From: Chitinophaga polysaccharea | GTDB lineage: Bacteria > Bacteroidota > Bacteroidia > Chitinophagales > Chitinophagaceae | Direction: 5' to 3' | Assembly: GCF_902150045.1 (NCBI RefSeq) | Contig: NZ_CABFVU010000001.1 | Coordinates: forward strand, 124,001-188,000 | Length of the DNA: 64,000 nucleotides | Part shown: positions 1-64,000 of the stretch, piece after piece | Layout of the letters: the number at the start of each line of letters is the position of its first letter | Numbering within the stretch: the stretch's first letter is position 1 | Notes under the pieces: model-generated | Databases searched by the model: none | The model's input: only the letters and a program-made list of their open reading frames with translations | Told to the model about the DNA's origin: nothing | Translations under genes and position numbers: made by a program

Positions 1-1732
1 TACCGGCCCGCTCAATGGCCGGTGAAAAGCGCGCTGATTTGGGTACCGCCCCTTTGCTGTCGTCCGTGAGCATAGTAGGGCCATAACAGCCATGCACCAT
101 TTTTTTCCAGTCCCCTTTCACCGTTACATGCTGGGCATCGTTGTCGTCCACCAGTATTTCGGCAGGACTGTTATCTGCCAGCGGATTAGTGCGCAGCATA
201 GTCTGCACTTTCTGTACATCTGCTTCCTGTACGGGAACACGCTGATCGATGGATACCACTGCTGCTGTGGCAGCGGACTGCGCCAGCACCATAAACACCG
301 GCTCCATACGGATAGAGCCATAGGCAATATGCGAGGCCGATAAACAAACCGGTACCAGCACATTTTTTGCGTCTTCCGGCTTTGGGATAATAGACCTGTA
401 AGATACCGGGTATGGCCCGAAGCCCCCTTTCTGCACATCTCCCTCATTTTTCACCATCCCATTTACCACTATGCGCTGGCAGTTATGGGAGTCCATTGTA
501 TAAGCGGCCATCCCCACGGCATCATTTACTTTTTCCCGGCCTTCGCAATTGGCCTGGGTCATCACGTAAGCGCCTATCATACGTCTTGCTTCACGTATAT
601 ACAGCTGCGGCGACCAGTGCCCATTGTCGGTGTACTCATCTTTCGGGTATCCCCATTGCAACATTTCCTTACGGAGATGGGCGGGTATCCGTTCATCATG
701 CCCTATAAAATATAGCAGCCCTTTAGTATAAAGCTCGTGCTCACGTACGATCTCTTTCCGGGTAGCGGGATCTGCTTCCGGGTAGTTGTAGTTCGTCCCG
801 ATCATATCAGTGGAAAAAGCCCCGTAATTGTTGATGTCCGTTTTCCCGTTGGGCATGAGGTCTATCTTGAGATTGGGTTTCAGCGCTTCCGGTTTGGTGG
901 CGTTCAGGAGACGGATCAGGAGCTCATAGCGCGACGGATCATAGTCTTCCGGTTTGGTAATAGGAATACGGTTTTCCGGGCGGTTGCTCAGGCATATCCT
1001 GAAATTATACGCCTGTACCTTTTTATCGCCGGAGCCTTGCGCTGCCAGCGTTTCGCTGCTGATACCCCATAACAGTCCGCTTTCAGGCTTGCCTGGTATT
1101 TTGTACGGGTCCACCCCATCGGGGAACTGGTGTTTATCGAGGAGCTGCACGCCGTTATAGGTTTCCTGGTACTGCGCGTTGGCTTCCCGGCCTATTGTAT
1201 AGGAGATACCGGCTTTTGCCATCAGGTCGCCTTCATAGGAGCAATCTATAAACATTTTGGCTTTCACCACCTGGGCAGCGGGGCCGTCTACTGTTATTTC
1301 CGTAACATACCCGTTTTGTTTTACTGCCTTGCTGATAGTATACCCATAAAGTACCTCTACGCCGGCAGCTTTGATATACTGCTGGAAGATAGCCTCCGCA
1401 ACGTGAGGCTCAAAGATCCACTGTTCCAGTTTCCCGTAATGGGCGCCGATCCGGCGGTAAAAATCGCGCGATAACCCGGTGATGGCATATTTGTTACCAA
1501 TATCGGTATAGCCCAATCCACCGGATGTAAGGCCTCCCAGGTGTTTTTCCGGTGATACCAGCAATACTGTTTTGTGTAACTGTTTTGCCGTATAAGCTGC
1601 TATTACCCCCGCAGAGGTGCCGCCGTATACGCAGATATCCACCTCCCTGGGAGGAGCCATAAATCCGTAACTGCCAAGCGGAAGGAGATAAGCTGTACAT
1701 AAAACGAGGATAGAAAAGAGTTTGATTTTCAT
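1..1732 (-). CDS. Secreted FAD-dependent oxidoreductase (PF12831-like), 3'-truncated by window edge
   Basis: An open frame runs from an ATG at 1732 down to the window edge without a stop, so at least 577 residues are present and the C-terminus is missing. The first 23 residues form a typical signal peptide (Lys-rich, then hydrophobic). A dinucleotide-binding glycine motif follows at about residues 37-42 (CVYGGTSAGVIAAYTA), then LGGLTSGGLGYTD, typical of the PF12831 FAD-dependent oxidoreductases often found in Bacteroidota glycan loci. The substrate cannot be read from the sequence. The protein is probably periplasmic. It is transcribed away from folD, with about 140 bp between the two starts. 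The family call is firm; the function is inferred. Confidence 0.85.
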   Translation of the reverse strand, partial: MKIKLFSILVLCTAYLLPLGSYGFMAPPREVDICVYGGTSAGVIAAYTAKQLHKTVLLVSPEKHLGGLTSGGLGYTDIGNKYAITGLSRDFYRRIGAHYGKLEQWIFEPHVAEAIFQQYIKAAGVEVLYGYTISKAVKQNGYVTEITVDGPAAQVVKAKMFIDCSYEGDLMAKAGISYTIGREANAQYQETYNGVQLLDKHQFPDGVDPYKIPGKPESGLLWGISSETLAAQGSGDKKVQAYNFRICLSNRPENRIPITKPEDYDPSRYELLIRLLNATKPEALKPNLKIDLMPNGKTDINNYGAFSTDMIGTNYNYPEADPATRKEIVREHELYTKGLLYFIGHDERIPAHLRKEMLQWGYPKDEYTDNGHWSPQLYIREARRMIGAYVMTQANCEGREKVNDAVGMAAYTMDSHNCQRIVVNGMVKNEGDVQKGGFGPYPVSYRSIIPKPEDAKNVLVPVCLSASHIAYGSIRMEPVFMVLAQSAATAAVVSIDQRVPVQEADVQKVQTMLRTNPLADNSPAEILVDDNDAQHVTVKGDWKKMVHGCYGPTMLTDDSKGAVPKSARFSPAIERAG

Positions 1733-1837
1733 ACGTGAATAAATAACCGCCCTTTGGAAGACCGCTATATGTATAAAGACGGAAAAAAATGTAACAGGAA
1801 TGCGTCTGCATGAAAAAAAATTATGACAGCCGCTTAG

Positions 1838-1845
1838 TATCTTTG
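1838..1845 (+). promoter_or_regulatory. Candidate -7 promoter box of folD
   Basis: The octamer TATCTTTG fits the Bacteroidota -7 consensus TAnnTTTG and lies 28 nt upstream of the folD ATG. The expected -33 region is only a run of A residues rather than a clear TTTG, so half of the promoter is unsupported. Confidence 0.5.
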
Positions 1846-1873
1846 TGATCTTCTACAAGATAAACACCTGCAT

Positions 1874-2725
1874 ATGACAGCTACGACAATACTGCTCGAC
1901 GGAAAAGCATTATCCAAACAAATGGAAGCGGAATTAAAGACCAGGGTGCAGCGCATCATTGAAAAAACGGGGGTAGTGCCGGTACTGGCCACCATCCTTG
2001 TAGGCGATGATCCCTCCTCTGAAGTATATGTGAAAATGAAAGGCAATGCGTGTGAGCGGGTGGGGATGACTTCCGTAAAAGCACATCTGCCCAAAGAAAC
2101 CACTACAGCAGAGCTAGTGGACACCATCCGGCAACTGAATACCGATCCCCGGATCTGCGGCATTCTTTTACAACACCCCGTTCCCCACCAGATTGATGAA
2201 AGGGCTTGTTTTGATAAAATAGATATTGATAAAGATGTAGATGGAGTCACCTGCCTGGGATTTGGCCGGATGTCGATGAGCGAGCCAGCCTATGGCAGCG
2301 CCACTCCTGCAGGCATTATGAAGCTGCTGAAGCATTACCAGCTGCCCCTTGCCGGCAAACATGCAGTGGTAGTGGGCCGGAGCCCCATCCTGGGTAAGCC
2401 GGTAGCCATGATGCTGCTGAATGAAAATGCTACCGTTACCATTTGCCACTCCCGCACTAATAATTTACCGGAGCTGATCAGGCAGGCCGACATTATAGTG
2501 GGCGCTGTAGGGAAGCCTGAATTTATAAAAGCGGAATGGATAAAAGACAACGCTATTGTAGTAGATGCCGGCTATCACAAAGGGGGCATCGGTGATATAG
2601 AACTTACCCCGCTGGTGAACCGGGTAGCCGCTTACACCCCCGTACCGGGTGGCGTTGGCCCAATGACCATTGCAACGCTGATTGCACAAACAGTGGAATC
2701 TGCCGAAAAAAAAATGTTGTCCTGA
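1874..2725 (+). CDS. folD: Bifunctional methylenetetrahydrofolate dehydrogenase / methenyl-THF cyclohydrolase
   Basis: FolD interconverts 5,10-methylene-THF, 5,10-methenyl-THF and 10-formyl-THF in the cytoplasm, supplying one-carbon units. The 283 aa length is normal for the family. Tyr52 and Lys56 in [14 protein letters not shown] match the catalytic Tyr/Lys pair of E. coli FolD. The NADP-binding segment [15 protein letters not shown] and the C-terminal signature [15 protein letters not shown] are both present. The gene is monocistronic: a TAnnTTTG box lies upstream and an intrinsic terminator follows the stop directly. Confidence 0.97.
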
Positions 2726-2728
2726 TAT

Positions 2729-2767
2729 AAAAACGGCTGCGGGCAACTAATACCCCCAGCCGTTTTT
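2729..2767 (+). terminator. Intrinsic terminator of folD
   Basis: Perfect 11-bp inverted arms (AAAAACGGCTG at 2729-2739 and its complement at 2757-2767) enclose a 17-nt loop. The 3' arm ends in a T run. It starts four bases after the folD stop codon. Confidence 0.85.
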
Positions 2768-2849
2768 GTCCCCTTTTGCCCGCCTGATTGTCGTATTCTC
2801 CCCCGCTTTGTACGGATATATCCACTTAAGTTTGTGGAAAAGGAAATCT

Positions 2850-3353
2850 ATGAGACAAGAACTGCTCCGCGAGGTAACTACCACCGGTGATACCCTTCAA
2901 CAGCTACTCAATTCTTTTAGCGAGGAACAACTGAATACCGCGCCCTTTGAAGGCAGCTGGACAGCAGCGCAGGTGGCATCACATATCTGCAAAGCCGGCG
3001 ATTGCGAAGTATTGTATGGCAGTACTGCGCCTTCCAACCGTCAACCGGATGAAAAGATACCCGCTGTGAAATCCGTCTTCCTGAACTTCGATACTAAAAT
3101 GAGCTCACCAGAATTTATACGGCCTGACGAGGGGCATCTTCCCAAAGAATCGGTACTGAAGGATACTGCTGCCATCTGGGAAAAACTGACCACTGCCGCC
3201 AATACGGTAAATCTTACTGAAGAATGTACCAGCTTTGAAGTGCCTGGTTTCGGGCCGTTTACACGTCTGGAATGGATCCAGTTTATTAACATCCATACGC
3301 AAAGGCATATACACCAGTTGCAACGTATATACAATACCGTTGTAAAGGCTTAA
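2850..3353 (+). CDS. DinB-like (DinB_2) putative metal-dependent protein
   Basis: A 167 aa four-helix-bundle protein of the DinB/YfiT type. His45 (in ASHICKAGD) and a C-terminal HxxxH pair (His149, His153) form the usual three-histidine metal site. Relatives include thiol-dependent transferases and damage-inducible proteins; the substrate is unknown here. The ATG at 2850 is preferred, with an AAGGAAA ribosome site just upstream. A longer frame starting at 2766 would begin inside the folD terminator and adds residues without family similarity. The protein is cytoplasmic, with no signal sequence. Confidence 0.8.
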   Translation: MRQELLREVTTTGDTLQQLLNSFSEEQLNTAPFEGSWTAAQVASHICKAGDCEVLYGSTAPSNRQPDEKIPAVKSVFLNFDTKMSSPEFIRPDEGHLPKESVLKDTAAIWEKLTTAANTVNLTEECTSFEVPGFGPFTRLEWIQFINIHTQRHIHQLQRIYNTVVKA

Positions 3354-3359
3354 AGCAGC

Positions 3360-3953
3360 TTATTTAATATTCACGCCAATGCCGATTTGTGCCTGCCGGG
3401 TTTTCCATTGGTAGCGGTCATCGATATCGTTCACATTCGTAAGGCCCAGTACATAACGGGCATAAACGTGCAGTATATCGAAGGTGAGTGTAGCGCCGGC
3501 AGCCACGCCAAAGTCGCTGCGCTTGAAAGCGTTACGGTCGTAGGTCAGGAGATTTTCATTATCGTAGAACAGGAAGCTGTATTGCGGGCCTGCGTTAACA
3601 GTAATCAATTTATTTACATTATAACGTAACAGCAGTGGTAAGGTAATATAGCTGAGCTTTATGGTTTTATTCGCGTTGTCGTTACTGGTATGGATATATT
3701 TTGCACTGAAATCGTCGCCGCGTTTTGGGGCTACCTGTGAAAACAGGAGCTCCGGCTGCAGGCCCCATTTCTTTGAAAAATCATATTCGGCATATACACC
3801 TAATCTTCCGCCCAGCGTATAATTTGATTTAATGCCCGCCCCATCCAGTTTAAACATGTTCAGATCCGCCTTGATGCCATAATGCAGTTCCTGCGCGCCG
3901 GCAGTACCCGCAAGGCAAACCAGCAACAATACTGTCAATAGTCGTTTTTTCAT
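3360..3953 (-). CDS. PorT-like outer-membrane beta-barrel protein
   Basis: A 197 aa protein with a clear signal peptide (MKKRLLTVLLLVCLAGTAGA, then Gln). The rest alternates polar and aromatic residues as in an eight-stranded barrel, for example LHYGIKADLNMF and GVYAEYDFSKKWGLQPELLF, and ends in a hydrophobic strand (IGIGVNIK). It matches the small outer-membrane beta-barrel (PorT/OMP_b-brl_2) group common in Bacteroidota. No specific function can be assigned. It converges with the DinB-like gene, with only six bases between the stops. Confidence 0.8.
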   Translation of the reverse strand: MKKRLLTVLLLVCLAGTAGAQELHYGIKADLNMFKLDGAGIKSNYTLGGRLGVYAEYDFSKKWGLQPELLFSQVAPKRGDDFSAKYIHTSNDNANKTIKLSYITLPLLLRYNVNKLITVNAGPQYSFLFYDNENLLTYDRNAFKRSDFGVAAGATLTFDILHVYARYVLGLTNVNDIDDRYQWKTRQAQIGIGVNIK

Positions 3954-4079
3954 AGCTGATGATTTTGACTATAAAGAAACGAATTGATCAGATGCGAATT
4001 GCTGCAGGCAGACCACTAATAGATGATCCTGCTGTTTTTCACTATCACGCCGGATATTTTCTCGGCAGATCCCCCCGGG

Positions 4080-5210
4080 TCATGACAGGTTAAGGTCTAC
4101 TTTCTTCCCGGTTTTAACTGCCTGGTAGATGGCATCAATAATTTTAAGGTCTTTTACCGCTTCTTCTCCATCTACCGCAACTACCGGTTGTTTTCCTTCC
4201 AGGATGATCCCGGCCATTTCTTCCATCTGCACAGTCTGATGGGTAACATGGGGCTGGGTAAGCTCTCCTTTATTGGTACGCCCGCGGATAGGGCCATAGC
4301 CTGTGGATGGTTGCATTTCTGCAAATCCTTTTTCACCGTTGAGATAAAAGCGGTCCAGGTAGTTCATGTTATAGGTGGACAGGCAAGAGGCAACTGCCCC
4401 GCCAGGGAAGCCCAACTGAAACTGGATGGTTTCATCCACCCCTTCTTTAAACTTCACGGGGTCGGTTCTTGTTTCCTGGGCCGTTACCCATATGGGCTCT
4501 TCTCCAATCATATACCGGGAGCCGTTAATAGCATAAATGCCGATATCCATTAAAGAGCCGCCGCCGGCCAGTTCTTTGTTGAGCCGCCATTGGGTGGGAT
4601 CGCCAATACGGAAACCGCATTGCCCCTGGAAGAACATGATTTTTCCGAAATCGCCGTTCTTACGCATACGGATCACTTCCAGTGTTTTGGGCTCAAAATG
4701 CATGCGATAGCCCACCAGTAATTTTACATTGGCTTTTTTGCAGGCGGCTATCATTTCCTGGCCCTGCCTGGCATTCAATGCCATGGGCTTTTCGCAGATC
4801 ACGTGTTTGCCTGCGGCTGCTATACGGATCGCCTCGTCGTGATGCAGGGCATTTGGTGTGGTAATGTATACCGCATCAATATCTTTATTATCTTTTATTC
4901 GGTCGAAGTTTTCGTAGTTGTAGCAGTTTTTTTCGGGGATAGAGAACCGGCTCTGCCAGTCCTTTATTTTAGATGGCGTACCACTGATCACGCCTACCAG
5001 TTTTGCTTTTACGCAGGCCTGCATAGCCTCTGCCACGCGGGTACCGTAACTGCCTAATCCCATGATAGCTACCCGTAGTACCGGGCCATCATAGTTTCCA
5101 AAGTCCTTGGCCCAGCCGGCAAGTGGCATCAGGGGCAGCACCATAGCGGAGGCGGCAATTTTTTGTATGAAGTTGCGACGAGTGTTCATGACGGGAGATT
5201 TGGGTTTCAT
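4080..5210 (-). CDS. Tat-exported Gfo/Idh/MocA family oxidoreductase
   Basis: A 376 aa NAD(P)-dependent sugar or cyclitol oxidoreductase. The N-terminus carries a twin-arginine signal (TRRNFIQKIAASAMVLPLMP), so export as a folded, cofactor-loaded protein is likely. The Rossmann motif VAIMGLGSYGTRVAEAM follows. The EKP catalytic-lysine motif of the family is visible in HVICEKPMALN. The C-terminal sheet domain is of normal length. The ATG at 5189 (MNTRRNF) gives a more typical Tat N-terminus than the one at 5210. The substrate is unknown; such proteins often accompany glycan catabolism. Confidence 0.9.
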   Translation of the reverse strand: MKPKSPVMNTRRNFIQKIAASAMVLPLMPLAGWAKDFGNYDGPVLRVAIMGLGSYGTRVAEAMQACVKAKLVGVISGTPSKIKDWQSRFSIPEKNCYNYENFDRIKDNKDIDAVYITTPNALHHDEAIRIAAAGKHVICEKPMALNARQGQEMIAACKKANVKLLVGYRMHFEPKTLEVIRMRKNGDFGKIMFFQGQCGFRIGDPTQWRLNKELAGGGSLMDIGIYAINGSRYMIGEEPIWVTAQETRTDPVKFKEGVDETIQFQLGFPGGAVASCLSTYNMNYLDRFYLNGEKGFAEMQPSTGYGPIRGRTNKGELTQPHVTHQTVQMEEMAGIILEGKQPVVAVDGEEAVKDLKIIDAIYQAVKTGKKVDLNLS

Positions 5211-5378
5211 TTGATACCTTAATAATACAAAAATTATTAGTAGGATGCGGAGAAAAGTAAATGCATATCATAAATACCTATTCATTAATTTACCGCGAAT
5301 TGTGCTATCATCACCGCAGGTTGATCATTGATGATGCACACATACTGTTATTCCTTTGCATTATTCAAATCTGTCAAA

Positions 5379-6368
5379 ATGAGAATAGTAGCTATAGAAG
5401 AACATGTATCATTCCCGGAGATGACCCGTCATCTTCCTGCAGATATATCAGATAAACAAACGCCGTCCGCTGCCGCCACTCAAATGATGCCTAAACTGGC
5501 TGATATTTCAGGCGAACGTTTAAACGCGATGGACGGGTCCGGAATATCCATGCAGGTATTATCGGTTGAAAATACGGATGTAAACCTGTTAAACAGCACC
5601 AATGCCCCCGCATTTGCTGCAAGGTATAATGATCTGCTGGCGGAAAAAATCAAAGATTATCCCAACAGGTTCACTGCATTTGCACATCTTCCCATGACAG
5701 CACCGTTGGCTGCGGCTGATGAGCTTGAGCGCACGGTGATGTCTTACGGTTTTCGCGGGGCAATGATCAGGGGACTTACCAACGGCGAATTCCTGGATGC
5801 TCCTAAATTTACACCGGTTTTTGAAAGAGCCGAAAAATTGAGGGTTCCCATTTATATTCATCCCGGCGTTCCTCCTAAAACAGTGATGGATGCTTATTAC
5901 AGCAACGTTGGCGGCCATACAGGCCCTTTTGATGCCATTGCCTGCTGGGGATGGGGCTGGCATTCAGAAACCGCGATCCATGTGTTACGGCTGCTGGCGG
6001 CAGGTGTCTTTGACAGGTACCCTGGGTTAAAAATAATCATCGGTCATATGGGCGAAATGTTACCCATGATGTGGGCACGATCAGACAGGGCCTTTCAACC
6101 CGGCAATGGCGGATATAATCAACGGACATTAATCGATACTTTCCGGCAGCAACTATATATTACTACCAGTGGCTTTTTTACACAGCCCCCACTCCGGATT
6201 GCGCTGGACACTATTGGAATAGACAATATTATATTTTCCGTCGATTATCCTTTCAGCAATAACCAGATGGGTATTGATTTTTTGAATGAGATCCAGCTTC
6301 CCCCGGAACAGGCGGAGAAGATTGCACATGGGAATGCGGATAAATTACTTGGGCTGCAGGTATCATAA
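5379..6368 (+). CDS. Amidohydrolase-2 family metal-dependent hydrolase/decarboxylase
   Basis: A 329 aa TIM-barrel protein of the amidohydrolase-2 family, which includes gamma-resorcylate and 5-carboxyvanillate decarboxylases. Visible marks are the N-terminal metal motif variant IEEH, the barrel motif IYIHPGVPP, IIGHMGEMLP, and the distal aspartate in FSVDYPFSNN. The ATG at 5379 is chosen because family members begin with this strand (MRIVAIEEH); a start at 5328 adds 17 unrelated residues. The AraC-type regulator begins ten bases after its stop, so the two probably form an operon. The aromatic-acid substrate is inferred from family only. Confidence 0.85.
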   Translation: MRIVAIEEHVSFPEMTRHLPADISDKQTPSAAATQMMPKLADISGERLNAMDGSGISMQVLSVENTDVNLLNSTNAPAFAARYNDLLAEKIKDYPNRFTAFAHLPMTAPLAAADELERTVMSYGFRGAMIRGLTNGEFLDAPKFTPVFERAEKLRVPIYIHPGVPPKTVMDAYYSNVGGHTGPFDAIACWGWGWHSETAIHVLRLLAAGVFDRYPGLKIIIGHMGEMLPMMWARSDRAFQPGNGGYNQRTLIDTFRQQLYITTSGFFTQPPLRIALDTIGIDNIIFSVDYPFSNNQMGIDFLNEIQLPPEQAEKIAHGNADKLLGLQVS

Positions 6369-6377
6369 ACTTAAAGC

Positions 6378-7238
6378 ATGAACAGTATTCCGGTACATAA
6401 ATTACAGGACAGAACCCACCGGGCCTTTTTACTCAAACCTTTCACAGGGAAAGAATCAGATCATAAACAATCTGAATACCTTGGAGCGCACCGGGATGAT
6501 CATTACATATTCTATATATTGCTGGAAGGCGCTGGCTCAACGGTAGTGGACTTTGAGGAAAAAATCGTTCGTGCGAACCAGTTATATTATATTCTGCCTG
6601 AACAGATCCACTACCGGATTAAAACAGGTAAAGCAAAAGGATGGTTCATCGCTACAGATCCTTCATTAATAGACCCTGCCTGTCGCAATGCTTTCGAAAA
6701 CTGGCTGGGTTTCCAGAAGCCTGTTACTTTATCGCGTAGCGATACGCATGATTATGACCAGCTCCTTAACATCATTTATCGTAAAATGACTTCCGGCAAT
6801 GTAAATTTAACAGTGCTGTATTCGTTGATTCGCTCATTCCTTGAAATGGCGGCAGATACCATCCGGGGCGCAGAAGACACTGATACAAAAGGTTCAAGAC
6901 ACGCGGAAATATCTCTTAAATTCAAAAAACTATTAAACGAAAATATAAGAAAATACAAAGGTCCTTCCGATTATGCCCGTATGCTTCATATTTCAGAATC
7001 ATATCTTAATGAATCCTTAAAGAAAATAACCGGTTCTCCCGTTTCATTCTGGATAAAATACAAAGTCATTATCGAGGCCAAACGGCTGTTATACTTCAGC
7101 AACCTGAACGTAAAGCAGATAGCTGATGATCTGGGCTTTGAGAACTATTCTTATTTTTCCCGGTTGTTTTGTAAGGAAACGGGGATGACGGCGCTTACAT
7201 TCCGTAAAAAGTTCAAGGATTCAAACAGCCAGCTTTAA
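6378..7238 (+). CDS. AraC family transcriptional regulator
   Basis: A 286 aa regulator. Residues 1 to about 150 form a cupin-like sensor domain (HRDDHYIFYILLEGAGS). The C-terminal 100 residues form the two-helix-turn-helix AraC domain: DYARMLHISESYLNESLKKI for the first and VKQIADDLGFENYSYFSRLF for the second. It lies ten bases downstream of the amidohydrolase and probably controls that gene in response to its substrate, which is an inference from linkage. Confidence 0.92.
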   Translation: MNSIPVHKLQDRTHRAFLLKPFTGKESDHKQSEYLGAHRDDHYIFYILLEGAGSTVVDFEEKIVRANQLYYILPEQIHYRIKTGKAKGWFIATDPSLIDPACRNAFENWLGFQKPVTLSRSDTHDYDQLLNIIYRKMTSGNVNLTVLYSLIRSFLEMAADTIRGAEDTDTKGSRHAEISLKFKKLLNENIRKYKGPSDYARMLHISESYLNESLKKITGSPVSFWIKYKVIIEAKRLLYFSNLNVKQIADDLGFENYSYFSRLFCKETGMTALTFRKKFKDSNSQL

Positions 7239-7253
7239 GATGGGGCAACAAAC

Positions 7254-7286
7254 AAAAAAGCCGCTCCCGGTAACCCCGGAAGCGGC
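7254..7286 (-). terminator. Intrinsic terminator for the OmpA-lipoprotein gene
   Basis: An 11-bp GC-rich stem with one mismatch (7260-7270 pairing with 7276-7286) and a five-base loop. On the minus strand it is followed by six T residues. It lies just past the minus-strand stop at 7307 and may also stop readthrough from the AraC gene. Confidence 0.75.
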
Positions 7287-7306
7287 CAATATATCTTACA
7301 AAAAAA

Positions 7307-7837
7307 TCAATTCTTCACATCATACAGGATCACAAACTCCACTCTCCTGTTCTTTGCCCTTCCCTCTTCCGTACTATTGGAGGCAATAGGATCACGGTCT
7401 GAAAGGCCCCAGGTAAACATACGGTCGTTACTCACTTCAAAACTATTCAGCAATTGTTTTGCGCCTGTTGCACGGCGCTCGGATAAATCACGATTGTACT
7501 CAGCTGCCCCTGTGTTATCGGTATGACCGGTAATGAGGATCTTTGTCTTATTATACCTGTTGAGTACATCTGCAAAATGCCTGAAGGTAGGCTTTGCACT
7601 CTCGTTCACCTGGTCGGAGGAAGAGGAAAACAATACGTTGTTGGGGAAGATAACTTTCAGGCTGTCTTTAATAATGCTTACTTCCGCATCGTTCAGGGTG
7701 TTCTTTAGCTCTTCATACTGCTTTGTCATATAAGCATGCTGGCTGCTGGTTTTCCGGGAAGATGCGCAGGAAGCCATTAAAACAATGGTCACTATTGCCA
7801 CCAGGCAATAACGGGAGGTCAATAACATTTTTTTCAT
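7307..7837 (-). CDS. OmpA-family lipoprotein
   Basis: About 176 aa from the ATG at 7837. The signal sequence ends in a lipobox (VLMASC), so it is probably an outer-membrane lipoprotein. The C-terminal half is an OmpA peptidoglycan-binding domain: ILITGHTDNTGAAEYNRDLS with the conserved Asp, followed by ERRATGAKQLL and AKNRRVEFVI. The short linker between lipobox and OmpA domain is Pal-like, and it probably tethers the outer membrane to the cell wall. The longer start at 7858 is less likely because it precedes the Lys-rich n-region. Confidence 0.88.
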   Translation of the reverse strand: MKKMLLTSRYCLVAIVTIVLMASCASSRKTSSQHAYMTKQYEELKNTLNDAEVSIIKDSLKVIFPNNVLFSSSSDQVNESAKPTFRHFADVLNRYNKTKILITGHTDNTGAAEYNRDLSERRATGAKQLLNSFEVSNDRMFTWGLSDRDPIASNSTEEGRAKNRRVEFVILYDVKN

Positions 7838-8005
7838 ATCCGCTGTATTAAGATGCAAAGGTATGTAAAATAGCTATTATCAAGCTGTTGCATAAATAAT
7901 CTCTGATATTTACAAAAACATATATGCGTTAATGTTATAACGCTCCTGCCCGGTTGACTAAAAAGCGATAGCAGCATTGCGTTTATAATTTTATCTTGGA
8001 GAGAT

Positions 8006-9331
8006 ATGAATACGATTCCTTTGATACAAAGCATATCCGGGCTGCTGGCCGGCATTGCCCTCATCATATTGCTCACGGCGCGTTTCAGGGTACATGCTTT
8101 TTTTGCATTGCTGCTGGCCAGTATACTTACCGGCATTATTTTACAGTTGCCCGTAACAGATATCCTTGGCAGTATTAAAAGCGGTATGGGTAATATTATA
8201 GGCTCACTCGGACTGCTCATCATCCTTGGCACCACGCTGGGGCTCATCCTGGAACATACCGGCAGTACCACTGTGCTGGCTAATTATGTACTGCGCCGTA
8301 CCGGTACCGGCCGCTCTGCGCTGGCGATGAATATCATCGGTTACCTGGTAGGCATGCCCATATTCTGCGACTCGGGATTTATTGTGTTAAGCGGGTTAAA
8401 CAAAGCGCTGGCCAAACGTTCCGGCATCTCCATGATCGTGATGGCATCATCACTGGCTACAGGGCTGTATGCCGTGCATTGCCTGATGCCGCCGCACCCC
8501 GGCATTACCGCCGCCACAGGTACGCTGCATGCAGAAACTGGCAGGGTGATGCTGTACGGCTTGCTCATTGCCATTCCTGCATCAGCCGCAGGGTATTGCT
8601 GGTCTGTGTTTGCAGGGCGACGGGTAGCCGTTAACGTTAGCGGCACTGAGGAAGCGGCAGCCGAAATACAGCAAGGCCCTTCTGTGCTTATGTCGGTATT
8701 ACCTATAGCCGTACCCGTTATACTGATTGCTATCCGTTCCCTGAGCGGACTGGAAATACCACATCCCAATCCTGTATTCAGGACTATTTCTATCCTGGGC
8801 ATCCCCGAAGTGGCGATAGGTACGGGCATCCTGCTGGCATTAACCCAGCTGAAAAGCAATATGAGCACCATATTGCAGGAAGGCGCTGAAAAAGCGGCGG
8901 GCATACTGGTGATCATTGGCGGTGGCGGCGCTTTTGGCGCCATCCTGGCTAAAGCGGATATTGGCAGCCACATTGCGCAGAACCATTCTGTTGCCGCGTT
9001 GGGATTACTGCTGCCCTTCCTGGTTACGGCACTGCTGAAAACTGCGCAGGGTTCATCTACTGTAGCAGTGATTGCCGCTGCCGCCATTTTACAACCACTG
9101 CTGCCTGTTATGGGCTTTGACTCCGCCAATGGCCGGATCCTCTGCGTATTGGCTATGGGCGCAGGATCTATGATGATTTCACATACCAACGATGCTTATT
9201 TCTGGGTGATCTCTAAATTTTCGGGGCTGGAAATAAAAGATATGCTGCGGGTATACAGTACAGGTACAGTGGTAATGGGACTGGTATCCGTAGGGTTGGT
9301 GTATTTATTGTCGATGGTGCTGGAGGTGTAG
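8006..9331 (+). CDS. GntP family gluconate:H+ symporter-like permease
   Basis: A 441 aa polytopic inner-membrane protein with about a dozen hydrophobic segments. It carries the family motif around HCLMPPHPGITAATG and GMPIFCDSGFIVLSGL near the N-terminus. The family imports gluconate, related sugar acids or D-serine by proton symport; the exact substrate is not visible. A GGAGAG ribosome site precedes the ATG at 8006. The gene stands alone; its stop codon lies within a terminator palindrome. Confidence 0.93.
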   Translation: MNTIPLIQSISGLLAGIALIILLTARFRVHAFFALLLASILTGIILQLPVTDILGSIKSGMGNIIGSLGLLIILGTTLGLILEHTGSTTVLANYVLRRTGTGRSALAMNIIGYLVGMPIFCDSGFIVLSGLNKALAKRSGISMIVMASSLATGLYAVHCLMPPHPGITAATGTLHAETGRVMLYGLLIAIPASAAGYCWSVFAGRRVAVNVSGTEEAAAEIQQGPSVLMSVLPIAVPVILIAIRSLSGLEIPHPNPVFRTISILGIPEVAIGTGILLALTQLKSNMSTILQEGAEKAAGILVIIGGGGAFGAILAKADIGSHIAQNHSVAALGLLLPFLVTALLKTAQGSSTVAVIAAAAILQPLLPVMGFDSANGRILCVLAMGAGSMMISHTNDAYFWVISKFSGLEIKDMLRVYSTGTVVMGLVSVGLVYLLSMVLEV

Positions 9332-9356
9332 CCATGGCTACACCGCAGTTTTTTTT
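9325..9356 (+). terminator. Palindromic terminator overlapping the GntP stop codon
   Basis: A perfect 20-bp palindrome (9325-9344) contains the TAG stop of the permease at 9329-9331. It is followed by GCAG and a run of eight T residues (9349-9356). The run reaches the stop codon of the convergent PLP-enzyme gene. Confidence 0.8.
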
Positions 9357-10588
9357 CATCTCCCTCCTTCCAGCGCCTGCTTCAGGTCTGCTACAATATC
9401 CACCACGCTCTCCAATCCCACGCTCATCCTGATCAATCCATCAGAGATCCCCGCTTTCTCCCGGTCTTCTTTTTTCATGCCGGAATGCGTCATGGAAGCA
9501 GGATGAGATACCAGCGTATCCAACGTACCAAGTGATACGGCACGCAGGCACATCTGCAACCGGTCAATGAAATGTACAGCCGCATCAAAGCCTTCTTTCA
9601 GTTCAAAACTCATTACCGCGCCGGGATAACGCATTTGATTGGCAGACAGGGTATAGTCGGGGTGAGAAGGCAGCCCGTTATAATTCACTTTTGCCACTGC
9701 GGGATGTGCATGCAGGAATTCAGCTACCGTTTGCGCGTTGCTGCAATGCTGCTTCATGCGCAGCTCCAGCGTTTTAACGCCCTGGATCAGCAGGAAAGTA
9801 TCAAATGGGTTGGCGCAACCACCCAGCAACTTCGCAGTCCTGTTCACCTTTGTTTGCATAAAGGCAATATCTTTTCCGATGAGCACACCGCCGATAGCGG
9901 TACCATGACCATTCAGGAACTTTGTAGTGGAATGAAAAACAAAATCAGCGCCGTACCGGAACGGTTGCTGCAGATAGGGTGTGGCAAAGGTATTGTCCAC
10001 ACTTACTTTCACGCCATGCCTTCCGGCTATTTCACAGATAGCAGCGATATCCACACAGCGCATGGATGGGTTGGCAGGCGATTCTATATGGATCATTTTT
10101 ATGGAAGGGTCCTGCTGAAGCAGGAATGCGACGGCAATTGTATCGTGAAGATCAGCTATCAACGCCTTTACACCGAATTGCGGCAGGAAGTCGAACAGAA
10201 ATTCGTGGGTACCGCCGTAAAGCGAATAATGCGTTACAATGGTATCCCCTGCTGCTACGTTGGAAAGGAACATGCTGGTCATAGCCGCCTGCCCGCTGGC
10301 ATGCAGTATTGCCTTCAGCTGTAAAGGCTGGCCGTTGGCAGCGGTGATGCCGAAGGCTTCGAGAGAAGCGATCAGCTCTTCAGCCACCGATACGGTTGGA
10401 TTACCAAAGCGGGAATAAATATAGCCGGAAGCCGTACCTTTAAAGCGGTCCATGCCCTGCTGCGCATTCTCGAATGTAAAGGTGGAGGTAGCGAAAACCG
10501 GCACCAGGTGGGCATTTTCGGCCATATTAGACTGGGCTGCATGTATAGCTGCCGAAGCCATTTCTGTAAAAACGGGGTGATTGCTCAT
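9356..10588 (-). CDS. Cys/Met metabolism PLP-dependent enzyme (methionine gamma-lyase / cystathionine gamma-synthase type)
   Basis: A 410 aa fold-type I PLP enzyme. Lys223 in HSTTKFLNGHG is the Schiff-base lysine; Asp198 in VSVDNTFATPYLQQPF contacts the pyridine nitrogen; YIYSRFGNPT supplies the neighbouring-subunit Tyr and Arg. The family makes or cleaves C-S bonds in cystathionine, homocysteine, methionine or O-acylhomoserine. Sequence inspection alone cannot choose between a gamma-lyase and a gamma-synthase. No methionine-pathway genes adjoin it. Confidence 0.88.
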   Translation of the reverse strand: MSNHPVFTEMASAAIHAAQSNMAENAHLVPVFATSTFTFENAQQGMDRFKGTASGYIYSRFGNPTVSVAEELIASLEAFGITAANGQPLQLKAILHASGQAAMTSMFLSNVAAGDTIVTHYSLYGGTHEFLFDFLPQFGVKALIADLHDTIAVAFLLQQDPSIKMIHIESPANPSMRCVDIAAICEIAGRHGVKVSVDNTFATPYLQQPFRYGADFVFHSTTKFLNGHGTAIGGVLIGKDIAFMQTKVNRTAKLLGGCANPFDTFLLIQGVKTLELRMKQHCSNAQTVAEFLHAHPAVAKVNYNGLPSHPDYTLSANQMRYPGAVMSFELKEGFDAAVHFIDRLQMCLRAVSLGTLDTLVSHPASMTHSGMKKEDREKAGISDGLIRMSVGLESVVDIVADLKQALEGGR

Positions 10589-10641
10589 GCTGTAAATTTA
10601 TAGTTTCCCCGGAACAAAAAACAGGCACAAACAAGAAAGCC

Positions 10642-10673
10642 CTTGCAGGAAATCCTTAAATAGTATAATATTG
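10642..10673 (+). promoter_or_regulatory. Candidate promoter of the ECF sigma / FecR genes
   Basis: CTTG at 10642-10645 and TAATATTG at 10666-10673 are separated by 20 bp. This resembles the Bacteroidota TTTG-N19-21-TAnnTTTG promoter with one mismatch in each box. The spacing is the best among the candidate promoters I examined here. Confidence 0.45.
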
Positions 10674-10714
10674 GCAATAGCTATCATTTTTTGCCACAAA
10701 ATCCGGATCACGCT

Positions 10715-11305
10715 GTGAATTTATCTGAGGACAGGATACTTTTTTCCAGAATTGCCAGTGGAGATGAAGCAGCTTTCCGTTTATTATACCACCGTTACAA
10801 TGCAGTACTGGCGGGATCTGTAAAGAAGCTGCTGAAATCAGGGACGGTTGCGGAAGAAGTATTACAGGAGGTATTCCTGAAAGTATGGATGATGCGTCAT
10901 ACCCTGGAAAGTATTGAAAATCCCGGGGGATGGATGTATACCCTGGCCGCCAACTACTCCTTGTCCGCACTCAGGAAACAAGCCAGGGAAAAACACCGGC
11001 AGGACAACATTGCCGACGATATGCCGGGTGATGCCGATGTGCCGGAAGGCATTTATGCAAAAGAATTGCAGGCGTTGATCAAACATGCCATCGAACAACT
11101 ACCTGCCTCCCGCAGGGAAGTGTTTATTTTGAATACCCAGGAAGGCAAATCACGCAAAGAAATAGCCGATGCACTGGATATCTCCGAAAATACGGTAAAG
11201 AACCAGCTGGTAACCGCCCGAAGATTTATCCGGGAGTACCTGGAAAAACGTACCGGTACACGACTTCCTATCCTCTTGATCATACTTCTGTCGAAGTTTT
11301 TTTAA
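10715..11305 (+). CDS. ECF RNA polymerase sigma-70 factor (Bacteroidota family)
   Basis: About 196 aa. Region 2 is recognisable in DEAAFRLLYHRYNAVLAGSV and EVFLKVW. Region 4 is in LPASRREVFILNTQEGKSRK followed by IADALDISENTVKNQL. No ATG fits: GTG at 10715 is chosen, and TTG at 10691 is an alternative. It probably directs transcription of the adjacent susC-susD-GH2-GH29 genes once released by the FecR anti-sigma factor 66 bp downstream, by analogy with trans-envelope SusC/FecR/ECF systems. Confidence 0.9.
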   Translation: MNLSEDRILFSRIASGDEAAFRLLYHRYNAVLAGSVKKLLKSGTVAEEVLQEVFLKVWMMRHTLESIENPGGWMYTLAANYSLSALRKQAREKHRQDNIADDMPGDADVPEGIYAKELQALIKHAIEQLPASRREVFILNTQEGKSRKEIADALDISENTVKNQLVTARRFIREYLEKRTGTRLPILLIILLSKFF

Positions 11306-11371
11306 TTTTTTTTTAAGAGACATAGTACGACAGATAAATTTCTGCGTCTATCAGCAAAAGAAGGGTGCACA

Positions 11372-12532
11372 GTGGAAGCAAAAGAATACTACAGGTTTTT
11401 ATTAGAGCGCTACTACAACGGGTCTGCCACCGCGGCGGAAGCCGAAGAGTTGTTTGCAGCCCTGCGTACCGGCACCGATGAGGCAGAGTGGACAGCCATG
11501 ATCAGCGAGCTGCATGCAGCCGCTACGGCCGACCCGGCCTATGATCCCACAGTATATGAAAAGCAGGTGAATAGTATCCTGCAACAGGAGCATATCCCGG
11601 TAAAAAGTATGCGCCGCATGGTAATCCGGTATGCTGCCGCAGCAGCCATCACGTTATTTATAGGCACCGCAGGGTATTTTGCGTGGAAGGGGCAATCCCG
11701 TAAAATGCCTGTTACCATCGTTTCTGCAAACGATGTGAAGCCAGGCAGGAACGGTGCGGTACTTACCCTGGCCGATGGCAGCCAAGTAGTGCTGGACAGC
11801 CTGGGCAATGGCATTGTAACCACCCAGCAGGGCACACGCGTAACGCTCAACAACGGCCAGCTTAGCTACGACGCAGCTAGCTCCGGTACAGTAAGCCAGA
11901 ATACCATGACCACACCACGCGGCCGGAAATTCAGGCTGCGCCTCCCCGACGGCACAGGCGTTTGGCTCAATGCAGCCAGTGCTATCAGCTACCCTACTGC
12001 CTTTACCGGTAACAACCGCACTGTAACTTTAACAGGTGAAGCCTACTTTGAAGTAGCTCCCAACAAGAACCAGCCATTCATCGTACAACTCAGTAAAGGA
12101 GCCAGCGTTCAGGTACTGGGCACTCAGTTCAATATCCATGCATACCCCGACGAAAACAATATCAGTACTACCCTGCTGGGTGGTGCAGTGAAAGTAAATA
12201 TAAACCGGCAAAGCAGTTTGCTGAAACCCGGGCAACAACTGGATATCAATAAAAAATCCGGCGTTATCACACTCAACAACCAGGTGGATACGCTGTCCAT
12301 CATTGCATGGAAAAATGATATCCTGAGTTTCCAGGATAAAAATCTGACCGCTGTTATCAACATGATTGCGCGCTGGTACGACATAGAAGTAGTATATGAA
12401 ACTACTCCGCCTGATATCACATTCGTAGGAGAAACAGGCAGCGATGTAAATCTTTCAAGCGTGCTGAACTTCCTCCGGGAATCCGGCATACACTTCCGCC
12501 TGGAAAACAAGACCTTAATTATAGAAAAATAA
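11372..12532 (+). CDS. FecR family anti-sigma factor
   Basis: A 386 aa inner-membrane protein with a GTG start preceded by an AGAAGGG ribosome site. The N-terminal cytosolic part is about 80 residues, then one transmembrane helix (YAAAAAITLFIGTAGYFAW). The periplasmic FecR domain contains VWLNAASAISYPTAF and TGEAYFEVAPNKNQPF. A C-terminal DUF4974 domain resembles the STN fold. It should hold the upstream sigma factor inactive and receive the signal from the N-terminal STN domain of the downstream SusC protein. Confidence 0.93.
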   Translation: MEAKEYYRFLLERYYNGSATAAEAEELFAALRTGTDEAEWTAMISELHAAATADPAYDPTVYEKQVNSILQQEHIPVKSMRRMVIRYAAAAAITLFIGTAGYFAWKGQSRKMPVTIVSANDVKPGRNGAVLTLADGSQVVLDSLGNGIVTTQQGTRVTLNNGQLSYDAASSGTVSQNTMTTPRGRKFRLRLPDGTGVWLNAASAISYPTAFTGNNRTVTLTGEAYFEVAPNKNQPFIVQLSKGASVQVLGTQFNIHAYPDENNISTTLLGGAVKVNINRQSSLLKPGQQLDINKKSGVITLNNQVDTLSIIAWKNDILSFQDKNLTAVINMIARWYDIEVVYETTPPDITFVGETGSDVNLSSVLNFLRESGIHFRLENKTLIIEK

Positions 12533-12730
12533 ACCGCTAATTAATTATCAATATAGAAAAAAGTTATAGAAAAACAGTGAACCAGAATACCAGCAATCAG
12601 CCAATGAAGTTAGCTGGCAATAAAAAACCGGAGGTGATTGGACCCGCCCCCGGTAAACGATTACAGCTATGCAAAACAGTTGAGTAATTCCGTACATCTA
12701 TCATTTTACAAGCCAAATCACTACAAAGCT

Positions 12731-15700
12731 ATGCAAAAAAATGCTCTTTGTAACTGGTTCCCCTATGCGCAGAAATCCGCGAAAGCGCATACCAGGAACT
12801 GGTTCCCAACCAAAATGCTGTTAGTTATGAAACTGACGTTTTTATTGCTTACCACCGCTTTTCTAAATGTGACTGCCACCGGGTATGCACAACTGATCAC
12901 CTGGTCGGGGAAAAATGTGCGCGTGGAAAAAATATTCTCCGTTATCCGTATACAATCCGGCTACAATGTAGTAGCCAGCAAAGATGTGCTGGAGAAAGCA
13001 AATCCGGTAACCATGAAAGTAGAAAACGTTTCTGTCCGGGAATTCCTGGACCTTATGCTGAAAGACCAGCCGCTGAAATATGTCATAGAAAATAAATCCA
13101 TCTTCATCTCACCAAAACCGGCAACCGTTAAGGAAAACAACAGCCTTTCCGCCCCGGATACCGATGTAAAGGGCAAAGTAACCGACGAAGCAGGCAATCC
13201 TTTACCCGGTGTTTCCGTAAGGGTAAAAGGAAGCGCCCAGGGTGTAAGCACCGCCTCCGATGGGAGCTACTCACTTCATATTACCAAAGAAGGCCCTGTA
13301 GTGTTGCAGTTCTCCTACCTGGGCATGACCCCGCAGGAAATCAGCATAACCGGCAGCGGCACCTTCAATATAATACTGAAAGCTTCCATAGAACAGCAAA
13401 CCGAAGTAGTGGTAGTAGGCTATGGCACCCAGAAGCGAAGCGACGTTACCGGCTCGGTTGCTTCCGTGCCCAAAGAACGGCTGAAAAATCTGCCCGTAAC
13501 CAATGTTTTGCAATCGATTCAGGGAACCACGGCCGGTGTTAATATTGTAAGCAACAGCAGCAAGCCGGGCAGCTCCCCGGCCTTCTATCTCCGCGGCCTG
13601 AAATCCATCAACGCCAGCAATGCCCCGCTCATTGTACTGGACGGAATCCCTTTCAGCGGCAGCTACAATGATATTAATCCAAACGACATCGAGTCTGTCG
13701 ATATCCTGAAAGACGTATCGGCATCAGCTATCTATGGCGCCAGGGGCGCTAATGGCGTGATCATGATCACTACCCGGAAAGGTAAAACAGGTAAACCCCT
13801 GATTTCCTACAACGGCTATGCCGGCCCGGAATACCAGAGCAATACCGTAAAACAAATGAACGGGGAACAATACCGTACAAAAAACCACTGGTATAATATA
13901 CAGGCAGGACGCCCCGATGCACCGGATCTTCCATACCTTACGGAACAAACGAACTTTGCCAACGGGATGCCGGAAACCGACTGGCTCAAAGAGATCGCCC
14001 AGCAGGGTTATATACATAGTCATGAACTGAGCATTTCCGGGGGAACGGATCATGTGAAATACTATATCTCCGGAACATACCTTAAAGAACAGGGAAACCT
14101 GAAAGGCTTCCAGTACAACCGTTCCAGCATCAGGGCCAACCTGGATGCAAACGTAACCTCCTGGCTGAAAACAGGCGTTAACCTGTTCCTCGTAAACAAC
14201 AACCAGGACGGCGGTAAAGTAACGCTGTTCGATGCCAATGCCCTCAGCCCTTATGGCTCTCTATACAATGCAGCCGGCGATTATGAAGTTTATCCCATCG
14301 CTCCCCAAACCTTGTACATGAGCCCGCTGATCAACCTGTACAACCCGGGACTCAACCGCAGCAAAAATATTACGGCCGCCGGCTATGCGGAAATAGCTCC
14401 CGGTTTCGTAAAAGGGCTTAAATACAGGATGAACGCTTCCTACGCATTCCGTCCATCCCGTACAGGCGACTACTCCGGCCGCAAAATGGGCGATCTTAAA
14501 GGAAGCGCCGACGTTACCAATTCGGAAAACAAACAGTGGATCGTGGAAAACCTGCTTACTTATTCCCTTACCCGGAACAAGCACTCGCTGGACTTTACCG
14601 GTCTTTACAGCGCGCAAAAGGAAGAACAATTCTTTTCCGAACTGGAAGCCAATACTTTTATCAACGACAACCTGGACTTCAATAACATGAAAGCCGCGCA
14701 GGTGCAGAAAACCACTACCAGCTACGGCGCCACCACATTGTTGTCGCAGATGTTCCGTATTAATTACAACTACGACAGCCGCTACCTGCTCACCGCCACC
14801 GTACGCCGCGACGGCTACTCAGGGTTTGGAGCAAATAATAAATACGCGGTATTCCCCTCTGTTGCCGCCGGATGGAATATCCACAATGAGAAGTTCATGT
14901 CGGGTATTCCTGTGATCAACCAGCTGAAGCTGCGCGCCTCCTATGGCAAATCGGGCAACCAGGCCGTGGGCGCTTACCGTACCCTCTCCAGGCTCAGCAC
15001 CGTTAACTATATTTACGACGGCGTTACCTCCATCGGTGTGATCCCCGACACACTTGGCAACAGCCGCCTGAAATGGGAAACCACCGCGGGCTTAAACATA
15101 GGCATCGACTTCGCCCTCTGGAACAGCCGCCTCAGTGGCAGCATAGAAGGATATACCACCCGCACATCAGACCTCCTGTTAAGCAGGAAAATCCCTTCCA
15201 TCAACGGGTATACCTCCGTTTACGACAACATCGGCGAAACCGCCAATAAAGGCCTGGAACTAATGTTGAACAGCCGCAATATCCAATCAGGTAACTTCGC
15301 ATGGAATACCGGTTTCAACATCTCCTTTAATAAAAATAAAGTAGTAGCGCTCTATGGCGACAACAAAGACGATATCGGGAACAACCTGTTCATAGGAAAA
15401 CCCATGCTGGGCATTTACGATTATACCATGACCGGCATCTGGCAGGAAGGTGAAGATGCCAAAATAGACCCAGGCGCCAAACCCGGGTATATTAAATTTG
15501 CGGACATCGATAACAGTGGTAAGATAGATGCAGCAGACCGCTCCTATCTCGGCACACAATTACCGAAATATATTGCAGGCCTGACCAACACTTTTACCTA
15601 TAAAAATTTTGTCCTGAATATTTTTATACAGGATGTTCACGGTTCGCTCCGTCCTAATAATATCCTGGATAACCGCGACCAGGCAGGCATCATCAACTTA

Positions 15701-16069
15701 CCCGCGGAAATCCCCTACTGGACCTCCGAAAATAAGATCAACACCAATCCGGCACTGTTCTATACAAATCCTAAAGGTTATAAATATGCGCAGGATGCTT
15801 CTTTTATCCGTATAAAAGATATAACGCTCAGCTATAACTTCGATAAAACTGCTTTACAACGGTACAAGATCTCCAATCTTACTGTATACCTGAGCGGAAG
15901 GAACCTGGCCACGTTTACCAAATGGCAGGGATATGACCCCGAAACATCCCCTTCGTCCATTACCTCCAGTACCACACGCCTGAACAACGGGCAGGGCGCA
16001 GGGCAACAGAGCTCCGACTTCTATCCGCTGAATACCACCGTGATCATGGGCGTAAATATCAGTTTATAA
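12731..16069 (+). CDS. SusC/RagA-family TonB-linked outer-membrane protein with STN signalling domain
   Basis: About 1112 aa from the ATG at 12731; the MQKNALCNWFPYAQK leader and later signal helix (LLVMKLTFLLLTTAFLNVTA) are typical of Chitinophaga-type SusC proteins. Domain order: STN domain (LITWSGKNVRVEKIFSVI to VIENKSIFISP), a carboxypeptidase-regulatory-like domain (GKVTDEAGNPLPGVSVRVKG), a TonB-box/plug start (TEVVVVGYGTQKRSDVTGSV), and a long beta-barrel ending in VIMGVNISL. It imports an oligosaccharide with SusD and signals through FecR. An in-frame TTG at 12638 sits immediately after a GGAGGTGA sequence, but that spacing is too short for initiation. Confidence 0.95.
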   Translation: MQKNALCNWFPYAQKSAKAHTRNWFPTKMLLVMKLTFLLLTTAFLNVTATGYAQLITWSGKNVRVEKIFSVIRIQSGYNVVASKDVLEKANPVTMKVENVSVREFLDLMLKDQPLKYVIENKSIFISPKPATVKENNSLSAPDTDVKGKVTDEAGNPLPGVSVRVKGSAQGVSTASDGSYSLHITKEGPVVLQFSYLGMTPQEISITGSGTFNIILKASIEQQTEVVVVGYGTQKRSDVTGSVASVPKERLKNLPVTNVLQSIQGTTAGVNIVSNSSKPGSSPAFYLRGLKSINASNAPLIVLDGIPFSGSYNDINPNDIESVDILKDVSASAIYGARGANGVIMITTRKGKTGKPLISYNGYAGPEYQSNTVKQMNGEQYRTKNHWYNIQAGRPDAPDLPYLTEQTNFANGMPETDWLKEIAQQGYIHSHELSISGGTDHVKYYISGTYLKEQGNLKGFQYNRSSIRANLDANVTSWLKTGVNLFLVNNNQDGGKVTLFDANALSPYGSLYNAAGDYEVYPIAPQTLYMSPLINLYNPGLNRSKNITAAGYAEIAPGFVKGLKYRMNASYAFRPSRTGDYSGRKMGDLKGSADVTNSENKQWIVENLLTYSLTRNKHSLDFTGLYSAQKEEQFFSELEANTFINDNLDFNNMKAAQVQKTTTSYGATTLLSQMFRINYNYDSRYLLTATVRRDGYSGFGANNKYAVFPSVAAGWNIHNEKFMSGIPVINQLKLRASYGKSGNQAVGAYRTLSRLSTVNYIYDGVTSIGVIPDTLGNSRLKWETTAGLNIGIDFALWNSRLSGSIEGYTTRTSDLLLSRKIPSINGYTSVYDNIGETANKGLELMLNSRNIQSGNFAWNTGFNISFNKNKVVALYGDNKDDIGNNLFIGKPMLGIYDYTMTGIWQEGEDAKIDPGAKPGYIKFADIDNSGKIDAADRSYLGTQLPKYIAGLTNTFTYKNFVLNIFIQDVHGSLRPNNILDNRDQAGIINLPAEIPYWTSENKINTNPALFYTNPKGYKYAQDASFIRIKDITLSYNFDKTALQRYKISNLTVYLSGRNLATFTKWQGYDPETSPSSITSSTTRLNNGQGAGQQSSDFYPLNTTVIMGVNISL

Positions 16070-16085
16070 TTTAAAAGAGATAACA

Positions 16086-17669
16086 ATGAAACACGCAAAA
16101 TATATATACAGATTTGTGCTGGCAGGTATGTCGCTCATGGCGGCATCATCCTGTAGTAAAAGCTTCCTGGATGAGGAACTGAAATCCAGCTATGCACCGG
16201 ATAACACACTGGTAGACCAGCTGGGCTTTGAAGCCGCCAGTACCGGTATGCTCAGCATCATGCGCAACGATTACGGCAACACGCAGGGACTGCTGGCCAC
16301 CTTTTACGTAGGCACCGACATGGCCATTACCGGTCAGCCCAACACTGTGCAGGCGCCCTATGAAAATTACCAGAACCTCAATTCCCAAACCGGTTCCTTA
16401 AGCACCATCTGGAACTGGGGGTATAAGCTGATCAACAGCGCCAATACGATCATCGCAGCAACAGATAATCCGAAGGTACAGCTCACTGATGAGCAAAGGA
16501 AGTTATACAAAGCAGAGGCCTGTTTTTTCCGCGCTTATGCTTACAATCATCTATCTATACTTTTTGGAGATGTACCACTGATCATTGCCCCGGTGAGCGT
16601 ACCACGCACCGATTACACACGTGCGAAAGAAGCCGATGTGGTGAGCCAGATAATCGCCGACCTTACCTTTGCAGAAGCGAACCTGCCCGATCCTTCCAAA
16701 GTGATCAAACAGGGAAGGATCAACAAATTTGCAGCATCGCAGCTGCTGGCAGAAGCATTACTGCGCGCCAACAGGCCTGCCGAAGCTGAAGCCGCAGCCA
16801 AAAGGATCATCGACAGTAAATTCTTTTCCCTGATCACCGCCCGCTATGGCGCAAAGGCCACCCAACCCGGCGATCCATTTGCAGATATGTTCACCTATGG
16901 CAACATGCGCCGCAGCCAGGGCAACACGGAAGCCATCTGGGTGATTGAACAGAACTATAATGTAACCGGCGGCGGATCGGATTTTGATCAGCGCAGGCGG
17001 GAATGGGGCCCTTTCTATGTAAATGTGGCCGGCATGAAAATATGCGATTCATTAGGCGGCCGCGGTATAGGCCGGATCAGGCCCACCAACTGGTGGACCT
17101 ATGAGCTGTACGACAAAGATGATATGCGCAATTCCCCGTACAATATCCGCCGCAACTACTACTACAACGATCCGGCTTCCCCTAAATACGGCCAGCCGGT
17201 AATTGTTACCGGGTTTGATACCATACAGAATATTTATGCACATACCACCAAATGGTATGAGTTCCAGCCGCAGGACCTGCAAGGTGCACAGTCGTACAAA
17301 GACCGTATCCAGATGCGCCTCGGTGAAACTTATCTCCTGCTTGCCGAAGCGCAGCTCCAACAGGGCCGCACCGGCGATGCCGCCGCCAGCATTAACGTGA
17401 TCCGCCGCCGCGCCCATGCCAAAGAAGTACTGGCAGGCGATGTAACCCTTGACTATCTTCTCGATGAAAGGGCCCGTGAGCTCACCGCGGAAGAACTTCG
17501 CAGGCTCACGCTGGTAAGAACCAAAACACTGGTGGCCCGCGTAAGGAAATATAATCCAAAAGTAGCGCCGACCATCAGCGATTTTAATATTCACCTGCCC
17601 ATCCCTCAATCTGAAATTGATGTGAATAAGGATGCAGTGCTGACACAGAATACAGGCTACACGAAATAA
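16086..17669 (+). CDS. SusD/RagB-family glycan-binding outer-membrane lipoprotein
   Basis: A 527 aa protein with a lipobox (MAASSC) after a short signal sequence. Landmarks of the SusD family are KAEACFFRAYAYNHLSILFG, the TPR-like segment RINKFAASQLLAEALLRANR, and the C-terminal LLDERARELTAEELRRLTLV. It forms the cell-surface lid of the SusC channel and captures the glycan. It begins 16 bp after susC and is clearly in the same operon. Confidence 0.95.
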   Translation: MKHAKYIYRFVLAGMSLMAASSCSKSFLDEELKSSYAPDNTLVDQLGFEAASTGMLSIMRNDYGNTQGLLATFYVGTDMAITGQPNTVQAPYENYQNLNSQTGSLSTIWNWGYKLINSANTIIAATDNPKVQLTDEQRKLYKAEACFFRAYAYNHLSILFGDVPLIIAPVSVPRTDYTRAKEADVVSQIIADLTFAEANLPDPSKVIKQGRINKFAASQLLAEALLRANRPAEAEAAAKRIIDSKFFSLITARYGAKATQPGDPFADMFTYGNMRRSQGNTEAIWVIEQNYNVTGGGSDFDQRRREWGPFYVNVAGMKICDSLGGRGIGRIRPTNWWTYELYDKDDMRNSPYNIRRNYYYNDPASPKYGQPVIVTGFDTIQNIYAHTTKWYEFQPQDLQGAQSYKDRIQMRLGETYLLLAEAQLQQGRTGDAAASINVIRRRAHAKEVLAGDVTLDYLLDERARELTAEELRRLTLVRTKTLVARVRKYNPKVAPTISDFNIHLPIPQSEIDVNKDAVLTQNTGYTK

Positions 17670-17677
17670 TCCGGCAG

Positions 17678-19726
17678 ATGAATAAATTTTATATCATAGC
17701 TTTCCTGAACGTACTCCTGTTTCTACAGGGGTACGCACAGGAAGGACGACAGATAATTCCATTCAATGATGGATGGATCTTCAGGAAAGGACCACTGGTA
17801 GCGGATGTCCACCAGGCAGACACTGCATGGACAAATGTTACTATTCCACATACCTGGAACAACAAAGACATGCAGGAAGGAAAAAACTTCTATGCAGGAG
17901 AAGCCTGCTATCAAAAAACCTTTCACATAACCGCTAACCTGAATGGAAAAAGACTGTTCCTCCGCTTCGATGGCGTAGGCTCCATAGCACAGCTATATGT
18001 GAACAACCGCTTCATTGGCGAGCACAAAGGCTCATATGCCGCCTTCTGTTTTGAAATAACACATTCCGTAAAGTACGGTGAAGAAAATACTATTGTGGTG
18101 AAAGCCAATAACAAGGCGCGGGAAGATGTATTACCCATCAACAATTTCCTGTTTGGTATTTTCGGGGGAATTTACCGGCCGGTAAATTTGCTGATCACCA
18201 ACGATATTAACATTACCACCACCGATTATGCCTCTCCCGGTATCTACATTACACAGGATCATGTGAGCAATGAGAAAGCAATGGTGGGCATTACTACAAA
18301 AATTGAAAATAAACAGGCACACCATACTAACGTACAGGTACAAACGGTGATCCGCAACAGGCAGGGAAAACGTGTATCCATTACCGTTAAAGAAGTGAAT
18401 CTGAGCCCACAGGGTATCAATATCATCCACCAGGAATTACCGGTAACCGGCCCGCACCTGTGGAACGGCTTGAAGGATCCGTATCTCTATTCCCTTACCA
18501 CTTCCCTGATCAGCAATGGGCGCATTATCGATGCGGTAACACAGCCGCTGGGATTACGGCGTTTTGAAATAGTGGCTGGTAAAGGCTTTTTCCTTAACGG
18601 GCAACCATATGCAATGCACGGCGTTACCCGTCACCAGGAATGGCAGGACTGCGGTAACGCGCTTACCAACGCGCAGCATAAGGCCGATCTGGACCTGATC
18701 CGCGAAATAGGCGCCACTACTATCAGGTTTGCGCACTACCAGCAATCCGGGTATCTGTATTCGCTGTGCGACAGTATCGGTTTCGTTGTCTGGGCGGAGA
18801 TTCCCTTTGTGAATAACTTCTCCGGTAAGGAAAGCGAAAATGCGCGGCAGCAACTCACTGAACTGATCCGTCAAAACTTCAACCACCCTTCCATTTATGT
18901 ATGGGGCATGCACAATGAAGTATATTCCCAAACACCGGACGAACATGTAGCAGTGCTCACGCGGCAGTTGAACGATCTGGCCAAAACTGAAGATCCCCGC
19001 AGGTATACGGTTGCTGTAAGTGGCTACGGCGAAATGAACCGCCCTGCCAACCTTGCCACCGATATACAAGGTATGAACCGATACTTTGGCTGGTATGAAG
19101 GCAGCATCGGCGATATTGAAAAGTGGGTATCCGGCCTGGAGAAAAACTACCCCGATTATAAACTGATGCTCACAGAATATGGCGCAGATGGCAACATCAA
19201 TCAGCATACCGATAGCATCAGTACCAGCTTTGACCCCGTGAACGGCCAGTTTTTCCCGGAAACCTATCAAACTGCCACACATGTACAACAATGGGCTGTG
19301 ATAGAAAAGCATCCATACATTGCAGCATCCTATCTCTGGAATATGTTTGAATTTGCAGTACCCATGTGGAACCGCGGCGGTGTGAATGCACGTAACCTGA
19401 AAGGGCTCATCACCTACGACCGTAAACAAAAAAAAGACGCCTTCTACTGGTACAAGGCTAACTGGAACCCCGAGCCCATGATCTATATTGCTGACCGGCG
19501 GAATAAAACACGCCAACCCCAACGGGTACACGCAGAAGTGTTCAGCAACCTGGAAAAAGTGACGCTTACATTGAACAACAGCGCTCCCATTTCCGGACAT
19601 AAAGGCGTCAATAACAAAGACTTTATTTTTGATGATCTTCAACTGAAGCCAGGCATAAATATCCTGACCGCTTCAGGTACATCTAACGGCAAAGTATATA
19701 CTGACACCATTACCTGGACCCATTAA
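17678..19726 (+). CDS. Glycoside hydrolase family 2 protein (beta-galactosidase-like)
   Basis: A 682 aa secreted GH2 enzyme; the first 20 residues (MNKFYIIAFLNVLLFLQGYA) are a signal peptide. The N-terminal sugar-binding domain (FNDGWIFRKG, TIPHTWNNKD) is followed by an immunoglobulin-like domain and the TIM barrel. The predicted acid/base Glu414 is in NHPSIYVWGMHNEV and the nucleophile Glu500 in LMLTEYGADG. Family members are beta-galactosidases, glucuronidases or mannosidases. Pairing with a fucosidase suggests a galactose- and fucose-containing glycan, which is an inference. It starts eight bases after the susD stop. Confidence 0.93.
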   Translation: MNKFYIIAFLNVLLFLQGYAQEGRQIIPFNDGWIFRKGPLVADVHQADTAWTNVTIPHTWNNKDMQEGKNFYAGEACYQKTFHITANLNGKRLFLRFDGVGSIAQLYVNNRFIGEHKGSYAAFCFEITHSVKYGEENTIVVKANNKAREDVLPINNFLFGIFGGIYRPVNLLITNDINITTTDYASPGIYITQDHVSNEKAMVGITTKIENKQAHHTNVQVQTVIRNRQGKRVSITVKEVNLSPQGINIIHQELPVTGPHLWNGLKDPYLYSLTTSLISNGRIIDAVTQPLGLRRFEIVAGKGFFLNGQPYAMHGVTRHQEWQDCGNALTNAQHKADLDLIREIGATTIRFAHYQQSGYLYSLCDSIGFVVWAEIPFVNNFSGKESENARQQLTELIRQNFNHPSIYVWGMHNEVYSQTPDEHVAVLTRQLNDLAKTEDPRRYTVAVSGYGEMNRPANLATDIQGMNRYFGWYEGSIGDIEKWVSGLEKNYPDYKLMLTEYGADGNINQHTDSISTSFDPVNGQFFPETYQTATHVQQWAVIEKHPYIAASYLWNMFEFAVPMWNRGGVNARNLKGLITYDRKQKKDAFYWYKANWNPEPMIYIADRRNKTRQPQRVHAEVFSNLEKVTLTLNNSAPISGHKGVNNKDFIFDDLQLKPGINILTASGTSNGKVYTDTITWTH

Positions 19727-19736
19727 AAACGAAACA

Positions 19737-21152
19737 ATGAAAAGATACTGTATAGCTGCCGCTCTGCTGATCGCCCAATTATATAGCAGCGCCCAGGAGA
19801 AAGACACTATTGCACTGCAGCACGGCGCGCACCGCAGCGGCAACAGGACCGATGCCGCTATGGCCCGGTGGCGTTCCCTCCGGCTTGGCCAGTTCATCCA
19901 CTGGGGATTATATGCCATCCCCGGCGGAGAATGGAATGGGAAAACATACAACGGCGCTGCAGAATGGATCCGCTCGTGGAAAGAAATGCCCCACGCCGAT
20001 TACGATAACCTGTACAAACAGTTTAACCCGGTGAACTATCACCCGGAACAATGGGCACAATATGCAAAAGATATGGGCGCAAAGTATATGATCATCACTA
20101 CCAAACACCATGATGGATTTTGTCTCTGGCCCAGTAAATACACCCGTTACACCATTGCTGCGTCACCTTACAAAAAGGATATCATCGGCCCAATGGTGGA
20201 GGCATATAATAGGAAAGGCATTGATGTATACCTGTACTTTTCTATCATCGACTGGAATCACCCCGACTGGCGCACCTCACTTAAAACGCCGGCCGACAGC
20301 CTCGCTTACGGACGGTTTAAAATATTTGTGAAGAACCAGCTGCGGGAATTACTGACCCAATACCCTACCGTAAAAGGCTTCTGGTTCGACGGCACCTGGG
20401 ACGACTCCTGGAAAAACGACGGCGCCTTCTCTGATGAGCTTGAACAATACCTGCAACAGCTCCACCCTGGGCTCATCATCGGCAGCCGCCTGCGCGCCGA
20501 TGAAAAAGGCGCCCGGCATTTTGATTCCAACAATCACCTGATGGGCGACTATGAACAGGGCTGGGAACGTAAACTGCCGGAGAAATATGCAGACATACAC
20601 GGCAACGACTGGGAAGGTGTAATGACCATCCCCGAAAACCAGTGGGGATACTCTGCAAAATGGACAGGCCACATCAAATCATCGAACGAGCTGATAGAAA
20701 TGCTGGCCAGGTCCACCTCTCTCGGCGGCAACTTCGTGATCAATTTTGGCCCCAAACCCGATGGCACTTTCCGCAGCGAAGAAACCCAACGCATGCAGGA
20801 AACAGGCAACTGGATGAAAGTAAACGGCACTGCCATCTATGAAGGCGGCTACGCAGGTTTTGATAAACAGGACTGGGGATATTATATCCGTAAAGCCGAT
20901 ACAGACAGCGTTTTCATGGTGGTATGCAATGTACCGGTATCCGGCAACCTGCGGGTGAAACTGCCGCTACGCACGGCGCTCCTGAAAGTTTCTCCCCTTG
21001 CGCAACCTTCCGCGGAGCTTACGCCTGAACTGATTGGAAAGAATGAATATTTTATACAAGTAGGGAATGCACCGCGCACAGCGCCGTTCGTCATCCTGCT
21101 GCAAACCCGTACAGGTACAGAAAGCGGGGGATTTGAGAAAGCGCGGACCTGA
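19737..21152 (+). CDS. Alpha-L-fucosidase, GH29
   Basis: A 471 aa enzyme with a signal peptide ending near LLIAQLYSSAQ. The GH29 motifs are LGQFIHWGLYAIPGGEWNGK, MIITTKHHDGFCLWPSKYT and the nucleophile Asp218 in GFWFDGTWDDSW. It releases terminal alpha-L-fucose from glycans, probably in the periplasm. It is the last gene of the operon, ten bases after the GH2 gene. Whether it is type A or the more linkage-specific type B cannot be decided by eye. Confidence 0.93.
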   Translation: MKRYCIAAALLIAQLYSSAQEKDTIALQHGAHRSGNRTDAAMARWRSLRLGQFIHWGLYAIPGGEWNGKTYNGAAEWIRSWKEMPHADYDNLYKQFNPVNYHPEQWAQYAKDMGAKYMIITTKHHDGFCLWPSKYTRYTIAASPYKKDIIGPMVEAYNRKGIDVYLYFSIIDWNHPDWRTSLKTPADSLAYGRFKIFVKNQLRELLTQYPTVKGFWFDGTWDDSWKNDGAFSDELEQYLQQLHPGLIIGSRLRADEKGARHFDSNNHLMGDYEQGWERKLPEKYADIHGNDWEGVMTIPENQWGYSAKWTGHIKSSNELIEMLARSTSLGGNFVINFGPKPDGTFRSEETQRMQETGNWMKVNGTAIYEGGYAGFDKQDWGYYIRKADTDSVFMVVCNVPVSGNLRVKLPLRTALLKVSPLAQPSAELTPELIGKNEYFIQVGNAPRTAPFVILLQTRTGTESGGFEKART

Positions 21153-21239
21153 GCGGGTTTTGCCTGACCCGGGATTATGATGATTTGGCTGATTTGTTTT
21201 TTGGGGATTTTTTGAGAATTTTAAGAAATGGATTTTGGG
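21153..21239 (+). repeat. Dispersed 3'-intergenic repeat, copy A (TGATGATT-type, C-poor)
   Basis: The segment directly after the fucosidase stop reads TTGCCTGACCCGGGATTATG and continues into a C-poor T/G-rich tail. It resembles the sequence at 46169 (TTTGTCTGACTCAGGATTAT and a similar tail), and its first half resembles the palindrome at 40977. No coding capacity is evident. Confidence 0.5.
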
Positions 21240-21343
21240 GGCTGTATCATAACTAACTTAATGGGTGTGAGAATCGCAAATACGAAAATTTTCTCCACCC
21301 GGTACCCGAGTAAAATCGGGTAAAAGTTATTTATGATACAGCC
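21240..21343. mobile_element. MITE-like 104-bp palindromic-end element, copy 1
   Basis: The ends are inverted (GGCTGTATCATAA at the left, complementary to TTATGATACAGCC at the right). An inner hairpin (CCCGAGTAAAATCGGG) lies toward the right. The element is the same length as, and 102/104 identical by eye to, copy 2 at 23593-23696; the differences are T/C in ATGGGYGTGAG and A/T in CGCAWATACG. No transposase is encoded. The end sequence resembles insertion-sequence termini known in Bacteroidota, so a non-autonomous IS derivative is the likeliest identity. Confidence 0.75.
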
Positions 21344-21377
21344 TCCTGATTTTTTGAAGGGTATAGTATATATGATG

Positions 21378-22172
21378 TTATATCGTGGGGATAGTCCCTC
21401 CATCAATAATATACTCCGTACCACTTAAATACCCTGCACGCGGCGATACGAGGAAGCCCACAAGTTCAGCTACTTCTTCCGGTTTTGCCGGGCGGCCCAT
21501 AGGAATACCACCAAGGAATTGCATAAGCTGCTGCAAGGCATCGTTAAAGCTGTTGCCTGCACGATCGGCCATTTCCCGGATCATTTTATCGGCAGCGGAG
21601 GTTTGAATAAAGCCTGGAGAAACGGTAAGCACCCTCACTCCTTTTGGCGCCACTTCGTTGGACAGGCCCTTGCTGTAATTGATCAGTGCGGCCTTTGCTG
21701 CAGCATAGGGCAGCGTGGAATCGTAGAGCGGCATGGTACCCTGAATGGAAGCGATATGAATAATAACACCGGCGCCTTTGGCCAGCATGTAAGGCAAAAG
21801 AAGCCGGTCCAGCCGCACCGGCGCCAGCAGATTGGTTTGTAAAGTGGTTTCCCAGTGATGATCTGTCAACACCGAAAAGCCACCACCGGGGGTTTCAGAA
21901 CCACCCAGGTTATTCACCAGTATATCTGCTCCCCCGTATTGTTCCCCAACTTCGTTGGCTACCGAAGCAATACCTTCCGCCGTACTGAGATCCGCTCCTA
22001 TAAAATGAAATGCAGGATCTGTATCTGCCGGTTTTGTTCTGGCAGTGATGATCACCCTGGCCCCGGCCCTGGCCAGCCGTACTGCAATGGCTTTTCCTGC
22101 TCCTTTTGTTCCGCCTGTTACCAACGCTGTTTTACCTGATAGTTCGTTGTCAAAACTTAATCTTTCTTCCAT
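21378..22172 (-). CDS. SDR family NAD(P)-dependent oxidoreductase
   Basis: A 264 aa short-chain dehydrogenase. The cofactor motif is TGGTKGAGKAIAVRL, the structural motif NNLGGSE, and the catalytic residues are Ser in IIHIASIQGT and Tyr/Lys in LPYAAAKAALINYSKG. The C-terminal SGTEYIIDGGTIPTI is typical of classical SDRs. The substrate is unknown. It diverges from the HxlR regulator across a 122-bp region with a palindromic operator, and is its likely target. Confidence 0.93.
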   Translation of the reverse strand: MEERLSFDNELSGKTALVTGGTKGAGKAIAVRLARAGARVIITARTKPADTDPAFHFIGADLSTAEGIASVANEVGEQYGGADILVNNLGGSETPGGGFSVLTDHHWETTLQTNLLAPVRLDRLLLPYMLAKGAGVIIHIASIQGTMPLYDSTLPYAAAKAALINYSKGLSNEVAPKGVRVLTVSPGFIQTSAADKMIREMADRAGNSFNDALQQLMQFLGGIPMGRPAKPEEVAELVGFLVSPRAGYLSGTEYIIDGGTIPTI

Positions 22173-22237
22173 CTGTTATTGTTTTCAGCAAAATTCTCTC
22201 AATTATCCATGGCGGGCAATAACGGAAAAACGATTCA

Positions 22238-22261
22238 CATAGGGTTAAATTTATCCCTATG
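22238..22261. promoter_or_regulatory. Palindromic operator between SDR and HxlR genes
   Basis: A 24-bp near-perfect palindrome: CATAGGGTTAAA followed by TTTATCCCTATG, with only one mismatched base pair. It is central in the divergent region and upstream of the HxlR -7 box. HxlR proteins are dimeric winged-helix regulators that bind such sites, so autoregulation and control of the SDR gene are likely. Confidence 0.7.
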
Positions 22262-22282
22262 GCTTGTTTAAGAACAATAAAG

Positions 22283-22290
22283 TACTTTTG
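22283..22290 (+). promoter_or_regulatory. Candidate -7 box of the HxlR gene
   Basis: TACTTTTG matches TAnnTTTG exactly but ends only four bases before the ATG at 22295. If used, the transcript would begin at or next to the start codon. No clear TTTG lies at the -33 position. Confidence 0.45.
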
Positions 22291-22294
22291 ATCC

Positions 22295-22648
22295 ATGTAT
22301 GTAAAAAAGCTCCCTGTTACGCTGAATTGCGGTCTTGATCTTGTAGGGGAAGTGCTCTACGGCAAGTGGAAAATACGCCTGTTGTATTTCATCCATAAAG
22401 GGCATAAACGCCCCAGCGAACTACAGCGGCAAATACCTGATGCCACCCGCCGTGTGTTAAATATCCAGCTCAATGAAATGGAAAAACATGGACTGGTATC
22501 AAAGGTGGTGTTCGCACAGGCGCCGCCGAAAGTAGAATATAGTCTTACAACACTGGGCGCCTCTCTTATACCCGTAATAAAGGTATTGGGAGAATGGGCG
22601 GATGAGCATGAAGAAGTGTTGAAAGAAGCGATCCTGCGGGGAAATTAA
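22295..22648 (+). CDS. HxlR family winged-helix transcriptional regulator
   Basis: A 117 aa regulator with the full HxlR domain: GKWKIRLLYFIHKGHKRPSE, IPDATRRVLNIQLNEMEKHG and VEYSLTTLGASLIPVI. The motif starting Cys-Gly-Leu near residue 12 includes the conserved N-terminal cysteine used by some HxlR proteins to sense electrophiles or oxidants. It lies between two oxidoreductase genes and probably controls both. It is 70 bp from the downstream oxidoreductase on the same strand. Confidence 0.93.
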   Translation: MYVKKLPVTLNCGLDLVGEVLYGKWKIRLLYFIHKGHKRPSELQRQIPDATRRVLNIQLNEMEKHGLVSKVVFAQAPPKVEYSLTTLGASLIPVIKVLGEWADEHEEVLKEAILRGN

Positions 22649-22718
22649 CAGCTTCTGATACCTTCAACCCATTCATTATATGCCGTTAACTTTTTCCTAT
22701 CTTCGGAAAAAAAAGGTT

Positions 22719-23567
22719 ATGATAGCATTCTTAGGCATGGGCCTCCTGGGGTCAAATTTCGTAAGGGCGTTGATCAGTAAAGGTGAACAAGTACAGGTAT
22801 GGAACCGTACCGCTTCAAAAGCCGCAGCCCTGGAGGCATACGGCGCTAAGGTATTCCCTGATGCAGCCGCCGCTGTAAAAGGCGCCAGCCGTATTCATCT
22901 TACCCTAAAAGATGATCATACGGTAAATGAAGTACTGGCGGTAGCAGCAGCCGGGCTTACACCCGGTGCTGTGATCATTGATCACACCACTACTTCCGCC
23001 GATGGCGCAGTGGCCAGAACGAAAGAGTGGAAAGAACGTGGTTTTACCTACCTGCACGCTCCCGTGTTCATGGGGCCTGCAAATGCGCTTGACGGCAGTG
23101 GCTATATGCTGGTTTCCGGCGATCAGGCAGTGATCAATACCTGGGAGCCCGCCCTCTCAAAAATGACCGGAAAGGTGATCAATTTTGGCGATATCACCGG
23201 TAAGGCAGCAGGCATGAAACTCATTGGGAACAGCTTCCTGGTAGGGCTCACCGCCGGACTGGCAGATACCCTGTCGCTTGCCAAGGCGCTGGAGATCCCG
23301 CTGAGCGATGTAAGCTCCCTGTTCAGCTCATGGAACCCGGGTGGTGCATTACCTGCCCGTTTACAACGTATGACTTCCGGCAACTACAGCAACCCTTCCT
23401 GGGAGCTGAGCATGGCAAGGAAAGACACCCAGCTGTTTATAGATGCAGCGAATAAAAGCAATGTACCACTCGCCGTATTGCCAGCTATCGCAGCTGAAAT
23501 GGACCGGTGGATCCAAAAGGGACACGGGAATGAAGACTGGACCGTGATAGGTAAGGACAGCATCTGA
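22719..23567 (+). CDS. NAD(P)-binding 3-hydroxyisobutyrate dehydrogenase / imine-reductase-like protein
   Basis: A 282 aa beta-hydroxyacid-dehydrogenase-type protein. The Rossmann motif FLGMGLLGSNFVRALISKG begins at the N-terminus, supporting the ATG at 22719, which has AAAAGG upstream; a start at 22680 adds 13 unrelated residues. The segment VFMGPANALDGSGYMLVSGD and the catalytic lysine region KLIGNSFLVG fit the family. The substrate is unknown. It resembles the truncated protein at 57379 and serves as a full-length comparison for it. Confidence 0.9.
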   Translation: MIAFLGMGLLGSNFVRALISKGEQVQVWNRTASKAAALEAYGAKVFPDAAAAVKGASRIHLTLKDDHTVNEVLAVAAAGLTPGAVIIDHTTTSADGAVARTKEWKERGFTYLHAPVFMGPANALDGSGYMLVSGDQAVINTWEPALSKMTGKVINFGDITGKAAGMKLIGNSFLVGLTAGLADTLSLAKALEIPLSDVSSLFSSWNPGGALPARLQRMTSGNYSNPSWELSMARKDTQLFIDAANKSNVPLAVLPAIAAEMDRWIQKGHGNEDWTVIGKDSI

Positions 23568-23592
23568 ATAAAAATTAATGATAAAAAGAAGA

Positions 23593-23696
23593 GGCTGTAT
23601 CATAACTAACTTAATGGGCGTGAGAATCGCATATACGAAAATTTTCTCCACCCGGTACCCGAGTAAAATCGGGTAAAAGTTATTTATGATACAGCC
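23593..23696. mobile_element. MITE-like 104-bp palindromic-end element, copy 2, with terminator-like flanks
   Basis: Same element and orientation as copy 1 at 21240. Here the palindrome extends into the flanks: AAAAAGAAGA on the left is complementary to TCTTCTTTTT on the right, giving arms of roughly 30 bp with few mismatches and a T-rich end on both strands. It lies between the stops of two convergent genes (23567 and 23719) and so could end transcription from both sides. Confidence 0.75.
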
Positions 23697-23718
23697 TCTT
23701 CTTTTTATGATATGTTTA

Positions 23719-24564
23719 TCAGTCCTCCTTCAACACTACCGTATAACCGGCAGGCACATACGTTTCTGCCGTTGGCGATGTGATCACCTGCAGGTTCATA
23801 CTGCCGGAAGACGGCGGAGTAAGCTTATAATGGATCTCTGCTTCATTTGCTTCCGTGAAAACAATACGGGTTACTTTAAGCGTGTAACCGGAGGTAGGCT
23901 GATTTTCTGCCGTGATCACAATACTGTTCACCTTATCATTCACCGGTGTGGAAGCAAAGCTCACCGGCCCTTTGCCGCTGTGTTCTGCCGCAGCGCTTTT
24001 ATGCGCCTGTATAAACGCGGTTGCATTCTCTACCATTTTTGCAGCTTCCGCTTTGGTAATATAGGCTTTTGGACGATAGTTGCCGTTTTCCAGGGCCACC
24101 ACTTTAAACTTGATCAGCGTTTGCACCGCATTCATTCCTCCGCTTACGAATGAGCTTTCATCTTTGATATTGATGAACATCATATTCACAGGATACTCGC
24201 CTGTGGATTGGATGGCTTCGTACAAGGCGATAGCAAATTGTTCCCGTGTAGCCGGTGATGCGGGATCTACATCGCGCAGCGACTCCACCCCATTAAGTGC
24301 CGCAATAATCAGGGAAGGCGCATAAGGGGCTTTATCGTTCGCCTTTTTAAAATAGTCAGTGGCTTTGGGGGCTTTAATAAAACGGACATTGTCGATGTTC
24401 AAACCAAGTCCTTTTACAATAAGATCAATGCCATTGCCAAAAGAGATCCGTGGTTTGGGCTTTGGAGCTGTCATTTCCGTACCGGCTTTACCGGTGCTGT
24501 GTACATCTCCGGGATGCAGGGTCAGGAAGAATAACGGTAATGCTACTGCCGTATATAGTTTCAT
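23719..24564 (-). CDS. Secreted protein with S-layer-homology-like repeats and a PrcB-like C-terminal domain
   Basis: About 281 aa from the ATG at 24564, with a signal peptide (MKLYTAVALPLFFLTLHPGD). The middle contains two SLH-like units: RDVDPASPATREQFAIALYE, and later VVALENGNYRPKAYITKAEA. The last 90 residues resemble the PrcB_C domain (NSIVITAENQPTSGYTLKVT and a closing VITSP to VVLKED stretch), known from a protease-complex subunit of Treponema. SLH units bind cell-wall polymers in other bacteria. Function here is unknown; surface or periplasmic scaffolding is a guess. Confidence 0.7.
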   Translation of the reverse strand: MKLYTAVALPLFFLTLHPGDVHSTGKAGTEMTAPKPKPRISFGNGIDLIVKGLGLNIDNVRFIKAPKATDYFKKANDKAPYAPSLIIAALNGVESLRDVDPASPATREQFAIALYEAIQSTGEYPVNMMFINIKDESSFVSGGMNAVQTLIKFKVVALENGNYRPKAYITKAEAAKMVENATAFIQAHKSAAAEHSGKGPVSFASTPVNDKVNSIVITAENQPTSGYTLKVTRIVFTEANEAEIHYKLTPPSSGSMNLQVITSPTAETYVPAGYTVVLKED

Positions 24565-24658
24565 AAAACAGGTGTTTAACATACTGCGAAAGTAGGGATT
24601 TGTAACAAGATGACGTGAGCGGGTGCGACATTATTCCTCAACTGTGTAATAACAGCGC

Positions 24659-25264
24659 CTAATAAATGATCCGGAAGGTAAGATTGAGCCGGGGTTGCAG
24701 GGGCCTGGCAGATTTAGGGATACGGTGCTCCCAGTGATGCTGCAGATCCCCTTTCATAATCAGTAAGGAGCCATTACCCAACCTGAGGGAATACTTCTGC
24801 TGATGATCTTTTTTATTCCTGAAGTCAAAGCTCCTCGCCTGCCCCAGGCTCAGGGAAGCGATACTGGGATGTTGTCCCAGCTCCTTTTCATTATCACTGT
24901 GCCAGGCCACCGAATCGTTCCCATCGCGGTAGTAGTTCAGCAACACACTGTTGAAGTTCATGTGGGTAAAGGCTTCCACCTTTTCCCTTAACGCACTCAG
25001 CACAGGCGTCCAGGGATGTGGATTGATCTGTTTCTCCGACAGGTGGTAACTTCTTTTTGCATCCCCGAACCAGGCCGTGAGCCGTGGCGTAAGCAGTACC
25101 TTGTCCTTGATGGTAAGCGTGGTTTGCTTCCAGGGCGCCGTGGCAATCAGTTCATTCATTAATGCCAGCGCAGGGCCCGCCTCCAGGAAATGAGGATAGT
25201 ATTCCAGGAGCTTCTCCGGGAAACGCAGGCTTTCGTTGTCATCAAAAAAACTTAACTGCGACAT
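24659..25264 (-). CDS. AlkB-like 2-oxoglutarate/Fe(II)-dependent dioxygenase
   Basis: A 201 aa protein of the AlkB (2OG-FeII_Oxy_2) family, which removes alkyl lesions from DNA or RNA bases by oxidation. Iron ligands are the His and Asp of WHSDNEKELGQHPSIASLSL and a distal His in GDLQHHWEHRIPKS; the 2OG-binding arginine motif is PRLNLTFR. The length fits short bacterial AlkB homologues (ALKBH2/3-like). It diverges from a Nei-like glycosylase with 54 bp between the starts. Confidence 0.9.
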   Translation of the reverse strand: MSQLSFFDDNESLRFPEKLLEYYPHFLEAGPALALMNELIATAPWKQTTLTIKDKVLLTPRLTAWFGDAKRSYHLSEKQINPHPWTPVLSALREKVEAFTHMNFNSVLLNYYRDGNDSVAWHSDNEKELGQHPSIASLSLGQARSFDFRNKKDHQQKYSLRLGNGSLLIMKGDLQHHWEHRIPKSARPLQPRLNLTFRIIY

Positions 25265-25318
25265 ATATACGGCACATAATTTAGTGAGGTTACCTATAGA
25301 TAAATTTACATCAATTTT

Positions 25319-26053
25319 ATGCCAGAAGGACCTTCGATAGTAATACTGAAAGAAGAAGTGGCCCGCTTTGCCGGGAAAAAGGTGATCAGCGCCTCGGGCA
25401 ACTCAAAAACAATTGATTTCAGCCGGATAACCGGGAAAAAGGTTACCGGCTTCAAAAGCTGGGGCAAACATTTCCTTATCTGCTTCCCTGGTTTTTCGGT
25501 ACGCATTCACTTCCTGATGTTTGGCACCTACCGGGTCAATGAGGCCAAAGATATGCCTGCCCGTTTGCATCTGCAGTTCGCCAACGGGGAACTGAACTTC
25601 TACACTTCTTCCATAAGGGTCATAGAAGAGCCCCTGGATGAGGTGTACGACTGGAGCGCCGATGTACTGAATGAAAACTGGGATGCTTCAAAAGCAATGG
25701 CTAAACTTAAAAAAATCCCGGGCACATTGGTTTGCGATGCCCTGTTGAACCAGGATATTTTTGCCGGTGTAGGAAATATTATTAAGAACGAAGTACTGTT
25801 CCGCATACGCGTACACCCGCAAAGCCTGGTGGGAAAGCTGCCGCTGAAAAAGCGGAAAGAACTGGTACATGAAGCCGTACAGTACAGCTACGACTTCCTC
25901 GAATGGAAAAAAGCATTTGTACTGAAAAAACACTGGCTCGCACATACGAAAAAGATATGCCCGCGTTGTAACATCCCGCTTATTAAAGCCTACCTCGGGA
26001 AAACGAACCGGAGAAGCTTTTTCTGTAATAACTGCCAGATAATTTATGCATAG
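25319..26053 (+). CDS. Fpg/Nei family DNA glycosylase (endonuclease VIII-like)
   Basis: A 244 aa base-excision-repair enzyme. It starts with the catalytic MPEGP, whose Pro2 and Glu3 perform glycosylase and lyase chemistry. The conserved lysine lies in WGKHFLICFPG, the helix-two-turn-helix in LNQDIFAGVGNIIKNEVLFR, and the C-terminal zinc finger has Cys pairs in CPRCNIP and FFCNNCQ. The PEGP start favours Nei over Fpg (MPELP). It shares a bidirectional promoter region with the AlkB-like gene, suggesting a small DNA-damage pair. Confidence 0.92.
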   Translation: MPEGPSIVILKEEVARFAGKKVISASGNSKTIDFSRITGKKVTGFKSWGKHFLICFPGFSVRIHFLMFGTYRVNEAKDMPARLHLQFANGELNFYTSSIRVIEEPLDEVYDWSADVLNENWDASKAMAKLKKIPGTLVCDALLNQDIFAGVGNIIKNEVLFRIRVHPQSLVGKLPLKKRKELVHEAVQYSYDFLEWKKAFVLKKHWLAHTKKICPRCNIPLIKAYLGKTNRRSFFCNNCQIIYA

Positions 26054-26054
26054 G

Positions 26055-26861
26055 CTACTTCACGCCATTCAGCCATTGTAATGCCTTATACACTGCGTTA
26101 TGCAAAATGGTAAGATGTGTTTCCTCCGGTAACGGCTCAAAGTTAACATACATGCCGGGCTTATCTTTCAGCAGCCCGCCCAGCTGCCGTGCAGGCGCTT
26201 CCATTTTCTCTCCTTCCTTTCCTACGGTAACGAATACACTGACATGCACAGCCGGTGAAGCTGCCAATAATTTCCCCGCCTGTTTCAGCAAGGATTCCTG
26301 GTCCCACCAAAGGCTGGGACTAACAATCACATAGTTGTTAAACATGGCTGGCTGCTTAAGCACTATTTCAGAAGCCAGCAATCCACCGAGCGATTGCCCT
26401 ATAAGCGTACTGGTATCGTTGGTATGGAAATGCTGTTGTACATATGGTTTCAGCTCCTTATCCAGGAAGCGGATGAACTTTTCCGAACCACCCGTAGTAG
26501 GAAAATCATCTTTATCTTTTTTCACGGTAGTAGGAAAGGTAAAATCATGCTTCCGGTCTGAGTTGGCAATACCCACCAGGATAGCAGGCGGCTGCTGTTT
26601 GATCATGGTAAGGAACTGTATAATACCGGCAATATGGATAAAGTCTTCGTTTGCCGATCCATCCAGCAGGTATATCACCGGGTAACGGGTGTTCGCGGCG
26701 GCTGTATACCCATCGGGCAGGTATATATTCAAAGTACGGGTTTCATTCAGTATAGAGGAGAAAAACTGTTGTGTTTCGCCTAAAACAAAAGGAGTGGTTT
26801 GTGCCGTGGATGTGTTGATCCCTATCGTTACGATTAACAGGATCGCCAATAGAAGCCGCAT
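26055..26861 (-). CDS. Secreted esterase-D/IroE-type alpha/beta hydrolase
   Basis: About 268 aa from the ATG at 26861, chosen because a GGAAG ribosome site precedes it and the signal peptide (MRLLLAILLIVTIGINTSTA) begins there. The nucleophile elbow is LIGQSLGGLLASE and the conserved strand is YPVIYLLDGSANEDFIH. Relatives hydrolyse carbohydrate esters, enterobactin-type esters or formylglutathione. The putative acid and base lie in the C-terminal third (THLTILH). It is almost end-to-end with the Nei-like gene. Confidence 0.85.
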   Translation of the reverse strand: MRLLLAILLIVTIGINTSTAQTTPFVLGETQQFFSSILNETRTLNIYLPDGYTAAANTRYPVIYLLDGSANEDFIHIAGIIQFLTMIKQQPPAILVGIANSDRKHDFTFPTTVKKDKDDFPTTGGSEKFIRFLDKELKPYVQQHFHTNDTSTLIGQSLGGLLASEIVLKQPAMFNNYVIVSPSLWWDQESLLKQAGKLLAASPAVHVSVFVTVGKEGEKMEAPARQLGGLLKDKPGMYVNFEPLPEETHLTILHNAVYKALQWLNGVK

Positions 26862-26986
26862 CTTTTTCTTCCAAACATAAGGAAATATATGATACATTTT
26901 AAAGAAAGAATGAGTCAATGAAGATAACTACCGGTAGGAAAATAGTAATATATTGTCTGCTCACTTTGCCTCTTTACAGATCATTT

Positions 26987-29011
26987 ATGAAACATTTTGC
27001 AATTGCTTCCACCATATTGCTGGGGCTCACCTTATATGCTACCGCTCAGAAAAAGAAAAATACGGCTGCGTTGCCGCATTGCTATAACAACCGGGCGCCG
27101 CTTCATGTCAAACCATATACCATGCTGCCTTTGGGCGCCATTACTCCCCAGGGATGGCTGCGTACTGTGCTGGTACAGCAAAAGAACGGCGCCACCGGCC
27201 GGCTGGATAAACTATACCCGCTGGTGATGAACCATCGCAACGGATGGCTGGGCGGCGACGGAGACCAGTGGGAACGCGGTCCTTACTGGATTGACGGATT
27301 GCTTCCACTGGCTTACCTGCTGAAAGATGAGGCATTGATCGAGAAAGTAAAGCCATGGGTGGAATGGTCTATTAAAAGCCAGCAACCTGATGGTTATTTC
27401 GGTCCGGCAAAAGACTACCCCTACGAAGCGGGCGTACAGCGTGATAACAGCCACGACTGGTGGCCCAAGATGGTAATGCTGAAAGTACTGAAGCAATACT
27501 ACGATGCCACGGCTGATCCCCGGATCATTAAACTGATGACGAATTACTTCCGCTACCAGCTGAAAGAGCTGCCACAAAAACCGCTGGACCACTGGAGCTT
27601 CTGGGCAAAGTACCGTGCAGGCGATAACCTGGCGGTAGTGTACTGGTTGTATAATATTACAGGAGATGCATTCCTGCTGGATCTTGCAGAGCTGATCCAC
27701 AAACAGACCTTCGACTATACCAATGCATTTATGAACACCAACCTGTTATCAACAACAGGCAGCATACATGGTGTAAACCTGGCGCAGGGAATAAAGGAAC
27801 CCATGATCTATTTCCAGCAGCATCCGGATTCCATATACCGCATGGCTACCGCCAGGGGATTCGATAACCTCCGCACATTTAACGGGATGGCAAATGGCCT
27901 TTACGGTGGAGATGAAGCCCTGCACGGCAATAATCCCACACAGGGTTCGGAACTGTGTTCGGCAGTAGAAATGATGTTTTCGCTGGAAAGCATCCTGGAA
28001 ATAAGCGGCGATGTGCGGTACGCTGATCAGCTGGAGAAGATCGCCTTTAATGTGCTGCCTTCGCAGATTACGGAAAACTTTATGGCCCGCCAGTATTTTC
28101 AGCAGTCCAACCAGGTAATGGCTACACGGCATATCCGCAATTTTGATGTGAACCACAGCGGTACTGATCTTTGCTACGGGTTGCTGTCCGGCTATCCATG
28201 CTGCACCGCCAATATGCACCAGGGGTGGCCTAAGTTTGCGCAGAACCTCTGGTATGCTACAGCAGATAGTGGCGTAGCGGCGCTGCTATATGCCCCCAGT
28301 GAAGTGAAAATATATGTAGCAGGGCAAATCCCCGTTACTGTAAAAGAAGTCACCAATTATCCTTTTGAAGAAGCCGTTACCTTTAGTATCAGCGCTCCCC
28401 AAAAAGTGAGTTTCCCTTTCCACCTGCGTATCCCGGCCTGGTGTAAGCAGGCCACCATAAAGATCAATGGAAAGGTATGGCAGCAGGCGGCTGGCAACCA
28501 GGTAGTGAAAGTGGAAAGAACCTGGCAGCAGGGTGATGTGGTGGAGCTGGCGTTGCCGATGCACATCTACCAGGAACATTGGTATGAAAATTCTTTATCA
28601 GTAGAACGCGGTCCGGTAACCTATGCACTGAAAATAGGTGAAGAAGTGACTACTGTAAAGAATGATAAAGACCCTCTGGATTATGGCGACAGCTACCAGG
28701 AGGTACGCCCTACTACCCCGTGGAACTATGCATTGATAGCCACTCCGGATGATAAACTGTCAGCACGCTTCCGCGTGGAAAAAAACGGTCATAAGAGCGC
28801 CTGGCCGTGGAACCCGGAATATATCCCCATCTCCCTGAAAACAACAGCAAAAAGGATCCCTTCCTGGAAATTATATAATGAAATGACTGGTCCTATTCCC
28901 TATAGTATAACCTATGGCATGGAAACCGGCGAAGAGGAAGAGATCACATTGGTGCCTTTTGGGTGTACCAGATTGCGCATTTCCCAGTTCCCTGTAGTGA
29001 ATGGGCAGTAA
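26987..29011 (+). CDS. Glycoside hydrolase family 127 (DUF1680) protein, putative beta-L-arabinofuranosidase
   Basis: About 674 aa with a signal peptide (MKHFAIASTILLGLTLYATA) starting at the ATG at 26987. The alpha/alpha barrel carries the zinc and catalytic set of GH127/GH146: Glu322 and Cys324 in GSELCSAVE, and Cys405-Cys406 in GYPCCTANMHQGWPKF. By analogy with HypBA1 of Bifidobacterium, Cys405 would be the nucleophile. It probably removes beta-L-arabinofuranose from plant glycans. An ATG at 26918 would overlap the frame of the divergent esterase and precede the signal peptide. Confidence 0.88.
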   Translation: MKHFAIASTILLGLTLYATAQKKKNTAALPHCYNNRAPLHVKPYTMLPLGAITPQGWLRTVLVQQKNGATGRLDKLYPLVMNHRNGWLGGDGDQWERGPYWIDGLLPLAYLLKDEALIEKVKPWVEWSIKSQQPDGYFGPAKDYPYEAGVQRDNSHDWWPKMVMLKVLKQYYDATADPRIIKLMTNYFRYQLKELPQKPLDHWSFWAKYRAGDNLAVVYWLYNITGDAFLLDLAELIHKQTFDYTNAFMNTNLLSTTGSIHGVNLAQGIKEPMIYFQQHPDSIYRMATARGFDNLRTFNGMANGLYGGDEALHGNNPTQGSELCSAVEMMFSLESILEISGDVRYADQLEKIAFNVLPSQITENFMARQYFQQSNQVMATRHIRNFDVNHSGTDLCYGLLSGYPCCTANMHQGWPKFAQNLWYATADSGVAALLYAPSEVKIYVAGQIPVTVKEVTNYPFEEAVTFSISAPQKVSFPFHLRIPAWCKQATIKINGKVWQQAAGNQVVKVERTWQQGDVVELALPMHIYQEHWYENSLSVERGPVTYALKIGEEVTTVKNDKDPLDYGDSYQEVRPTTPWNYALIATPDDKLSARFRVEKNGHKSAWPWNPEYIPISLKTTAKRIPSWKLYNEMTGPIPYSITYGMETGEEEEITLVPFGCTRLRISQFPVVNGQ

Positions 29012-29212
29012 CAGTGCCCGGAATGGCGGAGAACTAATATGGCACTGGCTTAGGGCATGCCTGGCACATATATAAAAGGTGGACTTGATGTGGATGTCGT
29101 CTGTGGTTATTTTGGGCTTCCCTGGTAACCGCAGGCGTCACAAACTGTTGTAATACCTGTTGCTGTGAACCGCTTTAACTGCATGGTGAGGCGCTGCAGC
29201 TACTTTTTAAAA

Positions 29213-29716
29213 TTATTTATTTTTCTGCTGCAGCTTTACGGGCAATCCTGTTTTAAGGTTCAGCTCCACTTCCTGTTTAGTTTCTGCTAAAACAAACAGG
29301 CTGCGGATCTTATAGATATTATCCAGTTTGGATAGTTTGGTGAGATTAAACAGTTCATACGCTTCCATGTCTGCCACCAGTATTTTGAGCAGGTAATCGA
29401 ACTGCCCGTTCATTTTATAACATTCCATTACTTCCGGGAATGTATTGATCTTTTGTTCAAACGCCGGAAGCCGGTCCTGCCCATGTTCTTTAAGGGTTAC
29501 GCTGGTCCATGCCACAAGGTTTTTGCCCAGCTTGTTCTTATTGAGCACAGCGATATAGCGTAAAATATACCCCTCTGCCTCCAAACGTTTCACTCGTTCA
29601 AATATAGAAGTAACTGACTTACCTAACCTGGCAGCAATCTCTTTATTGGTGGTCCTGGCGTCTTCCTGCAATATGTCCATTATACACATATCAATCTGGT
29701 CAGGTATGAAATTCAT
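29213..29716 (-). CDS. Lrp/AsnC family transcriptional regulator
   Basis: A 167 aa regulator. The N-terminal helix-turn-helix (EDARTTNKEIAARLGKSVTS then IFERVKRLEAEGYI) is followed by an RAM ligand-binding domain (VMECYKMNGQFDYLLKILVA). Such proteins sense amino acids and form octamers. It diverges from ppsA across 209 bp, so it may control ppsA as well as itself, an inference from arrangement. Confidence 0.93.
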   Translation of the reverse strand: MNFIPDQIDMCIMDILQEDARTTNKEIAARLGKSVTSIFERVKRLEAEGYILRYIAVLNKNKLGKNLVAWTSVTLKEHGQDRLPAFEQKINTFPEVMECYKMNGQFDYLLKILVADMEAYELFNLTKLSKLDNIYKIRSLFVLAETKQEVELNLKTGLPVKLQQKNK

Positions 29717-29925
29717 GGGTGATTTTTTTTCAAAAATAGCGATACTGCTACTGATTTAATGAAAAAAAGTCGGCAATGCTCCATTTTTTTAGTTTTGTTT
29801 TCGCTTTTATCTGTGTTGCCATTATTCCATTGCGGCATCATCTAACTTGCTGCTATAGAAATCTAACCACGTTTGGAAGACGACCAACGGTCCTCCACAT
29901 TATTATTCATTAAACTCATTTTTAC

Positions 29926-32340
29926 ATGAGAGAGAGTATTGTACTGCCGCTTCATGCGGTAGGCATGGATGCCATTGCCTTAGTGGGCGGTAAGTCCGCT
30001 TCATTGGGCGAGATGATCGCTAATTTGTCGGAAGCAGGCGTAGCTGTTCCTTCAGGGTTTGCCATTACAACCAGGGCATACTATGATTTTATGAAGCAAA
30101 GCGGCCTGGAACAATTTATTGCAGAACAGGTAGCTACGGTAAACTTTAACGACATCATCACCCTGCGCAGGGCGGGTCAGAAAATAAGACAGGCTATCAG
30201 CAGCACCCGGTTCCCGCATGAACTGAGCGAAGAGATCATTGCCGCGTATCATGCTTTATCGCAACAATACGGGCAGGAACAAACCGATGTGGCAGTACGG
30301 TCATCTGCCACCGCGGAAGACCTTCCCGACGCCTCTTTTGCAGGTCAGCAGGAAACCTTCCTCAACGTAAGAGGACCTGCCGCCCTGATTGATGCCGTAA
30401 GAAACTGTTTCGCTTCCCTGTTTACCGACCGCGCTATCAGTTACCGTCAGAACTTCGGATACGACCATTTTAGTATAGGCTTATCAGTATGTGTACAGAA
30501 AATGGTGCGCGCCGATCTTGGCGCTTCCGGGGTGGCCTTTTCGCTCGATACCGAATCGGGCTTTAAAGAAGTGGTGGTGATCAATGGCTCTTTTGGCTTG
30601 GGAGAAATGGTAGTGCAGGGCGCAGTATCGCCTGATGAATTCATGGTATTTAAACCGTGTATGCAGCAGGGTTATACTCCTATTATCGAAAAAAAACTGG
30701 GAGTAAAAGATAAAAAAATGGTGTACGGCGAAAGCAGTGATGAAAGAACAAAGATCATCCCGGTAGAAAAAAAGCAACAGCAGCATTTTTGTTTGAACGA
30801 TGCGCAGATCATGCAACTGGCCACCTGGGTGCGATGCATAGAAAGTTATTATTCAGAAAAGAAAGGCCGCTGGTGCCCCATGGATGTGGAGTGGGCGGTA
30901 GACGGGCTTACCAACGACCTGTTCATTGTACAGGCAAGGCCGGAAACCATTCATTCCCGTAAAGATCATAACAAGGTAACTACCTATGCTATTGAACATA
31001 ACGGCGCCCCGCCACGGCAGCTACTCAAAGGAATTGCTGTAGGCGATAAAATAGCGGCAGGCAAAGTGAACATCCTTTTTTCCCTTGATAACCGGCTCAT
31101 TACCGGCAGCGAATTCAAACCGGGCGATGTACTGGTAACCGACATGACGGACCCGGACTGGGAGCCGATCATGAAAATGGCCTCCGCTATTGTGACCAAT
31201 AAAGGCGGGCGTACCTGTCATGCTGCAATAGTAGCCCGCGAAATGGGCATCCCTGCTATTGTTGGCTGCGGAGATGCTACAGAAAAATTAAACGACGGGC
31301 AAAGTATCACTGTTAGCTGCGCCGAAGGCAGCGATGGTATTGTATATGAAGGGATACTCCCGTTCCGGGAAGACCAGCTGGACCTGAGCACGCTGCCTTC
31401 CATTCGTACGCCGCTGATGCTGAATGTGGGCTCTCCCGCAATGGCCTTCCAGTTTACGCACCTGCCCAATAAAGGCGTGGGACTTGCCCGCGAAGAGTTT
31501 ATCATCAACAATTATATCAAAGCGCACCCGCTGGCATTATTGCATCACAAGGAACTGAACGACCCGGAATTGTCAGCGAAAATTGCGCAGCTTATTCAGG
31601 GGCATGCCAGTGAAACGGATTATTTCGTAGACAAGCTTGCTTATGGCGTAGGAAAAATTGCTGCGGCTTTTTACCCGGAAAAAGTAATTGTACGCTTCTC
31701 CGATTTCAAGAGTAACGAGTACTTCAATTTACTTGGCGGTAAATACTTTGAGCCTACGGAAGAAAACCCGATGATAGGCTGGAGAGGCGCTTCCCGTTAT
31801 TATTCCCCTCAATACAAACCAGCCTTTGAACTGGAATGTAAAGCGCTTGTGAAAGTAAGGGAAACGATGGGACTGAAAAATGTAGTGGTGATGATCCCTT
31901 TCTGCCGCACCGTGGAAGAGCTGCAACTGGTACTGGCAACCATGGAAGAATTCGGGTTGTGCCGCGGGCAGCAGGGGCTGGAAGTATACCTGATGGCCGA
32001 ACTGCCTTCCAATATTATGATGGCCGAAGAGTTTTCTGCATACATAGACGGATTCTCGATAGGATCCAATGATCTGACACAGCTCACACTTGGTCTCGAC
32101 AGGGATTCTTCCCTGGTGGCCAATCTTTATAACGAGCGTAATCCTGCGGTGCTGCGGCTGATTGCACACCTGATTAAAGTGGCGAAACAACAAAAAGTAA
32201 AAGTGGGAATTTGCGGGCAGGGCCCGTCCGATTTTCCTGATTTTACAAAATTCCTTGTGGAGCAGGGCATAGACAGTATTTCAGTTACACCAGATGCAAT
32301 CATAAAAACGGTGATGGCGATTCATGAGGCGGAAGATTAG
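29926..32340 (+). CDS. ppsA: Phosphoenolpyruvate synthase
   Basis: An 804 aa cytoplasmic enzyme converting pyruvate, ATP and water to PEP, AMP and phosphate in gluconeogenesis. The N-terminal ATP-grasp part shows VGGKSASLGEMIANL and AVRSSATAEDLPDASFAGQQ. The phosphohistidine domain shows GGRTCHAAIVAREMGIPAIV with the phosphorylated residue His432. The C-terminal PEP/pyruvate barrel shows FSIGSNDLTQLTLGLDRDS and GICGQGPSD. Length agrees with the family. A strong terminator follows the stop. Confidence 0.97.
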   Translation: MRESIVLPLHAVGMDAIALVGGKSASLGEMIANLSEAGVAVPSGFAITTRAYYDFMKQSGLEQFIAEQVATVNFNDIITLRRAGQKIRQAISSTRFPHELSEEIIAAYHALSQQYGQEQTDVAVRSSATAEDLPDASFAGQQETFLNVRGPAALIDAVRNCFASLFTDRAISYRQNFGYDHFSIGLSVCVQKMVRADLGASGVAFSLDTESGFKEVVVINGSFGLGEMVVQGAVSPDEFMVFKPCMQQGYTPIIEKKLGVKDKKMVYGESSDERTKIIPVEKKQQQHFCLNDAQIMQLATWVRCIESYYSEKKGRWCPMDVEWAVDGLTNDLFIVQARPETIHSRKDHNKVTTYAIEHNGAPPRQLLKGIAVGDKIAAGKVNILFSLDNRLITGSEFKPGDVLVTDMTDPDWEPIMKMASAIVTNKGGRTCHAAIVAREMGIPAIVGCGDATEKLNDGQSITVSCAEGSDGIVYEGILPFREDQLDLSTLPSIRTPLMLNVGSPAMAFQFTHLPNKGVGLAREEFIINNYIKAHPLALLHHKELNDPELSAKIAQLIQGHASETDYFVDKLAYGVGKIAAAFYPEKVIVRFSDFKSNEYFNLLGGKYFEPTEENPMIGWRGASRYYSPQYKPAFELECKALVKVRETMGLKNVVVMIPFCRTVEELQLVLATMEEFGLCRGQQGLEVYLMAELPSNIMMAEEFSAYIDGFSIGSNDLTQLTLGLDRDSSLVANLYNERNPAVLRLIAHLIKVAKQQKVKVGICGQGPSDFPDFTKFLVEQGIDSISVTPDAIIKTVMAIHEAED

Positions 32341-32349
32341 AAAAGCAGC

Positions 32350-32394
32350 AACCCCTGGAACTGCGCGTAATGCGCGGTTTCAGGGGTTCTTTTT
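32350..32394 (+). terminator. Intrinsic terminator of ppsA
   Basis: A long stem (AACCCCTG at 32350-32357 pairing with CAGGGGTT at 32381-32388, continued with mismatches by an inner GCGC pair) is followed by CTTTTTCTT. It lies between convergent genes. Confidence 0.8.
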
Positions 32395-32406
32395 CTTCAG
32401 CCCTGT

Positions 32407-33642
32407 TTATTTCCTTACCACACTGCTATAAATAACTGTGCCATTCCGGATGGTATACGCCACGTCGGAAAAGTGGCGACTGTCTGCATGCGGGTCGGCT
32501 TTCAGCAGCACAATATCCGCATCCATTCCCCTGGCTATAATACCGCTGTGCTGTGCCACTCCAAACCTTTTGGCGGGAGCTGTTGTCAGGGAAGCAAGGA
32601 TCTGATCAAAGCTCATTCCTGCTTCCGCCATGAGCCTGAATTCGTCGGACGTATCATAATCGGTTACATACCCTACATCTGTGCCGAATAAAATTTCACC
32701 ACCTGCACCCGCATATGCACCCAGTTGCTGCACGGCGGTTGTCATTAACGGGTTCGTTAGGGGCAGTTGCTTTCTTTCCAGTTCCCATTTGTAAAGTTTC
32801 AGTGTGGGAATAAGCGCCACTTTGTGCAACAACAGCTGGTCCGTTTCGTTTTTTGTCCAGCTATGATAACCATCCGGCGCCACATGCGCAAGGATATCCA
32901 CTCCCCCGGCAAGCGCAATATGCATTCCTGTATCGGCAGTAGGGTGCGCAAACACCGGCTTATGAAATTTATGCGCAGTACTGGTGGCAGCCCTTATGAT
33001 GTTCATAGGCATTGGCACAATGCCGTGTCCATCCGGTGATGCAGACATGATCTTAATTCCATCTGCACCGGCCCTGATCTGCCTGGTAACATGCGCTACC
33101 GCCTCATCCGGCGTGTTCATTTCCGGCAGGGAAAGCGGCCGGATATAGAAAGGGTTGCCATGAGGAGGCACAAAGGGAGCGCCTACTGTAAGCATCGCGG
33201 GACCGTTTACTTCGCCAGACATTACCCTGGCACGAAGCGCCAGCAGGTTAGGATAGTTCAGCGCAGCCAGGTCAAATACATGTGTAAACCCACGGCTGTT
33301 GATCATGCTGTCCATTTGCCTGCTGAGCACAGCCGCCGGCTGTTTATCCGCATGATCCCATTTGGGCTCAATAAAATGCACATGGCAATTCCAGAAACCC
33401 GCCATCATCACCAGTCCTTTACAGTCTATTACTTTCATTTGTGCAGGCACTTTTACCTGTTTATCATTGCCTACTGCTGTAATTTTACCGTTCCTGATAA
33501 TCACCACTCCTGATATAATAGGTAAAGTTTGAGGAGCAGTATAGATGGTAGCCCCTACCAGTGCAAGCTCCTGCTGTGTGGGAAGTTGTGCATAGGCACT
33601 ACCCGAAAGAAGAGTAAGTAAATAAAGCAAGTATGTTTTCAT
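32407..33642 (-). CDS. Secreted amidohydrolase (imidazolonepropionase/prolidase-like)
   Basis: A 411 aa protein with a signal peptide (MKTYLLYLLTLLSGSAYA). Metal-site motifs are HVH in FWNCHVHFIEP, His in KPVFAHPTADTG, His in DILAHVAPDGYH and the catalytic Asp in ILFGTDVGYVTDYDTS. The C-terminal GIIARGMDADIVLLKADP closes the composite sheet domain typical of the family. The substrate is unknown; secreted members include dipeptidases and lactonase-like enzymes. Confidence 0.88.
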   Translation of the reverse strand: MKTYLLYLLTLLSGSAYAQLPTQQELALVGATIYTAPQTLPIISGVVIIRNGKITAVGNDKQVKVPAQMKVIDCKGLVMMAGFWNCHVHFIEPKWDHADKQPAAVLSRQMDSMINSRGFTHVFDLAALNYPNLLALRARVMSGEVNGPAMLTVGAPFVPPHGNPFYIRPLSLPEMNTPDEAVAHVTRQIRAGADGIKIMSASPDGHGIVPMPMNIIRAATSTAHKFHKPVFAHPTADTGMHIALAGGVDILAHVAPDGYHSWTKNETDQLLLHKVALIPTLKLYKWELERKQLPLTNPLMTTAVQQLGAYAGAGGEILFGTDVGYVTDYDTSDEFRLMAEAGMSFDQILASLTTAPAKRFGVAQHSGIIARGMDADIVLLKADPHADSRHFSDVAYTIRNGTVIYSSVVRK

Positions 33643-33724
33643 CAGATAATTATTAGCTTTTTTACTGCGATTTTAATTATTCTGTTTTGCACACCGGTTA
33701 CAAATGTTATAAAAGTATTCAAAT

Positions 33725-33850
33725 ATGTTGCAGAAAGTATGGATCGCTTTATTAAAAAAGGGCGCTCTCAAGCCGGAACACCACTGGTTGGGCACTGTTG
33801 GTGAACAGCTTTACAGGCAAATACATGATGCTGGTAAACATAGTTATTAA
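33725..33850 (+). CDS. Possible 41-residue ORF in a 312-bp intergenic gap
   Basis: The frame starts MLQKVWIALLKKGALKPEHH and ends at TAA 33848-33850. Composition is protein-like, but no strong ribosome site and no recognised family support it. It is either a small gene, a relic, or chance. Nothing else coding is seen between 33643 and 33954. Confidence 0.2.
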   Translation: MLQKVWIALLKKGALKPEHHWLGTVGEQLYRQIHDAGKHSY

Positions 33851-33954
33851 TACAGGAAATATTGTTGGTGAGCTTTGCTGTTTTTAATAATGCAATCATC
33901 TTAGTACCTGTAGTACCATTGTATTATCAATACACACAGCCCTGAAAAAAACCA

Positions 33955-35226
33955 TTATTCTTTATAAAAATTCAAACGATAGAAAATACCTGCCTGGAAA
34001 CCGATCCATAGTTTGTTACTACGGCTCGCATCGGGAGAGAAATTATTGCTGATGGTATAAGGCGGTTTAAAATACTTTATATTGGCCAGTGCCTCGTTTT
34101 CTTCCTTGTTCAACGGAGCTGGTTTGTTGTTCCTATAATAGGTTGTTTGCAGGCTGTTCAATGCAGCGCCAACCTGTAACCGCCACTGATTGCCGATTTG
34201 CTTCTCTGCTACCAGCGATAATTTATGCAGCTGCGCCTTCACCCTTATGGGGATGTAGCCCAGGGAATCGTAACCGGCAGCTTCTATGCGGCCCGTGGTG
34301 GCTTGTGCATGCAAACGCCAGCTGCCTGGTAAACGGATGGATGTACCTACACCATACCGTAACATGGAAAAAGAGAAGTTAGTACTCCAGCAACCAATTA
34401 CATAAAGGAATGGCAGTCCTGCCTGGATATTGGGATTTACATAAAAAGATTCGTCGGCCACCATACCTGCGGCGGCATATGGCTTAAACGAAAATATGGG
34501 TTCTTTGTTTTCTGTGCCACCGGCAACAGGTGTATGCCCACCTGCTGACCGCAGGCGCTCCACTAAAGTTGCTGCGAAAGATCTGCGGGGCGACCGGTAG
34601 ATGTTTGCAATAGTGTCTTTAACATTCGCGGTAGCGGGGAATGGAATACGAAACCCGGCCGGTTTTACATTAGAGGAATCTACTGTTGCTTCAAACAATC
34701 CTGAATACATCGTATCCTGTTTCGTGGCAACTGACATTGATAAAAAAGTTACGGGTAAGGAGGCGGCCTGCCTGGCCGGCAGCATGGAAAGCTGCCTGTT
34801 AACAAAACGGAGGGGCTGTATTACCTTAGATGGTTTAACTGCAGCAGACGTTCTTTTAGAAACAAGAAGCGCCGGGTTATCTACAAAAATAATATGGCTT
34901 TCCAACGCGCGGTAACCCATACCAGTAGATTCACGAAGATCTCCGAGCAGCCGTGATAAGGGCTGCCGGCCTTTCTTTATATGCACCACGGTAGTGCCGG
35001 GGAATTTCCGGGTGTTCACCGAAAACCGGATACCGGCCTGTTTGCTCACCAAATGCAATAATTCATCCAGCTGCATATCCGCAGCTGGAATGCTCACTTC
35101 TTTCCGGAGATTTACCTTCGCCGTTTGCGCGGAAACCATGGTAGTGATAAAGGTGAACCACACCATTAAAGAAAATTTCGATAGCAGCCTAGTTACATCC
35201 TGCCCCGCTGATATATACCCGGTCAT
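33955..35226 (-). CDS. Stand-alone STN-domain protein with a barrel-like C-terminal half
   Basis: About 423 aa from the ATG at 35226 (35247 is also possible). A signal helix (SLMVWFTFITTMVSA) is followed by a secretin/TonB N-terminal (STN) domain: IPAADMQLDELLHLVSKQAG then IRFSVNT and the LESHIIFVDN end. A linker of about 100 residues leads to a C-terminal region rich in alternating strands that ends in GFQAGIFYRLNFYKE, like an outer-membrane barrel. No TonB plug or SusC barrel is present. The start lies inside the fecR coding region (38-nt overlap), implying translational coupling. It may act as the signal-input partner of the upstream FecR. Confidence 0.7.
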   Translation of the reverse strand: MTGYISAGQDVTRLLSKFSLMVWFTFITTMVSAQTAKVNLRKEVSIPAADMQLDELLHLVSKQAGIRFSVNTRKFPGTTVVHIKKGRQPLSRLLGDLRESTGMGYRALESHIIFVDNPALLVSKRTSAAVKPSKVIQPLRFVNRQLSMLPARQAASLPVTFLSMSVATKQDTMYSGLFEATVDSSNVKPAGFRIPFPATANVKDTIANIYRSPRRSFAATLVERLRSAGGHTPVAGGTENKEPIFSFKPYAAAGMVADESFYVNPNIQAGLPFLYVIGCWSTNFSFSMLRYGVGTSIRLPGSWRLHAQATTGRIEAAGYDSLGYIPIRVKAQLHKLSLVAEKQIGNQWRLQVGAALNSLQTTYYRNNKPAPLNKEENEALANIKYFKPPYTISNNFSPDASRSNKLWIGFQAGIFYRLNFYKE

Positions 35227-36154
35227 TCTCAAATCTGCATTGTACATTCAACGTAATTGAAATCACCTCAAAAACGTATTGTATTGGTTTATTCTCAAAA
35301 GCGCTGCTCATAGTGCAGTTCGCGAGGCGTTCATTTTCAAGTATCACTTTAATGCCGTATGCCTTTTCCAGTTGTGCCATGATCTCTTTCAAGGAAGCAT
35401 CTTCAAAATTAAAGATCCTCGTGGCGTATCCCGTTTCATTAGGGTTAACGCTGTTACCCATACTGAACCGCTGCGTACTGGTATCATAGATGAGCTGTTG
35501 CCCTGTCTTTACCGTAATAGCGGTATCTCCCTTACCCACCTTTACTGCGCCGCTGCTAACCGCTACATTAATAACACCGGCCAGCTGGCGTACATTAAAG
35601 GCAGTGCCCAGTACTTCAATACGGAGATCTCCCACGGATACTATAAACGGTTTTAGCGGATCAGAAGTTACATTAAACCAGGCTTCGCCCGTTAATTGTA
35701 TTTGCCGGGTCTCTTCCGGCGGGTATTTTATGGAAGAATGACTGTTCAATACCACCAGCGAGTGATCGGGCAGGGTATCGCGGTAAATGCCGGTAGTGGT
35801 TTGCCGGATAACCACAGGGGAACCCTTATGCCCGGACTGCGATGGCTGTAGCACAAAATAGAGCACAGCGGCACCCAACAGCAGCAGCAATGCAGCCGCA
35901 ATGCGCCAGGCAGTTACCCGGGGCCGTTGCCTTGTTGCCTGTTCTTTGATCTCCCAGAGCAGCGCCGCTTTATCAGGCAGCTGGTAACGCGGAGTACCGG
36001 CTGCATTGTCCCACACCGCGGCTGCTTCATCGTATAACCTGCGGTGGTCCGGGTGCTGCCTGACCCAGTCATCCACCGCCATGGCTTCTTCCGGGGAAGC
36101 TTCCCCCGAAAAGTATTTGCCTAGTAACCCGTATGACAGCTCCCCGTTGCTCAT
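35189..36154 (-). CDS. FecR family anti-sigma factor (second system)
   Basis: A 321 aa protein. The N-terminal FecR_N-like helical part is about 85 residues, then a transmembrane helix (RIAAALLLLLGAAVLYFVL). The periplasmic FecR domain contains VVLNSHSSIKYPPEE and LTGEAWFNVTSDPLKPFIVS; a DUF4974 C-terminus follows (ASLKEIMAQLEKAYGIKVIL). Its ATG overlaps the sigma-factor stop by one base (TAATG), so the two are translated together. Confidence 0.93.
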   Translation of the reverse strand: MSNGELSYGLLGKYFSGEASPEEAMAVDDWVRQHPDHRRLYDEAAAVWDNAAGTPRYQLPDKAALLWEIKEQATRQRPRVTAWRIAAALLLLLGAAVLYFVLQPSQSGHKGSPVVIRQTTTGIYRDTLPDHSLVVLNSHSSIKYPPEETRQIQLTGEAWFNVTSDPLKPFIVSVGDLRIEVLGTAFNVRQLAGVINVAVSSGAVKVGKGDTAITVKTGQQLIYDTSTQRFSMGNSVNPNETGYATRIFNFEDASLKEIMAQLEKAYGIKVILENERLANCTMSSAFENKPIQYVFEVISITLNVQCRFENDRVYISGAGCN

Positions 36155-36708
36155 TATGGTTGTAATAAAAGTAAAATAAATACTGCGGTCATTGTATCGG
36201 ACAGGTTTTCCCGGAGGATCTTTAAAGCCTTTCCCACCTGGGCTTCTACGGTTTTTACAGACAATCCCATTTCCCCGGCAATTTCTGCATACTTCTTTCC
36301 TTCAAACCTGCTTTTGGTGAAGATCAGCTTACATTGCGGCGGCAGGCTTTCAATGCCTTCCATGATCCGGCGGTAAGCTTCCTTGTCAATAAGCGCATCC
36401 CGGAATTCACCAGCAGTATGATTATTGGTTGTTATATACTGCTCTTTTATTTTCTCATGTCTCTTTACATTCAGGCAATAGTGGTAGATAGCGGTATATA
36501 AATAGGATTTCACCGACTGCTGCTCATCTATGGCGGTCCTTTTCTCCCAGAGCTTCAGGAAAACCGCCTGCACTGCATCCTTCGCATCATCATTATCTTT
36601 CAGTATGGTGAAGGCATAGCGGTGCAAACCTTCAAAATACGTATGAAAGTAGGCTGCTATCTGCCCGTACAGGTCATTTTCCTTACCAATATTTTCGTCC
36701 AATACCAA
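36154..36708 (-). CDS. ECF RNA polymerase sigma-70 factor (second system)
   Basis: A 184 aa sigma factor. Region 2 is seen in FHTYFEGLHRYAFTILKDND and AVQAVFLKLWEKR; region 4 in LPPQCKLIFTKSRFEGKKYA and EIAGEMGLSVKTVEAQVGKA. No ATG is available near the N-terminus, and an in-frame stop lies a short way upstream, so a TTG start (36708 or 36702) is required. It should be held by the FecR encoded directly downstream. Confidence 0.88.
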   Translation of the reverse strand: MVLDENIGKENDLYGQIAAYFHTYFEGLHRYAFTILKDNDDAKDAVQAVFLKLWEKRTAIDEQQSVKSYLYTAIYHYCLNVKRHEKIKEQYITTNNHTAGEFRDALIDKEAYRRIMEGIESLPPQCKLIFTKSRFEGKKYAEIAGEMGLSVKTVEAQVGKALKILRENLSDTMTAVFILLLLQP

Positions 36709-36851
36709 ACCGGTTACCGTGATTGTAGTGATAGTTCAGGAATAATACACTTCATCATTCAAATACCCTTACTTCTTCCAAAAATAATTTTTTAATGATT
36801 CTCCATAAGGGTAAAAAGACATTGATGTGTATTAATCCAAATATCTGTACC

Positions 36852-38072
36852 ATGACGAAAACCATCAGCAAAAGAAATCTTGCATACCTGGTAGCCGGTG
36901 TAGCCATCATTCTTCTTAATACTATTTCATGTAAAAAAGAAAACAATAGCAACGAGCCCGGTCCGGGCCCGGGTGAGCACCCGGTTCCCAATAACCCCTC
37001 TGCTCCTAACCTGCCCGGAACGCTCTACGACTACGTGGGCACCCGTAATAACATGCCTCCCTATATGCAGGCATTTATGAACGCCAACCCAACACTGGAC
37101 AATACTCCCGCAGGTAATCCCATTACCAATGCAGGGGCCACGCTGGGCAGGGTGCTGTTCTACGATAAGTCATTATCACTGAACAATACGAAATCCTGCA
37201 GTTCCTGTCACCACCAGGACAAAGCCTTCACTGATGGCGTAGCCCGGTCCGAAGGGTTTGAAGGAAAAGTTACCCGCAGGAACAGCATGCCGGTAGTGAA
37301 TCTCCGCTTTTTCCGGCTGGCCACCATGTTCTGGGATATGCGGGCCAAAGATCTTGAAACGCAAACCCTGATGCCCATCCAGGACCACATAGAAATGGGA
37401 ATGCCTTCACTGGCAGCCCTGGAAACAAAGCTAGCCGGCATCAGTTATTATCCTCCCCTGTTTAAAGCCGCTTTTGGCAGCGAGGCTGTTACCTCCGATA
37501 AAATAGCCAGGGCACTATCCCAGTTCCTGCGAAGCATTGTTTCCTTCAACTCCAGGTACGACCAGGGAGTAGCTACCCAGTTCAGCAATTTCACCCCTGC
37601 TGAGAAAAACGGGCTGCGGTTGCTGCAGGTGGATTTCTGTACCGAATGCCACAGCGATTTGTCCACCTGCCGGCCAGGACAAACTTCTTCCTTCCTTATT
37701 GTGGACAACACCGGTCTGAATACGGGGATTGGCTCCAACAACGGGCTGGAAAGCAATTATACCGATAAGGGCATTGGTGAAATTACCAATAAACCTGCCG
37801 ATCAGGGGACATTTAAAATCCCCAGCCTGCGGAATGTAGCGCTCACTGCCCCGTATATGCATGACGGCCGCTTTGCCACCCTTGAAGATGCCATAGAACA
37901 TTACTCCACCGGTATCAAACAAAATCCCAATATCGGGATACAATTTTCCGGAATGCAAAACGAGGGATTACTGTTTTCTGCAAAAGACAAGAGCGATATC
38001 ATCGCGTTCCTTAAAACACTTACGGACCAATCGCTGGTAACAGATCCGAAATATGCGGACCCGTTTAAGTAA
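36852..38072 (+). CDS. Di-haem cytochrome c peroxidase / MauG-family lipoprotein
   Basis: About 406 aa from the ATG at 36852. A signal sequence ends in a lipobox (LLNTISC). Two CxxCH haem sites are visible: CSSCHH from residue 116 and CTECH from residue 263. The segment APYMHDGRFATLEDAIEHYS carries a distal Met ligand typical of the family. It reduces hydrogen peroxide or oxidises a partner protein in the periplasm. A Gly/Pro-rich stretch follows the lipobox as a tether. The gene is monocistronic and divergent from the ECF sigma gene. Confidence 0.93.
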   Translation: MTKTISKRNLAYLVAGVAIILLNTISCKKENNSNEPGPGPGEHPVPNNPSAPNLPGTLYDYVGTRNNMPPYMQAFMNANPTLDNTPAGNPITNAGATLGRVLFYDKSLSLNNTKSCSSCHHQDKAFTDGVARSEGFEGKVTRRNSMPVVNLRFFRLATMFWDMRAKDLETQTLMPIQDHIEMGMPSLAALETKLAGISYYPPLFKAAFGSEAVTSDKIARALSQFLRSIVSFNSRYDQGVATQFSNFTPAEKNGLRLLQVDFCTECHSDLSTCRPGQTSSFLIVDNTGLNTGIGSNNGLESNYTDKGIGEITNKPADQGTFKIPSLRNVALTAPYMHDGRFATLEDAIEHYSTGIKQNPNIGIQFSGMQNEGLLFSAKDKSDIIAFLKTLTDQSLVTDPKYADPFK

Positions 38073-38159
38073 AAAACTGGACTACCGGTTTTGTTGAAGG
38101 TGGACTACAGGCAGCATCTGATTAAAGGATAAATTTGTATTCTCATCAAAAAACAGCAG

Positions 38160-38699
38160 ATGAAATTCAGTATCCAGTCTATACTAGAAAACGAACAGGT
38201 AATTCTTTATCCGCTGCAGGAAGAAGATTTTGAGACGCTGTATGCCGTAGCATCGGACCCCAGAATATGGGAGCAGCATCCTAACCGGGACCGCTGGAAA
38301 AAAGATGTTTTCCGTACTTTTTTTGACGGGGCTATACAAAGCAAAGGCGCATTTAAGATCGTAGATAAACAAACGGGGGAAATTGTGGGCAGCACCCGTA
38401 TGTATGACTACAACGAAACGGAAAACAGTATCCTCATCGGCTATACGTTTTATGCCACACAATATTGGGGAAAAGGCATCAACAAAGCAGTAAAAACGAT
38501 GATGCTGGATTATCTTTTCCAGTTTGTTTCAAAGGTATATTTTCATATAGGCGCCAGCAATATCCGTTCGCAGATCGCCATTGGCCGTATAGGTGCAGAG
38601 AAGGTGGGAGAACAGGAAGTGGCTTATTTTGGAGAAAAGCCGAAACTGAATTTCGTGTATGCGATTGATAAGGAGAAATGGAGCCTGAACCGGCAATAA
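38160..38699 (+). CDS. GNAT family N-acetyltransferase (RimJ/RimL type)
   Basis: A 179 aa acetyltransferase. The acetyl-CoA site is in IGYTFYATQYWGKGINKAVK, and the C-terminal strand VYFHIGASNIRSQIAIGRIG is typical of RimJ/RimL relatives. The acceptor could be a protein N-terminus or a small molecule; it cannot be told from the sequence. Convergent with the EamA gene. Confidence 0.88.
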   Translation: MKFSIQSILENEQVILYPLQEEDFETLYAVASDPRIWEQHPNRDRWKKDVFRTFFDGAIQSKGAFKIVDKQTGEIVGSTRMYDYNETENSILIGYTFYATQYWGKGINKAVKTMMLDYLFQFVSKVYFHIGASNIRSQIAIGRIGAEKVGEQEVAYFGEKPKLNFVYAIDKEKWSLNRQ

Positions 38700-38723
38700 T
38701 GATAAGCCAGGTGGTAATGGGAA

Positions 38724-38745
38724 GGGCCGGGCAAATACCCGGCCC
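38724..38745. terminator. GC-rich hairpin between convergent genes
   Basis: A perfect 8-bp stem (GGGCCGGG / CCCGGCCC) with a six-base loop. There is no T run on either side, so termination activity is presumed only from position. Confidence 0.5.
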
Positions 38746-38751
38746 CTGGTG

Positions 38752-39624
38752 TTATTTGCGGAAATAATGTGCATTCAGCAGCAGCATCGCCAGCAACATC
38801 AGCACTACGCCTGCCCACTGCAAACCATTCACCGGTTCCTGTAAAATAAAATGCGAGCATACCACCGCCACCGGTAATTCAGCGGTCATAATCACCGCAC
38901 TGATACCTGCACCTATCCTGGGAATCCCTTTTGCAAACAGCAGAGGCGGAATTATAGTACCAAAAAGCGAAAGGAACAGCGCCCATTTCAGCAGGCCCGT
39001 GTTAAAGTGAGTGCTGGTCACCAGTTGCGGTGCATTCACAAGAAAAATACATAACGTGGAACCCATGATGGTCACCGCGCTTTTCTTTCCTGCATCCAGC
39101 GATTTACCTACACGGCTGTTGGCAATAATATACACCGCATATAAGAAGGCGGAGGCGCCTGCATATATCAAACCCTTTACAGGTAACCCTGTGAGGCCAT
39201 TGCCCGCCAGCCCGCTGCCCATCCAGGTACCTGCCAGGATCATGGCAGTAGTGACAAGCTGTAGTAAAGAGGGTATCTTCTTAAAAAATAAAGCTTCCAT
39301 CAGCAAGCCTATCCATGTGAACTGCATCAGGATCACGATAGCCACCGATGCCGGTATATAAGCCACCGATACATAATAAACAAAGCTGGTAAGACCAATA
39401 CACCCGCCTGTAATCAGCAGCCAGGCCCAATCTGCGGGCTTCACAGGATGGCGTTGGCGCCTGGTGATAATATACAGCAGCCATAAAACCACCATGCCTG
39501 TAAAAGCTTGCGTAACGGATATTTCCGCGGCAGTATAGCCTTCGCGGTAGGCTAATTTTACAAAAGTAGAGAGGATACCGAAGCTGCACGCGCCGGCAAA
39601 AACCATTAATATATACCTGGTCAT
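38752..39624 (-). CDS. EamA/DMT family transporter
   Basis: A 290 aa membrane protein with about ten transmembrane segments in two EamA repeats, for example MTRYILMVFAGACSFGILST at the start and LPVAVVCSHFILQEPVNGLQ near the end. The family exports amino acids, purines or other metabolites. The substrate is not evident. Confidence 0.9.
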   Translation of the reverse strand: MTRYILMVFAGACSFGILSTFVKLAYREGYTAAEISVTQAFTGMVVLWLLYIITRRQRHPVKPADWAWLLITGGCIGLTSFVYYVSVAYIPASVAIVILMQFTWIGLLMEALFFKKIPSLLQLVTTAMILAGTWMGSGLAGNGLTGLPVKGLIYAGASAFLYAVYIIANSRVGKSLDAGKKSAVTIMGSTLCIFLVNAPQLVTSTHFNTGLLKWALFLSLFGTIIPPLLFAKGIPRIGAGISAVIMTAELPVAVVCSHFILQEPVNGLQWAGVVLMLLAMLLLNAHYFRK

Positions 39625-39870
39625 TATTTTCGTTTGTGTAAAAAAATAAGGGAGAATATGGGGTACACGAAAATAACCAGGCCGGTAAAATAGACTCAGT
39701 GTATGTATATAACAAAAACGATCCCTGTAACAGGAATAGCTAAAAGCCGAAGTAACGCCGGTTATTTTGCGTGCAAAACAACAACAGCGGGCGGAGGTGT
39801 GCTTAAATAAATATGGTGCATTTGTACCTGATTGTGGCTGGCAAGGTAGAATTTTTTTTTATATCTCCCT
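39625..39870. other. Intergenic region upstream of the EamA gene, no gene found
   Basis: No reading frame of credible length or composition is present on either strand. It should hold the promoter of the minus-strand EamA gene, but I could not identify a convincing TTTG/TAnnTTTG pair. Confidence 0.5.
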
Positions 39871-39924
39871 AAAAAAATAAGCAGCGCCGGCGGCCGGGCC
39901 ACCGCCGGTTTCAACTGCGCTGCT
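39871..39924 (-). terminator. Nested-stem terminator of the quinone-oxidoreductase gene
   Basis: The outer stem is AGCAGCGC (39880-39887) with GCGCTGCT (39917-39924). An inner stem overlapping it is CCGGCGG (39887-39893) with CCGCCGG (39902-39908). On the minus strand the hairpin is followed by TTATTTTTTT. It lies 25 bp past the stop at 39949. Confidence 0.75.
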
Positions 39925-39948
39925 GTAATAAAGAATCTTTCCTAACGG

Positions 39949-40884
39949 TTATACCCGTACGATAACTTTACCTACCGTTCTGCCGGTTTCTACCTGGAGA
40001 TGCGCCTGCTGTATTTCCTCTAAGGGGAAAGTTTTGGAAACGATGGACCTGAGACGGCCCTGTTCCAGTAAAACAGCGATGCTGCCCATTTCCGCGCCAT
40101 TGGAAGCCACCAGGATGAAGAAGCCATTGATGCCTTTGGCCTCCGCCTTTACGGTAACGGCTTCCCGCAAACCGGAAGGAATACTGATAATGGTAGCTCC
40201 GGGTTTCATTACTTCGAGCGACTGGTCAATCACATCTCCCCCGATAGTGTCCAGCACAAAATCCACATCTGACACATGCTGCACCAGCGGCTGGGTATGA
40301 TAATCGATATGTTCATCGGCGCCAAGGCCAAGAATGACATCCCGGTTGGCAGCAGAAGAAGTGCCTATTACATATGCGCCAAGATTTTTAGCCAGCTGCA
40401 CCGCATAATGCCCCACACCACCTGCCGCGGCATGGATCAGCACCCTGTGACCAGGTTTGATGCTGGCATGATCTACCAGCGCCTGCCAGGCAGTAAGGGC
40501 CGCCAGGGTGGCTGCCGCTGCCTCCTCATGGGAAATGTTGGCCGGCTTCAGCGCCAGGTGCGCCGCAGGCGCTGCCACATATTCCGCATAAGCGCGGCCG
40601 TGACCAGGAAAATTGACCATCCCGAACACTTCATCGTTTTCTTTGAACAACGGCGAGTTGGAAGCTACTACCACGCCTGAAATATCCCATCCCAGGATCA
40701 GCGGGTTTTCTTCCTTTAGTATATTGTACCTGCCTTTACCGGCACGGGTTTTAACATCCACCGGATTGATGCTGATGGCTTTGATCTTTACCAGCACCTC
40801 TGTTTCCGCCGGTTCCGGCACCGGCAGTTCTGTTAACACCAGGTTATCCACGCTTCCTGCGCCCTTTAAAACAACTGCTTTCAT
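39949..40884 (-). CDS. MDR-family NADP-dependent oxidoreductase (quinone oxidoreductase-like)
   Basis: A 311 aa medium-chain dehydrogenase/reductase without the structural zinc cysteines. The GroES-like N-terminus (INPVDVKTRAGKG, GWDISGVVVASN) leads to the cofactor motif VLIHAAAGGVGHYAVQLAKN. The C-terminus FPLEEIQQAHLQVETGRTVG is typical of quinone or enone reductases. The substrate is unknown. Confidence 0.92.
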   Translation of the reverse strand: MKAVVLKGAGSVDNLVLTELPVPEPAETEVLVKIKAISINPVDVKTRAGKGRYNILKEENPLILGWDISGVVVASNSPLFKENDEVFGMVNFPGHGRAYAEYVAAPAAHLALKPANISHEEAAAATLAALTAWQALVDHASIKPGHRVLIHAAAGGVGHYAVQLAKNLGAYVIGTSSAANRDVILGLGADEHIDYHTQPLVQHVSDVDFVLDTIGGDVIDQSLEVMKPGATIISIPSGLREAVTVKAEAKGINGFFILVASNGAEMGSIAVLLEQGRLRSIVSKTFPLEEIQQAHLQVETGRTVGKVIVRV

Positions 40885-40976
40885 GTTCCGTTATTTATAG
40901 ACACAAATTTATGTGGTAGTATCTTTATTTAACTGTACATTATTTCTATAATTCTGTACATTTAGCGGATTTCGCC

Positions 40977-41007
40977 GCGGAGTTTGTCTGAGTCAGACAA
41001 ACTCCGC
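40977..41007. repeat. Extragenic 31-bp palindrome downstream of the siderophore operon
   Basis: Arms of 15 bp (GCGGAGTTTGTCTGA and its exact complement) surround a single central G. The arm shares GTGGAGTTTGTCTGA-like sequence with the repeat at 46169. There is no T run. It lies nine bases beyond the PepSY gene stop and may protect or end that transcript. Confidence 0.7.
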
Positions 41008-41015
41008 TAGGATCT

Positions 41016-42245
41016 TCACACAGCAGCGGTTTGTACTTTCTTTTTCGCAGCTGGCGCTGTCTTCTTTTTCCTGCCTTTGCCCCACCAGATGATAAACCCC
41101 GTAATGGGTAATGTAGCTCCGATCAGGCTGGCGAAAAATGCCATGAACTTGCCAGGCAAACCAAGAACACTGCCCACATGGATATCGTAGTTCATGCGCC
41201 GGAGCTTTGATCCGAAATCAGCTTCCGCAAAGTCCTGGTCGTACAGTTTGTTACCTGTGAGCGGCTGCAATGTGTGCTGATCAAATGTATACCGCCGAAG
41301 GTTATAATACTGTCCCTTTGCAGGATAAACGATCACCAGGATAGATGAGGTGGCTTTCGCAGTATCCGGGAAGGCCATATAAAAGCCTGCCGATTCAGGA
41401 TGCTTGCCAATAGCTGTTTTCCAGGCGATATCCATTCTCTGGCCCAGGTTATCGTAATGTTTTTTACCCGCCTGCAGGGAATCGGACTTCAGCTCCGCGA
41501 ATTCCGGCAGTGTTTTTCCGCCGGAGGTAGCCCAGTACAAACCTTTACTCCACCATTCCAGCCCATATACCATACCGGTAACGGCTATAGCAAAAAGTAC
41601 CAGCAACGCATAAAAGCCCAGCACGTTGTGCAGGTCGTAGTTAACACGCTTGAAGCTGGCCCCCCATTTTATTTTAAAGCTTTGGTTACGGGTGCTTTTG
41701 GTCCACTTCTTTGGCCACCACAATACCATCCCGCTGATAAGCGTAATCACAAAGATCAGGGTGCTGTAGTTAACGATAGGCCGGCCAATCTTAAACGGCA
41801 GCCACAGGAAGCGATGCCCGTTGAGTATCCATCTGAAAAAACCGACTTCTCCTTCTTTACGGTTCACTTTCCTGATCACCGCACCGGTGTAAGGATCCAG
41901 CTTCAGTGTAGACCCTCCCCTCCTGCCGCCGATATTGGCTTCTACCGCCCTTCCTTCTTTGTACAGCACATATCCCACGGATTTGCCCGGGTATTCCCTG
42001 GTGGCTACCTCCATGATCTTTGAGGGAGCAATGAGCGGTTGCGCCTTTACCGCAATATTTGACTCCGGTTCCGTCCAGCCGGTAATCTCTTCGTTAAACA
42101 CGTAGATGCACCCCGTCACGCAAACGATCACCACAACAATACCGGAAGCAATACCCAGCCACAGGTGCAGCCAGGCAGAGATGCGATAGAACAGCGACCG
42201 GGAACCGGGTTTCTTCCCCGTCGCTTTCTTTGAATTTATATTCAT
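41016..42245 (-). CDS. PepSY-associated TM-helix protein (putative ferrisiderophore reductase)
   Basis: A 409 aa inner-membrane protein of the PepSY_TM family. The first helix region is ISAWLHLWLGIASGIVVVIV, later helices lie around INYSTLIFVITLISGMVLWW-like and FYALLVLFAIAVTGMVYG segments, and the last around GATLPITGFIIWWGKG. Histidines in HLWLG, HRFLWLP and DIHVGS may bind haem. Proteins of this family beside TonB siderophore receptors are thought to reduce ferric siderophores. It is the third gene of the operon, 21 bp after the DUF4374 gene. Confidence 0.87.
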   Translation of the reverse strand: MNINSKKATGKKPGSRSLFYRISAWLHLWLGIASGIVVVIVCVTGCIYVFNEEITGWTEPESNIAVKAQPLIAPSKIMEVATREYPGKSVGYVLYKEGRAVEANIGGRRGGSTLKLDPYTGAVIRKVNRKEGEVGFFRWILNGHRFLWLPFKIGRPIVNYSTLIFVITLISGMVLWWPKKWTKSTRNQSFKIKWGASFKRVNYDLHNVLGFYALLVLFAIAVTGMVYGLEWWSKGLYWATSGGKTLPEFAELKSDSLQAGKKHYDNLGQRMDIAWKTAIGKHPESAGFYMAFPDTAKATSSILVIVYPAKGQYYNLRRYTFDQHTLQPLTGNKLYDQDFAEADFGSKLRRMNYDIHVGSVLGLPGKFMAFFASLIGATLPITGFIIWWGKGRKKKTAPAAKKKVQTAAV

Positions 42246-42266
42246 ATTCCCTGTATAAAAATGATA

Positions 42267-43511
42267 TCAATATTCTACTTTGGTGATAGCCGTAATCTTT
42301 CCGCCTTCCACTGTAAGTCCCAATGAAGCCTTAGCTGTTGCTATGTCAATTTTATATATCCAGCTTCCCGTAGTGGTATTCAGGCCTATAAAACCTGTTT
42401 TACCATCTTCAGAAAGCGTGTTATTATTATATGCAGCGGAGGTGGATGTAATCTCCGCCGGACCGCCTGTTATCCAGGTAAAGGTTTTTGTGTTTACATT
42501 AGCCAGTGCCATTTTCAGGTTCCCTTTCACTGCACCGGGGGTTTCGTACATCATTAACAGGAACACATTATCTCCCAGGTAAGTATGTGTGGAAATATGG
42601 TGACCACCGGAAGCTTCCTGTACATTAAAGAAATAGCTTTTATCGAACTCCGTTGTGCCGTTTGGAATTTTCACAATGGCAGACGGCCTGGTGGTAGTTA
42701 CTACTCCCGAGTTGGTGGCAGCGGCAGAAGAGAAGCCATAGGCATCGCCGTTTTCCGATACTGATAAACCGTTGCTGAAATAGTTGCCCAGGTAACTGGT
42801 GCGGTTATCGCGGATCACTTTTTCCAGGTCCAGTTCAGGATAAGAAAATACAGCGACCCAGGTACTGTCCGGGTACGCGGTGCCAAACGCATCATTGCAG
42901 CAGCCTTTGATACTCATGTAAGGGGCAAACACTTTGTTGCCTACCTGCGTAGCCCAGGTGAAGTGAGCCCTTTCCCCGTTGGCCGCCAGCTTCACAATGT
43001 TGATGCTATCGCGGCCGGCTATCCTTGATTTCAACGCATCAATACGATACATACCGGCCGTTTCATTGGCGCCGCTCCTGGGCACTTTGATCAGCAGCAG
43101 CTCATCATTTACCCTGGTGAATACCTGTACGGTTTCTGTCTGGAATTCGGAAGATTTCACCAGTTTGCCAGCGGGACTGAACCGGTAAGTGGTCACTGCA
43201 CCGGGATTTCCCTGGCCGTAAAGGAGACTGAGAAATCTTCCTTTATGCGTTATATAATAACGGTAAGAACCATCCTGCTCTTTACCATTACCCGCGGTGC
43301 TGATAGTGCCCTGGTCCAGCCTGTCTGCCGTAAGAAGAATATCCGCAATACCGGTTGTTCCTATAGGCGTTACCGTTATTACATATTTCGAAAGTCCCTG
43401 GAATTCCCCTTCTGTAAAAGTTTCATCCGGCATATCCTCCTTATCGCACGATATTCCCAGCAGTGCCATGCTGCATACGAGGAATAAAAGCTTACTGATT
43501 TTTCTCATCAC
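42267..43511 (-). CDS. DUF4374 lipoprotein of siderophore operon
   Basis: A 414 aa protein with a lipobox (LLGISC) after the signal sequence. The body resembles a seven-bladed propeller of the DUF4374 family, with repeated strands such as YVITVTPIGTTGIADILL and VFTRVNDELLLIKVP. DUF4374 proteins are characteristically located between TonB receptors and PepSY membrane proteins in Bacteroidota iron-uptake operons, and one is reported to bind siderophore in Bacteroides. The role here is inferred from that arrangement. Confidence 0.85.
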   Translation of the reverse strand: MMRKISKLLFLVCSMALLGISCDKEDMPDETFTEGEFQGLSKYVITVTPIGTTGIADILLTADRLDQGTISTAGNGKEQDGSYRYYITHKGRFLSLLYGQGNPGAVTTYRFSPAGKLVKSSEFQTETVQVFTRVNDELLLIKVPRSGANETAGMYRIDALKSRIAGRDSINIVKLAANGERAHFTWATQVGNKVFAPYMSIKGCCNDAFGTAYPDSTWVAVFSYPELDLEKVIRDNRTSYLGNYFSNGLSVSENGDAYGFSSAAATNSGVVTTTRPSAIVKIPNGTTEFDKSYFFNVQEASGGHHISTHTYLGDNVFLLMMYETPGAVKGNLKMALANVNTKTFTWITGGPAEITSTSAAYNNNTLSEDGKTGFIGLNTTTGSWIYKIDIATAKASLGLTVEGGKITAITKVEY

Positions 43512-43540
43512 GATGTATTGAAAAGTTGAATGATTGATGA

Positions 43541-45913
43541 TTATTTGCTGATAAAATATCTCAGCTTGGCATAAAACGCGCGGCCTGGTTTCTGTAAAGT
43601 AAAGTTGTCGTACAGCCGGTTATCAACCAGGTTCTTACATTCCACCGATACATTGTACCTGCCGTTAGACAGGCTGTACACTAGGTTTACATCCTGGCAG
43701 AACTGTCTTGGAATTTCCAGCTTCTCTTCTGCCTGTCCGGGCCAGGAGAGATAGTACGCATGCACGTACAGGAAGTTGTAGCCCAGGGTAAGATTATTTC
43801 CTTTCCTGAATACATTTTTAAAGAAGAGGGAAGCATCTGCGTTACCAAAAAGGTATGGCATGTTAGGAATACGGTCGCGGTACAGCGGGCTCCTGTTCTT
43901 TTGTCCGTCTTCAAATGCTGTATTATTGCGCAGGTTCTGGTAGGTAAGGTTTACACCGGCGGTAAACAGTTGCCTGAAAGAGTATCTCACTTCTCCGTCC
44001 ACACCCATATTGGTTACAGCGGCGAGGTTACCATTTGTTTGCTTGGTCTGGTTAGGATTCAGCATGGGGCGGATAAAGTCTTTAGCATCACGGTACAGGA
44101 AGTTGGCGTCAAAGCTGAAGCGGTGATCTTCCCGGATATGCGCCTGGTAGTTTACCCCGAAGTTGAAGTTGTTGCTGGTTTCCGGTTTCAGGTCCGTGTT
44201 ACCTTCCAGGTTGATCATATCTCCGAAAAGCTCTTCTGTTTCCGGCAGGCGGTAGCTTTTCTCGTAAGAGGTTTTCAGTTGGAGTGCCGGTATAATAAAG
44301 TAGGTGGTCGCTATCCCATAGCCCAGTTTATTGAACGTTGTTTCCAGGGCCCTGTAAGCTACATCACCCCAGTTACCACTGGGATTGTAGCTTTGGGAGA
44401 AGCGGTTCCGCTGTGCGTAGTTCTTTACAAAAACGGAAGTATTCCATTTATCGCTGTAGTCGAATTTATACCCGAGGCCAAGGATATTTTTGCTTACTTT
44501 CTTTGGCTGGTCGTATTTTTCATCTACAGGGAACAGCTCATCTTTTCCCTTACGGTTGAAGGTGTTATATACATCATTCAATACAAAGGAATGATGATCA
44601 TTTATTTTATAGCTGAGGTTAGCGGTACTGATTCCGTTGTTGTTACTGAATTTATACATGGAGCGCTCCCTTTCTGCGCCATTGTTTGGTTCATATTGCT
44701 GAAACCAGTTGTAACGCCGGTTCACAGTATCAATATTCTGCTCATGGCCAAAGTTGTAGTTACCCGTTAAGCTGAAGTTCAATCCTTTTACGAACAGGTC
44801 TTTCACCTGGTACTTCACACTTGGCATAACGATATCACCCCGGCGGTGCCAGTTTCCGAATACGCTCACCATCCTGGCGCCGGTTTGTATTTCCGCGTAG
44901 TTCTGCCCCAGGGTAATTCCGAAGAGCAGTTTATCAGCATATTTTTTCCCCACCACAACTACATTTGCTATGATGGTTTCATTATGATAGGTATCATGAA
45001 ATCTTCTTACCCATTGATGTGGATAGTACTCACCGGTTTTAAGATCTGCTACGTTTACCCGTACCCGGTAGTTGTTATCAGAATAGTTCTGGAATGCGTT
45101 CACCTGTACTGTAAAACCTGATTTGGCGGTATATCCTGCATTCAGTGTAGACCGGTGCGTATTAAAGGAACCAAATGAATAGGATGCATCGAGGTAGCTA
45201 TGCTGGTTGTTGCTGGTTACAATATTGATAGCGCCGCCCAAAGCATCGGAGCCGAGCCAGATAGGCACTACGCCTTTATATACTTCCACTCTTTCCGCGA
45301 GGTTAATGGGAACATTATTCAGCTGGAAAGAAGAGCCGAAGTTATCCATGGGCACACCATCAAGGAAAAATTTCACCTGGCGACCGGTGAAGCCGTTGAG
45401 TGAAAAGTTCATACGGGAGCCAAGGCCGCCGTCTTCCCGCACACGGATACCGGAAACGCGGTCCAGTGCATGCGACAAATCGAGCGTAGCGTTATAGAGT
45501 TTCTTAGCATCGATGGCGGTTACATTGTAAGCCTGCCTGTTTACTTCCTGGCTGGCAGAGCGCCCGATTACCGATACGGTGTTGATTTCACTGATAGATT
45601 GTTCAATGGTGATGTGCAGCAGTTTTTCCTCCCCGGCCTTTACTTCAAAGGATTGCTCTTTTGTTTTAAAGCCTACCGCAGAAACAGTAACAACATGTTT
45701 CCCGGGACGTACATTCCGGATGCTGAAGAATCCATCCGTGGTGGAAATAGCATTGGCACTTGTATGATGCAGTTTCACAGAGGCGCCGGGTATAGGGGAA
45801 CCGGATGCATCTTTTAAATAACCGCTGATCACCGCATTATTCGCCGGCTGAGCGAAGGCAAAAACAGCAAGGGATAATAGGATGCTGGTCAGCAAAAGTT
45901 TTCTGATATACAT
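43541..45913 (-). CDS. TonB-dependent siderophore-type receptor
   Basis: About 790 aa from the ATG at 45913, with signal peptide MYIRKLLLTSILLSLAVFAF. A carboxypeptidase-like domain (AVISGYLKDASGSPIPGASV) precedes the plug (NTVSVIGRSASQEVNRQAYN, RVEVYKGVVPIWLGSDALGG) and a 22-strand-sized barrel ending in YAKLRYFISK. Length and the plug segment suit ferric-siderophore or haem receptors rather than SusC. It is first in an operon with the DUF4374 and PepSY genes, so ferric-siderophore import is the likely job. Confidence 0.92.
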   Translation of the reverse strand: MYIRKLLLTSILLSLAVFAFAQPANNAVISGYLKDASGSPIPGASVKLHHTSANAISTTDGFFSIRNVRPGKHVVTVSAVGFKTKEQSFEVKAGEEKLLHITIEQSISEINTVSVIGRSASQEVNRQAYNVTAIDAKKLYNATLDLSHALDRVSGIRVREDGGLGSRMNFSLNGFTGRQVKFFLDGVPMDNFGSSFQLNNVPINLAERVEVYKGVVPIWLGSDALGGAINIVTSNNQHSYLDASYSFGSFNTHRSTLNAGYTAKSGFTVQVNAFQNYSDNNYRVRVNVADLKTGEYYPHQWVRRFHDTYHNETIIANVVVVGKKYADKLLFGITLGQNYAEIQTGARMVSVFGNWHRRGDIVMPSVKYQVKDLFVKGLNFSLTGNYNFGHEQNIDTVNRRYNWFQQYEPNNGAERERSMYKFSNNNGISTANLSYKINDHHSFVLNDVYNTFNRKGKDELFPVDEKYDQPKKVSKNILGLGYKFDYSDKWNTSVFVKNYAQRNRFSQSYNPSGNWGDVAYRALETTFNKLGYGIATTYFIIPALQLKTSYEKSYRLPETEELFGDMINLEGNTDLKPETSNNFNFGVNYQAHIREDHRFSFDANFLYRDAKDFIRPMLNPNQTKQTNGNLAAVTNMGVDGEVRYSFRQLFTAGVNLTYQNLRNNTAFEDGQKNRSPLYRDRIPNMPYLFGNADASLFFKNVFRKGNNLTLGYNFLYVHAYYLSWPGQAEEKLEIPRQFCQDVNLVYSLSNGRYNVSVECKNLVDNRLYDNFTLQKPGRAFYAKLRYFISK

Positions 45914-46096
45914 TTTTAAAACAGCTTTATTGAAACTATGTACAGGCAAAGGCATCCCGTATCCCGCAGGGCGTCCCCGCGGAATAGGCCTTGTGTCCTT
46001 ATTTTCTTTCCATTTGTATGCGCGTGAAAAAGCGAATCCCGTAGCATAGTTACCGGGTATTCAGCATACAGAATACTATAGGTATCTGATCTGTTG

Positions 46097-46104
46097 CAAA
46101 AGTA
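46097..46104 (-). promoter_or_regulatory. Candidate -7 box of the siderophore operon
   Basis: On the minus strand the octamer is TACTTTTG, matching TAnnTTTG, about 180 nt before the receptor ATG. A TTTG lies further upstream at closer than usual spacing (13 bp). The long leader between this box and 45913 holds no gene; I found no convincing riboswitch. Confidence 0.35.
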
Positions 46105-46168
46105 AGTCTATATTATTCAAAGGGTTTTCGATATCGGGAATTTTTCAGTCGGTTAAATTTTCCGCATT

Positions 46169-46336
46169 GCGTGGAGTTTGTCTGACTCAGGATTATGATG
46201 ATTATGATGATTTGTTTGATTTGATCACTTTTGATTTTTTTGATTTCATTTACTTTTATTTTGGTTTTGTTTTTTTGATTTTGATTTGTTCTTTGTTTTT
46301 GTTCTTTGTTTTTTGGGAGATGTTATTTGGTAGATG
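46169..46336 (+). repeat. Dispersed intergenic repeat, copy B, with a C-poor T/G tract
   Basis: It starts with GTGGAGTTTGTCTGACTCAG, then repeated ATGATGATT-like units, then about 120 bases almost free of C on the plus strand. It is related to the palindrome at 40977 and to copy A at 21153. It lies past the 3' end of the TlpA-type gene. Confidence 0.6.
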
Positions 46337-47704
46337 TTATTTGTTGGGTGATGCGCTCAGTGCGGTCTGCAGCTGATCTGCAACAGAAGAGGTATAACCG
46401 GGCATGGCGACTATCTCCCGGTTTTTATTGAGAAGGATATAGGTGGGATAACCGGTGATCTGTAATTTATCAAGATAGCCGCCGGTACGGCCGTTGTATA
46501 GCATGAGTACTCCCGGCACCTCTGCGGGTTTACCGGGGAATGCTTTCATTTTTTGCAGGTTATCGTCAACGGAGATAGCTACAATGGTTAGCTGTCCTTT
46601 ACATTTACTGATCCAGTCAGGAAATTGTTTCATTCCTTCTATGCAGCCCCAGCACCAGGTGGCCCAAAAATCAACCAGTATCAATTCTGATGTTATATCT
46701 GCAAGTGTTATAGTTTCATTCTTTTCATTTTTTAATGGCAGCATGGGAAATTTATTCCCGATACGGGCCCGGGTATTTTCTGCAATAACATGAAACAACA
46801 TTTCTCTGGCAGGCCCACTGGCAAGATGATCTGGCATAGTGGCACGGATGCGGCAAGATAACTCATCTTTCTTTTCCGGTTCACGGTTTATTCGGTAAGC
46901 CTGTTCACAACCGGCCACCCATGCCAGCTCTTTCAGCTGCGGGGACGTAAAGTAAGCTGCTTCGTGCGTTACCTTGTCCAGTAGATCAGCCCCGTTTCCT
47001 TTATACCGCTGATGTGCAAGCAAGATCATTCTTATCTGCATATAATTGCCAAGCAGCTGCATGTAAAATGGATTTTTTACTGCTACAGATGGCGAATTGA
47101 AATAAACATTCTCAAATTGATCCATCAAACCGGTAGTATCCGGCAGTTGATGTATGAACAGGAGATAGTATATAGCTGCGTCATAGCGCAATAGCGGGTA
47201 GGCGGCACCCGAGGTATCTGCGGTATATTTTGATACAATATTGCGGAAGCGGCTAAAAACAGCATCCGCCGGCAGCGTTAACCGGAAAAGGCCGCTGGTA
47301 TCGGCAAACAGCGGATACCAGTTTTGCGCGAGGTCCTGTTCCATGTTATGCAGCAGCCGGTTAACCGGCGCACCGGCATTGTCCGTTATGGTAAATATAC
47401 CGGCGCTGTCACAAATGGTATAGGCGCCGCCGGGCAGTACAAAAAAGGAGAACGACCTGTTCGCAACCATGAGCTTCAGCAGGGAGCCACAGGAATCCGC
47501 TATTGTTGCCCGGAAACTGCCTGCGCCATTTGTATGTACCTGCATAATTTCTACCGGCGCATTACTGATATAATCGGCGAAACCATACAGGGTAACAAAA
47601 CTGTGCGGATTTTCCTTCAGCTGACCATCGATAACAATAGCGCCTTTCCCCGCCAGGGGCATAATAAACAACCAGATCAGCAGCCGCAGTGAACGGAAAT
47701 TCAT
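46337..47704 (-). CDS. TlpA/AhpC-type thioredoxin-domain protein with long N-terminal domain
   Basis: A 455 aa secreted protein with signal peptide MNFRSLRLLIWLFIMPLAGK. The first 300 residues show no family I recognise, apart from an initial strand-rich segment typical of DUF4369-like thioredoxin proteins. The C-terminal thioredoxin domain contains the redox motif CWGC in VDFWATWCWGCIEGM and the cis-proline region TGYPTYILLNKN. It is probably periplasmic and keeps thiols reduced or serves cytochrome maturation. Confidence 0.88.
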   Translation of the reverse strand: MNFRSLRLLIWLFIMPLAGKGAIVIDGQLKENPHSFVTLYGFADYISNAPVEIMQVHTNGAGSFRATIADSCGSLLKLMVANRSFSFFVLPGGAYTICDSAGIFTITDNAGAPVNRLLHNMEQDLAQNWYPLFADTSGLFRLTLPADAVFSRFRNIVSKYTADTSGAAYPLLRYDAAIYYLLFIHQLPDTTGLMDQFENVYFNSPSVAVKNPFYMQLLGNYMQIRMILLAHQRYKGNGADLLDKVTHEAAYFTSPQLKELAWVAGCEQAYRINREPEKKDELSCRIRATMPDHLASGPAREMLFHVIAENTRARIGNKFPMLPLKNEKNETITLADITSELILVDFWATWCWGCIEGMKQFPDWISKCKGQLTIVAISVDDNLQKMKAFPGKPAEVPGVLMLYNGRTGGYLDKLQITGYPTYILLNKNREIVAMPGYTSSVADQLQTALSASPNK

Positions 47705-47914
47705 GTACGCTATAATTTAAATATGAAAGTAGTGTTTATAACTGGTAAAAAAATGTGCGTTAATTGTTCACATCTTCACACGGTAACTTTAAACTTCTCC
47801 TGAAATAAGTATGTTGTTTACAAAGAATTTACACTTGATAATCTGCATTCTTCTACCTTGAATGCGTCAGGCAACAAAACCTGCAATCCTTTTAACACGA
47901 AAAACCTGGACTTT

Positions 47915-49660
47915 ATGAAAAACAATTTTACCCCAACCAGGATGAACGACAGTAATGCGGAAGCAGATGATACAAAGGAACGGATGAAAAAGATTGTTAA
48001 TTCAATGGCCAAAAGTGCCAGCCTGCTGGCATTTGGGCTGGGCTGCCTGTTATATTATATGACCGGCCACAAGATCATTTTATTCCCTGCCCTGCTGGAA
48101 AGTGCCCTCTTCCTTTCTATCCTGCTGATCACAAAATATAGCAAACCGGTATATGGGAAACGGTTCATGTTCTTTTTACACAGCATATCCATCTGGTTCT
48201 TTGGGATACTGCTGGGACCAGCTTCCCAGGTCTACCTCTTTGCGCCTTTCCTCGCTTTCTGCGTATTCCTGGTATTTGAAAAAACCTGGTCGCAGGTATT
48301 GATACTTGCCGCCAGCCTGGTTGCCATGATACTTATTGTCATCAACTACCGCTACCCCGTATTGGCATCACTTCCAATTAATAAGGAAACCGAACTATAT
48401 TTACACTGGCTGGTGATCGCTTCAGCTACTTTCCTGAACGGGGCAGCACTGTACTATTATGCAAAAGAAAGCAGGTATCAGAACAGGCAGTTGAAAAAGC
48501 TGGTATACCAGCTCGACAAAACCAACCAGGCAATGCGTATTTATGTACGTGAAACCACACATGAGATCAGGTCGCCCCTCAATGTGGTGAACAGTATCCT
48601 CCAAAATTATATTGAAACGGCGGACCATGGGGAGAAAACCGTCCAGGTAGGTATTGCGCACATGGAAGCAATTCATTTTGCCTGCCAGGATATGCAGCTG
48701 GTGGTGAGCAATGCACTGGGTTGGTCAAAAATTGAAGCCGGCAAAGACGAGATCGTAAAGTCTCCGTTCCATTTCAGCGATTGGGTGCTGCATTTATGTG
48801 ACACCTACGAATATCTCGCCAAAAGAAGATCCGTACATATAAATATCGTCTTGCATGATAACCTGCCTGAGTATATCCTGGCCGACAAATCCAAGCTGCG
48901 CACCATCATCGTTAACCTCCTCAGCAACGCCATCAAATTTACGGCCTTCCGCTCCATCATTACAGTAAAGGCCGGTATGAAAAACGGCCTGCTGGTGGTT
49001 TCTGTTATGGACCAGGGTATGGGTATTCCTGCGGACCGGAAGGAACATATTTTTGATCCTTATGTTACAGAACCGGGGCAACATACCGAATCAAGCGGGC
49101 TTGGGCTGCCCATTGCCCGGCATATGGCCCGTATAATGGGAGGCGACCTTGCAGCCACCGATAACCCGGATGGGGGCAGCATCTTCACTCTCCGGATGCC
49201 GGTGGAAATTACCGCGGCCCCACCTTCTGCCCATCATATCCTGGACTTCTCTTTATTAAAAGGACTAAAAGTATTGGTGGTAGACGATGATCCGCTCAAC
49301 CATCTTGCATTTTCGCTGGCGCTCAAACGCATGGGCATAGAAGCAATACTGGCCGACTCTGGCCCCCAGGGACTTGCCAAAGCCCGGCTGCACCAGCCGG
49401 ATGCAATACTGATGGATATGATCATGCCATATACCAGCGGCGTGGAAATGCTGTTACAGTTCCGGGCCGACCGGAACCTGCGGCATATCCCGTTCATCCT
49501 GGTATCCGGTAACAGTTACAGCGAAGTGAAAGAAGAAGTGACCGCTTCGGGGGCAAATGGTTTCTTAAGCAAACCGGTAAATATTGAACAACTGTACACC
49601 ATATTAAAAGAGCTGGTGATAATGACAGATGTTAATCCACAGGTTTCAACCGCCAGGTAG
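47915..49660 (+). CDS. Hybrid sensor histidine kinase / response regulator
   Basis: About 581 aa from the ATG at 47915 (a TTG frame begins at 47858, but it adds nothing recognisable). Five or six transmembrane helices occupy residues 25-190. The HisKA H-box is RETTHEIRSPLNVVNSIL with phosphorylated His216. The HATPase shows LLSNAIKFT, MDQGMGIPADRKEHIF and SSGLGLPIARHMARIMGG. The C-terminal receiver has VDDDPLN, phospho-acceptor Asp501 and the Lys in LSKPVN. There is no output domain, so a phosphorelay to another protein is likely; the target is not encoded beside it. Confidence 0.93.
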   Translation: MKNNFTPTRMNDSNAEADDTKERMKKIVNSMAKSASLLAFGLGCLLYYMTGHKIILFPALLESALFLSILLITKYSKPVYGKRFMFFLHSISIWFFGILLGPASQVYLFAPFLAFCVFLVFEKTWSQVLILAASLVAMILIVINYRYPVLASLPINKETELYLHWLVIASATFLNGAALYYYAKESRYQNRQLKKLVYQLDKTNQAMRIYVRETTHEIRSPLNVVNSILQNYIETADHGEKTVQVGIAHMEAIHFACQDMQLVVSNALGWSKIEAGKDEIVKSPFHFSDWVLHLCDTYEYLAKRRSVHINIVLHDNLPEYILADKSKLRTIIVNLLSNAIKFTAFRSIITVKAGMKNGLLVVSVMDQGMGIPADRKEHIFDPYVTEPGQHTESSGLGLPIARHMARIMGGDLAATDNPDGGSIFTLRMPVEITAAPPSAHHILDFSLLKGLKVLVVDDDPLNHLAFSLALKRMGIEAILADSGPQGLAKARLHQPDAILMDMIMPYTSGVEMLLQFRADRNLRHIPFILVSGNSYSEVKEEVTASGANGFLSKPVNIEQLYTILKELVIMTDVNPQVSTAR

Positions 49661-49778
49661 CCCTGATCCGATCCACCTGCCGCATTTTTGCAGCTGCTCT
49701 GCTGTACTGCTTTCCACCAGGTGTGGCAATCCCGGTGAGCGGTTTCCATATCCGTTAATTTACAGATAAAGATATGTA

Positions 49779-50037
49779 CTAAGCGCTTTGGTTACCTGCT
49801 AAAAAACGGGCATAAAAATCCGGTACCGGGCTGTTGCGGATACCTTCAATTGTTTCCTCCACCGGGTAAGCTATTTTGCGGATAACCGGTGTAATATTAT
49901 TACCCGTAGATGATGGCCAGCTTCAACATTTCATTAGTCATTTTGATACCTGCAACGTTACTATTTAATTCAGGCGCTGCTTCACAGGCATTGCCATTAT
50001 CTTTTAAAAATACCACGATTCTATGGAATAGTACCAT
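49779..50037 (-). pseudogene. Frameshifted small ORF in a 463-bp gap
   Basis: On the minus strand an ATG at 50037 opens a 45-residue frame ending at TAA 49900-49902 (MVLFHRIVVFLKDNGNACEA at the start, NEMLKLAIIYG at the end). In the next frame the sequence continues NNITPVIRKIAYPVEETIEG to a TAG at 49779. Removing one G from the GGG at 49903-49905 joins the two parts into one 84-residue protein. I do not recognise the family. It is a decayed gene, a base-calling error or chance. The remainder of 49661-50123 holds nothing else I can support. Confidence 0.35.
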
Positions 50038-50123
50038 TATTTCCCTGCCATAAACACCGCAAGAACCGGGTTTTCTGTGCAGGCTCCTGCAGTTACTTTT
50101 ATATCTCCATAAAATATTACCAG

Positions 50124-50837
50124 ATGAATGATATTAAGAAACGGCTGCTACAGCACAACTGGCAGCAGGCAGCAGCAAGCCTCAACGACCATGGCTATAC
50201 GTTGCTGAAAGGGATGCTCACTAAAGAGGAATGTGATACGCTGATCAGCGCTTACCAGGCAGATGACACCTATCGGAAAACAATAGTAATGGAACGTTAC
50301 CGCTTCGGGAAAGGGGAATATAAATACTTCCGGTATCCGCTGCCAGAGCTGATTACAGTCATCCGTGAAACGGTATACCCTTTCATTGCACCGGTAGCCA
50401 ACAAATGGATGGAAGTACTGAATATAACACAGCGGTACCCGGATACACATACCGCGTTAAAGGAATATTGCCACGCCAGCGGGCAAACGAAACCTACTAT
50501 CCTTATTCTTAAATACGGGGAAGACGGTTTTAATACATTGCACCAGGACCTTTACGGCGATATTTATTTCCCCATGCAACTGGTGGTGTTCCTGAACCAG
50601 CCGGGCGAAGATTACAACGGCGGTGAGTTTGTATTAACCGAACAAATTCCGCGGGCGCAGTCAAAGGCCAATGTACTGCAACCCCAACGGGGCGATATGC
50701 TGATATTCACTACCAACTTCCGGCCGGTAAAAGGCAGCAGGGGATATTACCGGGTAAACATGAAGCATGGCGTAAGCCCGGTGCACAACGGGAACCGGCA
50801 TACGCTGGGTATTATTTTCCATGATGCCCTGAGTTGA
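50124..50837 (+). CDS. 2-oxoglutarate/Fe(II)-dependent oxygenase (2OG-FeII_Oxy)
   Basis: A 237 aa protein. The iron ligands are probably His and Asp in LHQDLYGDIYFPMQLVVFLN and a distal His in NMKHGVSPVHNGNRHTLGII, with Arg in that segment binding 2OG. It resembles prolyl-hydroxylase-like oxygenases. The substrate may be a protein residue or a nucleic-acid base; it is not evident. It converges with yjbQ three bases beyond its stop. Confidence 0.88.
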   Translation: MNDIKKRLLQHNWQQAAASLNDHGYTLLKGMLTKEECDTLISAYQADDTYRKTIVMERYRFGKGEYKYFRYPLPELITVIRETVYPFIAPVANKWMEVLNITQRYPDTHTALKEYCHASGQTKPTILILKYGEDGFNTLHQDLYGDIYFPMQLVVFLNQPGEDYNGGEFVLTEQIPRAQSKANVLQPQRGDMLIFTTNFRPVKGSRGYYRVNMKHGVSPVHNGNRHTLGIIFHDALS

Positions 50838-50840
50838 GTA

Positions 50841-51263
50841 TTACTCTCCCCAGGCCGTAAGCAGCAGGTTCCGCGGGCCGCCGTGATTGCGGTGCTCACA
50901 AAGGTAAACTCCCTGCCAGGTACCCACTGCAAGCCGGCCGTTACGGATGGGGATCATCACGGAGCTTCCCAGCAGGGCGGCTTTCAGGTGCGCCGGCATA
51001 TCATCGGGGCCTTCGTCATCATGGAGGTATTCCGGGTCATTTTCCGGGACTGTTTTATTGAAATACATTTCAAAATCCTTCCGCACAGTGGGATCTGCAT
51101 TTTCATTCAGCGCAAGCGATGCAGAGGTATGCTGAATAAATACCTGCAGCATACCGGTTTTTATTTCCGAGAGTTGCGGAAAAGCCTGGATGATCTCTGT
51201 GGTGATTATATGAAACCCTCTTCTTCTTTGTTGCAGTTGTAATGCCTGCTGGAATATTTTCAT
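50841..51263 (-). CDS. YjbQ family protein (UPF0047, secondary thiamine-phosphate synthase)
   Basis: A 140 aa protein matching the usual YjbQ length when started at the ATG at 51263. Family motifs are FIQHTSASLALNENADPTVR, DDEGPDDMPAHLKAALLGSS and GTWQGVYLCEHRNHGGPRNL, with conserved histidines that may bind metal. The biological role is unclear; weak thiamine-phosphate synthase activity is reported for family members. A start at 51296 would overlap the upstream sugar-dehydrogenase-like gene by 11 bases. Confidence 0.93.
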   Translation of the reverse strand: MKIFQQALQLQQRRRGFHIITTEIIQAFPQLSEIKTGMLQVFIQHTSASLALNENADPTVRKDFEMYFNKTVPENDPEYLHDDEGPDDMPAHLKAALLGSSVMIPIRNGRLAVGTWQGVYLCEHRNHGGPRNLLLTAWGE

Positions 51264-51285
51264 GCCATGCAAGTTAAACATTTCA

Positions 51286-52554
51286 TTATTGACCATATGC
51301 CACTTTCCAGATGCGGTTGGTTTTATCGTCGGTTACCAGCAAGGTACCGTTCTTCAGTACCAGTAATCCTACCGGGCGTCCCTTTACATCTGCAGTGGTA
51401 GAATCTTTTATAAAGCCGGTGAGAAAATCTTCCGGTTTACCGGAGGGTTTTCCATTGGTAAGGGGTACAAACAATACTTTGTAACCTGATATCGGCTTGC
51501 GGTTCCAGGAACCATGCTGGGCAATGAATGCGCCATTGCGGTATTTTTCCGGGAATTTATCTCCCGTATAAAATGCCAGGCCCAGGGAAGCCGTATGAGC
51601 GCCCAGCTGCACATCAGGCACAATGGTATTGTTTACTTCCGGCGGGGCGGGATCTTCCACCCGTGTATCCTTATGCTGGCCGTAGTAAGTCCAGGGCCAG
51701 CCGTAAAAGCCGCCCTCCTTTACATGGGTCAGATAATCTGGCACCAGGTCGTTGCCCAGCTTATCCCTTTCGTTCACTGCTACCCACAATGTGGAAGTAC
51801 CGGGCGCCCAAGCCATGCCCACGGGGTTTCTCAGCCCGGAAGCATAAATGCGGCGGCCCGAGCCATCAGGATTTATTTCCACGATGGCGGCCCTTGATTG
51901 CTCATTCCCGATGCCTTTTTCCGCATGATCGGTGCCTGAACCTATAGCGATGTAAATTTTGGACTGGTCTTTATTGGCAATGATGTTGCGGGTCCAGTGC
52001 TGGTTTATTTTGCCGGCAGGCAGGTCGGCAATTTTCTCCGGTGATGCCGTAATAACAGTATCGCCTGTTTTGTAGGGATAACGAAGTAATGCGTTGGTAT
52101 TGGCCACATAAAAATAGTTGCCTGTCAGCAGCATCCCGAAAGGCTGGTCAAGACCACTGAGGAAAACAGTACGCAGCTCTGGTATACCATCATGATCGGC
52201 ATCGCGGAGTAGGGTGATACGGTCTGCGCTGTTTTTCATGCTTTTGGATTTGCTGGCGCCAATAATAGCAGCGCCTATCTTTATAAAAAACGGATAGTTG
52301 CTGTTAGACTCCGCTACCAGCACATCGCCGTTTGGAAGGACATACATCCACCGGGGGTTCTGAAAACCGTCTGCATACAGTGAAACATGAAAGCCTGCAG
52401 GTGCAGCGGGAGTTTCACCCGGTTGCCATCCGCGCACCTGGCTGTAGTTCGCATATGATTTCGTGGCATGCGGCGGTGGCAAATGGCTACTGTCCTGCGC
52501 GGGCAGCCAATAAGCGTAGGACAATAATGCAAGTGACAACAAGTACTTTTTCAT
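51286..52554 (-). CDS. PQQ-dependent sugar (L-sorbosone) dehydrogenase-like protein
   Basis: A 422 aa secreted protein (signal MKKYLLSLALLSYAYWLPA, then Gln). It is a six-bladed beta-propeller of the GSDH/sorbosone dehydrogenase type, with blade motifs such as IADLPAGKINQHWTRNIIAN, ASGLRNPVGMAWAPGTSTLW and FIAQHGSWNRKPISGYKV. It would oxidise an aldose or aldehyde in the periplasm using PQQ. No PQQ biosynthesis genes are in the window, so exogenous PQQ or another function is possible. It lies 22 bp before yjbQ. Confidence 0.88.
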   Translation of the reverse strand: MKKYLLSLALLSYAYWLPAQDSSHLPPPHATKSYANYSQVRGWQPGETPAAPAGFHVSLYADGFQNPRWMYVLPNGDVLVAESNSNYPFFIKIGAAIIGASKSKSMKNSADRITLLRDADHDGIPELRTVFLSGLDQPFGMLLTGNYFYVANTNALLRYPYKTGDTVITASPEKIADLPAGKINQHWTRNIIANKDQSKIYIAIGSGTDHAEKGIGNEQSRAAIVEINPDGSGRRIYASGLRNPVGMAWAPGTSTLWVAVNERDKLGNDLVPDYLTHVKEGGFYGWPWTYYGQHKDTRVEDPAPPEVNNTIVPDVQLGAHTASLGLAFYTGDKFPEKYRNGAFIAQHGSWNRKPISGYKVLFVPLTNGKPSGKPEDFLTGFIKDSTTADVKGRPVGLLVLKNGTLLVTDDKTNRIWKVAYGQ

Positions 52555-52734
52555 GAGGTGATGTTTTCAGGGTAATACCTCTACTGTTATCAATATTTGC
52601 GCCATGGGATAGCGGGCACAAGAATATGTATTATGAAATTTTTAATTTGAATACCGCCACATTTTTCTTTACCTTCATATTTCCCGCCAAAGAATCAAAC
52701 GAGTGTGAAGACCTAAATGCTTAAAATTTTAGCC

Positions 52735-53166
52735 ATGACAAGACCACAACAAGTAATGATTATTGATGACGATGCGGATGACCGAAGTTTTTTCCAGGAA
52801 GCCATCAATAATATTTCTCCGGTCATTGAAACTCATTTATGTGATAGTGGAATACAGGCGTTAGCTATGTTCCAGGAAAAAAAGATCACAGCACCTGATT
52901 ACATCTTCCTTGATTTCAATATGCCATTGATGAATGGAAGGGAATGCCTGATAGAATTGAAAAAGATCCTGCAGCATCAGCTTACCAATATTATAATACT
53001 GAGCACTTCTGATATGAAGGAGGATATGGAAGATGCTATGCGACTTGGCGCCAAATTATTCCTGACAAAGCCCAGTACTTTCCAGGAACTGTGCACAATG
53101 TTGAAAGGGGTGCTGGAGGGGCGATGGCATAGGCTGTTTTCCAGCTCCACAGGCACAGAAAAATAA
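52735..53166 (+). CDS. Single-domain response regulator
   Basis: About 143 aa from the ATG at 52735 (MTRPQQVMIIDDDADDRSFF). It is a bare receiver domain of the Rcp1 type: acidic pocket IDDDADD, phospho-acceptor Asp60 in YIFLDFNMPLMNG, and Lys in LFLTKPST. There is no output domain, so it probably works in a phosphorelay. The hybrid kinase at 47915 is a nearby candidate partner, but this is only proximity. Confidence 0.93.
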   Translation: MTRPQQVMIIDDDADDRSFFQEAINNISPVIETHLCDSGIQALAMFQEKKITAPDYIFLDFNMPLMNGRECLIELKKILQHQLTNIIILSTSDMKEDMEDAMRLGAKLFLTKPSTFQELCTMLKGVLEGRWHRLFSSSTGTEK

Positions 53167-53170
53167 GGAA

Positions 53171-54154
53171 CTATTTAGCGACTGCTCCTTTATTGTATTT
53201 GTTCCTGTATTCGAGCGGCGATAACCCGGTAGTTTTCTTGAAGATTGTTCTAAATGCTTTTGTATCCGAATATCCTACTTCCCACATAATTTCATTGATG
53301 TTTTTACGGCTGCTTTCAAAGCTTTTCTTTGCCACTTCTACTTTTACTCTTTGAATATATTCCGATACCGTGTTGCTGGTTGCTTTTTTAAATCTTCTTT
53401 CCAGGCTTCTGCGGCCTACCGCAAACATTGATGACAGCTGTTCCACTGTGATCTTTTCCTGCCAGTTCTGTTCAATAAATTCCTGCGCCTGTTTTACCGA
53501 TTCGTCCTGGTGCTCACGCTGACCTTTAAAGATGGTAAAGGTGGCCTGGTTGGTACGGTCTATCTCAATTTCAAAATATTTGGACGCCAGGATCGCCATA
53601 TCTCGGTCGGTATATTTTTCTATCAGGTAGATAAGCAGGTTCCAGAAGGAATTAGCGCCACCGCTGGAATAAATACCATTTTCATCTGTAATGATCTTTT
53701 CAGATACCAGTTCTATATCGGGAAACATATTCCTGAACTCATTGGCGGCCAGCCAGTGGGTGGAACAACGCTTTCCTTTGAGCAAACCTGTGGACGCCAG
53801 TAAAAAGGCGCCTACGCAAAGACTGGCCACTTCCGATCCCTCCCGGTGCTGCTTTACAATCCAGGGGAAGAAATCTTTATTCTGTTCAATTACCGTTTCT
53901 CTTTCCCCGTTCACGGCAGGAATGATGATCAGGTCGGCTTTATGCTTTTCCGAGATCAGCACATCCGGCGTTACTTTAAAAAAGCGGTCGTATTCCTGTG
54001 CTTCTTTGGAAAGCCCCACCAGTTGTACATTAAACAGTGGATCTTTTCCAACGCTTTCCAGGAAGTCGTTGGCCTTGGTGAAACATACAAAAGGTCCTTC
54101 AATACTGCTGAGCGCCACAGCGCCTTTGGGAACGAGAATGGATATTTGCTTCAT
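53171..54154 (-). CDS. GlxA-type AraC regulator with DJ-1/PfpI domain
   Basis: A 327 aa regulator. Residues 1-190 are a DJ-1/PfpI-like domain with VASLCVGAFLLASTGLL and SSGGANSFWNLLIYL. The last 100 residues are an AraC helix-turn-helix: ITVEQLSSMFAVGRRSLERR and NINEIMWEVGYSDTKAFRTI. It is convergent with the receiver gene; a target is not evident. Confidence 0.93.
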   Translation of the reverse strand: MKQISILVPKGAVALSSIEGPFVCFTKANDFLESVGKDPLFNVQLVGLSKEAQEYDRFFKVTPDVLISEKHKADLIIIPAVNGERETVIEQNKDFFPWIVKQHREGSEVASLCVGAFLLASTGLLKGKRCSTHWLAANEFRNMFPDIELVSEKIITDENGIYSSGGANSFWNLLIYLIEKYTDRDMAILASKYFEIEIDRTNQATFTIFKGQREHQDESVKQAQEFIEQNWQEKITVEQLSSMFAVGRRSLERRFKKATSNTVSEYIQRVKVEVAKKSFESSRKNINEIMWEVGYSDTKAFRTIFKKTTGLSPLEYRNKYNKGAVAK

Positions 54155-54227
54155 AGTTCAAATCTAAGATAAAAGTTTGTCGGAATCAACCCTTGTAGTG
54201 GTGATGAAGGACACTTTTTTCCGGATA

Positions 54228-54260
54228 AAAAAAGAAGCCGGCAGCACCGGCTTCTTTTTT
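54228..54260. terminator. Bidirectional intrinsic terminator
   Basis: A perfect 14-bp stem (AAAAAAGAAGCCGG with its complement) and a five-base CAGCA loop, with A and T runs at the two ends. It directly follows the MFS stop (minus strand). Confidence 0.88.
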
Positions 54261-54264
54261 ATTA

Positions 54265-55533
54265 CTATGCTTCTGCCATCATCCCTGTAGTATTTGTTAC
54301 AGCGCCTTTGGCCAGTTTTCTTTTTACAATCATACTTACACGGTACACCAGGTAAATACAGGGCAGCGTTAACCCCACAATCACCCATCCAAGTGTATCG
54401 TAGTGCTCCAGCGGGCTGAATTTATCCTTCTGTGTTACGATCATGCCACCGATAACAGCGGCTATTCCGCCGGCGATCTGCTGCAGAGAAGAGTTCACGC
54501 TCATAAAGGCGCCACGGTCTGCCAGATCGGGGATACCGGTGGTTAACGCGGTGAACGGGATCATACGCCCCATGATACCGGCCATCATCAGCACGTTCAG
54601 GCACATGATGACCCAGAGTGGATGAGGCGATAAATGGGTATAAATAATAATGATCACCAGGGCATATATAGAGGCAATGGTGAAGAGGGTGAACCTGTCT
54701 TTCTTATCACTTAATTTTCCGAGTACCGGCATAATGAACAGGGAGCCCACACCGGTAACCATGAACAGCAAAGGCAGTTGCTCCTGCGTAACGTGCAGGT
54801 TGTTCACCGCAAATGCGCTGCCAAAGGGCATCATCATAAATCCGCCTATCGACATCAGCGCGGTGGTAGTAAAACCTACCCGGTAATCGCCGTTCTTTAC
54901 GGTATGCCACAGGTGTGTGAAAGCGCTCCTGTCGTGCTGCACCGCCAGGTGTGCAATAACCGGTTGCATCCGCAGAATGATCAGCAGCATCACCACCCCG
55001 GCAATGCCTGCTACCAGGAAAAAGGGGGCTTCCCATCCCCAGGCGTTGGCGAGGTATAACCCGATAGGGATACCCAGCACCTGGCTGGCGCCGAATGCCA
55101 TCTGCACAAAACCCATTACACGCCCGCGTTGCGAGATATCAAAAAGATCGGTGATGATAGCAAGTGAAATAGATCCCATTACACCGCCGAACAAGCCGGT
55201 AATGATACGGGCCGCGATCATGGTGTAATAAGTATTGGCAAATCCGCAGCAAAGCGTGCCCGCAATAAAGCCGGTGTAAAAAAATACCAGTAATTTCTTC
55301 CGGTCGAACCGATCCGCGAAGCCGGCGGTAAGCAGCCCGGAAATACCGGCGCTGAAGGCATATGCGGATACGATCAGTCCAAACTGGTTGGGCTTTATGC
55401 TCATTGATTTCATTAGCATATCGCCCAGCGGCGACATCACCATGAAATCGAGGATCACGGTAAATTGTGTGAGCGCCAACAGGGCAACTATCATTTTCTG
55501 GTGACCGGAAAATGCGGGTGATGTTTGTTTCAT
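54265..55533 (-). CDS. MFS transporter (putative drug/sugar efflux)
   Basis: About 422 aa from the ATG at 55533 with twelve transmembrane segments. The motif-A-like sequence between helices 2 and 3 is AGFADRFDRKKLLVFFYTG, and PLLFMVTGVGSLFIMPVLGK followed by LSDKKDRF is the corresponding repeat in the second half. Family members export drugs, arabinose or other solutes. It is the last gene of a tetR / small protein / MFS operon, so TetR-controlled efflux is the likely role. Confidence 0.9.
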   Translation of the reverse strand: MKQTSPAFSGHQKMIVALLALTQFTVILDFMVMSPLGDMLMKSMSIKPNQFGLIVSAYAFSAGISGLLTAGFADRFDRKKLLVFFYTGFIAGTLCCGFANTYYTMIAARIITGLFGGVMGSISLAIITDLFDISQRGRVMGFVQMAFGASQVLGIPIGLYLANAWGWEAPFFLVAGIAGVVMLLIILRMQPVIAHLAVQHDRSAFTHLWHTVKNGDYRVGFTTTALMSIGGFMMMPFGSAFAVNNLHVTQEQLPLLFMVTGVGSLFIMPVLGKLSDKKDRFTLFTIASIYALVIIIIYTHLSPHPLWVIMCLNVLMMAGIMGRMIPFTALTTGIPDLADRGAFMSVNSSLQQIAGGIAAVIGGMIVTQKDKFSPLEHYDTLGWVIVGLTLPCIYLVYRVSMIVKRKLAKGAVTNTTGMMAEA

Positions 55534-55561
55534 TTCAGGGAGATTTGAGCTTATGTGTTTG

Positions 55562-55780
55562 TTAGTCTTCCAGCTCTGCACATTCGTACGCGCTGGCGTT
55601 GATTAATGCGATGATGCGGTCCGGCACCGGCTCAGCGGCTACTACCCGGAGCACGCAGTCCACATCTTCCATGTCTACCGTCCATTGGTCAATAAAGGGT
55701 TGCTGGTCCAGTACCGGCGCTATTTTGGAACGGGCTTCCGGGGTGGCAATATTTGTTTTGAAAATAAGAACGTGTTGCAT
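55562..55780 (-). CDS. Small HMA-fold-like protein of the TetR/MFS operon
   Basis: A 72 aa protein from the ATG at 55780. It begins MQHVLIFKTNIATPEARSKI and continues to WTVDMEDVDCVLRVVA. The strand/helix pattern resembles a ferredoxin-like heavy-metal-associated domain, but the CxxC metal site is absent. It could be a regulator or chaperone of the transporter; function is unknown. It is 53 bp after tetR and 28 bp before the MFS start. Confidence 0.7.
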   Translation of the reverse strand: MQHVLIFKTNIATPEARSKIAPVLDQQPFIDQWTVDMEDVDCVLRVVAAEPVPDRIIALINASAYECAELED

Positions 55781-55794
55781 AACCAGATATTTTG

Positions 55795-55808
55795 TGAGCG
55801 AGCGTTCA
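55795..55808 (-). promoter_or_regulatory. Candidate TetR operator before the small-protein/MFS genes
   Basis: TGAGCGAGCGTTCA is a partial inverted repeat of the common TetR/AcrR operator shape (TGAnCG..CGnTCA). It lies 14 bases upstream of the small-protein ATG and could repress it and the transporter. Confidence 0.5.
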
Positions 55809-55833
55809 TTTACTAAATGAATCAAAAAAAAAA

Positions 55834-56424
55834 CTATTTCATTAATCCTTTTATTACACAGTCGAATGTTTGTTTCATGACTTTCTCTGAGAATTTAAAC
55901 TTGCGGCCATCAAGGCTTTGTCCTTCGTTATGAAATTTGATCAGTGAATACAAAGGCGCAAAAGCAACGGACCAGTATACTTCCAGCGGCATTTCGTTGA
56001 TCTCCCCGCGTTTCACTGCATTATGCACGTAGCTGCCCATTGCCTGGCGAAACTCCAGAGTGATCGTTTCCAGCATTTTATCTTTATAGGCAGAATTGCG
56101 CAGCTGTTCAAAGAAATTGGCCGATTGGTGGTTATCCAGCGCAAATGCCGCCCTGTTCTTCCATTGTACCCACAACCCTTCCTTAAAACCCATTTCAGGG
56201 TCAAAACCTTTGAGGGTGGCCCTTGTCATCTTTAAAGCTTCTTCTATGCTGATACTGGTCAGCAGATCTTCCTTATCCTTATAATAAATATAAATAGTTG
56301 CCGGAGACACCCCTGCTGCTTTTGCCAGCCGGTTGATTCCAAAATTCTCCAGTCCATCGTTAGCCACCATTTCGATAGCCGATTCACGGATGGCCTGTAT
56401 TTTATTTTCGTCTCTGTACCTCAT
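55834..56424 (-). CDS. TetR/AcrR family transcriptional regulator
   Basis: About 196 aa from the ATG at 56424. The helix-turn-helix is GINRLAKAAGVSPATIYIYY followed by KDKEDLL. The C-terminal ligand domain has no recognisable class. It is first in the operon with the small protein and MFS transporter and probably represses them. The -7 box lies very near its start codon. Confidence 0.93.
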   Translation of the reverse strand: MRYRDENKIQAIRESAIEMVANDGLENFGINRLAKAAGVSPATIYIYYKDKEDLLTSISIEEALKMTRATLKGFDPEMGFKEGLWVQWKNRAAFALDNHQSANFFEQLRNSAYKDKMLETITLEFRQAMGSYVHNAVKRGEINEMPLEVYWSVAFAPLYSLIKFHNEGQSLDGRKFKFSEKVMKQTFDCVIKGLMK

Positions 56425-56430
56425 GCGGCA

Positions 56431-56454
56431 CAAAGATAAGTGAGCAATTGCTTA
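56431..56454 (-). promoter_or_regulatory. tetR promoter box and overlapping palindromic operator
   Basis: On the minus strand, TATCTTTG (56431-56438) fits the -7 consensus and ends six bases before the tetR ATG. Immediately upstream, TGAGCAATTGCTTA (plus strand 56441-56454) has a perfect AGCAATTGCT palindromic core. A repressor bound there would block the promoter spacer. Confidence 0.6.
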
Positions 56455-56525
56455 TTTTAAAATATTTTTTGAGACAGGTGATTTTTTGGGGAGATGAATA
56501 ACTGGGATAGATACCGGGGGAGTCA

Positions 56526-57299
56526 TCACCACCATGCAGCCTGCCGGAGAAAGGCCTGTGGCGTTTGACCAGTGAAAGCGCGGAAGTCTTTGATAAAATG
56601 GGCCTGGTCGTAATAGCCTGCCTCATAGGCGGCCTCTGTAAGACTTTCCGTTTCCGGGAAATGATCGAGCAGGTGACGTAGCCTTACAATAGCGGAGAAC
56701 TGTTTAGGGGTAGCGCCAACACTGCGCCTGAAACGTTTTTCAAAGGCATCCTGGCTGATATACAGGCTGGCAGCCAGCGATTTGATCTTTACACTGCCAG
56801 CGGCAGTTTTAATCTGCTGTACAGCGTTGCTGATCAGCAGATCCGGTTGCCGGCTGCTAATTGCTGTAATAAGAAATTGCTCCACTATGGCGACACGTTG
56901 CAGGTTGTTTTTCGCTTCATGCAGCTTTTCCTCCACTTCTGCAATTTTATGGCGTTGCACCAGTTGATCCAGTGATTCATGGGTACCAAAGAATTCGTGG
57001 AGGGGTGTTTTAAAAAAAGCGGGGGCGCCTCCTTCCCTAAATTTCACCAGCACGTTCCCCGTGCCGGGCGCATAATGCAATAAGCGGGAAGTTCTTCTCA
57101 ACCCGGTGAGTGCGGTTGCGGGCAAACCGGTTTCTTCACCGGGCTCCCCTGCCGCCACTTTACCGCCAAACCTGAAAGACATCATCACAGCGGTATCCGG
57201 CATCACGCGGTTCTCCATACCATCTTTGCTTTCAATGACCAGGAAAGCACTGATATAAGGAGAAAGAATTACCGAGGGAAGATAGCTTTCCATATTCAT
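56526..57299 (-). CDS. AraC family transcriptional regulator with DUF6597-like N-terminus
   Basis: A 257 aa regulator. The N-terminal region (LPSVILSPYISAFLVIESKD) is typical of the DUF6597 sensor domain. The C-terminal helix-turn-helix pair is SLAASLYISQDAFEKRFRRS and ESLTEAAYEAGYYDQAHFIK. The target is unknown; a palindrome upstream may be its own operator. Confidence 0.92.
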   Translation of the reverse strand: MNMESYLPSVILSPYISAFLVIESKDGMENRVMPDTAVMMSFRFGGKVAAGEPGEETGLPATALTGLRRTSRLLHYAPGTGNVLVKFREGGAPAFFKTPLHEFFGTHESLDQLVQRHKIAEVEEKLHEAKNNLQRVAIVEQFLITAISSRQPDLLISNAVQQIKTAAGSVKIKSLAASLYISQDAFEKRFRRSVGATPKQFSAIVRLRHLLDHFPETESLTEAAYEAGYYDQAHFIKDFRAFTGQTPQAFLRQAAWW

Positions 57300-57336
57300 G
57301 CAGTAACAAATTATGTGTTTATAAAGATACGGATAA

Positions 57337-57369
57337 TTAGTGTTTAGCCCCCGGCGGACTAAACACTAA
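57337..57369. promoter_or_regulatory. Perfect 11-bp inverted repeat upstream of the AraC gene
   Basis: Arms TTAGTGTTTAG (57337-57347) and its exact complement (57359-57369) enclose an 11-base C/G-rich loop. On the minus strand it precedes a TATCTTTA -7-like box (57322-57329) and the AraC start at 57299. It could be an operator or a terminator of the upstream relic. Confidence 0.55.
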
Positions 57370-57378
57370 CCTTTTCAT

Positions 57379-58005
57379 TCAACGCATTACTTTTATCAAT
57401 GCACCCAGCTGCTCTTCCCCGTAGCCGGCTTTAATACCCCTGTTCATCAGCTGAAGGATAAAGCCCGGCACCTCTCCGGTGATACCCGACTCGGCAGCCT
57501 GTTTCACCATTAAGGCAAGAGATACCGCGCAGGTTTTCAGGCTGCTTTCAGGAAGCCCGAAATTACCAGTGCTGATCACCGCGCCCTCATGCCGCACCAT
57601 TTCCCCGAGTACCGGTGCAATGTTATTGATCATATCACCGAGCGCATTTACATCCAGCTTTTCGGATTCGAAGATCCTGGCCCCCTGCAGGAAACCGGTG
57701 ATCAGGCCAAACAGGCTGGAAAGAATGGCGAGGTCCCATGCTGCCGCGGCGCCTGCAGCAGCACCCATATACATAAGATGGCCACCCAATACTTTCAGTA
57801 TAGCTTCTCCCTTTTCATAGGCAGCTATATCGCCGGATAAAAAGATAGGGGTATCCGGTTTTCCTATCTGCCGTGGTGTGGCCAGCAACGCGCCATCCAG
57901 GTAATGCGCACCCAGTGCCTGTACCCAGGTTTCCGCAGTTCTTGCATCCTGCGGCGTACCGGTGGTTAATTCCAGCAGCACCCTTCCGCTGATCAAAGCA
58001 ATGGA
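57379..58005 (-). pseudogene. 5'-truncated NAD(P)-dependent oxidoreductase (imine-reductase / 6PGDH-like)
   Basis: The frame lacks an ATG and is closed upstream by a TGA at 58006-58008. It begins SIALISGRVLLELTTGTPQD, which aligns with the segment AGLTPGAVIIDHTTTSADGA near residue 85 of the full-length relative at 22719. The Rossmann motif and first 80 or so residues are therefore missing. The remaining 200 residues of the helical domain (LSSLFGLITGFLQGARIFES and onward) are intact to the stop. Without the cofactor domain it should be inactive. TTG at 57996 could in principle start translation. Confidence 0.75.
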
Positions 58006-58087
58006 TCAATGGGGTAAAGAGAAACAGGCCCTGATTGGAAAAAGCATGCACAAAACAGCACTGGCGGATAACTGAAATAAATCCGGT

Positions 58088-58666
58088 TTAACCGCACAAA
58101 TGATGAAGCGCCGCATACTGGAGTAACATAATTGTTTTTCCGTCTTTTATCTCCCCGGTACGGATCATTTCCAATGCCCGTGTGAATGGCAGTTCCAGCA
58201 CTTCGATATTTTCCTGTTCGGCTTCCAGTCCGCCGCCATCATGTATTTTCTGCTCCCTGGAATATGCCGCCACAAAGAAATACAGGATCTCTGTAACAGA
58301 GCCGGGCGACATATACGCTTCAAACACTTTTTCCACGGCAGTTACCTGGTAACCGGTTTCCTCCATGGTTTCCCGCCTGATACATTCTTCTGCATTATCT
58401 TCATCCAGCAAACCTGCACAACATTCTATCAGCATACCCGTTTCATTGCCATTAATATAAGTAGGCAGGCGAAACTGCCGCGTTAACACCACGGTGCCCT
58501 GTTCCCTATTATACAGCAGGATAGTAGCCCCGTTGCCACGGTCGTATGCCTCACGCACCTGCCTCACCGCGATGCCGTTGCTGTCTGCCATTTCATAGGT
58601 GATTTTCTTCAGCGTGTACCAGTTATCAGACAGGATGGCTGTTTCAAGAATATTTATCGTCTTCAT
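58088..58666 (-). CDS. NUDIX hydrolase (GDP-mannose pyrophosphatase NudK-like)
   Basis: A 192 aa NUDIX enzyme. The box [20 protein letters not shown] fits Gx5Ex7REUxEExGU, including the catalytic REx2EE glutamates. The N-terminus ([20 protein letters not shown]) and the length resemble NudK, which hydrolyses GDP-mannose, or ADP-ribose pyrophosphatases. It diverges from the DeoR gene and is probably its target. Confidence 0.9.
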
Positions 58667-58672
58667 ATTAAA

Positions 58673-58712
58673 TGATCGTTTTTGATCGTTTTTGATTATT
58701 TTTGATCAAGTT
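58673..58712. promoter_or_regulatory. Four tandem 10-bp operator-like repeats
   Basis: TGATC/TGATT begins at 58673, 58683, 58693 and 58703, exactly 10 bp apart, each separated by T-rich spacer (TGATCGTTTT twice, TGATTATTTT, TGATCAAGTT). The array fills most of the divergent NUDIX-DeoR region. One-turn periodicity puts the sites on the same DNA face, as expected for a DeoR-type regulator. Confidence 0.7.
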
Positions 58713-58723
58713 AATTATTTAAA

Positions 58724-59470
58724 ATGAATTTCCAACTCAGGAAGCAAAAAATACTGGCCCTGCTGGCGTCAAAAGGTGAAGTAGCCACCGGTGAACTGGC
58801 CCAGGTATTAGGCATTTCGGAAATCACTATCCGGCGGGATCTGAACCAGTTGTCGGACGACGGGCTGTTGTACCGCACCCACGGCGGTGCTATCCCCGCC
58901 AGCAGTCCCGAACAGCCCTACGAATTTGTGAACAAGGCGGCGGCCAACCAGGCAGCGAAAGATAAGATCTGCCGGAAAGCGGCGGCCCAGATCAACGACG
59001 GCGATATCATTTTTATGGATTGTGGCAGCACTGTTTTCCGTTTGTGCCAGTTTATCAGGAACAAAAAAATCAAAGTGATCACCAATTCCCTGCCGGTGAT
59101 ATTTGAGTTGCAGCATTCCGCCGTATCCCTCAACATTATTGGTGGTGAATACGATGAAGCGAGGCAGGCAATACACGGTACCATGGCCTTGGAACATATC
59201 CGGCGGTACAAGGCAGGCAAGGCGTTTATCGGTGTAGATGGTATTTCAGCACAGGGCCTGTTTGCGCACAGTGAAAAAGAAGCGGCTATTGCCACCGCCC
59301 TGGCTACGCAAAGCGGTTATACCTATCTCTTGTGTGATGCGGGGAAAATAGGAAGAACTTCTTACTTTAATTTTGCGGACCTGGACCTGGTGAATGCTAT
59401 TATTACAGATGCAGACCCGGCGGAGCTGAAGTTTTGCAGGAAGAAGGGAGTGAAGGTGATCGGGGCATAA
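58724..59470 (+). CDS. DeoR/GlpR family transcriptional regulator
   Basis: A 248 aa repressor. The N-terminal helix-turn-helix is KILALLASKGEVATGELAQV followed by LGISEITIRRDLNQL and the YRTHGGAI junction. The C-terminal sugar-phosphate sensor domain has DCGSTVFRLCQF and KAFIGVDGISAQGLF. It likely senses a phosphorylated sugar and acts at the repeats between it and the NUDIX gene. Confidence 0.93.
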   Translation: MNFQLRKQKILALLASKGEVATGELAQVLGISEITIRRDLNQLSDDGLLYRTHGGAIPASSPEQPYEFVNKAAANQAAKDKICRKAAAQINDGDIIFMDCGSTVFRLCQFIRNKKIKVITNSLPVIFELQHSAVSLNIIGGEYDEARQAIHGTMALEHIRRYKAGKAFIGVDGISAQGLFAHSEKEAAIATALATQSGYTYLLCDAGKIGRTSYFNFADLDLVNAIITDADPAELKFCRKKGVKVIGA

Positions 59471-60280
59471 TTATTCCAGCATCCGTTTCAGCTGCTCCCG
59501 GTATTCCGGGTTATCCGTCATACCATTATGCCCCTGCCTTTTCAGTGTAATTAACGTATCTCCCGGCTTAAAATACGCTTTCAGCTTTTCGGAAGAGCCG
59601 TAGTAAATCACCTCGTCAATGTTACCATGAAATATAGTAACGGGTACGGTAGTACGCTGTATGTTCCGGTAGGTAGGAAAAGTATATTTCAGCAGGAAGG
59701 AAGGCAATACAGGGTAATAATACCTGGCCATATCCTTCATGCTGAAATAGGGCGCCTGCAGGATAAGCTGCCGGGGATGGTTGTCGGCGGCAAGCCTTGC
59801 TGCCGTACCGGTACCAACAGAATATCCCAGGATAATAATTTTATTTTCAGGGTAAGATGTTCTGGCGCTGTCATAAACAGTTTGTGCATCGGCATAAAAC
59901 TGTTGCTCGCTATGGATCTTCCCGGTACTTTTTCCATATCCGCGATAATCAAAAATCAACACATCGTAACCCAGCTGCGTATACGCGCCGGCTACTTCTC
60001 CCCAGGACCGGAGGGATCCTGCATTGCCATGCAGGTAAAAGACAAGGCCTTTGTTACCGCCGGATTTAAACAGCAATGCATTCAACTCCTCGCCATCTCC
60101 CACGGGGATAGTACGCTCTTCAAAGGGCTCCGGGAAATGAAACACATAATCTGCCGGTAATCTTTCAGGAAAAAAAAGCAAACGCTCCTGGATAAAGTAA
60201 ACAAGGATACAAACAGCTGCATAAAGCAGCAGCAGCACCCCTATTGTTTTCAACACCCATTTTAAGATAACAGCTAACAT
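59471..60280 (-). CDS. Membrane-anchored alpha/beta hydrolase (ABHD13/BEM46 type)
   Basis: A 269 aa hydrolase with an N-terminal transmembrane anchor (TIGVLLLLYAAVCILVYFI). The oxyanion motif is LVFYLHGNAGSL, the nucleophile elbow is ILGYSVGTGTAARLAA, and Asp and His in HGNIDEVIYYGSS and QGHNGM could complete the triad. The substrate is unknown. It abuts the DeoR gene stop to stop. Confidence 0.88.
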   Translation of the reverse strand: MLAVILKWVLKTIGVLLLLYAAVCILVYFIQERLLFFPERLPADYVFHFPEPFEERTIPVGDGEELNALLFKSGGNKGLVFYLHGNAGSLRSWGEVAGAYTQLGYDVLIFDYRGYGKSTGKIHSEQQFYADAQTVYDSARTSYPENKIIILGYSVGTGTAARLAADNHPRQLILQAPYFSMKDMARYYYPVLPSFLLKYTFPTYRNIQRTTVPVTIFHGNIDEVIYYGSSEKLKAYFKPGDTLITLKRQGHNGMTDNPEYREQLKRMLE

Positions 60281-60308
60281 CTATGTAAGATACAAAGAAG
60301 ATAGCTGT

Positions 60309-60518
60309 TTAATGAAAATACTGCTTCAGTATCTGGTCAGTGGTGAGCGCACCGGTGGTATTATTCAGCGAGTCTATTTTTGACACTTCCAGTTTGGCCA
60401 GCGGGATGGTGATTGTTTCCAGCATCCGTTTCATTACCGGTAATTTTGATACCGGCAGGGTATCGTAAAGATATTTTTCCATGATAAGATTAGCGATAGG
60501 TACGGCGAATGTGGCTGA
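60309..60518 (-). pseudogene. 3' fragment resembling the C-terminus of penicillin-binding protein 2
   Basis: A 70-codon open segment on the minus strand is closed upstream by TAA (60519-60521). It reads SATFAVPIANLIMEKYLYDT and later PVMKRMLETITI and ends TTDQILKQYFH. The start resembles the xAPIAxLMIEKYL segment near the end of Bacteroidota PBP2 (MrdA). The upstream enzyme domains are absent, so this looks like a gene remnant. An internal ATG at 60482 could give a 57-residue peptide. The remaining bases of the 60281-60639 gap hold nothing I recognise. Confidence 0.45.
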
Positions 60519-60639
60519 TTATAAACGGACATGGAAGTAATGACGGGCATCTTTTAGAACAGCAAAACTATTTCAAATAAATAGTGCTGTAAAAAAATTA
60601 TAGATGAACGGCCATTAGAAAGGATAGATCCACGCGTCT

Positions 60640-61524
60640 TTATTTTCCTATTTTTCTGAAGGTTGCATTCACCCCATCCCAGCTGTATTTTGCAGATGTT
60701 TCTTTTACCGCCATCACCGGTTCGCCATTCTTATCTACCTTATCTGTTTCTTCTTCCTCATGTATTTTCAGCACAATGATATCCGGCTGTCCATCTTTCT
60801 CCCCGGGAAAAATAAAAGACTCTTCATGGTAATATACCCCTGCGTCGCCTACGTCCATTCTGCCAGGCAATGCTGCAAGACGCCCGTCTTTCATCCAGGC
60901 GAAATAATAATAGTTGGTGGGAACACCGCAGGCGGCCCCGCCAAAGCCAAGAGATACGATATGCTGCACATTCGACAAGCCAATACCACCCATTACCTTA
61001 GCATAGGCAAAACCGGCAGATTCATCATCGAAAATGCGGAACGAGGTAACAGCGAGTATCTTACCTGCCTGAACAGCTTTCAGCTTCACGATATACTGCG
61101 ATTGTTTCTGCTGATCGATCAAAGTATCCATACGGCGATCATAGGCGAATATAAACTTCATATCGCCCCGGCGCATAGGTGTAAAAGAGATCAGTCCTTC
61201 CCATATATATCCTTCTTTTTCCACCCCGTTTTTACTATACTTTATCTGTACCCAGGGAAGGGTAAGACCTTTAAGGGTAAGCATTTTACCAGGCAGGATA
61301 TTCACAGCGGTAATATCATCTCCTGCCAGCAGGGTATCAGCGGGTGCTTGTTTGGTATCCGGGCTAACGCGCACCAGGGCAGTATCTGCAAAAATATAAC
61401 GGCTGTCATCTTTCGCTAGCGACCAGGTATTAAAGATAAATTCCTGGTCCTGGTCCTGTGCAGGAAGAGGGGCTGCAAAACAAGTTAACAAACAGGTGAG
61501 CGTGAAAAACAACATCGTTCTCAT
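60640..61524 (-). CDS. Secreted protein with SH3-like N-terminal domain, function unknown
   Basis: A 294 aa protein with signal peptide MRTMLFFTLTCLLTCFAAPL. Residues of about 40-120 resemble a bacterial SH3 domain (YIFADTALVRVSPDTKQAPA to GYIWEGLI). The rest is an uncharacterised strand-rich domain with a Cys in GFGGAACGVPTNYYYFAWMK. SH3 domains in such proteins often bind cell-wall peptides. No specific role can be assigned. Confidence 0.65.
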   Translation of the reverse strand: MRTMLFFTLTCLLTCFAAPLPAQDQDQEFIFNTWSLAKDDSRYIFADTALVRVSPDTKQAPADTLLAGDDITAVNILPGKMLTLKGLTLPWVQIKYSKNGVEKEGYIWEGLISFTPMRRGDMKFIFAYDRRMDTLIDQQKQSQYIVKLKAVQAGKILAVTSFRIFDDESAGFAYAKVMGGIGLSNVQHIVSLGFGGAACGVPTNYYYFAWMKDGRLAALPGRMDVGDAGVYYHEESFIFPGEKDGQPDIIVLKIHEEEETDKVDKNGEPVMAVKETSAKYSWDGVNATFRKIGK

Positions 61525-61584
61525 GAGGTATATTGATTAAACCGCAAAAATAGCGTTTTACCTCATGAAAACGATGTGGTGTAA

Positions 61585-62700
61585 CTAATTTGCCGGCGGG
61601 CAGATCTGCATCATGTATACCGCGCTGCTGGCCTCATAGGATTGCAGTGTGCCGGTTACACAAGGCACTTTATAATTACGGTAGGTTAACCCGCGGGTAA
61701 CATCGCGGTTGCCCCAGGCGGCATTGATATTTTTCTGGATCCAGGGCAGGAACTGTGTTTGCCCGGCATCGTTAATGAGCGTCATTATATACTGACCAAA
61801 AATGGCTTTCAGTACGCCCTGCTCATTCCAGTCGCCCTCCGCAGGCAGGATACCATTTACATCGCTCATGGTTTTCTGTGTATAAACAGCCGCCAGATTT
61901 GCCTGATCAAGATAAGCAGTGGTGCCTGTTTCCCTGTACAACATCACAGCAGCACCGATAAACGTGCCCTGGTTATAAGTGTAATCAGACCAGCCTTTGT
62001 GGCCATTCACATTATTATCGGCCACCCTGCCGGTATTGGGATCATAAAGGTTATTCACGCCCCAGTTGTATACATCTTTTGCTTTCTGGAGATAAGCGGC
62101 TTCGCCGGTGATCTTATAAAGCGTCATGGCGGCAATTACCGTGGGGAAGTTGATACATGCGTTTTTACCGCTGTGGTTAAAGTCCCAGAACATGCCGCCT
62201 TTTTCCGGATCGAAGGAACCATCCCATACCCTTTTAAAGCCGGAGATAGAAAGATCCAGCCAGGTTTTGTTGCCGGTGAGTTGATGGGCACGTGCGAGTG
62301 AAATTACCCACCACATGATATCATCGTAGATGAACCATTCCTTTGTATTGTTCCAGTTATATTTATCGTAGCGGTTATAAGCGCCCTGGTAGATATCATT
62401 GATGCGTTGCAGATCAGCCGGATCTTTTGTGCGTTTGTATACATTCATGGCCATGTCCCAGTAAATAGCCTGGGTCCATATGGCGCCTATGCCTTTCTTC
62501 TCCGTATTACTGTAATAAAGCTTATCGGCCGTACTGTAGAAGTACTGGTTGAAGCTGGCGTAGGCCGTGGCTGCATCCTGCGTGGTAAAGGATACGGCGG
62601 GTTTGGTAACTGGTCCGGGCGGATCTCCCTTTGTACTGCTTTTGGAACAGTTGCTGTGCAGCAGTAGCGCGGCAAAAAGTAAACAGGTTATCTTGTTCAT
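61585..62700 (-). CDS. GH76 family lipoprotein (endo-alpha-1,6-mannanase-like)
   Basis: A 371 aa surface lipoprotein (lipobox LLLHSNC). The alpha/alpha barrel carries the consecutive catalytic aspartates in WFIYDDIMWWVISLARAHQL, along with VWDGSFDPEKGGMFWDFNHS and WSDYTYNQGTFIGAAVMLY. GH76 enzymes cut the alpha-1,6-mannan backbone of yeast or related glycans. It lies just downstream of a susD gene and belongs to that utilisation locus, most of which is outside the window. Confidence 0.92.
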   Translation of the reverse strand: MNKITCLLFAALLLHSNCSKSSTKGDPPGPVTKPAVSFTTQDAATAYASFNQYFYSTADKLYYSNTEKKGIGAIWTQAIYWDMAMNVYKRTKDPADLQRINDIYQGAYNRYDKYNWNNTKEWFIYDDIMWWVISLARAHQLTGNKTWLDLSISGFKRVWDGSFDPEKGGMFWDFNHSGKNACINFPTVIAAMTLYKITGEAAYLQKAKDVYNWGVNNLYDPNTGRVADNNVNGHKGWSDYTYNQGTFIGAAVMLYRETGTTAYLDQANLAAVYTQKTMSDVNGILPAEGDWNEQGVLKAIFGQYIMTLINDAGQTQFLPWIQKNINAAWGNRDVTRGLTYRNYKVPCVTGTLQSYEASSAVYMMQICPPAN

Positions 62701-62757
62701 ATGATCGGGTTGGCACCGGAAGCCGCCATGGCAACTTCCGGTGGTTCAGGTTTATAC

Positions 62758-64000
62758 TTACCAGCCAGGATTCTGTACCAGCTGTTTATCATTATCCACA
62801 TCATCTGCCGGCAACGGGAACAGGTAATGCTTTCTTTCAAATACACGGGTTTCAAAAGGCACCACCTGCAGGAAACCGGGCATATCAGCGCCGATGTTCA
62901 GGCCATAAATGGGACCGTTCTCTGTTTGTTCTGCTATTTTCCAGCGGCGCACATCAAAGAAACGGTTATTTTCAAAAGCCAGTTCCACGCGGCGTTCCTT
63001 GCGGATCGCTTCGCGGATGGCCGCTTGCCCCACCGGGGCTGGCAGCTCCGCTGAGCCGTATTGCGGGATACCTGCCCTTTCCCTGATCAGGTTCACATAT
63101 TTTAATGCTTCAGGACTGGCAGGATCAGCTTCGTTAATGCATTCCGCATAGCTCAGATAGATCTCCGCCAGGCGGATCAGCATCAGGGTACGACCGCCTA
63201 CATCCCATTTACCGAGGCCCTGCGCTTTACGCACAATATAACCGGTAGGACTGTAATCATTGTTACCGGTAGCTTTACCGGAGTTGCCGGTATTGTAGAT
63301 CCGGGTAACAATATTCCCGTAGGATTTATTCAGCCAGGTGCTCCCGTCATAAGTGATGTTCACATAAAAGCGGGGCTCGCGGTTTACCCACTGGTTATAG
63401 ATGCTGCTGGGCGTAGTTTCATTAGGGCCCGTAAAATCGGAGTATCCTGTTTTTACATACTGTGATAAAGGATCGTCGATGCTCCGGCCATTTTTCATAA
63501 AAAAGGCGTCTACCATATTCTGGGTGGCGCCCAGGCCACCGCTTCCCCTCAGGTCGCTGGATGGCGCGCCGCTATGGAAAGGCGTCATTTCATACTGACG
63601 CGAGTTCAGTGAATTGGCAGGGCGTGCAAAGATCACTTCCGGGTTCCAATCGGTCAGGAATACATCCCTGCACGAAAGATAAGGATCAAATTCTCCCTTT
63701 GCATTATTCTTTTTAAACAGGCTGTAGGTAGATGGAACAAACTGGTCGAGGAAAGACTTGTAGGCGTCGGCAGCCAGTCTCCATTTATTGGCGTCGTACG
63801 ATTGACTGATAAGCTGTTTGCCATCCGTATTTTTCAGGGCGGCCATATCGGTGTTGCCGTTAAACAACGGGCTGGCGCTGTACATCAGCGTATTGGCACG
63901 GAAAGCCAGTGCAATACCTTTGCTGATGCGGCCATAGTCCTGGTCGTTGTTGGGCACCACCGGCAGTTTGGCTGCTGCTGTTTCCAGCTCGGAGATCACA
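62758..64000 (-). CDS. SusD/RagB family outer-membrane lipoprotein, 5' end outside window
   Basis: The C-terminal 413 residues of a SusD protein; the frame is open through base 64000, so the signal peptide lies beyond the window. SusD signatures are RISKGIALAFRANTLMYSAS, LMLIRLAEIYLSYAECINEA and the end IREAIRKERRVELAFENNRF with YLFPLPADD. It should capture the glycan whose backbone is cut by the GH76 protein 57 bp downstream. Confidence 0.93.
   Translation of the reverse strand, partial: VISELETAAAKLPVVPNNDQDYGRISKGIALAFRANTLMYSASPLFNGNTDMAALKNTDGKQLISQSYDANKWRLAADAYKSFLDQFVPSTYSLFKKNNAKGEFDPYLSCRDVFLTDWNPEVIFARPANSLNSRQYEMTPFHSGAPSSDLRGSGGLGATQNMVDAFFMKNGRSIDDPLSQYVKTGYSDFTGPNETTPSSIYNQWVNREPRFYVNITYDGSTWLNKSYGNIVTRIYNTGNSGKATGNNDYSPTGYIVRKAQGLGKWDVGGRTLMLIRLAEIYLSYAECINEADPASPEALKYVNLIRERAGIPQYGSAELPAPVGQAAIREAIRKERRVELAFENNRFFDVRRWKIAEQTENGPIYGLNIGADMPGFLQVVPFETRVFERKHYLFPLPADDVDNDKQLVQNPGW

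What the first reader, a model, noticed from the sequence alone, without database searches (positions are those of the whole stretch)
33955..36708. ECF sigma / FecR system whose third gene is a lone STN protein instead of a SusC receptor
Trans-envelope signalling usually runs from a TonB receptor's STN domain to FecR to the sigma factor. Here the STN domain is on a 420-residue protein with its own signal peptide, a linker and a C-terminal barrel-like half, translationally coupled to fecR; no receptor gene follows. It may be a streamlined sensor in which a small outer-membrane barrel replaces the 22-strand receptor, or a decoy that titrates the signal.
Basis: partly seen in the sequence, partly recalled or inferred. 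Interest (0 to 1): 0.62.

Follow-up and report, generated by a model that had tools for sequence, protein, structure and literature searches.

The report
Surface-signalling operon with mini-barrel sensor
In Chitinophaga bacteria a three-gene signalling operon carries its sensing domain on a small predicted outer-membrane barrel instead of the usual nutrient importer, and matching promoter sequences suggest it switches on one or two neighbouring enzyme genes, so this signalling appears to work without nutrient uptake.

Summary
Window 33955-36708 (minus) encodes an ECF sigma factor, a FecR, and a 430-codon protein with signal peptide, STN domain, disordered linker and C-terminal half. AlphaFold2 with 61 homologues gives a confident STN (like PupA/PupB signalling domains) and a confident 8-strand barrel (like OprF/OmpA/NspA), with no plug and no 22-strand barrel. 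Of 60 relatives fetched, 59 keep sigma-fecR-stnB in this order; none is a broken receptor. It is a conserved, transport-free variant of FecIR-type cell-surface signalling. New here: a promoter, TAAGGG-N15-GTGTATT, lies before sigma. In the 7.6-Mb genome only two perfect copies of the searched form exist, both in the window: one for the operon, one facing a divergent MauG/MbnH-like di-haem peroxidase gene. In relatives, promoters of the locus's own type precede a neighbouring enzyme gene (methyltransferase 17 of 17; less completely radical-SAM, glycosyltransferase and 2OG-oxygenase genes), and the -10 box follows the sigma lineage. The window keeps the decayed promoter and a 36-codon stub of that methyltransferase. 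Sensor function, outer-membrane location, ligand and direction of signalling are inferred. P. aeruginosa VreA (STN without barrel) is the nearest described precedent I found.

The parts
36154..36708 (-). ECF sigma factor (TIGR02985 Sig70_bacteroi1), 184 aa, TTG start likely
   Evidence: Pfam/NCBIfam above cut-off; same gene first in 59 of 60 fetched relatives
35189..36154 (-). FecR-type anti-sigma factor, 321 aa: DUF4880, transmembrane segment (by eye), FecR domain, C-terminal STN-like FecR_C
   Evidence: Pfam above cut-offs
33955..35247 (-). stnB (name used here): signal peptide (by eye), STN, linker, 8-strand barrel; 430 aa from first ATG, real start may be Met8
34873..35106 (-). STN signalling domain of stnB, residues 48-125
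   Evidence: AlphaFold2 pLDDT mostly above 90; 6ovk_B (PupB domain in the PupR complex) Z 8.8, 2.2 A over 80 aligned; PupA 2a02 Z 8.8
34498..34872 (-). Low-confidence Thr/Ala/Pro/Ser-rich linker, residues 126-250; 75-292 residues long in the 61 members
33973..34479 (-). 8-strand beta-barrel, residues 257-425
   Evidence: AlphaFold2 pLDDT mostly above 90; OprF 4rlc Z 12.8, OmpA 1qjp Z 12.3, NspA 1p4t Z 12.3; alternating hydrophobicity 2.22 vs 1.05 +/- 0.27 for shuffled columns, 0 of 5000 reach it
36744..36771 (-). Predicted promoter of the sigma-fecR-stnB operon, TAAGGG-N15-GTGTATT
36806..36833 (+). Second copy of the same promoter, facing the divergent MauG-like gene
   Evidence: facing copy (11-13 of 13 box letters) in 13 of 13 loci that have this divergent gene, window included
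36852..38072 (+). MauG/MbnH-like di-haem cytochrome c peroxidase, lipoprotein-like by eye (ORF opens at 36795; likely start 36852, after the promoter)
   Evidence: CCP_MauG E 2.8e-48; TIGR04039 E 9.4e-76 but below its cut-off
33929..33957 (-). Decayed copy of the promoter (TAATGG-N16-GTGTATT) directly after the stnB stop
   Evidence: intact copies precede the methyltransferase gene in 17 of 17 fetched relatives that have it
33792..33899 (-). Remnant (first 36 codons) of the methyltransferase gene that follows stnB in 17 relatives
   Evidence: tblastn 75% identity over 36 aa to the L045 copy, E 9e-15 against this 321-base stretch alone; genome-wide E 1.3e-8, 73% over 37 aa, the genome's best match to that protein

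Best explanation
The locus is a transport-free variant of FecIR-type cell-surface signalling. StnB sits in the outer membrane through its C-terminal 8-strand barrel; its STN domain hangs into the periplasm on a long disordered leash and docks on the C-terminal STN-like domain of the co-encoded FecR. At rest this holds or shields FecR, which keeps the ECF sigma factor inactive. A change at the barrel (a surface ligand, or an altered state of the outer membrane) alters the STN-FecR contact, FecR is processed, and sigma is released. Sigma then reads TAAGGG-N15-GTGTATT promoters: its own operon and, in this genome, one other gene, the divergent MauG-like di-haem peroxidase. In relatives the same trio drives other enzymes through matching promoters. 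Supported by computation here: domain content, fold, conserved operon, promoter and its predicted targets. Inferred: outer-membrane location, STN-FecR binding, signal, ligand, direction of control, and sigma recognition of this promoter.
For: Fold: STN and 8-strand barrel both confident, matching PupA/PupB signalling domains and OprF/OmpA/NspA/OmpW. Membrane type: hydrophobicity alternation beyond 5000 shuffles, and 20 of 61 members end in Phe. Order sigma-fecR-stnB in 59 of 60 fetched relatives, overlapping fecR/stnB frames in 58 of 59. FecR carries the two periplasmic domains that in PupR together bind the PupB signalling domain (passages of PMC7186176). Promoter: two perfect copies of TAAGGGT-N14-GTGTATT in 7.6 Mb, both here; facing copy in 13 of 13 loci with the divergent MauG gene and, at score 11 or more, in 1 of the other 47; in front of the methyltransferase in 17 of 17; 39 extra sites of the locus's own type in 54 loci, 36 before a gene, versus means of 0.8 and 0.1 in 20 shuffled-box controls. 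The -10 class follows the sigma protein: nearest sigma shares the class in 51 of 54 loci (200 label shuffles: mean 21.3, maximum 35), and in 48 of 54 when only sigmas more than 30% different are compared. In 15 genomes chosen for carrying such a promoter there are 35 perfect sites, 22 of them at the operon, and 0 for the reversed pattern; in 15 comparison genomes 3 sites, all antisense inside genes.
Against: No experiment. The window protein alone matches no Pfam model for either domain. The barrel also scores against soluble barrels: designed mFAP2b Z 11.8, rhizavidin 9.3, avidin-like 9.1. Strand 6 shows no hydrophobicity alternation and strands 3, 5 and 7 less than the others. The outer loops L3 and L4 are not more conserved than the turns (0.39 and 0.34 mean identity). 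STN-FecR docking was not modelled. Three of the 13 MauG-facing copies reach only 11 of 13, the maximum seen in shuffles, one with a 16-base spacer. At up to two mismatches the motif is not enriched in this genome (48 sites versus 68 for the reversed pattern). Sites in related genomes are not independent of each other. Distance correlations between the three proteins (0.91 each) are expected from shared descent. In Pseudomonas Fox the transducer itself is cleaved (abstract, PMC11637429), so a tether need not be permanent. The output enzymes differ between groups, so no common signal can be named.
Confidence: 0.66

Rival explanations
1. Decoy or tuner: StnB is not a sensor but a reservoir of STN domain that binds FecR (or competes with STN domains of TonB receptors) and dampens signalling; the barrel only anchors it.
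For: Overproduced signalling domains inhibit such systems and stabilise the anti-sigma factor in Pseudomonas Fox (abstract and section headings, PMC11637429). The window genome has many other STN domains (57 Pfam STN matches, some two to a frame and at least one the C-terminus of a FecR).
Against: The barrel keeps conserved polar residues (E266, N271, R297, T317, D327, N364), more than I would expect of a mere anchor. StnB goes with one particular fecR (59 of 60), and the operon's promoter class follows the sigma lineage, pointing to a closed, dedicated circuit.
Confidence: 0.15
2. Outer-membrane state sensor rather than ligand receptor: correct insertion of the small barrel is what is sensed (as misfolded outer-membrane proteins are in the sigma-E pathway, recalled), and outputs repair or remodel the surface.
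For: Eight-strand barrels usually have no open pore (recalled). Three of the four predicted outside loops are 4-6 residues, one is 36 (topology assumed), and the loops are not specially conserved. Predicted outputs include methyltransferase, glycosyltransferase, Gfo/Idh and radical-SAM genes.
Against: Nothing here tests folding-dependent signalling; the MauG and 2OG-oxygenase outputs fit no obvious surface-repair theme.
Confidence: 0.25
3. Degenerating receptor system: stnB is the truncated remnant of a SusC-type receptor gene, kept by chance.
For: The STN domains of stnB and of SusC receptors are detectably related (receptor frames of 1100-1200 aa among the weak matches).
Against: 60 relatives at 20-40% identity keep the same architecture and, but for one, the operon; no Plug or TonB-receptor barrel model is hit by any of 61 members at E <= 0.01; the model has eight strands.
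Confidence: 0.03

Closest known systems
FecI/FecR/FecA-type cell-surface signalling (FecA, FpvA, PupB/PupR, FoxA/FoxR; SusC-linked versions in Bacteroidota)
   Same: ECF sigma factor, FecR with FecR and STN-like C-terminal domains, periplasmic STN domain on a partner predicted to lie in the outer membrane, self-regulated operon (here by predicted promoter).
   Different: The partner has no plug and no 22-strand barrel, hence no expected transport role; the leash between STN and barrel is 75-292 residues; predicted outputs are enzymes, not the receptor's own uptake genes.
VreA/VreI/VreR (PUMA3) of Pseudomonas aeruginosa
   Same: Signalling system whose STN protein lacks a TonB-receptor barrel (passages of PMC2729926).
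   Different: VreA's C-terminal domain is modelled as TolA/TonB-like and most of the protein is soluble; here it is a predicted 8-strand outer-membrane barrel. In PUMA3 a vreA reporter did not respond to VreI overexpression; here the operon carries a sigma-type promoter of its own.
OmpA/OprF/NspA/OmpW-type 8-strand outer-membrane proteins
   Same: Predicted fold, Z 11-13.
   Different: Fused to an N-terminal STN and encoded with a sigma/anti-sigma pair; no OmpA-type peptidoglycan-binding domain matched at E <= 0.01 in 61 members.
STN-CarbopepD_reg-repeat-barrel protein of the same genome (L111) and its relatives
   Same: Third gene of a sigma-fecR operon, STN at the N-terminus, predicted 8-strand barrel at the C-terminus, no Plug match.
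   Different: 602 aa, with a carboxypeptidase-regulatory-like domain and a repeat region (GVQxAG) instead of a disordered leash; followed by a paralogue of its C-terminal part.

Membership tests
FecIR-type cell-surface signalling system | ECF sigma gene next to a fecR gene | tested here: met
   Window; 59 of 60 fetched relatives
FecIR-type cell-surface signalling system | FecR with periplasmic FecR domain and C-terminal STN-like domain | tested here: met
   PF04773 E 3.5e-16 and PF16344 E 1.6e-16
FecIR-type cell-surface signalling system | STN signalling domain at the N-terminus of an exported partner | tested here: met
   Model residues 48-125, Z 8.8 to PupB and PupA domains; 6 of 61 members hit Pfam STN at E <= 0.01. 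Export judged by eye only
FecIR-type cell-surface signalling system | The partner is a TonB-dependent transducer (plug plus 22-strand barrel) | tested here: not met
   0 of 61 members hit Plug or a TonB-receptor barrel at E <= 0.01; 8 strands in the model. So it works like the system but is not a member in the strict sense
FecIR-type cell-surface signalling system | Sigma activates its own operon and targets | tested here: inconclusive
   Shared promoter sequence before sigma and target genes; no transcription data
FecIR-type cell-surface signalling system | STN binds the FecR C-terminus | not tested
   No complex prediction was made
VreA (PUMA3) type | STN followed by a TolA/TonB-like soluble domain | tested here: not met
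   C-terminal half modelled as an 8-strand barrel
8-strand outer-membrane barrel proteins | 8-strand barrel with lipid-facing hydrophobic belt | tested here: met
   By prediction; alternation 0 of 5000 shuffles although strand 6 shows none; 14 of 61 members hit OMP_b-brl at E <= 0.01
8-strand outer-membrane barrel proteins | Physical location in the outer membrane | not testable with these tools
   Needs fractionation
Truncated SusC/RagA receptor | Close relatives are full receptors in the same frame | tested here: not met
   The 60 fetched relatives have frames of 370-590 aa with their own C-terminal barrel region

The most novel reading that the evidence does not exclude
A whole family of transport-free surface-signalling modules in Chitinophaga: an 8-strand outer-membrane sensor on a long leash, its FecR and its sigma form a cassette that travels with one or two dedicated output enzymes, each marked by the sigma's own promoter. 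The cassette re-pairs with different enzymes (di-haem peroxidase, methyltransferase, radical-SAM plus Gfo/Idh, glycosyltransferase, 2OG oxygenase, FAD amine-oxidase-like) and adjusts what the cell displays on its surface. Sensing is thereby uncoupled from nutrient uptake.
Probability: 0.4. Interest if true: 0.75.

Novelty: new variant of a known kind. Interest (0 to 1): 0.64.

Why it matters
In the usual scheme, sigma signalling from the outer membrane depends on a TonB receptor that also moves its ligand. A small closed barrel is not expected to do that, so this family would separate signalling from transport and show the minimum an outer-membrane sensor needs. The promoter gives, from sequence alone, a very small predicted regulon with its target genes, so the pathway can be tested with a handful of strains and RT-qPCR. 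Orphan FecR systems for which no receptor with an N-terminal signalling extension is known, such as the one in Leptospira (one passage of PMC12155086), could be re-examined in silico for barrel-borne STN partners.

Tried and rejected
Broken TonB receptor: rejected. Soluble C-terminal fold: judged unlikely from the alternation of hydrophobicity, not from the fold search, where soluble barrels also appear. A large regulon in this genome: the three one-mismatch sites lie inside reading frames and sites with up to two mismatches do not exceed the reversed-pattern control. Regulon members from relatives in this genome: no homologue of the radical-SAM target c15 (an empty answer with no positive control in that call); the amine-oxidase homologue exists but no site of this type was found in that locus. 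Search of solved structures by sequence profile gave nothing useful. Foldseek on the whole model ranked larger barrels and autotransporters first, at low TM-scores; the second look, which aligns domains, was used instead. The class-wide profile search (109 of 395 genomes) gave mostly STN matches in long receptor frames; a few frames of about 590-660 aa matched at both ends and were not pursued beyond.

Literature: searches showed, in their listings, no description of an STN protein with a small barrel in a sigma/FecR operon. The library lacks most subscription papers. The review of Bacteroidetes TonB transporters by Pollet et al. 2021 was seen only as a citation, and the ECF classification literature was not read. 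Papers seen: PMC2729926, PMC7186176, PMC9249621 and PMC12155086 as passages; PMC11637429 as abstract and list of sections.

Results against or limiting: co-variation of distances (0.91) is uninformative because of common descent. One relative (L084) has stnB without sigma-fecR nearby. Promoters before targets are incomplete outside the methyltransferase and MauG groups: radical-SAM c9 7 of 9, c15 6 of 7, c46 2 of 2, oxygenase c17 4 of 7 (up to two differences from the consensus -35 and own -10). In some searches six of 60 loci (L046, L057, L077, L078, L088, L089) were dropped because no usable own promoter was found. The 60 loci were picked by me from the capped listing by frame length; about ten weaker listed places (for example in G013, G078, G065:C9, G045, G005, G050, G006) and unlisted ones were not fetched. 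The 15 genomes were picked because their operon carries this promoter class, so that each has a site is by construction. The 15 comparison genomes were picked by me too: three had no match, the others weak ones (best E 2.8e-6 or weaker), of receptor type where listed.
Full report
WHAT IS THERE. On the minus strand, 36154-36708 encodes an ECF sigma factor, 35189-36154 a FecR-type anti-sigma factor, and 33955-35247 a 430-aa protein, here called StnB. The first two are above Pfam/NCBIfam cut-offs. A search of 148 relatives found matches in 78 genomes, but many of those are STN domains of receptors with frames of 1100-1200 aa. From the capped listing I fetched 60 places with frames of 370-590 aa. 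In 59 of 60 the order is sigma, fecR, stnB on one strand, and in 58 of those 59 the first stnB start codon lies before the fecR stop. The exception to the order is L084. Two named records place this genus as Chitinophaga (C. terrae DSM 23920 and a Chitinophaga MAG, whose contig lengths equal those of contigs in G074 and G021).

THE PROTEIN. The 61-member alignment has conserved ends and a variable middle. Pfam on all members: OMP_b-brl 14, STN 6, FecR_C 1 of 61 at E <= 0.01, no Plug and no TonB-receptor barrel. AlphaFold2 on the window protein with this alignment gives a helix over the signal peptide, a beta-alpha-beta STN domain at 50-123, a low-confidence linker, and eight strands at 257-425; 223 of 430 residues reach pLDDT 90. 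The second-look structural alignment matches residues 252-429 to 8-strand outer-membrane proteins (OprF Z 12.8, OmpA 12.3, NspA 12.3, OmpW 11.6; a designed transmembrane barrel 13.2), but also to soluble barrels (designed mFAP2b 11.8, rhizavidin 9.3); residues 48-128 match the PupB domain of the PupR complex (Z 8.8, 2.2 A over 80) and PupA (Z 8.8). What favours a membrane barrel is sequence: family-averaged hydrophobicity alternates along the strands by 2.22 units versus 1.05 +/- 0.27 in shuffles, 0 of 5000 reaching it, though strand 6 shows none; 20 of 61 members end in Phe. The linker is 75-292 residues, median 172, rich in Thr, Ala, Pro and Ser. If STN and linker are periplasmic, the three inner turns are 2-3 residues and the outer loops 4, 4, 6 and 36 residues. 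Conserved polar residues (E266, N271, R297, T317, D327, N364, Q418) lie in the barrel, while the two longer outer loops are on average no more conserved than the turns.

A PROMOTER. Aligning upstream regions showed a conserved TAAGGG-N15-GTGTATT before sigma. In the 7.6-Mb genome of the window only two perfect copies of TAAGGGT-N14-GTGTATT exist, and both are in the window: 36744-36771 (-) before sigma, and 36806-36833 (+) facing the divergent MauG/MbnH-like gene. The ORF of that gene opens at 36795, but a start at 36852, after the promoter, also gives a lipoprotein-like signal (my reading). Three one-mismatch copies lie inside genes; with up to two mismatches there is no excess over the reversed pattern. 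The facing copy is found in 13 of 13 loci with that divergent gene, counting the window (score 11-13 of 13; three loci at 11, which is also the most that shuffled sequences reached), and in 1 of the other 47 at score 11.

TARGETS IN RELATIVES. A class I methyltransferase gene follows stnB in 17 loci, with the promoter directly before it in 17 of 17. In the 47 same-genus genomes its 11 strong full-length matches (50-100% identity) all lie beside stnB. Other groups of loci carry a changed -10 box before sigma (GTGTTAT-like, ATTGTCT) and a like box before a neighbour: radical-SAM/SPASM c9 (7 of 9), radical-SAM/SPASM c15 with a Gfo/Idh gene c14 (6 of 7), glycosyltransferase c46 with c45 (2 of 2), 2OG-Fe(II) oxygenase c17 (4 of 7). 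With at most one difference there are 39 such extra sites in 54 usable loci, 36 in front of a gene; 20 controls with shuffled boxes give means of 0.8 and 0.1. The -10 class follows the sigma protein: the nearest sigma has the same class in 51 of 54 loci (label shuffles: mean 21.3, at most 35), and in 48 of 54 if only sigmas more than 30% different are compared. In 15 genomes chosen for this promoter class there are 35 perfect sites, 22 at the operon (my count), reversed-pattern control 0. Of the 13 elsewhere, four precede a distant radical-SAM plus Gfo/Idh operon and five an FAD amine-oxidase-like gene; four lie in or against genes. The 15 comparison genomes hold 3 sites, all antisense inside genes.

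A LOST FOURTH GENE. The window has no methyltransferase gene, but after the stnB stop come TAATGG-N16-GTGTATT (33929-33957, -) and then 36 codons at 75% identity to the methyltransferase start (33792-33899, -), followed by sequence without further match. In the genome this stub is the best match (E 1.3e-8); the other three are partial, about 30% identical. So the window operon probably once had this target and lost it; the MauG promoter remains.

HOW IT PROBABLY WORKS. PupR's juxtamembrane and STN subdomains together bind the PupB signalling domain (passages of PMC7186176), and in Fox the signalling domain binds the anti-sigma factor without signal and protects it from proteolysis (abstract of PMC11637429). 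By analogy StnB's STN holds FecR until the barrel senses something. The long leash would let a barrel-anchored STN reach the inner membrane. That the barrel is the sensor, and what it senses, is inference.

RELATION TO KNOWN SYSTEMS. It works like FecIR signalling but fails one defining feature, the TonB-dependent transducer. VreA of P. aeruginosa is an earlier STN protein without a receptor barrel, but with a TolA-like domain and mostly soluble (passages of PMC2729926). The window's genome also has a second receptor-less operon, L111 (STN, carboxypeptidase-like domain, repeats, 8-strand barrel), with strong matches (best E below 1e-80) in 51 of 54 same-genus genomes, so barrel-borne STN partners may be a broader kind. 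Searches of the open library showed no description, which is weak evidence of novelty.

Noticed in passing
L111 (G000:C2:1104800-1110800), 729-5394: Second receptor-less signalling operon in the same genome: sigma, FecR, a 602-aa STN/CarbopepD_reg/GVQxAG-repeat/8-strand-barrel protein without Plug match, then a 379-aa paralogue of its C-terminal part. 51 of 54 same-genus genomes searched have a match with best E below 1e-80.
   Followed up: partly
G000:C3:675050-675166 (L113, 1690-2670): A Pfam STN match in a 354-aa frame is the C-terminus of a FecR gene that overlaps the following STN/Plug receptor gene, not a lone STN protein; it shows the FecR C-terminus scoring as STN.
   Followed up: yes
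L096 and L104 (other families of the class): STN proteins of 454-463 aa, one with a weak OMP_b-brl_2 match, follow FecR genes in other Bacteroidia, so the small-barrel type may reach beyond this family.
   Followed up: partly
L084: An stnB homologue without sigma or fecR beside it; a gene of the 2OG-Fe(II) oxygenase group c17 lies next to it on the opposite strand.
   Followed up: no
L177-L180 (G017, G018, G066, G033): A radical-SAM/SPASM plus Gfo/Idh gene pair far from stnB carries the stnB-type promoter; in other groups a related pair sits beside stnB.
   Followed up: partly
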